A stretch of DNA of 42,705 nt. It comes from Lineolata rhizophorae (Eukaryota > Ascomycota > Dothideomycetes > Lineolatales > Lineolataceae). The notes under the pieces were generated by a model. It made no database searches. It was not told the DNA's origin and saw only the letters and a program-made list of their open reading frames with translations. Positions within the stretch are counted from its first letter, which is position 1; each line of letters opens with the position of its first letter. This document shows positions 1 through 42,705 of the stretch, piece by piece. The stretch lies in NCBI GenBank assembly GCA_010093515.1, contig MU001679.1:662708-705412 (forward strand), given 5' to 3'. Both the position numbers and the translations under genes were made by a program.

Positions 1-1000
1 TGAGCGACTCGGTGGGGTGAGCGACTCGGTGGTGGAATACGTTAATAATCGGTGGGTGCAAAGATTTGCTTCTCTAGACTGGGTTGATGAACCGTACAAT
101 CCCAAAGTATACTGGCACTAAGGCATGTATAATTTCTAATACTAAAGATAGACGAAAGGGATGAACGTGGGTATAAAAAGGCATCTGATAGACGGCTCAT
201 TGGAAAAGTGTTGAGAGTCGACATTGAACAAGATAGCTTTTACTTGTGAGGTTGACTACCGAAATGCTCATAATACAGAGTCATTTGCGAGACCTCATTC
301 CAAGACATGAAACATCTATAGCTATTCATCAGCATGTTCGAGGCGCTCTGTATCCGCTGAACGAATTGAAGCAAATTCCAGAGGAAAGAAACCACAATTG
401 GTACAAGGAAAACTATAGAAGTTGGTTATCTCAATTATATGATTGCTTAACAATCTGCTCATGCTAATGGGTTGAGCTTACATAGACTACAATACCAGGG
501 AGCAAGCAAGGCATTCATTCAGCCCCCAAAGTTCACCTTGCCCAATCGGGAAAGGGGTAAAGCAACTCCAATCATAGCTCAACCACCAAATGCGGGGGCG
601 CAAAATAGCTCAGAATGCTCGTTGAGGCTAGCTCCCGGCGCCAGCCATTCTCGCGCCTTTCCATTCAGCTGCGTTGCCTTGCACAACCACGCCGCAAAAG
701 TGGTACGCGTCCCCGCCCTCTGCAGCTAAAAAGCTTCGAGAAGCGAAAAGGTACCAGAGTCCGAGTATTTTCTTTTGGTAGGGCTGAGCGGGCCACGTTC
801 GATCTTTGCGGGGCGTCGTCGGCGGGGTCGCCTGCTTGGGTGGGAGGCGTGGGGACTTGGCTCGTCTGGGGCCATCGTCTTGGCGGCGGAGCGGAGCCCT
901 CCAGCTACATTCCAACCTACCACTTACCGACCAAAATACATGCGCCGTACATACCTACTGCCATCGACTAAATTTCCTCGTCCCACCCGCACCCGACGGA
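1..1000. other. Gene-free upstream region
   Basis: No gene is supported here. The first 600 bases are AT-rich. The window opens with two copies of a 17-nt unit (TGAGCGACTCGGTGGGG) at 1-34. A 73-codon open stretch at 246-467 starts only at a TTG and resembles nothing I know; it could be a decayed fragment. The last 400 bases become GC-rich and carry the promoter and leader of the Bud13 gene at 1001. Confidence 0.6.
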
Positions 1001-2089
1001 ATGTCCTTAGCCGACTACCTAGCCAAGAATTACCTCAACGCCGACGGGCCCGGCCCTAGCGAGAAGAAGAGCAAAAAGCGCAAGCGCAAAGCCGCCGCCG
1101 CAGAGGAAGGCGGCCTCATCATCGCCGACGATGACGCGCCAGGGTGGAATACGGGCTCCGGTACAAAAGATGACGATGACGATCCCTCCTCTGCAAGTAC
1201 GTCCGAAGATACGACTTCTATCTTTTTCTTTCTCTTCGCCACCACGTCAAACTAGTCCGCTAACGCAATGTCACGCACAGTCATCTCTGGCCACACGGCC
1301 GAGTTCCGCAAGGCAAAAACCAACAACTGGAAAACAGTTGGCTCGACCGCGCCCTCAAACACCGAACAAGCCGCCGCCGACGCCGTGCTCGCCTCCGCCG
1401 CCGCCGAGAACGCCGCCCGCGCCGCCGCCGAAGACGACGGGCCCGAAGTCGTGGGCGGGATCCAGGAGGACGACGACGACGACGACGCGCAGGTGATGGA
1501 CTCGGGCGCCAAGGCCGGGCTGCAGAGCGCGGCCGACGTGGCGGCGCAGGTGCGGCGCAAGCGCGAGGCAGAGCGGCGGGCGTTCGAGGCCCAGGGGGGC
1601 GCGGCGACGGGCAAAGGCCAGGAGACCATCTACCGCGATGCGAGCGGGCGGGTGGTCAACGTGGCGATGAAGAGGGCGGAGCAGCGGCGCAAGGCGGAGG
1701 AGGAGGAGCAGAAGAAGCGCGAGCAGGAGGAGCAGGCCAAGGGTGACGTGCAGAGACTAGAGAAGGAGAAACGGAGGCAGGATTTGAAGGAGGCGAGGAC
1801 GTTGACCGTGGCTAGATATGCCGATGATGTCGAGCTGAATCGCGAGCTAAAGGAGAGGGAGAGGTGGAATGATCCGGCGGCTGGTTTCCTGGCCAAGAAG
1901 GAGCGGAAGAGCGCCACGGGGAGGCCGCTGTACGCGGGGCCAGCAGCGCCGAATAGGTACGGCATCAGGCCGGGTCATCGGTGGGATGGCGTAGATAGAA
2001 GCAACGGGTTTGAGAGGGAATATTTCAAAGCGCAGAATGAGAGGAGGGCCGTCCAGGACTTGAAGTACGCATGGGAAATGGACGAGTAA
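1001..2089 (+). CDS. bud13: Pre-mRNA-splicing factor Bud13/Cwc26
   Basis: Bud13 (Cwc26) is a subunit of the RES (retention and splicing) complex, which joins the activated spliceosome in the nucleus and promotes splicing and retention of unspliced pre-mRNA. Two exons are seen: 1001-1196 and 1281-2089. The intron 1197-1280 has donor GTACGT, branch GCTAACG and acceptor CACAG. The joined protein is 334 aa. The N-terminus MSLADYLAKNYL is typical of the family and is followed by a basic nuclear-localisation-like run (residues 22-30, KKSKKRKRK). The centre has the SGHTAEFRKAK and NWKTVG segments, then a K/E/R-rich predicted coiled coil (about 200-240). The C-terminus holds the Bud13 signature RPGHRWDGVDRSNGFE and ends in an aromatic/acidic tail. 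The start is the first ATG of the frame after the upstream stop. It converges on the gene at 2211-3773, with 121 bp between the stop codons. Confidence 0.93.
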
Positions 2090-2210
2090 GGATCGGACGG
2101 TGGGTAGTCGGCTTGTAAATTGCAAGTGTTTGTTGGATCGCTTGCAATGGTATTGTAATAATAGCTTGTAAAGCATTAATATGTGTAGTGCTATACATTC
2201 TACAAGCTAA

Positions 2211-3773
2211 CTATCTACGGTCACTCGCCTTCCCAAACAGTTCCGCATACACCAATGGAGGGTCCTGGTCACCATACCCATTGTGAACATAGTCCCTCGA
2301 ATAGGGAATAAACGGCTTCCTATGCCAAGCGCGCACAAAACGCTTCGCCTCCGCTTCATCCACAAAGTCGATCATGCAAGTAAACCGCTTTCTCTGGTAC
2401 AGCCGGTGATCCTTACTACGCTCCTGGCCATTCGGCCCCTCCTCTACTGCCGGCGTCAGCCTAATCCCCTCTTCTCCCTTGAAAATGTCCCACGCCAACC
2501 CGCGCTCATGCGTGTCCCTCAGAAACGTATGCCGTAGCTCGAAAAGACTAGGCTGCTGCGCCCCCTCTATACGCAAGAGAACCCGCCCGATGCGGCTCTG
2601 CGACGACTGGAACGGCGGCACTGGCGGACCGAATGAGTCTTGCGTGGCGATCTCTTTCTCAAGGACATCGTACGGCGGGTCCACCAGCCGGACGTGCGGC
2701 TCTTGAGTAGGCGGATACAGCGCATACGAGTGTACAAGCGCGTGTATGTCTTCGCCATGGATGGAGGCGCCGGGACCCGGCATCAACGGGGACATCAATG
2801 ACGTGGGCGTGTATTGGAGCGCAAGCGCGTGCAGCGCGTGCACGTTGTCGACGTAGGCGCGGGCGGCGGTTAGGTTGGAGAATTTTAGGTAGTAAGTGCC
2901 ATCACGCTCAAAGGTGACGTGGTCGCGGAGTGGTATCACTATAAGATTAGACGTTTAGATGCAGTTCTAGGCCAACGATGCTTTCATTGAATGGGCCATC
3001 GTACCTCTGAGAAGCTCCCCTAATGCTGTCCAGTCCTCGATGTGCTTTCCCTTCGGAGCCAGGCGCCGGAAATCATCCTCTATCAAGTTCGGACTCGCAT
3101 TTCGGACACAGACGATCGCATATTGCGGCTTGTAGATGTCGAATGGCTTTTCCCATGGGAGTCCGTTCCCTTCCAGCACTTTTTGTGGCTCCAGTGGAGG
3201 TTCTTGTTCTCTTCGAGGAACCTCTACAGGAATCCGAGGGACCTCTCTGGCATGTGGTGCGTGGCTCGTTTTCGATTGAGTAAATTCAGGGAAGAATTGC
3301 TCGTGCAATGACAACTCATCGTTCGGCTCGGTGTTGGCTTCGATAGGCGCTACAACTGGATCATTCCTCTTGCGTGCTAGCTTTCTAGCCTTTATGCTTT
3401 GTCGAGGAAGTCTTTTAAGTGCCAATGGTCTCATATGTGGTGGATATTCGGCCATGCGGGCCCCAGTATCTTTTCCACTTCGCAGGGCAGACCATCTCGA
3501 CACTACGCTATCAGTCGTGTTCTGCGAGTCTGCTAAGGGTTCCTCGTCATTGGACGGTTTTGAGTCGACAGGTCGACGATGAACATAATGGAGCTGTCTT
3601 ATAGTCCATGATGGGCGGAGAAACCGAGGAGGTAGTAGCCGTGGAGACATACTCCGTCTATTCAAGAGGTTTGGCAAGTAGCTTTCGGAGAATTCTGATG
3701 TGAGATTGCGGCCTCGGTAGCTTCGATTTGTTGTTTGTCTTGTTTGCAGCAGACTTCGCTTCGCGGTTCGCAT
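2211..3773 (-). CDS. Probable mitochondrial protein with RRM-like fold, function unknown
   Basis: Two exons on the minus strand: 3773-3005 and 2938-2211. The 66-nt intron (3004-2939) has donor GTACGA, a CTAAT branch and acceptor ATAG. The joined protein is 498 aa. The N-terminus is rich in Arg/Ser and nearly free of acidic residues for about 25 aa (MRTAKRSLLQTRQTTNRSYR), typical of a mitochondrial presequence. The middle is disordered and proline-rich. Around residues 215-300 the pattern YAIVCVRNAS ... TYYLKFSNLTAARAYVDNV resembles the two RNP strands of an RRM; a second alpha/beta stretch lies near the C-terminus (RFTCMIDFVDEAEAKRFVRAW). Seen: coding sequence, intron and presequence-like N-terminus. 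Inferred: mitochondrial RNA-related role. I do not recognise the family. The start is the first ATG; a GTG two codons earlier is not needed. It shares its 309-bp upstream region with TRM1. Confidence 0.75.
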
Positions 3774-4082
3774 GCTCACGTGCCTAGTCAGAACTCAACC
3801 TTCCTGAAAATCTACCCATCCGCTGTGACGTGCGAGCTCGCACACATCAAACCCTAGAAACGTCTCGGTATTCACCTTTCTTCCAGCTGCTGTTCTTCTT
3901 ATTTAACTTCACACAGCGTACGGGTCAAAAAGTCTAGGAAATCTGCGAAAACCAAACTGGCGGCCGGCGTGCCCTTTGAGCTTCGTTTGCTGCGCTGCAG
4001 CACACCTAAGCTCGCGACCCACAAACCATGTGCAACTGTACTTGGTAGTAAGCGTGGTTTCAGAAGTGATCAAAGATTCAAC
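3774..4082. promoter_or_regulatory. Divergent promoter between the mitochondrial RRM-like gene and TRM1
   Basis: These 309 bases separate two ATGs pointing away from each other, so promoters and leaders of both genes must lie here. No TATA box stands out. From 3858 onward the TRM1 frame is open with no ATG, and includes a CTG at 3957 in good initiation context (ACCAAACTGG); see the finding on dual targeting. Confidence 0.6.
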
Positions 4083-6329
4083 ATGGGGTCGTCGGGCTCG
4101 CAATCTCCCACTATTGCTGTCAACTCTCCTATTCCGCTCTCCGAAGACCCTGTCGCGGTAGACAGTCCTCCTAAAGCTGACCAACTAGTTCAGCATAACG
4201 AGGCCATATATAAAACTGTCAAGGAAGGCCTAGCATACATTCTCATAAATCCTGATGCACGCCTCTCAGTCGATCCAAACGCGGGCAAGCAGGGCGGAAG
4301 ACAGGCGTCAGAGCAAGCTGTGTTCTACAATGAGATTCAGCAGTTCAATCGCGATCTCTCTGTCCTAGCCATACGGGCTTACGGCGAGCATGTGGTGGCG
4401 GAGCGGAAAGAGAAAATTGAGAAGAACAAGCAGCGCCAGCGAGAGGTAGAGACCAAGCGTGCGAGGAAGCAAAAGCAGGCAGAGCAACGGACGGAGGAGC
4501 CAAAAGCAAAACATGTCGACGAGGCCTCCACGCCAGCTGGTGAAGAGAACGAAATGCATGACCAACGTGCTAAGCCGAAGCGCGACCTTCATTCTCAAGA
4601 GTATGAGAATATGCACGGCATCAAACGACTCAAAACAGAGTCCGTAGCTAAGGGGGACCAGATTGAGACTAATATCGCAGTTGCCGCAATCACTAGTGCA
4701 CCTACCGGTAAAGATCTTGAGCAGCACTCGAAACCAAAACAAGTCCGATTCACTATTCTAGATGCTCTTTCTGCAACGGGACTTCGTGCCCTCCGGTACG
4801 CCCACGAATTACCATTCGTCACATCTGTAACGGCCAATGACCTCTCGGCCAAAGCCGTCCGATCAATACAGTTGAATGTCGAGCACAACCGCCTTGAAGA
4901 TAAAATTAGAGTCAATCATGCAAATGCTTTAGCGCACATGTATGAGATTGCAACTTTCCAAGGGCCGGCCGAACCGGAGGACTGGAAGCATCGCTACAAT
5001 GTTATTGATCTCGATCCTTATGGGACTGCGGTGCCTTTTTTGGATGCAGCCTTGCAATCCGTCGAAGATAACGGCCTTCTATGCGTCACGTGTACTGACG
5101 CTGGCGTGTGGGCTTCGGCCGGCTATCTCGAAAAGAGCTTCTCTCTTTATGGCGGTCTGCCTATGAAAGGCCTTCACTCTCACGAAGGCGGACTTCGCCT
5201 CATTCTCCATGCGATTGCGACATCGGCCGCACGTTACGGAATTGCCATCGAGCCACTGCTTTCTCTATCAATAGACTTTTACGCCAGGGTGTTTGTTCGA
5301 GTCCGACGGTCTCCGGCAGACGTGAAGTTTCTGGCGGGAAAGACAATGCAGGTCTACAATTGCGATCAAGGATGTGGAGCATGGACCACCCAATTCATGG
5401 CAAAGAATACGCCCGTGGAGGGGAGAAAGGGAAAGTTCTATAAGCACAGCTACGCCCAAGCCCCGACTACCAGCCCACATTGTATGCATTGTGGGTTCAA
5501 AACACATGTAAGCACACTTTGTTCTGCTGTCTTGGCTAAGCTGTTTCTGACTGTTTGAAAGTTGGCTGGTCCCATGTGGGGCGGGCCACTTCACAACCCC
5601 ATATTTATACAGAAGATCCTGAGCTATCTGCCGGATCTCGACCCAACTACCTACCCGACCCTTGACCGCTTAGAAGGAATGCTCCAAACAGCTGCCGATG
5701 AACTTACATTAATCCCGGCAATGTCTATAAAGCCAAAAATTCCTTCTGCGTCCAATGTGAACCCTACAACAACCTCGCCAGCCACGATCGACGGAGGACT
5801 CCGACCCTACCTTGACCGCTCTGATCCAGGCATCGCGGACCCTCACCCCTTCTTCATAAGCCCTAGTGCGCTAGCCAAAGTGCTACATTGCAGCGCCCCT
5901 TCTGTCGACAGCCTCAAAGGTGCCCTGCGCCACATGGACTACAAAGCTACCCGCACCCATTGCAAGCCAGGTATGGTGAAGACGACAGCACCCTGGGGCA
6001 TTATTTGGGAGGTAATGCGCCAATGGGTTGAGCAAAAAGCTCCCATTAAGGAGGGCGCGATTAAAAGCGGCACGGCTGGGTGGCGCATCATGCGTGCGAG
6101 CAACAGACCTACACATCCATATCGGTCTGACCAACCGCCATCACCCGTCCATGAGGCAGATGAAGATCAGGTGCCAGACCCCATCATAGTGGAAAATCCA
6201 GAAAGGCGCCGTGAGAAGCTCAACATTGTTTTCGACGAGGAACTTGGCAAAGATAAAGAACGAAAGCGGCTCGTCAGATACCAGCTCAATCCCCGTGCCA
6301 ATTGGGGACCAATGACTCGGGCTAAGTAA
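4083..6329 (+). CDS. trm1: tRNA (guanine26-N2)-dimethyltransferase Trm1
   Basis: Trm1 uses S-adenosylmethionine to dimethylate N2 of G26 in nuclear-encoded and mitochondrial tRNAs. Exons are 4083-5507 and 5562-6329; the 54-nt phase-0 intron has donor GTAAGC, branch CTGAC and acceptor GAAAG. The product from the ATG at 4083 is 730 aa. Family marks are the N-terminal VKEGLAYILIN and NKQ-rich region, the SAM-binding DALSATGLRALRYA (residues 227-240), the VTANDLS segment, the catalytic-type DLDPYG (309-314), and paired cysteines of the C-terminal zinc site (C427/C431 and C467/C470, CMHCG). Immediately after the intron comes the conserved LAGPMWGGPLH. A charged K/R/E insertion separates the N-terminal block from the SAM domain. 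The ATG at 4083 is the first in the frame, but the frame is open upstream with a basic, presequence-like extension, so a longer non-AUG-initiated form is possible. Confidence 0.95.
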
Positions 6330-7319
6330 AATTTTATATTTTCTTTCATGTGAGCTTCCTGTATAGGATTTTGTATATCTAGACAAATTCGGGCATATTC
6401 ATAGCCTTCTCTTTCTGACCGGGAACATGGTCCCGTGACTGCGCGTCTAAGATAAATAGAAGACGTCAGAGCCGCATCTCGGCCTAGGCTCCACCCTGGC
6501 CCAAGATTCGCCCCAGCGCCGTCCGCTGATCCCTGTAACTTCACACTTCGGCGTTTCTAATAGTCTAGATCGGAAGGTTGCACCAGACTTCGAGACTGCT
6601 GGAATTTATCAGCTCGGCAAATGCTGCTCAGTAATGGAATGCGGAATTTATGCGAGCTCGTCGTCTTTCTTTGCCATGCGGACCAGACAGGACAAGTGAT
6701 CAGTTCTCTTTTCCTGGACTTTACGATGACTAGGTCCGCAATCCAATTCCCCCACTAGCTTTGGCATGTCATCGTCTCGTCATAGACTACTCGTCACCCA
6801 GAGTCCGGCTTCACTAACACTTTCAGCACCAGGCGGACGCTTTAAGCTTTGCCGTGGGTATTAATTGATCGCAAATGTATGTTCTGCCCAAACTTTAACG
6901 CCCTTAGGGGTGGAATCTAAGATTGTCATCCTCAAGTCGCCGTCCTTCCGTTCACAATCTTTATTAGAGTGCCGCATAATAATTTACATTATGATTTCTC
7001 AGCTGCCGCGATTCTGTGCCGACTGGTCTCTTAAGTATCTTTCAAAGTAGTTGCTTCCAGTATCCATTTGTCGAGTCGTGAAGTCATCTCGCGCAATTTA
7101 AAAATATGTCCCGATTCGTACGTCCCCAACGCGTCACCCTGCCGTGATCCGCTCAATACTATTTCATATTCACGTCGTACAGCAGAACATTTACATAATA
7201 GGTAGCACTTCCTTATTGTTGTCGTCATTGTTTGTGTATGGGTATATATGCGTGGATTCCATAGCATATTGCAGAAGAAACAATCTTTCCGTCCAAAAAC
7301 TTTTCATTAAGATCGAAAT
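6330..7319. other. Intergenic region between TRM1 and the Rds1-like gene
   Basis: About 990 bases with no supported gene. It contains the TRM1 3' end and the promoter of the gene at 7320. Small open stretches on both strands lack family resemblance and mostly lack ATG starts. Confidence 0.6.
7243..7249 (+). promoter_or_regulatory. Probable TATA box of the Rds1-like gene
   Basis: TATATAT lies 71 bases upstream of the ATG at 7320, a plausible distance for an inducible fungal promoter with a short leader. Assigned from sequence and spacing only. Confidence 0.4.
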
Positions 7320-8876
7320 ATGTGGAGGTTAAGAATCTCAGCGGCGCTCTTTGCCGCTTGCGCGCAAGCTGCTCCGGTTGCTCAGGTAGCAGGATACGTT
7401 AATGCCGACGCACCATACGCTTCCGATGGACCAAGATCTATATACCCCATGGCCACATCTTTTGGCTCCGATTCCCAAGTGCCTGCGATTGAGACCACTC
7501 CGCCAACAGGCACGGAGTCTGGAGCGGCGCCTCCACGAGTGTCCTCCGACCCAACTGGCGCTACGAGCCACGGACCATATTCTGGCACTCCCACGACTAC
7601 GGGTGCAGTGAAGGCGTCCACTACACTCGCAAGCTCTATTGCCCCCAAGCCTATGAACCCGACTGCAACATACTACAATATGGATGGTGGGCTTCTCAAC
7701 GCAATGCCTGCTCCTTACACTCCAAATGGTTGGTCTGTTCTTGTTTCAGTTCGCCATGTGCGCGCAGTCTAACACCAAACAGGCGGTCTTGGCACAAATG
7801 GCACTGAGCCCCGATACATGGTCGAAAGTGACTTTGACTACGAGTCTATTGCTCTTGGCCTCTACCAAGAATGGATCGAACTTGACCTTTTCCTGAACGG
7901 TCTGGCTACATTCTCTGCGGAAGACTTCATCGCTGCCGGGCTCACGGCCGAAGATCGCGCCCTTATTGAATTTATGGCAATTCAGGAAATGGGCCACGCA
8001 ACACTACTAACCAACATGCTGGGAGAGACAGCGCCTGTGCAATGCACTTACAACTATCCGTTCACGACCGTGCGCGAATTCGTCGACTTCAACCAGAAGC
8101 TAACGCGATTCGGGGAGAGCGGCGTGTGGGGCTTCATTAACCACTTGGATTCCCGCGAAGTCGGACAGTTGCTGGCGCAATCGATCGCAACCGAAGCGCG
8201 GCAGCAGATGGCATTCCGGCAGATGAGCGGGTTACAGCCGATGCCCGTGTGGTTCGAGACGGGCATCCCACAGAGCTGGGCCTGGACGTATCTGGCGCCG
8301 TACGTCTCGAGCTGCCCCGAGAACTGCACCCGGCTGGCGTGGCAGAACTTTCCGGCCCTACACATCGTCAACCAGCCCAACCTGAACCGCTTCTCGCCCA
8401 ACGACACGGCCGACGGCGAGGTCACGGGCGATCGCGTGTCGGACCCCAGCAACTCGACCATTCCACCAGACGAGTCGTGCGTCAACCTCAACGAAACCGG
8501 CTACGGTTGCGGCCCGGCCATATCGCGCAACCGCTCCGAACCGCTGTCGTTCCCGGGCAAGGAAGTGCGGTTCACGTGGGAGGATGCCGGGATGCCAGTT
8601 GGGCCCAACAACAGCTACATCACGTCGACGCAAGCCAGCGAGCCGCGCTTCGTCGCTTGGGTCTCGCAGCTCAATCTCACGTATACCCCGCTGACCATCA
8701 CGGGGCACAATAGCGGCTCAACGTTCCAACCCGCTAGTGAGGTATATGAGGGAGATCCGGCGGTCAACGGGACAATGTTCGTCGCGATTACGGATGAGGA
8801 TTTGCCGCTGACTCCGTTTAACCTGAGCATGGTCAATCCTCACGTGAGGGCACTAGGGCTGTATCAGGCTGGTTAG
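7320..8876 (+). CDS. rds1: Secreted Rds1-type ferritin-like domain protein
   Basis: Fungal Rds1 proteins (named for the S. pombe stress-response gene) carry a ferritin-like four-helix domain and are usually secreted or wall-associated; their biochemical activity is not settled. Exons are 7320-7728 and 7783-8876, with a 54-nt intron (donor GTTGGT, branch CTAAC, acceptor AACAG). The product is 500 aa. Residues 1-18 form a signal peptide ending in the usual small residues (CAQAAPVAQ). A Pro/Thr/Ser-rich stretch follows to about residue 120, and the junction restores the family motif PNGGLGTNGTEP. The ferritin-like helices carry EWIELDLF (E166, E169), IQEMGHA (E205, H208) and ATEARQQMAFRQM, which supply ExxH-like potential metal ligands. 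Several N-x-S/T sites suit a secreted glycoprotein. The weak donor GTTGGT is supported by frame and family motif. Flanks are gene-poor and AT-rich, and a TATA box at 7243 suggests inducible expression. Confidence 0.88.
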
Positions 8877-10347
8877 TCGTACCCAGTTTGGAAAATGGGG
8901 TTTGGTTTTGTGATCCCCGCAAATTCAAATTAGTGAGGTAGAGATATAATCATTCCAAAAGATTCACGATGTTTTGTAAGCCCGGCTTACGATTAATATG
9001 GACTTGCCTAAATTATGTATCCTTGACCAACGTACATGTGACACAAGTTGAAAATGCCTTGCATGATTTACGCTCTGTAAGTGAAAGTCCGATAATAAAA
9101 CTTGCATTCTATTTTCCAACTCAGCCAATTACCTGACGTATTCGTATCGCCATGGTTTTTCGATCCTCCGTTGAGGAAATATCCTGTTGTTGACCGTGTG
9201 AGGCGTTTTCCCATTATGAGTGCCGTTTACGGACGTAACCAACTCCAGATAGCTTTTATAAGGAAATAGTCTCTAAGGATGGACTACTTTTTTCGACTTT
9301 CGTGGCAACGGGGTTAGTTACCTCTTAATAGCGCCCCCAACTCTTGTAGTTGCATTTACTACTATGAGATAAGGTCAAGGGTTGTCAGCATCTAACCGCT
9401 TCTTCATGTATCCCCTGGCAAGTACGTTTACTACCGATACCTAGCACTTGCATCCCATGGCAAAAACTTTTCCTATAGGATGAAACCGGGACTATCCTTG
9501 AAGAGCTCACGGACGCATTGCATTTCGGTAAGCAAATAGCCTAATTGTTTACTTCTAGCATTTCAATTCTTTCTAGTACTGGAACAATTGTGATGGTTGA
9601 CCTAGGTCATTTTAGAGATTGATTATAGCCTGGCGTTTCTTGCGAGAAGACGAGCTACGTATCGCCAAAATCTGATGTTCTACTAGTGACCTTCGAAGCT
9701 ACACTAATATGCTAGATATCTTAGCTATTCCTTGCCATAGTGGAAGAGCTCCACTTCCCACTTCACCTTCCGACCTACAAATAAACGAACCACCTGTCTT
9801 TAGCATTTTGAATCCTAAAGCTACATATATCGCTAGGTACCAGCATTAGATTTACATCACCTCGTCACGTCTGATTGTGAAAGTACTGGGCAGAAGTGCT
9901 TTTCATTCTGTCATCGCGGCCTGAGCCCAAAGTTTACGTAAATCACGCACTGCTGCCTTCTACTCCATCTCCGTGACCCTTTCGCACTCAGGCGTTCCCA
10001 TTCATCGGAAGCAGCAATTGCTTCAACAAGACACCACCATCACCTGGGCATTACTGGGAATCCTGATCCGAACTATTGAGAAAAGGTAAGCCCCCCACAC
10101 TTTTTCTCGCCAGAGACGTGCCAGCCACTCCGTCTCCTCAGAACCAAGGATTTTTCCGTTCAAACCCACCCCAAAAACTCTGGCGAGTCGAAGGTAAAGT
10201 GGAATGTCAGGCTACAATCGAGAAAGCAGGAAATAATATAGCCTCAAAAGCTCTTATAAAGCCCTAGCCGAGAAGAAAAGAAGGGAGAGAAGAGAGCACA
10301 AACCCGTCTCTTCCATCAGTCCAGTTGCAAAACGCAAGTCTCTCCAC
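8877..10347. other. AT-rich gene-free region
   Basis: About 1.5 kb lie between two 3' ends (Rds1-like on plus, zinc-finger gene on minus). No coding sequence is supported. A 15-nt inverted repeat (GTAAGCC C GGCTTAC) lies at 8976-8990, near the expected 3' UTR of the Rds1-like gene. Open stretches near 10076-10267 lack family resemblance. Confidence 0.6.
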
Positions 10348-11779
10348 TCAAGCCTCGCCCTTAGGCTTCCGCCCACGCTTCTTCGGCGCTGGCTTCTCCG
10401 CCTCCTTCGCCTTAGGCGGCGCAGCGGCAGCACCACTATCAGCCTTGGGCTTGCGTCCGCGCTTCGCTTTCGGCTTCTCCTCGACAACGGGATCCTCATC
10501 CTCATCCGCGGGCTCAGCCTCTTCGTCGTCAGCAGCGCCGTTCCTAATGGACTCCTCGACGGCGGGAGCGGCTTTAGCCTTGCGGCCTGGCTTCTTGGGG
10601 GCAGCGGGGGCGGCGGCCTTGTTGGAATCCTTCTTGGGCGCGGCTCCCTTGCCTTTGGGGGCCGCGGCGGCCTTGGTCGACTTCTTGGCCGGCTTCTCGA
10701 CCACTGCCTCCGCTTCGCTGGGCTCCTCCTTGGGCTCCGGGGCCTTGGCCTCCTTCTTGCCCCGGGCTTTGGAAGCGGTGGCCTTGGATTTCTTCGGGGG
10801 AGGAGAGCCGGGAGCCTCCTCGGCCTCTTTCTTGGCGCGGCTGCGCTTCTTAGTGGGTTTGGGGGGAGGAGCTTCCTCGGAGGCGCTGCCATCGTCATCG
10901 CGAGTGGCCTCTTCGTCCTATAAGTGTGGTAAATAATGTTAACAATGTTATTGGGGGTCAAAGGGTGGCCCACAGAGAGATCAAGGATAATGACTCCATC
11001 ACGAGTCACTCGAGAATAGTCGTGATGCATCCTGCCCGTTTCTACCCAGTCGCTTACCTTTTTCATTTGGTTCTTAAGCTTGCGGACATCAGATGCGGTA
11101 AGACCCGGCTTGTTAAGGCGGGTATCCTAGTGAAATCAATGTGTCAGTTATGTCTAGATGCACAGAAACTAGGGAGGAAAGTGGAAAAGCTGGTTGATAC
11201 GTACGCCATTGAAGTCTTCATCGGCGACGTGGCCCGTCTCGATGGCGAGCTTGACCTTTTCTTGGAGGTCCTCAGGAAGTTCATCGAGGCCATCCATGAG
11301 GTCGGGATTATCATCGATGAAGTTTTGAAGATTGGTTATGATTTGAGGTGTGACGCAGCCCCTGCAAAAGATGCATGTTACCAATAATTCGATTCATACG
11401 AAGAGGGTACAGTTAAAGCAAACGAAAAATGAAGAGGTGAAGAGAGACAGAACTAGGCGGTAATATAGACCGATGATTCGAGATGTTAACACGTACCAGT
11501 GACGCCAAGTCCAGGACTGGTTCCCGCCGATATCGACCAAGGTGCCGAAACGGAGCTCGCCCTTGGGAATCTTGATGCCTTGTTTGGCGCATTCGGTGCC
11601 CTTGCAGCCAGCACGGCCGCTGCTCGAGAGCTCTGTGTACACTTCTGTTAGCAGTGAAACGTCCATTCTTGATAAAGGCGTGCAAACGTCGAACATGATG
11701 GGAAGGACGGAACAGGCGGTAGTCAATGTCGCGGTCAAAGATTCCGAAAGCGGTACTTACCGACGCGGTATCCAGGCAT
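10348..11779 (-). CDS. PARP-type zinc finger and AT-hook nuclear protein
   Basis: Five exons on the minus strand: 11779-11761 (19 nt), 11632-11497, 11361-11205, 11126-11058 and 10917-10348. Introns are 128, 135, 78 and 140 nt with donors GTAAGT, GTACGT, GTACGT and GTAAGC. The joined protein is 316 aa and begins MPGYRVE. Residues 7-60 form a PARP-type zinc finger, the DNA-nick/end-sensing fold, with likely ligands C16, C21, H51 and C54 (motif WRHWGCVTP). Next is a short helical acidic region (DLMDGLDELPEDLQEKV). The rest is a Lys/Ala/Pro-rich tail resembling linker histone or HMG tails, with two full AT-hook cores (RGRKPK) near the C-terminus and further degenerate ones. There is no PARP catalytic domain. 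Inferred role: chromatin or DNA-damage binding in the nucleus. The zinc-finger family is well known; the exact partner is not. It is divergent from the gene at 12414. Confidence 0.88.
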
Positions 11780-12413
11780 CTTGGATGGTTATCAAAAGAA
11801 AGGAGTTGTAGAAATTGTGGGTGGGTAGAAGGGGGCCAACCGTGAAGAAATCAAGCTAGCTCCAGCTTATCGTTGCTCCGTTGCCGCCTGAGCATGCGCC
11901 TTGTTTGTTTGCCGTCGGATGCGCGAGCGCAGACGGACGGGAAATATAAAACGTGCTCTGCGAAGCTATACGATCGCTGCAAGAGCAAGGTGTCAGACTT
12001 TAAGTTTCACCAGAGGTCACGATGCAGAGGTCGTGGAGGCAAAGAAAAGGGGGCGGACGGTGTGAACGGTGAGAAAAGGACATGAGACGCGGGCGCGAGG
12101 TGAGCTGTCGCAACGAGCTCTGCCGGCTGCGTGGCTGCTCGGGTGGCGCTAGCTGCCTGGCCGGGCGGTCACGGCCGGCAGAGTCCCCGAGCAACGGTCC
12201 CGGGGCCACGCGCCGCGCGCGGAAGGCCGAGTCGTGTTGCCCGCGCCGCGCCCAAAGTCGCCTGCGTCATGCACTTTTTCTTCTGGCGCTCCGCGTCTCT
12301 CCCTAAAAGATTGAGGTGTCGCAGCCTCGCGCGGTCTGTACATATTCACTTCTCGGTCTACTCCCTTCCGCGTCCCGATGACACAGGATGCCAACACCTG
12401 GCCACGGCCATAA
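11780..12413. promoter_or_regulatory. Divergent promoter region, zinc-finger gene and 1183-aa gene
   Basis: A 634-base interval between two outward-pointing ATGs, so it must hold both promoters. It is AT-balanced near 11850-12010 and strongly GC-rich from 12080 to 12300. No TATA box or known operator stands out. Confidence 0.5.
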
Positions 12414-15400
12414 ATGCACTCCAATCTCTCGTCGATCTTGCGACGCACTTTCAACCTCCATTCCAAGGGATTTTCTGCTAGCGCGCCGAGCACCGTATCC
12501 CAATTCCTCGTCCCGTCCGTCGCAGTCGCGCCTAGGGCGCCGTCTAGGCCGCTATCGCGATGCCATCCGCGACAATTGCAGCGGACCGACAATGCCAGTG
12601 CCCGCCAGGAGAAGCCGGTCCTTGGGCCGCGCCAGTCGGACGAGCGGCGACCTTCGTTGTTCGAAGAGATCCACACCAATCCCGAGAGCAGTCTCATCCT
12701 CAAGCAGCCCGACGACGAACACCGAGACGCGTCCGATTGGGCACGAATGCTCGACTCGCTCCTGCCGACCGAATACGCCCAGCGCGGCTCTGCTGCCGAC
12801 GGCGGCGGCGATACCGGCACCGAACCCAAACGCCCGCCAGAAGGACCCGAATTGGCCAAGCGCATCAATGGCGTGCTGCTGCGTGCGCAGCGCTGCGACA
12901 TCAACCTGCTCGAGTACATGGCGCTGGTAGAGGGCCGCTGGGAGGCGGTGAAGTGGATCGTGAGCGTGGTGGTGACTTACGATAGCGCGCGGCAGGCCGT
13001 CGAGGCGCGGCGGCGGCCCTATCGTGTCGTCAGGAACAACATACGACGCCTGGACGAGGCGACTCTTCGCGCGATCTGGGCGGAAGCGTCAGCGGCGACG
13101 GCGGCCGGGACGGAGATGAAGCTGCCGCTAGAAGACCTCACCATGGCAGCGCTCACGGACCTGCCCGAGCACGGTTCCGACCTATTCAAGGGTGGTGTTG
13201 GCGTCATTTGGCAAGGACTGGGTTACATCCTTGTGCACACTGCGCAGCAGAGCTCAAAGGAAGAAGCGAACAAGATCTTGCGCCACGTGCTGGCCATGAT
13301 CGCCCTGCTCCACCACTCCGGCGTGGTGCCGGAAGCTGTTTATAAGTACGGCGAGAACCGGGACCGGAGCGCATTTCAACAGCCTCCCATCCTAGCTCTC
13401 CTGAATCCCGCCATCATGGGCGCCCTCGCTGAAGCTGAATTGACTGCCTATCCAGAGGACAAGGACGACCAAGCCGCCGAATCCGCTACGAAACGGAAGA
13501 GTATCCTCGGCCGCTTCAACAAGTACTTCACTACCGCCGGCCCCACCCGGCGCGATTTCGACCTTGAGCCTGAGCTCTGGCTCGAACTAGTCTTATGGTC
13601 TTGCCTCCACGGCCCCTGGACACGCAACGGCGGGCAAATCCTGCGTCGGATCGCCCTGCAGCTTGGCCCGTCGTCCACTGACCGGCCCTGGAAACTCATC
13701 TCCTGGCAATCATTCATGTCCATACTTTCCCCGCGCCGCCGTTCCGCCAAGCCTGACCTCAACCTCTATCCTTCGTTCTTCAGCTGGAAAGCCCTCCAGC
13801 TCGCTCTCCCAACGCCCAATGCCCACTTCTCCGCCGCGCAAGGCGAGCGAGTCCTGATTCCCCGCTCGCTCAGCGCCGAGCTAGCCGCCGCGTATGTCCG
13901 CGGCCTGCTATCCACCGGTCTGACAGTTGGCGTCAGCAGACGTGGCGCCTCCTTCGACGAGGTGCTCGATGTCGTCGAGGGGGTGCGGTACATGCTGTTG
14001 CGCGAGGGGTTGAGTGGACTGGGAGGTGGATTGGGGTGGGAGGAAGTAGTGGCAGGGCTGGTGGATGGGCTGGGATTGGATTTGGAGGAAGATCCTCGAG
14101 CAGGGCTTAGGGTGTTAAGGTTGGCGGTGGGGTTTGATAGGGAAGTGTTGACGAGTGAGGGCAATGGGGGAGGAGATGGATGGTCGAGTGGTGCTGGCGC
14201 TGAGCCCAAGGCCGTGGTATTGGATCTGCATCATCGCGTCTTGGCGGCGTTTATCAGGAAAAGGGATTTTGAGGGTGCGGTCGATGCGGCTAAGCAGTTA
14301 AGGGTTCACATGGAGGAAAGTGAGACGCGGCTTATCGAGCTACGACTGCGACTGCACAAAGAGCAGGAAGGAGCGCACCCTTCATCTTTACGATCCGAAA
14401 CAAACTACGATCATCTCTCCTCATTCTCCATACCACCCCCTGCTCCCATCCTTGCTTCCTTCCTAGACCTTGCCACTGACGCCCGCGCCTTCTCGATCAC
14501 CAATTGCCTCCTGTTGGAAGCTCCTTCTCCCTCCCAACCACCTTTCATTCCTCCTTCATCCTACTCGAGCCCTACTCTCGGCCCCTCTCTCATCCGCTTC
14601 GCCGGCCACGCCGGCCTCCACCCTCTACTCATGGCCGCGTTCAAAGCTCAACTCGCACGCCGCCAAGGCGCGTCCTTTCGCTCCTGGGACAACGACGCGC
14701 TCGCCACCTTCATCGTCGCGCAGATCGAGCTGCGCAACTGGGACGCCGCAGCCAACGGGATAGCGAGCGCGTGGCAGCGGGGCGGGGCAGGCGGCGAGAG
14801 AAAAGGGTGGGCGCCCCGCGTGCTAGCGGCGCTGGCGCGGCAGATGCTCAGCGTGAGCACCGGGGGCGGCACGGAAGCGGAGAGCGAGCGAGGCGACTGG
14901 AAGCAACTGCGAGAGGCGGTGCGGACGCGCGGGCCGGAGCGTTGCATGCCGCTGGTGCCGCACAGCGCCGCTCTTTGGGCCGAGCTGGCGCGCCGCTTGG
15001 CGGACGAGATGCGCGTCGCCGCGGCGGCGGCGTCACCGCCGTCGCATTCCCGCGCGGGTCGGCAGCGGCGCGACGACGGGCCCCTCCCCGCCCTCGTCGC
15101 CTTGCTTGCCTCGCTAGACCCCCTGCTCGCGCGCTTCGTCACGGATGCCTTCCCGCTGGAGCGGACGCATTGGCGGCACCGGAGGCGCTGCTTCCGGTCG
15201 CGTCTGGATGCGGGGCTATTCAATTCGCTGCTGGAGGCGGCGGTGGAGCTGAAGGGGTGGCGCGAGGGGGTGGAGCTCTGGGAGAGGTGGTGTCTGGACG
15301 TGTTGGAGGAAGGGCGGGGCAGGGTCAGGGCGGGGAGGCATGGCGGGGTGAGCGGGCTGTTGTCGTTTCTGGGGAAGGCGAGGGTCAGGGGGGTTTACGT

Positions 15401-15965
15401 CGGTGGCGGCAGGAAGGAGGGGGAGAGGAAGGGGGGAGTGGAGGTCGTGGTTAGGTTGTGGGGACCGAAGGACGGAGGAGCTGGCGAGGGCGTTGAGACG
15501 AGGGAGGGAGGGCGGGAGCTCGGCGCTGGGACGAGCGAGATCGAGTACACGGTTTCGCTGGCGGGCAGCCGCGTGAAGCCGGATCAGCGGTCCATGCTCA
15601 TCATATTGCATGCGGCGGCCAGGGAGCTTCGCGCGCTGAGCGAGCAGGTGGGGGGGGAAGGCGCGAGCGATGGTCAGGGGTGGGGCGTGGTCATGAGGAG
15701 AGCGAAAGAGGTTGCCACGTGGGCGAGGCGGAGGATGAGGGCCTTGGGGTTCGAGGAGGAGAGGATCGAGAGGGAATTGGGAGGGCTAGTGCCCGAGAGG
15801 AGCAGGGACTCGGACATCATGTGGAAGAGGCTGGAATTGCACCGGACGGAAGGCGACGACAACGGCCAAGGGAGCACTAGGGAGGAGAAAATTGGGGGAA
15901 CTGCACAGTCGTCAGGACGGGACGCGCGATTTGGATTGGGGGTTGAAGAGTCGTTGCTACATTGA
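12414..15965 (+). CDS. Large putative mitochondrial protein, family not recognised
   Basis: A single uninterrupted frame of 1183 aa starting at the first ATG. The N-terminus MHSNLSSILRRTFNLHSKGF is basic, hydroxylated and free of acidic residues, a textbook mitochondrial presequence. The body is largely alpha-helical by composition, with repeated hydrophobic segments of the kind ALIAxxxxNWDAAxxG (for example QIELRNWDAAANGIASAW), which suggests a PPR-like or other helical-hairpin repeat fold. Gly/Arg-rich low-complexity inserts lie between about residues 520 and 600 and from residue 960 onward. By size and style it could be a fungal mitochondrial RNA-processing or translation factor, but that is inference; I cannot assign a homologue. 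No intron signals interrupt the frame convincingly. It shares a divergent promoter with the PARP-type zinc-finger gene. Confidence 0.7.
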   Translation: MHSNLSSILRRTFNLHSKGFSASAPSTVSQFLVPSVAVAPRAPSRPLSRCHPRQLQRTDNASARQEKPVLGPRQSDERRPSLFEEIHTNPESSLILKQPDDEHRDASDWARMLDSLLPTEYAQRGSAADGGGDTGTEPKRPPEGPELAKRINGVLLRAQRCDINLLEYMALVEGRWEAVKWIVSVVVTYDSARQAVEARRRPYRVVRNNIRRLDEATLRAIWAEASAATAAGTEMKLPLEDLTMAALTDLPEHGSDLFKGGVGVIWQGLGYILVHTAQQSSKEEANKILRHVLAMIALLHHSGVVPEAVYKYGENRDRSAFQQPPILALLNPAIMGALAEAELTAYPEDKDDQAAESATKRKSILGRFNKYFTTAGPTRRDFDLEPELWLELVLWSCLHGPWTRNGGQILRRIALQLGPSSTDRPWKLISWQSFMSILSPRRRSAKPDLNLYPSFFSWKALQLALPTPNAHFSAAQGERVLIPRSLSAELAAAYVRGLLSTGLTVGVSRRGASFDEVLDVVEGVRYMLLREGLSGLGGGLGWEEVVAGLVDGLGLDLEEDPRAGLRVLRLAVGFDREVLTSEGNGGGDGWSSGAGAEPKAVVLDLHHRVLAAFIRKRDFEGAVDAAKQLRVHMEESETRLIELRLRLHKEQEGAHPSSLRSETNYDHLSSFSIPPPAPILASFLDLATDARAFSITNCLLLEAPSPSQPPFIPPSSYSSPTLGPSLIRFAGHAGLHPLLMAAFKAQLARRQGASFRSWDNDALATFIVAQIELRNWDAAANGIASAWQRGGAGGERKGWAPRVLAALARQMLSVSTGGGTEAESERGDWKQLREAVRTRGPERCMPLVPHSAALWAELARRLADEMRVAAAAASPPSHSRAGRQRRDDGPLPALVALLASLDPLLARFVTDAFPLERTHWRHRRRCFRSRLDAGLFNSLLEAAVELKGWREGVELWERWCLDVLEEGRGRVRAGRHGGVSGLLSFLGKARVRGVYVGGGRKEGERKGGVEVVVRLWGPKDGGAGEGVETREGGRELGAGTSEIEYTVSLAGSRVKPDQRSMLIILHAAARELRALSEQVGGEGASDGQGWGVVMRRAKEVATWARRRMRALGFEEERIERELGGLVPERSRDSDIMWKRLELHRTEGDDNGQGSTREEKIGGTAQSSGRDARFGLGVEESLLH

Positions 15966-16806
15966 GGATGTGTGCGAGTCGCATATTGCATTGGATTGAA
16001 TTGTTGATCGCTAGTCAGATGTCGAGCTGGCGATTTGTTGTATAATCTTCTGCTAAGATTATTGTAAGATAGATATTGCAAAGTCGAGTTTTAGACCAAT
16101 AAATCTGCGTATAGACTTCAAATCTCATGATCGGGATGGAGCCGATCCTCTCTATCTAGATATCTGGACGTTTACTAAATCAGACACTGGAGCGACATGA
16201 GGTCTGTAATCCAGTCCTATCAGGTGGCCTTCCGGAGCTGGCGCCCAGTTCCAACCCCCGACGGGGAAAGAGGCAACAAGTACAACCTAGCCGAGGAACC
16301 TACGCAGATCTGCCCACCCCCATACGAGCGAAATTGAGCTTTAAGATGGCACAGCGTTACCCGGGGGAGGGGAGCTGGGGAGTGATGTTCATGCTTCATT
16401 AATTGGCTCACCCATCCATCTCGATCTACCCAACTGCCAATCAGACTAACCTGCCAACATTTACCTGCGTAGCTTACTCTTGTGCAACTAGCCTAGAACT
16501 ATTACTGATAGCACTTACACTCCACATATTCCGCATAGACACGGTACATACCCTCATACCGCATGTGAGAAAGCGAGGGACTCGAGTACGTACCGAGCAT
16601 ACGTACTAGGCAGACCGTCCGAAGTACCTCCGTACCTACGTGTTCGATCCCATATCGCTCGCTCCAGAACCACCGTCTGCATCCACGCCTGCCTACTACG
16701 TAGGCGGTCCGCCGCTCGATCCATCCGACGCAGGCTGGCCTCCGTAGACCAGTTGCCGACCGCTCCATCATCGCCTCGGCCGCAGGATCCGCACTCAGGA
16801 CACGCA

Positions 16807-16860
16807 TGCCCATGGGCAGACATAGCCGGGCGCTCCAGAAAAAGGTGCCTACTAGGCACC
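16807..16860. repeat. Pair of perfect palindromes
   Basis: TGCCCATGGGCA at 16807-16818 is a 12-bp perfect palindrome. GGTGCCTA C TAGGCACC at 16844-16860 is an 8-bp inverted repeat with a 1-base centre. Both lie in a non-coding stretch rich in GTAC, TACGTA and CCTAC words. Confidence 0.6.
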
Positions 16861-19206
16861 AAGGGACTTACTTGTGCACTTCTCGCGCCTCCCCGTTTGC
16901 GGCCTAGTTAGTGGGGGAATTGGAATCTTAGTTGTTCGTACCAACAGGTTCATCTTGCGCAGCCCGCCCGAGGTGTAGGTACATAGGGAAAGTCCAGCGG
17001 ATATCCGAGCGCCGCTCTCGGCGCCGGCCCGCCTCCGATCAACCGGACGCATGCCGCGCACGTACATCCCATAGGGCGGTAGGCAACCTAACCGGACTAA
17101 CGCTTGGCCTTCGCGCGCCTGCTTCTATGTACGGCCAGCGCAGACTCGCAGGTTGGAGCCGAGCTAGGGGACGTCGGGATGCAGTCGAGCGCTAACTTCT
17201 GCTGTCTGCGCCGCTGCGGGCCTACCTACAGATGGAGCGCGGGCGCGGATAGCGGGAGGAGATCTTCCTTGGGCGAGAAGGGATGCAAGGGCATTTCCGG
17301 GGATCGACTGGGTGGTATGGATATGAGCACACAGTTGCTAGACGTACTCGAGTGCAAGCGCGGTCCTCTAGGGGCAAGGGGGGAGCACGAGATGGTTGAT
17401 CAGGAGAATTTTCCTTTAGGTAAAAAAAAAAAAAAAGTCTTGCACTTTTTAAACTAGGTAGGTATTATCAGCGACGTCAAGGAGCCCGCTTTTTCTAGCG
17501 CGTCGTTCGCGGGCGCGCCAGGGTCGGCCGTTACATGGTATATGTACCTAGCGGCACATTGCGAAATAGATTGGTGGGGCACACGACTGCGAGCACGTGC
17601 AAGATACTCGAGCAGCACTCCATACTCCGTCCTTTAAGCTTTGAGAAGAGGTTGCGTCCCCGCATCGTCACAGTCGGTCAGAGAAACGTTTCGAGTGCAG
17701 GGGGAGTACGGGAAGATCGCGTGTCAATCTATGTACCCGAGAGACATGCCATCCATCACGCGTTGCGTCGAACAAGAAGTCCGTTTCATATCCGCGGTTT
17801 CCAGGGCGCAGGGCAGGGGAGCGGGCGACGGGTTCTCGGACGTGCGTGCCCGCTCCCGCACCGCGCGCACGGCACACTTCCCGGGAGCGGGTGTGTGGGC
17901 GTGTAGGCAATGAGGGTGGGAGACGAGTCAGGAGTGGGAGGGATGCCGCAATTGGCTCGATGCGTGCGCGCATCGGATCTGCAGGACGCCTTGATGATGA
18001 TGGTGTTGCTACATATTTTGGGCCTCTAAGACCCTGGAACGGGTACCTAGTGCAACGATCCCATTTGCGGCTGCGCGGGCTGGCGCTGGCGTGGCTGGTC
18101 GGCGCAGAGGCCCAACGAACAAAAAGAAGAAAAAAAAAGTTCTCGGCGGCTCTTTCTTGACGCGCTCGGGCGCGGCGGCAGCCACGCTCCCACGGCTGCG
18201 TGCGCGGCACACCGCCTTTTGCGAGCAAGCGAGGCGCGGGCCTGACCGTTGGCGCACACACACACACAGAGCGAATTTTGAAAATTTGGGCGGGGAAAGA
18301 TTTGGGGGGCGGGCCCGGAGAAGCAAGGGGGGAGCAGAACGGCCGACCTACGGCCGCGAATTGGTGCTGGACGGAGCACCACGCAGAGCAAGGCTGACGA
18401 CGGAGTCATCAAAGAGGCAACAGAGACATGAATGGGCTAGGTAGGGAGGTTGGTGGTGACTCGTCCGGCCTATGCGCTCGGTCTGGATGACGCCTGTGTG
18501 TAGCCTCGCCGCCCGGACCTTGGGACCAGCAAGCAACAGCCCCGCGGCTGCCCGGCCTCCCTACGTATGCGCATACCTGGCACACGCAATTGGACCGGGC
18601 GCTTTCCCATGCTCGCAGCTTCCGAACCCCAAGGCGGCGCGGCGGGTGGCAGGGGTCTCCACTTGGTGTCCACTTAGGCTGAAGGCCGGACGAGGGAGAG
18701 ACGAGAGCGCGCCGCCTCGTCCCATCTTTTTCTCTAGCGGAGGTCGACGGATTCTGGAGACGAGCTCGAGACAGCGGCCGCGCTCTCGTCGCCGTCGTCG
18801 CGCGCGCCGGACATGATGCACGGCATGGTGGGATGGGTAAGCATGCGCTTCTCGCGCCGATGATGTTGCGTGGTAATATGCGATCAATTTTTCTGCGCCG
18901 CGGCCAGACGTGCCGTGGTCGCGACCGGTCATGAACCCGTTGGACGGCGGGATTCTGCGGCGTGTGAGTGGTGGATGGGCGCGACACACCGCCTGAGCAT
19001 CCCCGTTTGCTAGCGCGCCGCTAATCCGCCGCTGGGCCCCGGGTCCTGCCCGCAGAATAATAATCTTCACTTGCCTCCCGCCTCGCCTTCCTCTTTCCCT
19101 CTTTTCTCTCACCATCTACCCCGCCACACAGACAACGAAGTCGCCCAAGTCACCTTTCAAGAAGCAGTTCATCGAGTACTCATCTTACCCATCTTCGTCG
19201 AGGACA

Positions 19207-19233
19207 ATGCCGCAGGCTATCGCTGAGCTGTAA
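19207..19233 (+). promoter_or_regulatory. Upstream ORF (8 codons plus stop) in the Ifh1-like leader
   Basis: ATG at 19207 with A at -3 opens a frame encoding MPQAIAEL and ends in TAA at 19231-19233. It is the only ATG I find between about 19130 and the main start at 19794. The stop lies 6 nt before the 5' arm of the 20-bp hairpin at 19240-19282, and its last codons form one arm of an outer helix. The arrangement suggests translational control. Whether the leader starts upstream of this ATG is inferred from the CT-rich stretch at 19080-19140. Confidence 0.5.
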
Positions 19234-19295
19234 ACTCCCACTGGAGGGCGCGCGCGAAGCCTTTTCGTGCGCGTCCTCCAGTCCGACCAGCTCAG
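19223..19295 (+). ncRNA. Strong two-part stem-loop in the Ifh1-like 5' leader
   Basis: Bases 19240-19259 pair with 19263-19282 without a mismatch: 20 pairs, three of them G-U, closed by a 3-nt loop. An outer helix pairs CTGAGCTG (19223-19230) with CAGCTCAG (19288-19295), 8 perfect pairs. The internal loop between them is 9 nt on the left (containing the uORF stop) and 5 nt on the right. The G-U pairs fit an RNA structure on the plus strand rather than a DNA palindrome. Pairing was worked out by hand and no energy was computed. Confidence 0.6.
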
Positions 19296-19793
19296 AGAGA
19301 TCCCAAGACTCAACGAAAGATTATTTTTTTGTTTCGATTGCCTCGAGCATATCGCTTGCAGTCGAAATCAGAGAATATATCCGATAGCCTCAACATTCGC
19401 GTGATTCACCCTGTTGAATCGGGCCGGGACAGCCATTCAGTGCTTCTCTGCCGTGTCGAATTGCAGCATTGCTCGCTTCGTTTGGTTCCCTCACCACGCG
19501 ACGACGAATCTCGGCTTGAGGCGGCAACCATAACTGGTCTCGCTGCCTTGGGTCACCCACAACCAGTCAGCAGAAACGCTAGATCGTCGGTTTGACGAAC
19601 ACACTTTGAACCGCCCCTCCTTCACCTCTCTTCATCACCCACCTCTTCTCCCTCGAGACTCTCCCTGCACTCTGAAGCTGAGAGGTCGTAATATCCCCAC
19701 CAACCACCTTTTCTTCTCCTCTTTTATACCGAGCGCCGTAACCCGAGGTTATAGGCAGTGGGCCCTAGAGCATTTCGACTCGACACGGAAGAC

Positions 19794-22107
19794 ATGGCAC
19801 GGTCTCCCTCCACCCGCTTGGCGAAAGCCTTCGATGTCGAGGTGCACCCCTTCCAGAAGCACCCGCGGACTCAGGGACATGCACGCAGCTCCTCTAAGGC
19901 CCAACTTTCCACCAAGAAGCTGAACAGCATCCTCAAGAATGGAAATAGCGAGAAGAAGCACAGCTCGGAAGAAGACTCTGCCGACGAAGGTGGTAGTGAG
20001 GACGAAGGGGATGGTGAGCACGACGAGGGGGACCTAGAAGAGGATGACGACGAGGATCCCGACCAAATTGCCCCGTCCCGCGGTGCTGGCAGGGGAGTGG
20101 GCAAGCACCCTGCCATTCGTGTGGATGCCAACGGTTCCGACGCCCTTGTCGAGGATCTCGATGGCCACGACCGTGGGGCGGGGCAACTCACTTCTTCCCC
20201 ACCTTTGCTTGGACTGTTCGACTCTCCCAGCAAGAAGAGGACCTTCAGCCACCTCGGCTCGCGGTCTTTAGCAAATACGGACGGGTCGAGCAGCGATGAC
20301 AACTCTGCTCTTCGTTCGTCTCGCCGTCCGAAGAAGATGCCTCGGGCGTCGAGCAGCAGTAGAAGGGGTATTTTGACGAATTCAGACTCCAGGGCGAACA
20401 TGGCCCAGACCAACGGCACTAATCAAGTTCCCGAACTAGCTATTGAAGAGACCACGGATGATGATTTCTACAAGGCCGTCGATCTCATCAGCGACTCTGA
20501 AGATGAAAACGATCTGGAGAAGCTCGAAGAAGCTATGATTATTGAATCGGAAGATGGCGGACTAACGCGCCGACAGCCGAAGTGCCCTCGCACCGCGGGC
20601 TTTGTTGGTACTGACGATGGTCTAACTAGCGACTTGCTCTTCGGTGACGTTGGCTCGTTTGATGAACATTTTAACCGCGGCCATTCCGCGGATGGTAGTC
20701 CGGCCGACCGTGATACCAGGCCTCGGCGCGATTCGGACAAGAGGGTCCGTTTCGACGACGACGTTGCCGTGTCTGAAACGATTGGCTCGTCCACTTCCTC
20801 CGAGGTCGACAGCGACGTATTTCCAGACCTGTTCGGCACACCCAAGTCGTCCGTCTATCAACTTGTTTTCGATACTCAGGACGTCGACCACTTTGGCAAT
20901 TCGAGCAACAGTGACAGCGAGCGGTCCTTCTGGGACTTCCAAGGTGATGCTTGGCACCATGATCTGCATCAAGTTCATACCGAGACGGAGAGCCCCGAGG
21001 GATCGAGCAGCGGTTATGAGAGTATGCGTCGCTGCATCCCTTGCTCTTCTGTGACGAGAGTGCTAACCTTTCCTAGCTGATGAGGGCGATACCACTGATG
21101 AAGAGCCCACTCAGCCCTTGACCATCATCTCCAAACCCAGCTCGGTGCTCCGTCGTCGGTCTTCCGCGGCTGGTGAAGAGTCCTGCCCGATGCCTCAGAC
21201 CCTTCGCAAACCTGCGAGGGCGTCCAAGGCACCTAAAGGCCCTGTCTTGGGCGAGTTTATCATCAACCCCAAGAAGTCCTTCGTGCTCATTGACAAGTCG
21301 GCCACGCGCATCGTCCGCTACCCGCCCATGACGCCGCGTCGCAGCAGCTCTCAAATGTGGGATGACACCACGGCGCAGAATAGCCCGGCTAGCCTCTTTC
21401 TAGCTGGTGACGAGAGCGACAGCAGCCACATGTCCAATGCGGCCTTCGGTGTCGATGTGATGCTGGGCAGCTTCTTTGCCGGCAGTCGTCCTGCGGGCGG
21501 CGACTTTGTGCTTGGCCAAGCCATCGGCCCCCCAGAGGCTTTCTTCCCGTTTTACAACTTCAACTCGGACGGCTCATTTGTGCCCGAGGATGAAGTGATG
21601 GTGGAGGACGACACAGAGGGCGAGACACTCGACCTCGACGATTTCCTCAACCTAGGTGACGCCACCACGACCAGCGCCGCTGATGCCGACAGCGCCGATG
21701 TCGATGACGCTGACGACACCGATGTGCGGGTCACGCCCGCTACGTCCATGCTGGCTCAGCCAAGCTCCACCCCGTGCTATTCGGTCGACAATTCGGTGGC
21801 CGACAATGAAATCACGCATAATCTACTCGATCACTTTGACCGCACTCCAATCGGCGCATTTCGCGCCAATCAGGACCGTTCCCGCGGGCTTGCAGGACTA
21901 CACCAGCACCCGGCTGTACGGGCGTCGGCGTCGAGGCCGCTGCGTGTCGGCCGCGATGCCGATGCCCTTATTACACCGTTGAGGAGGCGCAAGGGAAGTA
22001 GATCTGGGGTTGGTAAACCGCAAGGGAGTCCCTTGAGGCCCAAGTATGGGAAGGGCAATGTGAATATGGGACCACATATGCGTCGAATGGGTAGGGGTTC
22101 GGGTTGA
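19794..22107 (+). CDS. Acidic nuclear protein, probable Ifh1/Crf1-type transcription regulator
   Basis: Exons are 19794-21021 and 21077-22107. The 55-nt intron has donor GTATGC, branch GCTAACC and acceptor CCTAG, and the product is 752 aa. The sequence is largely disordered and very acidic, with runs such as SEEDSADEGGSEDEGDG, Ser-rich patches and a basic RRPKKMPRASSSSRRG stretch. The centre carries FYKAVDLISDSED, DKRVRFDDD and DVFPDLF, then SGYESTDEGDTTDEEP formed across the splice junction, followed by a LRRRSS/GEFIINPKKSFVLIDK block. This order (VRFD, DxFPDLF, GYES-DEGxTTDEE) is what I recall of filamentous-fungal Ifh1/Crf1 proteins, which partner the forkhead factor Fhl1 at ribosomal-protein gene promoters. 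That family call is from memory and moderate. The start ATG at 19794 is chosen because an earlier GTG of the frame is not needed. The long leader carries a uORF and hairpin. Confidence 0.6.
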
Positions 22108-23095
22108 GCGCTGGTTATATGATGACCGTGTCAGACTCCCCGTGTCGTAAACGATCTTGCTGAACAGACGGTTCTGTTTTCTTGGAGGAGTTGCAGGTGG
22201 AGGGCGGGGTGGGAAAAACCGGAGTAGGGTGTGGGTTGGTAGGTGTTGGTGGGTATAAGACGATTGCGAGGAGGGCGCCTTTTTATTTGTCCCGGACCTG
22301 TATCGTTTGATGACCTAACGACGCTACGGCTTCTAATTTTTGTCAAGCTTCTTGACTGAAAAGGAAAACCAGGCCTGTTTGATTGCCCTGGGCGGCATTT
22401 TAAAAGTTTTCTTTTGTTCTTTTCCCTTCAGCTTTGTTTCACTTTTGCGTATTGTTTTCGGTATCGGTGTATTGCTTGAACTGCTTTCTAACCAACCACT
22501 TTCGACAAATGACTTTGCCTTCCACTTTTTGCTTCCTGACAAACGATCGTAATTACCCCTTGCGGACGACGGGGACCGATTTCTCCTTTTTCAAAGTTCT
22601 TGCCTCTCACGTTTGCGCTTTCTATGCCTCGGTTTGCCCTTCTATCATTGCGCGCTCCTTTTAATTTTTCTGCTCTCTTTGTCTTTGAGATACCTCTCGG
22701 AAGAGCTTCTTTGGCAATCCGACTTTTGTTCCCTCAAGTTGCAAAACTCGCCGGGCGTCAAGACACTTGGGTTCGTTTCGGGACTGACGTGTCGTCTTCT
22801 CGAGCTTGGTAGATTTCTGCGAGTCGGTTTGTAAGAATAGAGAGAGGACTGGTAGCTATAGTAATAGGAAGGCATCATGCGTAATTGATCGTGCTACTGT
22901 TCTAGTATATCGTGGTAACTACGACTTGCAGTTGATACGGTTTGTATGCCGTGTTATGCGTGATTGCATCTTCGCCTTCGCTTCTATTCTATATGGCGAA
23001 CAAAGATAAATTTTAATAACGCTTCCAACATGAGTTCGTTGGAGCCAATCGGCTTGAATCTGAGAGCATCTAGAACTTGTGAGCTCCCCTGTGCA

Positions 23096-23119
23096 GGTAG
23101 GTAGGTAGGTAGGTAGGTA
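23096..23119 (+). repeat. (GGTA)6 microsatellite
   Basis: Six uninterrupted GGTA units. Related TAGGTA words recur in the gene-free region near 16970 and 17455. Confidence 0.8.
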
Positions 23120-23655
23120 TATTCTTCCTCCCATGCCGGCACGCTTCGGCCGAAGGGGGGGTGTCCGCGGCTAATCTTCGGCGAATCGCCCGATTTTCGC
23201 GACCCGCGCTAACTAAAGCTTACTAATGTACATGGCCTCAGATTTGAGGCATTCCAATGTTGCATCTGACTCCCACTTGGGTTGGAATCTTGCTCTGAGC
23301 ACCACCAGCATGGTCAACTCCTCCCTGACTACAGTCCTCGGCCCGCCCCATGGCGATGTGGTAGCGTTCTTGCCAACGGCCCGCTACCAGCGCTCCCCTG
23401 TGCAGATTGTATGCTACCTCTATAATGCACTTTCGACGTGCACGTGACATTGGAAGTGCTGTATGACTCTGCATTTCTTACGTAAGGTGAGCTGCGCTTG
23501 CCGCTTCCGCACGCACAATTTTTGTTGCCTCACATTTACCTCATCCTTGCCTTGGTAATCTGGTTTCGGTGTGCGTCAATTTTAACCGCAGCCGCATTTT
23601 CTATAGAGTCAGCGTGGTAAGATCTATTTCACATTTTCAAGCGGGCGCAGAAAAG

Positions 23656-23779
23656 AAAAAGAGTGAGAGAGCGGAGCGTCGTGAGGCAGGCTCGAACCCG
23701 GCGCGCGGCAGGCGAGCTCGCCCCGCTCTTGGCACCTACCCACTCGGACAAAGCGCTGCGCCCACTCGGCCATTTCACC
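23656..23779 (-). ncRNA. Degenerate tRNA-like Pol III element
   Basis: On the minus strand, TGGCCGAGTGG (23772-23762) is a perfect tRNA A box and GGTTCGAGCC (23698-23689) fits the B-box consensus GWTCRANNC. They are separated by 63 bp, as in a type II (Ser/Leu-like) or intron-containing tRNA gene. A five-T Pol III terminator follows (23660-23656). The expected cloverleaf fails: the 5' GGTGAAA has no partner after the T loop, the T stem has two mismatches, and the anticodon stem is poor. A second A-box-like copy (TGTCCGAGTGGG) lies inside. It is therefore a pseudo-tRNA, a tRNA-derived element, or a TFIIIC-binding site rather than a working tRNA gene. It points away from BRF1, whose ATG is about 510 bp off. 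Confidence 0.45.
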
Positions 23780-24288
23780 AACCTCCTTACAATTTTCTTT
23801 CTGACTCCGCCGCCCCGGGCTTCGACACACGCGGCTCAGTCTGCCAGCCCCTCCTACCGCAACCACCAACCGCATCGACTATCTAAAGCTTCCGCTTGCG
23901 GTTAGACGGCTTTTGAAAGGGCTGCGCGCTGCGTTGCGGCGACGTTTTGGACGCCTCGCAGAAGAGGTCCGTTGCGTTGTGGGGAGGGGTGAATTGGGGT
24001 GGTTCTCTGCGATTTAGTCTTTTTTTTCATTTGATCATTGCTGGCAGAAGCACATTTCTTACTGTCAAGACTCTTTTCCTTAAAGAGCTCTCTTGCCACA
24101 AGGGGTTATCCTACTTCCTTTGTTTACAACACCATTTTGCCTTCACCGTCAGCCCAGCCGTCCCGAGTCCTCGGAACGACCGGACGCCACGTAAACACCG
24201 TGTGCCTTCCACCTAAGCCATACCTAAGCCCCGACCCATTACTTCCATCATACATCCACCAATTCCTCCAATCCCGAACCAGTTCACC

Positions 24289-27116
24289 ATGTCGACCATG
24301 ATCCCTCGACCCGCCGGCCGCCTGGACTCTCTCAAGCGGCCCGGCGGCCCTCTCGACGCCAACCGGCCCCCGGCCCTCAAGCGCATCAAGCACCTCTCGC
24401 AAGCTGGCGGCAGCGCTAACGCCGCCGGCGCCGCCCGCCGCCCCAACTGCTGCCGCACGCCGGACGTGAAGGACACGGAGAACGGCCGCGTGTGTCTGAG
24501 CTGCGGGACCATGATCTCCGAGTCCAACATCGTGTCCGAGGTGACGTTTGGCGAGACGGCGGCGGGGGCGGCGGTGGTGCAGGGCGCGTTCGTGGGGGAA
24601 GGCCAGAGGCATGCGAGGAGTATGGGGTCGGCGTTTAGGCGCGTGGGCGGCGGGATGGAGAGTAGAGAGCAGACGGAGTACAGAGGTATCGTCTCACCGT
24701 CCTTACTTCTTGTTGTTTTGAAGTCTTGGAGAAAGGCTCTGTTTCGTTTGCTGGTATTACGAAGTTTCGAGACTGACGGTGCGGCTTAGGTCGAGAGGAG
24801 CTTCGCAAGCTTGCGGGTGCATTGCGCTTGGTGCAGACTGTTGAGGATCAGGCGTTCCAGATCTGGAAGCTCGCCGCTACGCACAATTTCATCCAAGGTA
24901 GAAGGTCCCGTATGGTCGCTGCTGTTTGTCTCTATGCTGCTTGCCGACGCGATAGAAACAACACTGTACTTCTGATGGATTTGGCGGAGAAGATTCATGT
25001 AGGCATTTCTTCCGTCTTAGCTACTCCTTTCTTACTATCCCTTGCGGACTTTCTAACGAGTCTTGTCAAGGTCAATGTGTTCAAGCTTGGAGAAGTATAC
25101 AAAGACCTCGTCAAAGAACTTTGGCTAGGAGATATGGGCCAGATGGGCGTCCGTCCCGTCATCGAGGTCGAGCCGCTCGTCATGAAATTTGCGCGCAAGC
25201 TCGAATTCGGCGACATGACGCACCAAGTAGCCACAGACGCAGTCAAGATCCTAAAGCGCATGAACCGCGACTGGATGGTGACGGGCCGGCAGCCGGCCGG
25301 GCTATGTGGTGCATGCATCATTCTAGCGGCACGCATGAACAACTTCCGTCGCTCGGTCCGCGAGGTCGTCTACGTCGTCAAAGTCGCCGATGTTACCATC
25401 CAGCAGCGCCTTACCGAGTTCAAGCGCACTAAGAGCTCGAGACTCACTGTCGACCAGTTCCGCAAGATTGGCCACAGGCTCAAGGACGTGCATGAGCCGC
25501 CGGCTGTCTACAATAGAAGGGAGAGGGAACGCAGGAAGAAGCAGCTCTTGGCACAATTGAATAATGAGGAGCCTATTGTTATTTCGGACGAGGAGGGAGA
25601 AGAGGGAGAGACGAGCGCGGAAACTCAAGTTCAAAGCCAGCAACAGAGGACTACCGAGCCTCGTCGCGATGCCGATGGCTTTGTCATCCCGGACATCCCA
25701 ATCGATCCAAGCCTGCGCAGCGCTGGGGGCACGGGACAGACGGATGCTCCCTCGGGTATGGCCGAGTCTTCTGGAAATAATACGCCCGCGGAAAATGATG
25801 CCGAACCTCAACCCACAACCGCAACTAGCAAGAGGAAGCGCGGCCGTCCAGCGGACCCGGAAAAGGCCAAAAAGCGCCAGAAGAAAAAGAAGCAGCTGTA
25901 CCCTCCCGTTAGCGAAGACGATCTTATTGCAGAGGAAATTCTCGAGGAGGAAATCGAGAATATTATCAACGCCCCGCGCTTTGGCGACATCGACCTTTCC
26001 AATTTCGACACCCTCGAGAAGCGTACAAAGGCCATGGCCGATGCCATCCGCCGCAGAACCCGTGCGGCTAAGAGGAATGGCACCACCACCTCTACGATTG
26101 CGGCTGCTACCACTACTGACGGCAACGATGCCGATGTCGACGGCGATGCTGCTGATGAACCTTGCAACGAACCTGACCGGACTCTCGATGAAACAATTAT
26201 CCGTTCAGACGAGTTCGACTCGGACCCAGAAATTGCCCATGTGATCCTCGCGCCCGACGAAGTCGCCGTCAAAGAGCGCATCTGGGTGACGCACAACGAA
26301 GACTGGCTGCGTCAGCAGCAGGCCAAGCTGCTGAAGAAAGCCCTTGCCGAGGCCGAGGCCGCAGCCTCCGACAAGCAACCCAAGCAGAAGAAGCGGCGTG
26401 TGCGCTCACGCATGGGTGATGGGACAGTTCTCGAGGGCGGGCCGCCGGTCACGAGCCCTGCCGAGGCTACGAGACGGATGCTAGAGAAGCGGGGGAAAGG
26501 CTTCTCGAAGCACATCAATTACGACCGGCTCAATCAGATCTACGGCGGGCCGATCAACGTGCCTGGAAGCGACAAGGAAGCGAGTGCGGGTGCGCCATCT
26601 AATGGAAGCGCGGCGAACGGGAGCAGCGCCAGGAGCAGTCCTGCATCGGCCTCTCCTCCCGCGGGAGCTACGCCGCCTGCTACTAATGATGCGGCGACCA
26701 CTCCGGCGCCAGCGTCCCGCAGGCCGCGCGCTCGGCTCGATATGGGCGTGATTAATGCCGCCGCTCAAGGAGACGGCTTGCCCACGCCGTCCGCCACCCA
26801 GGAACAGGCTAGCCGGCCACGGCAGCAGCGGCAAGCGCGCCAACGGCAAGCGCCGCAGCAGGAGGCTCCGGCGCCGCCGCCACAGGAAAATGCGATACAG
26901 GAGGACGAGCTCGAGGCGGAAGAAGACGAAGGGGAGTACGGCGGCGCCATGGACGAGATGGCCGAGGACGAAGAAGTGGACGAGCAGGCAGAGGCCCAGC
27001 GGTACGGCATCGATTTCGGAGACGGTGGGGCGTACTTTGATGCTGAGTATGATGATAATGAGAGTGCTGGGTTTGGGGATATTGAAGAGGATGAGTTTAC
27101 GCGGGGGCATTATTGA
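24289..27116 (+). CDS. brf1: Transcription factor IIIB subunit Brf1
   Basis: Brf1 is the TFIIB-related subunit of TFIIIB; it bridges TFIIIC, TBP and RNA polymerase III at tRNA and 5S genes. Exons are 24289-24685, 24790-24998 and 25071-27116. Introns are 104 nt (donor GTATCG, acceptor TTAG) and 72 nt (donor GTAGGC, branch TTCTAACG, acceptor TCAAG). The product is 883 aa. Residues 50-73 form the zinc ribbon (CLSCG at 69-73), followed by SNIVSEVTFGE and the AVVQGAFV motif. Two cyclin folds follow: FQIWKLAATHNF ... VAAVCLYAACRR, then HQVATDAVKILKRM ... GLCGACIILAARM. The long acidic/basic tail carries the Brf1 homology block (THNEDWLRQQQAKLL, about 606-620, and GKGFSKHINYDRLNQIYGG). The zinc ribbon is unusual: its first cysteine pair reads CC (54-55) instead of a spaced C-x2-4-C. 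Intron 2 is stop-free and in frame. Confidence 0.95.
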
Positions 27117-28204
27117 GGAGTTGATGTAGTAGTTTGGCGAGGGTGTTTTGTATCCATTGCGTTGGAGGGTTATGGAACAGGCTGAGGCCGTGGAAGGTTG
27201 GGTGGTTGATTGGTCTTGAAAGGGTGAGGTGAGCAGGGTTAGGTGATACCCGTTGTGGGGGGCGGCTTTGCGCTGTTTTGGTGGGAAGCTCTGAGTGTAC
27301 ATGCATAGCGTGTTGGGTTGCTTTGGTGTGCGGTTTGATGCGCAGCGTTGGCATTGCTAAGGCATTTGTAGTGGTCTGAATTATTTTGCTTATGGAGAAG
27401 GAAGGTCTGGAAATGGACCTATAGAGTTTTGGTCTCAAGATAAAACTGGTGTTGCCATCAATAACAGTGTCTAGCTCGATGTTAATCTCCAATCTGGTTT
27501 TCCTTCATGCGCCCTGTTGCAGACCAATCCAGATCAAGCTGTTCTCTAAGCTGTGGATTCCAAGCGACGCAAGAACAACGTGAAGGAAGTCTAACTTAGT
27601 TCACAGGAGGCATCCGTGAAGATTCTTGAGTGAAGCCATTGGATCGGACCAGAACGAGTCTTGACGTCGGTAACCACCTCAATATGGCTTAGGCTCGGCA
27701 CGTTAGCATCGACTCTATCCAGAAATTCAGCAAACTGGATGTGCCACGTACTAATAGACTTTAGCCCTACAAGTTAATTGTTTCGGATTCTTGCTGCGAA
27801 CGTCTCTCTCACGTCAATGGCTTTACTCTATGCGATCACGACTTGGCGATCAGCACGTGCCAACGCGTCACCGCGTTCCCTACCGGAAATGCACGCACCC
27901 AGAACTTTCTCTAGATGTTCCACGACGCAGCTTCCGTCACCATGACATTTTTGTCTTGCGATTGTTTTAGGGACCTGACTCAGTGATGGCCGAGCTTGAG
28001 ATAACGTGATGACGTACTACGTAGTCACATACCTAAATGAACGGCGGCAATTCAGGGTGCGAGCAGCTCTATAAATTTAGAGCGGTGCCACCACGTTGTA
28101 GCAGAACAAACACGAAAGATTCCAATACTACCTCCTATACAATCCCAGATTGCAATCCCGCTTTTCTTCTCGATAAGGCATCTCGTCAGCAGACCACCAT
28201 TACA
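27117..28204. other. Intergenic region, BRF1 3' end and stress-type promoter
   Basis: No gene is supported. The first 400 bases look like BRF1 3' UTR and flank. The last 250 bases carry sites suited to an inducible promoter, described separately. Confidence 0.55.
27977..28076 (+). promoter_or_regulatory. AP-1-like site, CRE-like site and TATA box upstream of the small gene
   Basis: TGACTCA (27977-27983) is a perfect AP-1/Gcn4-type site. TGACGT (28010-28015) is a CRE half-site, followed by ACTACGTAGT. TATAAAT (28070-28076) lies 129 bases upstream of the ATG at 28205. The order and spacing fit a bZIP-regulated, TATA-containing promoter. Function is inferred from motifs only. Confidence 0.45.
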
Positions 28205-28626
28205 ATGTCCGCCAACATCACCGGCGCCGACGTCCAGTATGAGCAGCAGAACGACGCCCCGCCGCAGGACGCCCCGACCGGGGACGTAGGGGATAACGAC
28301 TACCAGAGCCGCACCGGGCAAAGCCACATACCCGTACAGAAAGACGACGCTCCTGTTGAGGACCCCATCGATGCGTCAAAGGCAGATTCGGATCAAGCGC
28401 TAGGTGCGTACTTGCGAACACTTCGCGGCAATTTGAACGTTCACCCCTTCAAGTCGGATGGCTGCTGATGACTGGTGTAGCTCAAGATGAGAAAGAGGCG
28501 ATAGATAGGTCGAACATTATCGGTGGGCGTACGCGCGGCGCAACGAAGAAGGCTGGGACGTATCAAGAACCTGGGGATGACGAGGGGCTGCCTGGTCCCG
28601 ATGATGGAACTTCGCGCATTCGTTAG
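28205..28626 (+). CDS. Small conserved disordered fungal protein
   Basis: Exons are 28205-28403 and 28481-28626; the 77-nt intron has donor GTGCGT, a CTGATGAC branch region and acceptor TGTAG. The product is 114 aa. It begins MSANITGADVQYEQ and is acidic and polar throughout, with no hydrophobic core, membrane segment or signal peptide. The segments PPQDAPTGDVGDNDY, DPIDASKADSDQAL, AIDRSNIIGGRTRGAT and EPGDDEGLPGPDDGTS read like a small protein conserved across Pezizomycotina; I know no function for it. The composition and the AP-1/CRE/TATA promoter suggest a stress- or starvation-induced hydrophilic protein (inference). The ATG at 28205 is preferred over in-frame codons upstream, which lie within the promoter/leader. 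Confidence 0.7.
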
Positions 28627-29885
28627 GGGGTGTAATGGTGTATCTACTGCAACTCAATCTTGATATGCTCTTCGTCTGTTCTGATGTTGTCGTCTCATAT
28701 TATGAGTCCTCGGCGCATTATAAACCCTTGTGACTCCATGTCTTGGCTGCCCACCACTATTATTATAACTTGCGCATGCGCTGTTTGAGTGATCTACATG
28801 GAATAACATACAGCCAGCAATATATTGCTATAAAATTATCAGATTGGATACACAGGTACCACAAGAGATGTAGAAATAGCCATCCTATTTTATGATACTT
28901 TCTATACATAGCATGCTTAGAAGTATTATTTAAGCCTTCCAAAGCGTACACAAAAGTATAGGAGATTGGGAAATTATGATAGTTGCAAAGCGAACTTAGT
29001 TCACATGATGCTTCTCTCTCTATTGTGTAACATTAAGTAGGCCGGGCATAAGCAACTGACGTGCAATTTCCGTTATAATTCATAATGCGGCAAAATTTCT
29101 TGATGTTCTAACTATAGGTGAAATCCACATGTCCCTTGTTATGCTACAACAACCTTTATGCTTCGCTATAATAACTAGCAGCCTTCAACTAGTATTTGGT
29201 ATTTCTATAAATATCCGCTAATGCTTCAGCGTATCAAGGTTGACTTTATACTAAAGAATTGTCATCCTTGACTTCACAAGTTTCTATGGTTAACTGGTGC
29301 AACTATCCATTTCCGCCCTCGTTGTAATCTTAGCATTCTCATATACTGTATATACATATGCAAGCAAGCGCTTGTTATGTTTATCATATTGTGGTTGTAA
29401 TATCGCATATAACTTAGGCTTAGCATCATTCAACATTAGTGCGTCATAGTGCCAGCAGCTTATTTCATCCACAAGCTTTTGATATGGTTACTTCTACTCG
29501 AACATGGCCTTTTACTTCACAATGCAAAATATGCATCACGTAGTATGTGCACTGGGTAAACAAACGTCAACTTCATCATGAAAGTTTATACGGTCCTAGT
29601 TGCGTCTCATACTTCTAGTCTCCTAGAAATCTTCTGCTCTCAACTGCTTTCCCGCAGCCTTTTCCAAGTTTGCCCACAATGGCTTCTAGGCAGAACTCGG
29701 CACACGGAAGAACTTGAAGATTTTCCGTCCCAAATCACTTTTCGCCCAAAAGGTCCGGCACGCAAGACGAACCAACGCGTACCTGCCCTGCACCTGCCTC
29801 GACTGCGGACCTGCCAAATCACTTTCCGCCGCGGCGCCCTTCGCAGTGTTTGCCCCCTCTGCTCCCAAACCAAAACACTTCGACC
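28627..29885. other. AT-rich gene-free region, possibly with a decayed element
   Basis: The stretch 28720-29640 is clearly more AT-rich than its neighbours. Minus-strand open stretches at 28763-28951 and 29290-29472 look protein-like in composition (the second contains YDALMLNDAKPKLYAIL) but are short, unlinked and unrecognised; they may be remnants of a mobile element. No terminal repeats or target-site duplications were found. The final 250 bases are the leader of the gene at 29886. Confidence 0.4.
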
Positions 29886-31739
29886 ATGTCGCCCTCCTCA
29901 CCTCTTCCAAACATCCCATCGCCCGCCCTCCGCCCGCCCACAGTGGCGAGCCTCTCCATCGTCTCCTCCTCAGCCTTCACCACCGCGGACCGCCACCGTC
30001 GCGCCCGTCTCGGCCTCATGGCCAACTCTCCGCTCCCTCTGCCGCCGACGGCCCGCCCGCTGCGCCAGTGGGCCACGCCGTCGCTCTCGGACGCCCGTCC
30101 GACCGGCACTCAGCCGGCCGGCTGCGGCGTCCGCGGCGCGGCGATGGCGCTGGTGCGGCGGTGCCGGGACCGTCCGGCCGCGCACCACCCGCGCTCTGGG
30201 CGCTTCTACGGCCTGCTGGTGGCCTTCTACACGCTCGCGGGCGTGTCCTTCGTCGCCTTCGTGGTCCTGATGCGCATCGACTACGCCAACCCGCGCTTCG
30301 GCGCCGTGCTGGCGTGGTTCTGCATCAGCTTCTCGCTCTGGGCCGCGTGCAGCATCCTCGCCTGCGTCGAGTGGCACCGCCGCCTCGCGCACCGCCGCGC
30401 CGAGTCGTCCGCGCACGACCGCGACATCGAGATGGTGCGCCTCGAGCACCGCCAGGAGGCGGACGCGCTTCGCAGCGCCTTGGACGAGCAGAGGCACCGC
30501 GCCGAAATCATCGAGGACGCCCTCCGAGGCCGCTTTCCACAGCGGACCTCGTCTCTTGACTGGTCGACCAGGGCCGTTTCGAGCATCCAGGCGATTCGCG
30601 AGGGCTCTATTCACCCGTCCGTTCCTGCCTCGTCCTCTGGTGCTCCGGCGAGCTCCCCTCCACAGGCACACATCAACATCCCGTTGCCTGCTTTTGTTCC
30701 CTTCCGCGGACGCGCTCGGGCGCGCTCTGATTCACCAACGCCGGCCCCGCTTCACGCCTCGGATTCCGACGTCCTCGCTCTCGGCAAGGGCAACAAGAAC
30801 GGCCCTGAGCCTCAAACCGGCGTCGTTCCGAAGACTCTGGCAAAGCGTATCAGCAGCGCTCCTGTGCATCGCTGCTCGCCTTTGAATCCGTATCGTTTCT
30901 CGACCGGACCAACCACGCCTCCTCGCCCGGACGCCTTGGCGAGTGAGAACAAGAGCATTCGAACCAGGAGCGTCGAATCCAGCAAGCCGTCAACCGAGGA
31001 TAAAGACAGCGAGGTTGGCGACATGGACAGCGAGATGGGCAACAAGAAGGAGGCCCCGAAAGCGCCTGAGACGCCCAAGAAGCAGACGGAACCCTGCACG
31101 CCGATTTTGAGCGTCAAGACTGCTGGCTCTGTAAGCCATAAAGAGAATGTCTCCCCTTCCCAGAGTTTCGGCAACGCTAAACTTACCTACACTTCATTGC
31201 AGACTAATGGGAAAGGCCGTGGTACTCCTGGAGTTGCCTTTGGCACCGCGACTGTAAGCCCGACCAAGCGCTCCCCGCCGCCACCGAAGCGCAAGCGTTC
31301 TCCTCCGCCGCCCCTGCCCAAATTTTCCTTGTTTTCAGCAAAGAAGTCGCCAGTCCGTCCTCAGATTTCGGCTCCGTTGCGCGGCAGTTTCTCGTCGCGT
31401 ATCCCCATCGCCTCGGACAAATTGATCCCCTTGCGTCTTCCGGAGAGTGTCGCTGCTGAGGCGTCTACCTGTGCTTCTCCTACCAACACCGGTCGTCGTG
31501 TCTCTCTCCATTCTCGCATCCCTGTCAAAGTTTCTGGAGATTCCAATGCTGGAGGAAACCTCGCGGCCCCTCCTGGCATCATGAGAGGCGCTGGGGAGCG
31601 TTTGCTTAGGATCGCCTCGCAGGCTAGTCTTGGAGCTATCAAGAAACCGGAGAGCGATGGAAAGAGTGGTAATAGCGACAAGACGCCTAAGCCGACTAAG
31701 AAAGAATTTGATGGTGTCGAGCCATACCCTGGCACCTGA
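29886..31739 (+). CDS. Two-transmembrane protein with long disordered tail, function unknown
   Basis: A single frame of 617 aa from the first good ATG (CGACCATGTC). Residues 1-100 are Pro/Ser/Arg-rich. Two hydrophobic segments follow: about 105-128 (FYGLLVAFYTLAGVSFVAFV) and about 138-161 (FGAVLAWFCISFSLWAACSI). Next is a charged helix likely to form a coiled coil (about 180-216, ending RAEIIEDALRGR). The remaining 400 residues are disordered and Ser/Pro/Lys-rich. I do not recognise the family; it looks like a fungal-specific membrane anchor with a cytosolic tail. A stretch at 31131-31202 has all the signs of a 72-nt phase-0 intron (GTAAGC ... GCTAAAC ... TTGCAG) yet is also open, so the protein may be 593 aa when spliced. 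An apparent 85-nt intron at 31254-31338 would truncate the frame and is doubted. Confidence 0.68.
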   Translation: MSPSSPLPNIPSPALRPPTVASLSIVSSSAFTTADRHRRARLGLMANSPLPLPPTARPLRQWATPSLSDARPTGTQPAGCGVRGAAMALVRRCRDRPAAHHPRSGRFYGLLVAFYTLAGVSFVAFVVLMRIDYANPRFGAVLAWFCISFSLWAACSILACVEWHRRLAHRRAESSAHDRDIEMVRLEHRQEADALRSALDEQRHRAEIIEDALRGRFPQRTSSLDWSTRAVSSIQAIREGSIHPSVPASSSGAPASSPPQAHINIPLPAFVPFRGRARARSDSPTPAPLHASDSDVLALGKGNKNGPEPQTGVVPKTLAKRISSAPVHRCSPLNPYRFSTGPTTPPRPDALASENKSIRTRSVESSKPSTEDKDSEVGDMDSEMGNKKEAPKAPETPKKQTEPCTPILSVKTAGSVSHKENVSPSQSFGNAKLTYTSLQTNGKGRGTPGVAFGTATVSPTKRSPPPPKRKRSPPPPLPKFSLFSAKKSPVRPQISAPLRGSFSSRIPIASDKLIPLRLPESVAAEASTCASPTNTGRRVSLHSRIPVKVSGDSNAGGNLAAPPGIMRGAGERLLRIASQASLGAIKKPESDGKSGNSDKTPKPTKKEFDGVEPYPGT

Positions 31740-32284
31740 TGGTGGGCTGTTGGCATTTTCCTTGCTGGAGCGGTCTGATGAGAAGTTGGTGGGTTCTTCG
31801 GGTTGAGTGTGGCTATGGATTTTTCTCGGTTGAATCACGGTCGGGTGGAAAGACTGAAGACTTTCAAGGCTCCTTTAGATTTCCCCGGCTCTGAAAAGGA
31901 TTGCTGGTCGGTTTTGTCCTCCTTGGAGTTAGGAGACTCTTGTAGAATACCCTGGACTGCGTTCATGTCAAAGTAGTTTCCTTATGGTCTAGATCCGTGT
32001 TGGGTGTATCGAGTAACGTATGGTGACTTTGCACATTCGTGACGTTGTGATTGTTCTCATGGCACATGGGCATATTACATGTTACTAAAAGCCAAAACGC
32101 ACGTAATGAAATAATCCTGAGGATTCTGCTGAATCTCAGGGTGGTTACAAAACATCTACAAAGAAAAGGGACCTACTATAGCGTGGTAATCCCCTAAAAG
32201 ATTGCCACACTCTACCAAACTGAGAGGTTTTCACCGCGCGGAAGATCTCGCCACCAGATCGTAGACCTAGCAGGGAACCCCCAC
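31740..32284. other. Convergent intergenic region
   Basis: Two 3' ends face each other across 545 bases. I see no gene or notable repeat; it should contain both 3' UTRs. Confidence 0.6.
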
Positions 32285-34351
32285 TCACACGGCTCTCTTC
32301 CTCATCCTCTTATTCTCCTGCTGCCTCGAGGCCTTCATAGCCTCTCGTCTCCGCTGCTTCCACGCCCTATTCAGCCTCCCCCTATTCTCCCAAAACCACT
32401 TCTCAAAGTCCGACTTCGGCTTTTCGCCCTCCTTCTCCCCGTCCGGGCCGCTCCCGGCCCGCTCAGCATCCTCCTCCACCTCATCATCCACTTCCCCCTC
32501 CACCATGTCCATATCGAGCTCGTTCGCCTCCTCTCCGCCCTCCAGGGCCTCGGCCTCGTCCTCATCCTCTTCATCGATCGGATCGCTCGAGCCCCGCGCC
32601 CACGGCAGGGAGAACCGCCTCGAAATGGCCGCCGTATCCGGCGTCGGAGCGGCGCTACGCAAGCCCCGCGTCATCATGTCTTGGCGGGAGTACGGCGTCT
32701 GCGGGGGACCGCTCGTGCCATCGGTGCCGGCGACGCTGGCGTCGTCGCTGCCGAAGAAGCTGAAGGAGGTCAAGATGGGCGCGGGAAGCGCGGGACGGCC
32801 GGTCTTGCCGTCGTTGTCGTTGCCGGCGGCGGGTTTTTTGAAGAGGGCTTCGAGCGGGTGGACTTGAGGCGTAGCGGCGGAACCGGGCGCCGGAGAGGTG
32901 GGCGACGGGGCGCTGACTTCGACTGTGGGCTGGGAGGGTAGCGGGCTGGATGTGGCAGGGACGACAGCAGGCTGAGCTGGCGTTGGGGACGAGTGGGCAA
33001 CTTTGTTGCAGTCTGCTCCCTTTCCGGCTTGCTGCTGTTCATCCTCTTCGTCCGCATCCTTATCCTCGTCCCCGTCCTCGTCCCCGTCCTCGTCCTCGCT
33101 GCTTGATAGCTCGCTAGACGAAGCAGTCTCAGAAGTCGGCGATTTCACCATAGTAGCAGCACCGTCGACGGCAGCCTCGACATCCTCAGTCTTAGATTTC
33201 GACTTCCTCTTAGGCCTGTTCGACTTCTTCTCCTCTTCAATGACATTGCCATCAGCATCTACCCATCCCTTCCCTTCCACATACTCCGACACGGGCTTGT
33301 TAGAGTCATCGACCTCGCTACTTTTGAGGAAGCTCGCATGCTTCTTGTGCTTCTTGAACTCATGCACGATGACCTCCTCACCCTTCTTCGATTTCTTCTT
33401 CTTATCCTTCTTATCCTTGTCCTTCCGCTTGCTTCTTGTCTCGATCGCGTCCGACTTATTGGGCGGCACCACCGTCTTGAACAGGATTTCGGGCTTTTCT
33501 GAATACAGCGATGGCTGCTGCTTCTTTTTCCTATCCCTCTTGTCCTTCTCCTCCCTTTTAGTCTCCTTCCTATCCTTCCTCCTCTCCTTCTTCTCCGGCT
33601 CCGTCCAGCCCCTTTTCACCTTCCTCCCGTCCGGCATCTCCACCCCCGGCAGGATCCCCTCCGCCTTCCTCATCTTCTCCTTTTTCTTCTCCTCCCTCAC
33701 CTTCTTTTTCTTCTTCTTCGCCTCCTCCTCGGCGGCCTCGCCCTCGCTCTTCCTCTTCCTCTCCTCCCGCTTCACCTCGTACGTCTCCGGCCGCGCCTCC
33801 TCGACGCGCACCTTGCCCCCTCTAACGATGCTCCCGTTGAGCTTACGCCGCGCGCGCTCCGCTTCCATGCCCGGCAACGTCACGTACCCGTACGCCCTGT
33901 CGGGGAAGGCTCGCAGCGCGTGGAACGAGACGTCGGAGGCTTGGGCGAGGAGCGCAGGCCCGAGGTAGACGGGCAGGAGCTCCGGCGTCAAGGGCGAGAT
34001 GTGTAGCCGGACGGGACGACTGCCGATGCCGCTGTTGGCGGCCGTGGCGTCGCGCGCAGAGGTGGGCGATGCCGCGGTTACGACCGGTGCTTGGATGGCA
34101 GGAGGAGAGCTGCCAGGTGTCGCAGACTTGTGCTGTTCGACGGTGTTCTCGCGCTTGCAAGTAGCAGGTGGGTCGCCGTGTGGTCGAAAGTTTCTCCCAG
34201 CGCCGGTAGCAGTTGGTGAAGAGGATGGCAGCGGAGGCCTTGGGGCAGTTGTTTTAGCACCTTTCGCCTCCTTTTTGTCCCTCCCTGCGCTCCTCGGCTT
34301 GTTTGCGCTGGCTAGACCGGTGTTTACGCCAACCGTAAGCGCCGCCGGCAT
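32285..34351 (-). CDS. RRM-containing Lys/Glu-rich nucleolar-type protein (Nop8/NOL8-like)
   Basis: A single exon of 688 aa from the ATG at 34351. An RRM lies at about residues 114-190: RLHISPLTPELLPVYLG matches RNP2 and the first helix, and DRAYGYVTLPG matches RNP1. After it come extended Lys/Glu/Arg tracts (KKKKKKVREEKKKEKMRK), a short ordered VSEYVEGKGWVDADG element, and an acidic repeat (EDEDGDEDGDEDKDADEEDE). The C-terminal block has PLEALFKKP, ILTSFSFFG and the terminal FEKWFWENRGRLNRAW, then a basic end. RRM first with basic/acidic tracts and this C-terminal motif fits the Nop8/NOL8 group of 60S ribosome-biogenesis factors in the nucleolus; the family call is moderate. The frame stays open upstream of the ATG to a TACTCAG acceptor-like site near 34420, so an extra 5' coding exon is possible. 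Confidence 0.75.
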   Translation of the reverse strand: MPAALTVGVNTGLASANKPRSAGRDKKEAKGAKTTAPRPPLPSSSPTATGAGRNFRPHGDPPATCKRENTVEQHKSATPGSSPPAIQAPVVTAASPTSARDATAANSGIGSRPVRLHISPLTPELLPVYLGPALLAQASDVSFHALRAFPDRAYGYVTLPGMEAERARRKLNGSIVRGGKVRVEEARPETYEVKREERKRKSEGEAAEEEAKKKKKKVREEKKKEKMRKAEGILPGVEMPDGRKVKRGWTEPEKKERRKDRKETKREEKDKRDRKKKQQPSLYSEKPEILFKTVVPPNKSDAIETRSKRKDKDKKDKKKKSKKGEEVIVHEFKKHKKHASFLKSSEVDDSNKPVSEYVEGKGWVDADGNVIEEEKKSNRPKRKSKSKTEDVEAAVDGAATMVKSPTSETASSSELSSSEDEDGDEDGDEDKDADEEDEQQQAGKGADCNKVAHSSPTPAQPAVVPATSSPLPSQPTVEVSAPSPTSPAPGSAATPQVHPLEALFKKPAAGNDNDGKTGRPALPAPILTSFSFFGSDDASVAGTDGTSGPPQTPYSRQDMMTRGLRSAAPTPDTAAISRRFSLPWARGSSDPIDEEDEDEAEALEGGEEANELDMDMVEGEVDDEVEEDAERAGSGPDGEKEGEKPKSDFEKWFWENRGRLNRAWKQRRREAMKASRQQENKRMRKRAV

Positions 34352-35567
34352 TGAATCGGGGAAGGCGTCGGAAGGAAACCGAAAGCTAGGTGCGTGGCAC
34401 GGACCGCACTTAGATTCACTATCTGAGTAAATCAATAACTGGTATTCAAATAGATGTGCAGGGAGAAGACAAAGAATGTTGGTCTTGCCGCTGTGATATA
34501 GCGCTTGCGGACAATTGGGCCTGTGTTTTGGTTAAAAGTGGCGATGGGGCCGAGGAAGGAAGCGGGAGGCCGATGCGCTGGCAGGAAAAGCGGTGGGGCC
34601 GGAAGTTGATCCACACGCGGCGCTTAGACTTACCTCAAGCAATAACCTAGCCGAAGACTCCCCTGCGGTCACGTGCAGGCTTGAATCCGCTAGCTATCAA
34701 ACATCGTCATAGAATTTGAGGATCTTTTTCAATCTTGTCTATGGTTGTCCGTTTTAGTTTCACTGTGACTTCTGGCTCTGTCGCTCACATGCTAGCCTAT
34801 TCCTGTAAAGTACCGGGGCGGGCAGATTGAGCGGCAGACGGACTTGGCAATGGTAGAGATGCTAAACGGGCCGAGGCTTCATATCTTAGAATGTTATTGC
34901 TATCTAAATCAAACTCCATAAAGTTGCAGTTATCACCTGGAAGTAGAAGTTAGATTTGCCAGTGTGATTTTTGCATACCTATCGAAAAAGTTCCAGTACC
35001 ACCAGTAGCTCAAAAAGGTGAGCGATGTGATATTAACGATGCCAGGACAGAGTGGCCTAGTGTGAGCTATCAAGCATAGCTAGTTTCTAGACAGTTTTAA
35101 AAAGGCGTTTATGAGTTAAGAGTTATTGCACAAGAATCACCTGCATCCGAGGTGCAAAGGAAAATAGCTCTGCAAACGCCCGATACAAACACTGAGCTTG
35201 CTGTATTAGAAGCCCCATTTGTCTCTTGCACGATCCCTTCTTCACCTCAGTTGAACTTTCTATTTCGAAAGACCTTGCCGAACATATTCGGCGATGCTCA
35301 ACCTGTATAAACATGGATTTATATCTCCTACCTGTCATGAAGAGGTCGTGGGCTCGCATCGCATGTTGAGGAATATACTCGTTCTCCCGACTCTTCGGCT
35401 ATCCCGGAATTGAGTATACCTTAAGACGACACAGAACAAAGCATATGAACACGTTCAAAGTCTTATTTGAATACAACATTAAGTCCATGAGGACTACACT
35501 CAGCCATCTCTGCCCTACCCTCAACTACGCCCCGCTCGGCTAGCACAGCGACGAAGCCATAGAGGCG
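34352..35567. other. Intergenic region, Nop8-like promoter and F-box gene 3' flank
   Basis: About 1.2 kb without a supported gene. The first 300 bases hold the promoter/leader of the Nop8-like gene. The remainder is AT-rich. A 78-codon minus-strand open stretch at 35123-35359 begins with ATG but has no recognisable feature or neighbouring exon. Confidence 0.5.
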
Positions 35568-37213
35568 TTAATACATGTCGTGGGTGTACCGCTCAATCCA
35601 CTCGAGATCGACATCGCGGTCGAAGGTGCAGACATACACGCCGCTATACCCATCTATGACCACGAACCATTCGTTCGCAAAGATCACATCCTCGTCCGGG
35701 AATCCAAGCTGATCGAAAGGGGCTATCCCACCTATGGGAATGCCCTTCCAGATATCGAAGAGCTCCTCGTAGTGCCACTGGAAACCTCCGCTAAGGATGT
35801 CATCTTGGCCGTCGGTAAACTCGGCCCATGCTAAATACCCGAGTGGGGCAGTGTACGGGGGTGTGCTTAGTATAGCCCATGTGCCATCGTTGTCGGTTTG
35901 GACGACTTTATAGGGAATGACCCTCCTTTGTTCCGGATTGTCTAGGGGACGGTGATTTACGGCAGTGCGTCTGGAACCATCTTTGTCGGGCTTATAGTTC
36001 GTAAAGGTGTTGTGTGAGGTCGGTGCCGACACTCGCTCACCTCTCAGAGAGTAGGTAACAGCGCCGACGAAATGATCCAAATTTTCAGGATGCTCGCTTA
36101 AATAAGTATGGGATGGGAGGCGGCCTGGTGCATAGTAACCGAAGAGGGTGACATGCTCTTGGTCCGCACGGACGAACAGTCCGGTCAGAATGAGCTCGAA
36201 TCTAAAAGATAGTCAGCAATTGGAAAATTTAATGCATGCGGACAAAACGTACGTCTGAGTAATGAACTCGAAATCTTGCGGGCTTCCTGGTGGGCACATC
36301 CGGCGTCTCTTCGGTTCCAAAACTGCTTCTGGGCAAAATTGAAGCGTGGCTCCTGTTCCGAAGTGAAAAGAGGTGACAGACATGCCATCCTTTAACATGG
36401 CCAGAATGGCAACCACCTTTCCACGAACAACACTACTGCGTACATTGTGGTTCGCGGCAAGACTGAATGTCTTCCGGTCGCGGGTCTGAAGGTTCCAGAC
36501 GTGGAAATGCCTATAGGGTCTTCAAGTAAGTAGCCTTTATGTATTCCGTAAGTGAAGATTGTTACTCAGGGTATCCACCTAGTAGCAGTGCTCGCGACCA
36601 TGAGTTCGTCTCCGAGCAATAAGTTCTCTACCTTGTGGTGACCCGGAACGCGCACGGTGAAGGCTTCGTTCTTCTTTCGTAGGAACATGACGCTTATACG
36701 AGTACGATCGTCCCAGACAAACGCCAGCATATCGCTGTGTGCCGTACAACGGGGCCTCTCGAACTCTCTGAGAATGATCGAATCGCTGCATGGCCTGAGC
36801 TCCTGAAATCGCTTGATGTGATCCATCTTGAGCTCAGCAATGGCGTACGTATTGGCTCCTTGATCGGCGGCGAGAGCTGCTTCCCCAAGCAGCGGCGGGT
36901 CTTTTAGAGAAAACCAGCGGCGAAAAAAAGGGCGCAGGTATTCTGGATGTCTGAAGACCGCCAGCCAACGGCGTGACACCTATGAGGATGTAAAAACGCA
37001 GCCACGGACGACATGGAATATCCAGGACAACACTATACCATCTGAGCCCTACAAATATCTTTAGGACTTAGGAACATGATGATGCGGGAGAGCACATCGT
37101 CAGGTAAACGTGCCTTATCGGCAAGAGGGTCAGACTGCAGGGTCTTGGATTCGAGGATGTGCTTTAAGATCCGAATGTCGTCCGTGTCAAGTCCCTCCAC
37201 AAACCTATGTAGC
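35568..37213 (-). CDS. F-box protein, 5' exon not located
   Basis: Four exons on the minus strand join in frame: 37213-37039, 36979-36579, 36510-36253 and 36201-35568. Introns are 59, 68 and 51 nt; donors are GTATAG, GTGGAT and GTACGT, and acceptors ATAG, ATAG and TTTAG. Together they encode about 489 residues. The first exon shown carries an F-box (LPDDVLSRIIMFLSPKDI), completed across the junction as AQMVSRRWLAVF. F-box proteins bind Skp1 and present substrates to SCF ubiquitin ligases. The rest looks like beta-rich repeats with alternating W and hydrophobic residues (HFHVWNLQTRDRKTFSL, WFVVIDGYSGVYVCTF), as in fungal F-box proteins with a degenerate propeller. The frame runs into a stop upstream of 37213 without an ATG, and a CATTGCAG acceptor sits exactly there, so at least one 5' exon leaving two bases is missing from this model. 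Skp1 binding is inferred. Confidence 0.75.
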
Positions 37214-38755
37214 CTGCAATGTGTAGAACAGCATCAGTCACGCGAACAGTTATGCTGAGCAGGGTGACAATAGTGCATCTGGGTGGCAACAAGCGCCTAG
37301 CACGCACAAGTACTATGTAGGCACATATGCCGTGGTGCTAAACACGTCGGCATACGTAGCACACGAACGGGCGTCAATCGCCAAGGAGCCCAACCAACAC
37401 GGCCTAGCAATGTGGGGACGGGGGCCAACCGGCAACTCCGCAGAAAAGCTTAAAAGCTTACCCGGGAAGTTAAATGCCGTGAACGGGGCAGTGATGATTG
37501 TAGGCGTAATATGTACACGGACACATACCATTCAGAGCGGTCAGTACTACTTCCGATGCGAGCAACAAGCGTCTGGTCGCCTTGGTCGCGATCGGTGGCC
37601 TGGCTCGCCATGTCTAGCGACCGGCCGGCAGACAAGCAGGGACGGGAGGCAAAGGGCGAGAACGGCCGCGGCAAGTTTCGTGCGAGGAAGTGTAGCAGGT
37701 GAAGGCCAAAGACAAGCGGAGTGGATATTATCGTCTGCTAAGGCAGGGAACTGCCGAAGGCGTACTCCGTAGGGTGGTTGGCGGGATGCTTGGGAGGGGA
37801 TGCAGGACGGCAGAAAAGCTGAGACGAGCGAGGGCAGAAAAGGCTGGGGGCCTGCGGGCCCGGGCGGGCCGGGCAAGGCAGCAGCGGCCCCGGGGCGGAT
37901 GCGAGCTTCACGCTTTCCTCGCTCCTTCCACCCGGGCTTCGGCCGTGTCGAAGGCGGCTTCTACGGCGAATAGCTCGGTCGCACCTGCGACTTCTCGCAG
38001 CGCGCATGGGGTTTAGGGGAGCAATCTTGCTGAAACGGACCGTGTGGAAGGAAGCGGGCGGCTGGCGGAAGGCTGCTTGCTCCAAGGGGAAAGCGCCACT
38101 GCCGCAAGGGCGCCAGGGGGGGGGTGTGGGGGGAAGGAGGCTCGGGAAGGGGGGGGTCTGGCAACTTCCTCCTCCCGAGTACGCCCTCCCGTCACATGCC
38201 CCGGCCGGAGCACTCCGTCCCACTTCGGTGTCTTGGGGGGGCCTATGCATTGTGTCCTCCGCAGCGGACAGGCTTCCGAGCCGTCAACCACCTCTGCGCG
38301 GCACGCAACGCTCGCTTCGTGGCAAGTAGCGCGCCGAAATGAAGGCATATGGAGAGACGGGGAAAAGGCAGCCGGCGCGACTGGTCGCAGCGGGGGAGCC
38401 GCGCCAAGAAGCAGGCCTGCAGGCGGAGACGGCGCGCGGGCGCCCCTGCACCCCCGGTCCGCCCGGGGCCCCTCGGCCTGCTTTGCCGGGCGCTTGGAAG
38501 AAAAAGGGCGGTCACTGCGCCCTCCTGGCCGGGCAGAAGCGGGGAGCCTGGCCGCTTTGCGACTCTCGCGGTCTGGAGGCTGCAGACAGGCCCTTTTCGG
38601 CGTCGTCCATGTGCTTCCCCACCCCAGACTGGTTCGTCGCCAGGTTTGAGGCAAAAGTTAGTTTTCTGTTATGGGCATCCTTCTCGGCAATAGGGGGGGC
38701 AGAGCCGGCGGCACCGTTGGGCTGTTGGCTCCTGCTGTAGGGAAATGCGCCCCCC

Positions 38756-38811
38756 TTTCTTTATTTTATTTTATTATTTTATCTTATTTTATTTCAATTT
38801 TACTTCTCTGG
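38756..38811. repeat. TTTTA-type low-complexity tract
   Basis: A 56-base tract of T runs broken by single A/C (TTTATTTTATTTTATTATTT and on), bounded abruptly by GC-rich sequence on both sides. On the minus strand it reads as a TAAAA-rich tail. Confidence 0.8.
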
Positions 38812-39203
38812 TTTTAGCTTTCTGCGCTGTGCAGCGTGTGGGTGGTGCAGCGGGCGTGGAAGCCGCTCTCTCCTGAGCTCGCCTGGCTTTATGAAGGAAC
38901 ATTGCTTTGCCCTATCACGGCTCGCGAGCGGCGGATGGCTTGGCTGGGGCCCGAACGGCTCCCAGTTGAAGGTCGCCCGTCGGAGGCGCCCGCTGGAGGC
39001 GCCCGCTAATTGTGCCAATCTGGCGCGCTGTCGACAACGGCACAGTCCGCGCGGAGACGCGGTTCCCTGAAGAAATCGCCATTGCGCCATCTGCGGTCGC
39101 TGGCTCGCTCGCGATCCGCCCCGATCGCCCGCCGCCGCCGCACAGCGCGCCCGTGGCCCCGCGCCCGCCGCCGGCCGGGGGAGCCCAGCCCGTGGCCGCC
39201 GCC

Positions 39204-39269
39204 GACACCCCCCTTGGCCGCCGCCGACACCCCCCTTGGCCGCCGCCGACACCCCCCTTGGCCGCCGCC
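39204..39269 (+). repeat. 22-bp tandem repeat, three copies
   Basis: GACACCCCCCTTGG plus CCGCCGCC repeats with starts at 39204, 39226 and 39248; the copies are identical until the third runs out. It lies in the GC-rich upstream region of the Sfl1-like gene. Confidence 0.85.
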
Positions 39270-39945
39270 CCGCGACAAGTGACCTTCCCTTCTCCGTGCC
39301 GCAACCGCCGCCGCCGCCGCCCGCCTAACGCGCTGCCCGCCGCCGTCTTGCTTCTCCTTTCCTCTCCCCTTCCCCTCCATCTTCTCGTCCTCGTCGCCGT
39401 CCCCACTCCGATCTCGTCGCTCTCCGCGCGCATCCCGCGAGCGTGCGAAGCGCGAACACGGCAAGCCGCCTGAACGCGCGCAAGCTCCCGCTCCCTGGCC
39501 ATCCTCCACCGGCCGCTCGCCCGCCCCCGATCTCCCGCGCCGCAGCTTTGGACGGGCGGGGGTTTGCAAGCTCCCGTTCGCTTGCTGACTGGGCCATTTG
39601 ACCCGGCTGCCGCCCGCCGCCCGCCCACCGCCCACACCCACGCGGCCGTCCGCGCCTGCGTCCCTGTGCGCGCGCGCGCGGGCCTCCCGACTAAACCCAC
39701 ATCCTCGGGCCGTCCTCCCTTTCTCTCCCCTCTCCACAACGCACATCTCCCGCCGCCCGGCGCAAAACCCTCCTTGGCTCCTCGCGCGCGCGCTACCCCG
39801 ATCGGCCGACCTTCCCGCTTCCTCGACCTCTCCGGCCTTTGCCATCGTCTGTGCCGTCGCCCTCTTGCCTCGCTTCTCTCGCTCCTCGAGCCTCCGCGCG
39901 CAGCCGCCGCCCTGTCTGCCCTACCCATCCAGCTTCCCCACTGGC

Positions 39946-40002
39946 ATGCGGGCGACAGGAGGTGCTGCCACCACTCTCGCCACTAGCCTTACGATGACCT
40001 AG
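39946..40002 (+). promoter_or_regulatory. Possible uORF upstream of the Sfl1-like gene
   Basis: ATG at 39946 opens an 18-codon frame (starting MRATGGAATT) ending in TAG at 40000-40002, with a second in-frame ATG at 39994. No other ATG lies between it and the main start at 40290. It counts as a uORF only if transcription starts upstream, which the long CT-rich leader suggests but does not prove. Confidence 0.35.
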
Positions 40003-40289
40003 CTTAACCACGGCCGAGAGTCCCGGTGCGCTGATATATTTTTAATCGAACACCTTCAATTGAACGCAGATAGAAGACGGAAGCGCCCCTCTAAGCCGGA
40101 CGAAAAGGGAGGGATCGCAAGTGGGCGTTTCTTTTTTGCGCCTTTTTTGGGGTCGTTCGCCGACGCCTTTCGGTGCACTCGCGCTTCTTCTGCCCCGAGT
40201 CTGACGCCGGACCGCCCTCCCGCCTCGATCCGACGACCGTTCCCCTCTTCCATTGGCACCTCCGCGCCCTCTCATCCGTCGCGCGCGAT

Positions 40290-42456
40290 ATGGCGTCCAC
40301 GGCCGAGTCCATGCGCCGGAGCCCGTTCGCCGCCGACCACCACGCTACGAGCATGCACCACAAGAGCATCCCCATCCTTCCGTCCTCCAACGGCCCTGCC
40401 AACAGTCCCGGGCACACTCCTAGCGACCCGATGGACGTTACGCCCACTAATCCGACCGGCCCTATGGGTCCGCCGGCGGGGACAAATCAGTCCAACGCGA
40501 GTGGAGAACAGCAAGCGGGGAACGGCCAGCACGTTCAGCAGCAGAACGGTAAGAGCGAGTCGGAACAGCATCAACACCAGCACCCGACCACGAATGGCAA
40601 CTCCGGCCCGGCGATAGGAGCTGCCGCCGCTGCCCAGCAGCCCAAAGTGGTTCAAACGGCATTTATCCATAAACTCTACAAGTACGTTGCCCGCTCGCGC
40701 ATCCGTTTGCGTCATCCAGAGCTTCGTCTGACTGTCGTCACAGCATGCTCGAGGACCAGAGCATCCAGCACCTAATTTCCTGGTCGAGTACGAACGAAAG
40801 CTTTGTTATGTCACCATCTACGGAATTCTCGAAAGTTTTATCGTATGGCTCACCTAGCATGTCCTCGCCCTCGGACGCATAATAACTTTCTGCAGATCAT
40901 ATTTCAAACACACCAACATTTCCTCGTTTGTCCGTCAGCTTAACATGTACGGATTCCACAAAGGTGCGTGTTACTCTACGGCAATGGTGTAACCCGCAGA
41001 GCGCTGACATCCTCGAAGTGAGCGACGTCTTCCACACCGGGTCGCCAGACTCGCCACTCTGGGAGTTCAAGCACGGCAACGGGAACTTTAAGAGAGGCGA
41101 CCTTGTGGGCCTGCGGGAGATCAAGCGGCGAGCGTCGCGACACGTTCTCACCCACAGGGACTCTTTCTCCACGGGACCGAAAGCGTCTGGTGGTCAACCT
41201 GGTACCCCGGTCGAGCCTATGCCCGATCCGGTAGAGTCTCGTTTCAGCGCCCTGGAGCACAATCTCTACGAGGTGTACTCGCGATTAGCGCGCGCCGAGG
41301 ACAGCTACGCTTATCTGAATTCTAAATGCCAATATTTGACCGATGGCATTACGAGGGCCCATCAGGTGGGTCTTCAGTCCCCTTCTTCTCCCCCTTTTCC
41401 AATTTTGGTAGGGTTGCGTTAGGTTGCTCACTCACGTGGCTCTTCAGTGGAACGTCGAGATGGCCAAAATCATCACGGCCATGGTACCGGACGCGGACAA
41501 TCCCATCGCCAGAGATAGTAAGCACGGCCCGTAACCCAGTGCCGCGGGTCTCGCAACCGTTCCCACTGACATGGATCCCGTGAATGTAGTCGCCGCCATG
41601 CAGCGCGACATGGCGCGCCACATCGAGGCGATGCGCTCCTACGACGACCCGCAAGAGCCCCTCCCCTCGGCCCGCCAGCCCTACTTCGCCAACCTCCACA
41701 ACGACACGACGCCGCTGTCGCCGCGCCAGATGGCCCAAGACACCGACTCGCGCCGCCCTTCGCTCGGCAGCAACAGCCTGCGCGGCACCGCCGCCGCTGC
41801 CGCCGCCGCCGCCGCTGCCGGCTCCTCTTCCCTCCGCCCGCCCCAGGCGCCCGCCTCCCTCGCCATCTCCCCGCGCCGCTACGGCTCCATCGGCGCCGGG
41901 TCCTCGTACTCGCCCTCGTCAGCGCGCAACCCGGTGCCGCCCCCTCCCCCGCCTCCGCCCGTGATGCCCCACCCGCTCTCGACCGCTTCCTCCCCGCCCA
42001 CCAACCTACCACGGCGCCACACCTCGGCCGACATCCGGCTGCACGGCTGGCAAGGCGCGCCTCCGCCCCCGCCACCGCCTCCGCCCCCTCCACACCCCGC
42101 AGCCGCCGCCGCTGCTGCCGCCGCCGGCCACTCACCCTACGCCTCGGGCCAGAACTCCACCCAGTGGCCCTCCAGCCCCCACCGCGCCCCCGTCGACCCC
42201 GCCGACCTCCAGATCCGCAACGCCCTCGCCCAGTACGAGCTCCCGCGCGGGCCGTCGAGCAGCCGCTCGCGGCAGGCGACGCCGCCGGCGCCGGACGCGC
42301 CGGCGGGGGCGCCGGACAGCGGCGGCGGCGGCCCCGGCGGCAGTGGAGGTCCCGGCGGCGGGGCGGGCGGGATGGGCGCGCCGGGAGGGGGCGCGCCCGG
42401 GTGGTCGCTCCCGGCGCCGCGGTTCCCGCAGTTCAAGACGAGTTTGTTCGGGGAGA

Positions 42457-42492
<36 letters not shown>

Positions 42493-42635
42493 CGGGCGGG
42501 GCCAGCTCGATGCCGCCGACGAGACGGTCCAGCATGGCGAGCAACGTGCATTCGTTGCTGAATCCGGCGGAGACGGCGGAGAGGGAGGACGAGGACGGGC
42601 CGCCGGATGAGAGGAAGAGGAAGAGGTTGGGGTGA
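40290..42635 (+). CDS. sfl1: HSF-type transcription factor, Sfl1-like
   Basis: Six exons: 40290-40681, 40744-40842, 40896-40963, 41019-41365, 41448-41517 and 41590-42635. Introns are 62, 53, 55, 82 and 72 nt with donors GTACGT, GTATGG, GTGCGT, GTGGGT and GTAAGC. The product is 673 aa. After a Gln/Pro/Asn-rich N-terminus (to about 117), the heat-shock-factor DNA-binding domain spans about 120-225: FIHKLYNMLEDQSIQHLISW, SYFKHTNISSFVRQLNMYGF (the recognition helix), and SPLWEFKHGNGNFKRGD. A coiled-coil-like segment follows (VESRFSALEHNLYEVYSRL). The last 340 residues are low complexity with poly-Ala, poly-Pro and poly-Gly tracts. The domain spacing and RREIKRRAS-type end fit the Sfl1 branch, which represses flocculation/filamentation genes in yeasts and affects thermotolerance in some filamentous fungi, rather than classical Hsf1. 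The ATG at 40290 is the first of the frame; an upstream GTG is ignored. The stop is inside the window. Confidence 0.93.
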
Positions 42636-42705
42636 GGTGGGGGGAACTCGGTCTCGCTTTGGTGGTTGGGCTGTCGTTTTTCATTGTGTGGCGCCTTTTT
42701 TTTTT

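What the first reader, a model, noticed from the sequence alone, without database searches (positions are those of the whole stretch)
19207..19295. uORF coupled to a 20-bp hairpin in the leader of the Ifh1-like gene
Seen: an 8-codon uORF (MPQAIAEL, A at -3) ends at 19233. Six bases later begins a stem of 20 uninterrupted pairs (19240-19259 with 19263-19282, three G-U, 3-nt loop). An outer helix of 8 perfect pairs (19223-19230 with 19288-19295) uses the last codons of the uORF as one arm. No other ATG occurs between the uORF and the main ATG 560 bases on. A ribosome terminating on the uORF would open the outer helix and abut the inner stem, so translation of the uORF and folding of the leader must interact. 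If the downstream protein is an Ifh1/Crf1-type activator of ribosomal-protein genes, this would be a translational sensor on a master regulator of ribosome production. The structure is seen; the function is inference.
Basis: partly seen in the sequence, partly recalled or inferred. Interest (0 to 1): 0.75.

Follow-up and report, generated by a model that had tools for sequence, protein, structure and literature searches.

The report
Fungal uORF-hairpin leader, amd-motif member
The leader of a fungal gene carries an eight-codon mini-gene wound into a strong RNA hairpin, and it matches a published but unexplained fungal RNA element (the amd motif) that probably controls how much protein is made from the gene.

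Summary
The 8-codon uORF (MPQAIAEL, 19207-19233), the 20-pair stem and the 8-pair outer helix are at the stated coordinates. The stem is the longest hairpin with at most 30% G-U in 243 kb of this genome, both strands (20 bp; next 15). On the gene's strand only, 19208-19599 holds no ATG (4.9 expected, P 0.001), as in a scanned leader.

It is not new in kind. It fits the text description of the amd motif (Li & Breaker 2017, PMC5640933): a two-stem junction whose P1 and internal loop carry a 6- or 8-codon uORF ending A(V/F)(A/V)EL. Here the uORF has 8 codons and ends AIAEL. No other ORF of that (widened) 8-codon pattern was found in the genome.

The mechanism is inferred: the stems hold scanning subunits on the uAUG, uORF translation opens P1, and main-ORF output falls. 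Shunting and a promoter switch stay open.

The Ifh1 label is unproven: Pfam CRF1 is not matched, and no amidase was found in the window. No relatives were reachable, so covariation was not tested. The lead: an orphan motif before a non-amidase, possibly Ifh1-like protein.

The parts
19207..19233 (+). uORF MPQAIAEL, 8 codons, ACA before ATG, stop TAA
   Evidence: only match in the genome to ATG-X2-A-[VIFLM]-[AV]-E-L-TRR
19223..19230 (+). P1 (outer helix), 5' arm = last two bases of codon 6 plus codons 7-8 of the uORF
   Evidence: (pair probability 0.98-1.0)
19231..19239 (+). internal loop, 5' side, holds the uORF stop codon
19240..19259 (+). P2 (inner stem), 5' arm
19260..19262 (+). apical loop (5 nt, 19259-19263, in the favoured fold)
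19263..19282 (+). P2, 3' arm
19283..19287 (+). internal loop, 3' side
19288..19295 (+). P1, 3' arm
19060..19119 (+). pyrimidine-rich tract, candidate distal promoter/TSS region upstream of the uORF
   Evidence: 82-88% C+T in the 40-nt windows starting at 19060 and 19080; link of such tracts to fungal TSS is recalled
19234..19793 (+). 560-nt ATG-free leader between uORF and main ATG
   Evidence: longest ATG-free run upstream of the 33 ORFs of at least 300 aa kept
19600..19740 (+). second pyrimidine-rich stretch, candidate proximal TSS region downstream of the element
   Evidence: 72-80% C+T in 40-nt windows at 19600-19640, 75% at 19700
19794..21021 (+). main ORF, exon 1 (inferred gene model)
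21022..21076 (+). 55-nt intron, GTATGC..GCTAAC..TAG
   Evidence: inferred from splice signals
21077..22107 (+). main ORF, exon 2; the joined exons give a 752-aa acidic, low-complexity protein with a DTTDEE .. GEFIINPKKSFVLIDK .. VRYPP stretch
   Evidence: no Pfam match

Best explanation
The element is a member of the fungal amd motif: a 5'-leader RNA of two stems (P1 8 bp, P2 19-20 bp) with a short uORF threaded through P1 into the internal loop. Most likely it is a translational repressor with a ribosome-operated switch. (1) Scanning subunits meet a uAUG in strong context and pause there, because P1 starts 16 nt past its A and P2 behind it is very stable. (2) They translate MPQAIAEL, which opens P1, and stop in the internal loop against P2. 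(3) Most ribosomes are lost there, so little reaches the main ATG; the rest resume scanning across a 560-nt ATG-free leader, long enough to regain initiator tRNA. (4) When uORF initiation, helicase (Ded1-type) activity or termination changes, P1 closes or P2 opens and output of the main protein changes. Shown here: anatomy, rarity, ATG depletion downstream of the uORF, no second copy found, agreement with the published motif text. Inferred: transcription across the element, direction of the effect, all regulation.
For: Anatomy and fold. Longest hairpin with at most 30% G-U in 243 kb. Sense strand 19208-19793: 0 ATG, 5.1 expected, P 0.004; antisense 7 against 8.8; the lack lies in 19208-19599 (0 against 4.9, P 0.001). 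Longest ATG-free run before any of the 33 ORFs kept (584 nt, next 350). Published motif text fits: two-stem junction, uORF from upstream of P1 into the internal loop, 8 codons in 9 of 23 examples, last five residues A(V/F)(A/V)EL (PMC5640933, section 9); here AIAEL. Of about 1,660 ATG ORFs of 5-15 codons in the sample, 3 distinct ones match four of those five positions and none all five; this is one of the 3. In the whole genome one match to ATG-X2-A-[VIFLM]-[AV]-E-L-TRR, this one; 0 in the reversed control. Most hairpins downstream of translated uAUGs in Arabidopsis begin within 25 nt and favour that uAUG (PMC10499604, abstract and passages). In N. crassa a leader hairpin near two uORFs (SDC motif) represses its gene (PMC5640933, passages).
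Against: Residue 5 is I, outside the printed V/F. The published alignment was not read (supplement look-ups capped at 0), so conserved loop letters were not compared. P2 (-37 kcal/mol) is more stable than the range given as optimal for uAUG hairpins (-19.9 to -34.1). No transcript, footprint or reporter data. ATG counts upstream of the uORF are uninformative (0 against 1.0 expected, P 0.31), so they do not show that transcription starts upstream of it. A second pyrimidine-rich stretch at 19600-19740 could give transcripts without the element. By GC-corrected window energy it is only 14th of 24,102.
Confidence: 0.6

Rival explanations
1. Alternative transcription start: the uORF-hairpin lies only on a long, poorly translated isoform, and the protein is made from a short isoform starting in or after the pyrimidine-rich stretch at 19600-19740. 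Switching promoters would be the regulation, as discussed for the 5'-truncated hacA mRNA of filamentous fungi.
For: Two pyrimidine-rich stretches, 19060-19119 and 19600-19740. [quoted passage not shown] niger (PMC3472299; PMC8071499).
Against: 19208-19599 is depleted of sense ATGs (0 against 4.9 expected, P 0.001), which a stretch that is only promoter need not be. The hacA parallel is weakened by the same passage of PMC3472299, which says truncation is not required for induction in A. niger. The rival also needs the element to act as a block in the long isoform, so it does not exclude the best explanation.
Confidence: 0.18
2. Short-ORF-dependent ribosome shunt: ribosomes terminate on the uORF 6 nt before a stem they cannot melt, jump it, land downstream and scan on to the main ATG. 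The element would then permit rather than repress expression.
For: The geometry is that of viral shunt elements: CaMV stop 6 nt before the stem, RTBV and RTSV 7 and 8 nt with short ORFs of 7 and 6 codons (passages of PMC2241666, PMC3291615, PMC5902531). A 2-15-codon ORF ends 5-10 nt upstream of 2.4% of positions in the sample.
Against: The landing region is not open: mean unpaired probability 0.30 (19283-19300) and 0.36 (19301-19345) against 0.40-0.44 for the whole leader; in local folding 0.47 (19283-19300) and 0.40 (19296-19345) against 0.41-0.50 further downstream. P1 overlaps the uORF, unlike the viral layout described. The jumped stretch holds no AUG, so a shunt is not needed to avoid any. 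The geometry may simply be the amd layout.
Confidence: 0.1
3. The stretch is intronic and is removed: a 5' splice site GTAAAC overlaps the uORF stop (19230), with CAG at 19293-19295.
For: GTAAAC and CTCAG frame a 66-nt stretch.
Against: No CTRAY motif from 19022 to 19900; that fungal introns need such a branch site and that GTAAAC is a weak 5' site are recalled. A degenerate CCGAC lies at 19283. The authors' pipeline took intergenic and intron sequence alike, so it does not decide this.
Confidence: 0.05
4. Dicer substrate (milRNA-like precursor) or a DNA palindrome without a role in translation.
For: About 73-nt hairpin of 27-28 pairs with one internal loop. Rfam gives only chance-level microRNA matches, at 19319-19379, beside the element and not in it.
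Against: All three departures from Watson-Crick pairing in P2 are G-U on the sense strand, which fits RNA better than DNA (one is the weak closing pair); the uORF fit and ATG depletion stay unexplained; the gathering-level Rfam scan is empty.
Confidence: 0.03
5. Chance hairpin without function.
For: 1 of 60 resampled sets held a stem of 20 or more; by GC-corrected window energy it ranks 14th of 24,102. No relatives could be compared.
Against: Joint occurrence of hairpin, outer helix, uORF spacing, ATG depletion and the published peptide pattern.
Confidence: 0.03

Closest known systems
amd motif (Li & Breaker 2017, PMC5640933; 23 examples in 20 fungal species)
   Same: Two-stem junction; uORF starts upstream of P1, runs through its 5' arm and ends in the internal loop; 8 codons (as 9 of 23); C-terminus A-x-A-E-L; lies upstream of a gene of unknown function.
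   Different: Residue 5 is I rather than V/F. The downstream gene here matches no Pfam family and no amidase was found in the window, whereas in more than nine species it was annotated amidase. Internal-loop letters could not be compared (alignment files not read).
uAUG-ds elements (Xiang et al. 2023, PMC10499604; abstract and passages seen)
   Same: Double-stranded RNA starting within 25 nt of a uAUG (here 16 nt past the A); about 20 bp.
   Different: P2 (-37 kcal/mol) and the whole (-48.9 to -54.6) exceed the reported optimum; function shown in Arabidopsis and human cells, not fungi; here the uORF itself is part of the helix.
Short-ORF-dependent ribosome shunt of plant pararetroviruses and RTSV (PMC2241666, PMC3291615, PMC5902531; passages seen)
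   Same: Short ORF ending 6 nt before a stable stem in a long leader.
   Different: Landing site not open; outer helix overlaps the ORF; cellular gene; no further AUGs to bypass.
SDC motif of N. crassa SAM decarboxylase (PMC5640933; passages seen)
   Same: Leader hairpin with two uORFs in the same leader of a filamentous fungus; shown to repress a reporter.
   Different: 11-bp hairpin; the leader is alternatively spliced, one form without the uORFs; overlap of uORF and stem as here is not described in the passages seen.
hacA leader of Aspergillus niger (passages in PMC8071499 and PMC3472299; the original paper not read)
   Same: Regulator gene whose 5'UTR attenuates translation by base pairing with an inverted repeat; shorter transcripts exist.
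   Different: No uORF-in-stem layout in what I saw; response to ER stress.

Membership tests
amd motif | Elongated two-stem junction P1 - internal loop - P2 | tested here: met
   Predicted P1 8 bp, internal loop 9/5 nt (RNAfold adds two pairs inside it), P2 19-20 bp; pair probabilities 0.92-1.0 except the closing G-U, 0.42
amd motif | uORF of 6 or 8 codons beginning upstream of P1 and extending into the internal loop | tested here: met
   8 codons, 19207-19233; P1 5' arm 19223-19230; stop in the loop
amd motif | Last five residues A(V/F)(A/V)EL | tested here: inconclusive
   AIAEL: 4 of 5 positions within the printed choices, I in place of V/F. Only match in the genome to the 8-codon pattern; I widened position 5 to V/I/F/L/M after seeing the I. 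The 6-codon form has 0 matches
amd motif | Conserved letters in the internal loop and adjoining P1/P2 | not testable with these tools
   Alignment is in supplementary files (look-ups capped at 0); no Rfam match in the element
amd motif | Upstream of a protein gene of unknown function, in more than nine species annotated amidase | tested here: inconclusive
   Upstream of a gene with no Pfam match; none of the 25 amidase matches listed for the genome lies in the window. Orthology with N. crassa NCU05182 not testable here
Ifh1/CRF1 family | Pfam CRF1 (PF10380) domain | tested here: not met
   No match for the spliced 752-aa protein with the limit set at E 10, although HMMER's filters drop most matches above about 0.1; none in the genome at E 0.001, with controls also silent, so absence is not shown
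Ifh1/CRF1 family | Partner with FHA and forkhead domains (Fhl1) in the same genome | tested here: met
   FHA and forkhead in one reading frame at C16:339175-340038 and at C8:542958-544334 (frame check 78); supports possibility only
uAUG-ds element | Double-stranded structure beginning within 25 nt of a uAUG | tested here: met
   P1 starts 16 nt after the A of the uATG
uAUG-ds element | Reported optimum 12-20 bp and -19.9 to -34.1 kcal/mol (an optimum, not a strict limit) | tested here: not met
   20 bp fits; P2 energy -37.0 and whole -48.9 to -54.6 are beyond the range
uAUG-ds element | uAUG use falls when the structure is opened | not testable with these tools
   needs reporters
Short-ORF-dependent shunt | Short ORF stop 6-8 nt before the base of a stable stem | tested here: met
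   6 nt to P2; P1, however, lies further out
Short-ORF-dependent shunt | Unstructured UA-rich landing site | tested here: not met
   19283-19345 no more open than the rest of the leader, although a T-rich run lies at 19321-19334
Short-ORF-dependent shunt | Downstream translation depends on uORF start and stop and on the basal helix | not testable with these tools
   needs reporters

The most novel reading that the evidence does not exclude
The orphan amd motif of filamentous fungi is the translational gate of their Ifh1-type coactivator of ribosomal-protein genes, mis-annotated as amidase. Ribosomes reading the 8-codon uORF set the leader's fold, so the cell's translation capacity feeds back on ribosome production. 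The failure to obtain a homokaryotic deletion of the N. crassa amd-motif gene NCU05182 would match the lethality of IFH1 loss in yeast.
Probability: 0.25. Interest if true: 0.75.

Novelty: new member of a known kind. Interest (0 to 1): 0.48.

Why it matters
The amd motif was published in 2017 without a function: conserved, tied to a gene that could not be deleted to homokaryosis in Neurospora, and named after an enzyme annotation. This member places it before an acidic, low-complexity protein with an Ifh1-like stretch (a recalled likeness) and no amidase match. If that holds in the other species, the motif's glutamate/amidase hypothesis falls away and a direct test opens: does translation itself tune a regulator of ribosome genes through a uORF-operated RNA fold? 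It also separates peptide from fold, because the conserved A-E-L codons are themselves the 5' arm of P1.

Tried and rejected
Relatives. The window's genome is held without relatives and gives no file. A scan of prokaryote genome contigs with the protein and of viral contigs with 195 residues of its second exon found none. A pattern made from the stop/internal-loop/P1 letters gave 0 in genome contigs; a slightly looser one gave 2 in viral contigs. The two have identical letters, fold at -11.8 kcal/mol without a long stem, and were set aside as chance. Covariation was therefore not tested here.

More copies in the genome. DNA search: only itself (the tool warns that no match does not show rarity). 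The P1/uORF pattern gave 3 matches against 8 in the reversed control; the two others fold at -18.3 and -7.9 kcal/mol against -44.7 for this one and lack its long stem.

Rfam: nothing in the window at gathering scores; in 19100-19400 two chance-level microRNA matches, at 19319-19379 and 19322-19377.

Intron reading rejected for want of a branch site. GC-corrected window energies were weakly informative. PDB sequence search of the second exon gave one irrelevant match at E 1.8. Of the ten window ORFs scanned, four had Pfam matches at E 0.001; of the ten proteins, none at E 10. A search of the genome with a 205-residue part of the protein found only itself.

Papers. The only paper of the library that holds NCU05182 is PMC5640933. 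For 'amd motif' with uORF or fungi, 437 papers hold two of the terms; of the 20 listed only PMC5640933 shows 'amd motif'. Ifh1 with uORF: 6 papers, none on a fungal IFH1 leader by title and abstract start. Ifh1, Crf1, filamentous fungi, ribosomal protein genes: 20 of 25 listed, none with 'filamentous fungi'. Ifh1 with Neurospora: three listed papers hold both words, not opened. PMC8216456 (17 fungal RNA structures) does not contain 'amd', 'uORF' or 'IFH1' in its main text; PMC7889888 and PMC2834713 had nothing on filamentous-fungal orthologues under the terms tried.

Full report
What was checked. RNAfold of 19201-19310 gives both helices as the minimum-energy fold (-54.6 kcal/mol; z -5.5; 0 of 200 dinucleotide shuffles as good). 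In leaders modelled from four assumed starts (19060, 19125, 19141, 19180) to 60 nt beyond the main ATG, the 20 inner pairs have probabilities 0.92-1.0 except the closing G-U (0.42), and the 8 outer pairs 0.98-1.0.

Is it more than chance? Of 139 hairpins with at least 12 uninterrupted pairs and loops of 3-12 nt, 21 have at most 30% G-U; among these it ranks first in length (20, next 15) and energy (-36.9, next -25.6 kcal/mol). The 118 others, with more G-U, were dropped from the ranking; the 25 longest rows printed (25-35 bp) are (GT)n-type repeats of one locus. In 60 sets resampled in 500-nt blocks, four held a stem of 18 or more, one a stem of 20 or more, and three a stem at -35 kcal/mol or below. 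A result against it: by GC-corrected folding energy of 100-nt windows it is 14th of 24,102. The outer helix length is matched by 4, 14 and 9 of 2000 flank shuffles for flanks of 20, 25 and 30 nt counting Watson-Crick pairs, and by 24, 38 and 41 with G-U allowed. A 2-15-codon ATG ORF ends 5-10 nt upstream of 2.4% of positions in the sample.

Is it in a leader? Between 19208 and 19793 the sense strand has 0 ATG where shuffles give 5.1 (P 0.004); ATG read on the antisense strand occurs 7 times against 8.8 expected. The lack sits in 19208-19599 (0 against 4.9, P 0.001); 19600-19793 (0 against 0.6) and the stretch before the uORF, 18976-19206 (0 against 1.0, P 0.31), are uninformative. Further upstream, 18400-18975, sense ATGs are in excess (15 against 9.4). 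The ATG-free run before the main ATG, 584 nt, is the longest before the 33 ORFs of at least 300 aa that one search kept (next 350; median 61); ORFs overlapped by a longer one or near a stretch's start were dropped, and some will be internal exons. This strand-specific lack fits a scanned leader reaching up to about the uORF; it does not by itself place the start upstream of it. A pyrimidine-rich tract (82-88% C+T) lies at 19060-19119, another stretch at 19600-19740. That fungal start sites tend to follow such tracts is recalled, so two promoters remain possible. No CTRAY motif exists from 19022 to 19900, so a canonical intron ending in that stretch is unlikely; GTAAAC at 19230 is noted as a weak 5' site.

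What it is. A full-text search for uORF, hairpin and filamentous fungi led to Li & Breaker 2017 (PMC5640933; I saw abstract, outline, sections 5, 9 and 22, and passages; not the figures or supplements). Its amd motif is an elongated two-stem junction, 23 examples in 20 fungal species. The letters upstream of P1 and into the internal loop encode a uORF of eight (9 of 23) or six (14 of 23) codons ending A(V/F)(A/V)EL. The window element has this layout: P1 19223-19230/19288-19295, internal loop with the stop codon, P2, and an 8-codon uORF ending AIAEL. Among about 1,660 ATG ORFs of 5-15 codons in the sample, three distinct ones match four of the five positions, this one included, and none all five (the listing shows the window ORF twice because a copy, L028, was in the set). 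Over the whole 31-Mb genome, ATG-X2-A-[VIFLM]-[AV]-E-L-TRR is matched once, here, with 0 in the reversed control; position 5 had been widened after seeing the isoleucine. The 6-codon form has no match. I therefore file it as an amd-motif member with high confidence, short of comparing internal-loop letters. The Rfam 15 scan is silent on it.

A point that this member makes clear: codons 6-8 (GCT GAG CTG), less their first base, are the 5' arm of P1, so conservation of A-E-L may reflect pairing and not peptide. Residues 4 and 5 lie outside P1; position 5 being V, F or (here) I, whose codons share a middle T, hints that a hydrophobic residue or that base is also kept. This is inference from one new member and the published text.

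The downstream gene. A 55-nt intron (GTATGC..GCTAAC..TAG) joins two exons into a 752-aa protein rich in acidic and low-complexity stretches. It has no Pfam match; Pfam CRF1 is not found in the genome (whose controls are also silent, so that absence is not shown). Supporting only the possibility: two reading frames carry both FHA and forkhead domains (C16 and C8), as Fhl1 does. Homologues of BRF1, TRM1, Bud13 and a ferritin-like protein lie in the window. None of the 25 amidase matches listed for the genome falls in the window, so the motif's 'amidase' label finds no support at this locus. Li & Breaker report that a deletion of NCU05182, the N. crassa gene with the motif, survived only as a heterokaryon; loss of IFH1 is lethal in yeast unless FHL1 is also lost (PMC13054639, abstract and passages). 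Whether NCU05182 is the orthologue of this gene I could not test; the only held paper that names it is PMC5640933.

How it most likely works. The uATG has A at -3. P1 starts 16 nt past its A; in Arabidopsis most double-stranded structures that favour a uAUG begin within 25 nt of it, with supporting human-cell reporters (PMC10499604, abstract and passages). P2 behind it is more stable than their optimum. So scanning subunits should pause and initiate on the uORF. Its translation opens P1 and ends facing P2; a fraction resumes scanning over a long ATG-free leader. The simplest effect is repression, tunable by helicase activity or initiation rate. The N. crassa SDC hairpin, in a leader with two uORFs, represses its gene. 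All of this is inferred; nothing here measures expression.

Rivals. The shunt reading is attractive because the 6-nt stop-to-stem distance equals that of CaMV and is close to the 7-8 nt of RTBV and RTSV (passages), but the landing region is no more open than the rest of the leader, and P1 overlaps the uORF. A promoter switch leaving the element out of the productive mRNA is as simple and could coexist; the hacA parallel rests on passages only, one of which says truncation is not required for induction, and the ATG lack in 19208-19599 speaks against a purely proximal start. Intron, small-RNA precursor and chance are unlikely for the reasons given with each.

Verdict. Real, rare in its genome, and already described as a kind: a new member of the amd motif. 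What is new is the gene context, which makes an orphan motif testable. Interest 0.48; if the Ifh1 link is borne out, 0.75.

Noticed in passing
18837-19055: A strong 5' splice site GTAAGC (18837), a CTAATC branch-like site (19021) and CCCGCAG (ending 19055) could make a 219-nt leader intron upstream of the element; joined, the frame from ATG 18813 would run to a stop at 19226, overlapping the amd uORF (read).
   Followed up: no
about 23640-23790, - strand: A stretch with tRNA-like pieces (TGGCCGAGTGGG .. GGGTTCGAGCC) that neither ARAGORN nor Rfam calls as a tRNA; possibly a decayed tRNA gene before the BRF1-like gene.
   Followed up: partly
Probably spurious.
   Followed up: partly
24152-24185, - strand: Second-longest hairpin with at most 30% G-U in the sample (15 bp, four G-U), antisense to the leader of the BRF1-like gene.
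   Followed up: no
19314-19336 and 19319-19379: Just downstream of the element a T-rich run is flanked by CGAAA/TTTCG, and the region gives chance-level microRNA-precursor matches; local folding leaves it largely paired (unpaired 0.29 over 19313-19342).
   Followed up: no
G000 C8:542958-544334 and C16:339175-340038: Two reading frames in the same genome carry both FHA and forkhead domains, the domain pair of Fhl1-type proteins.
   Followed up: partly
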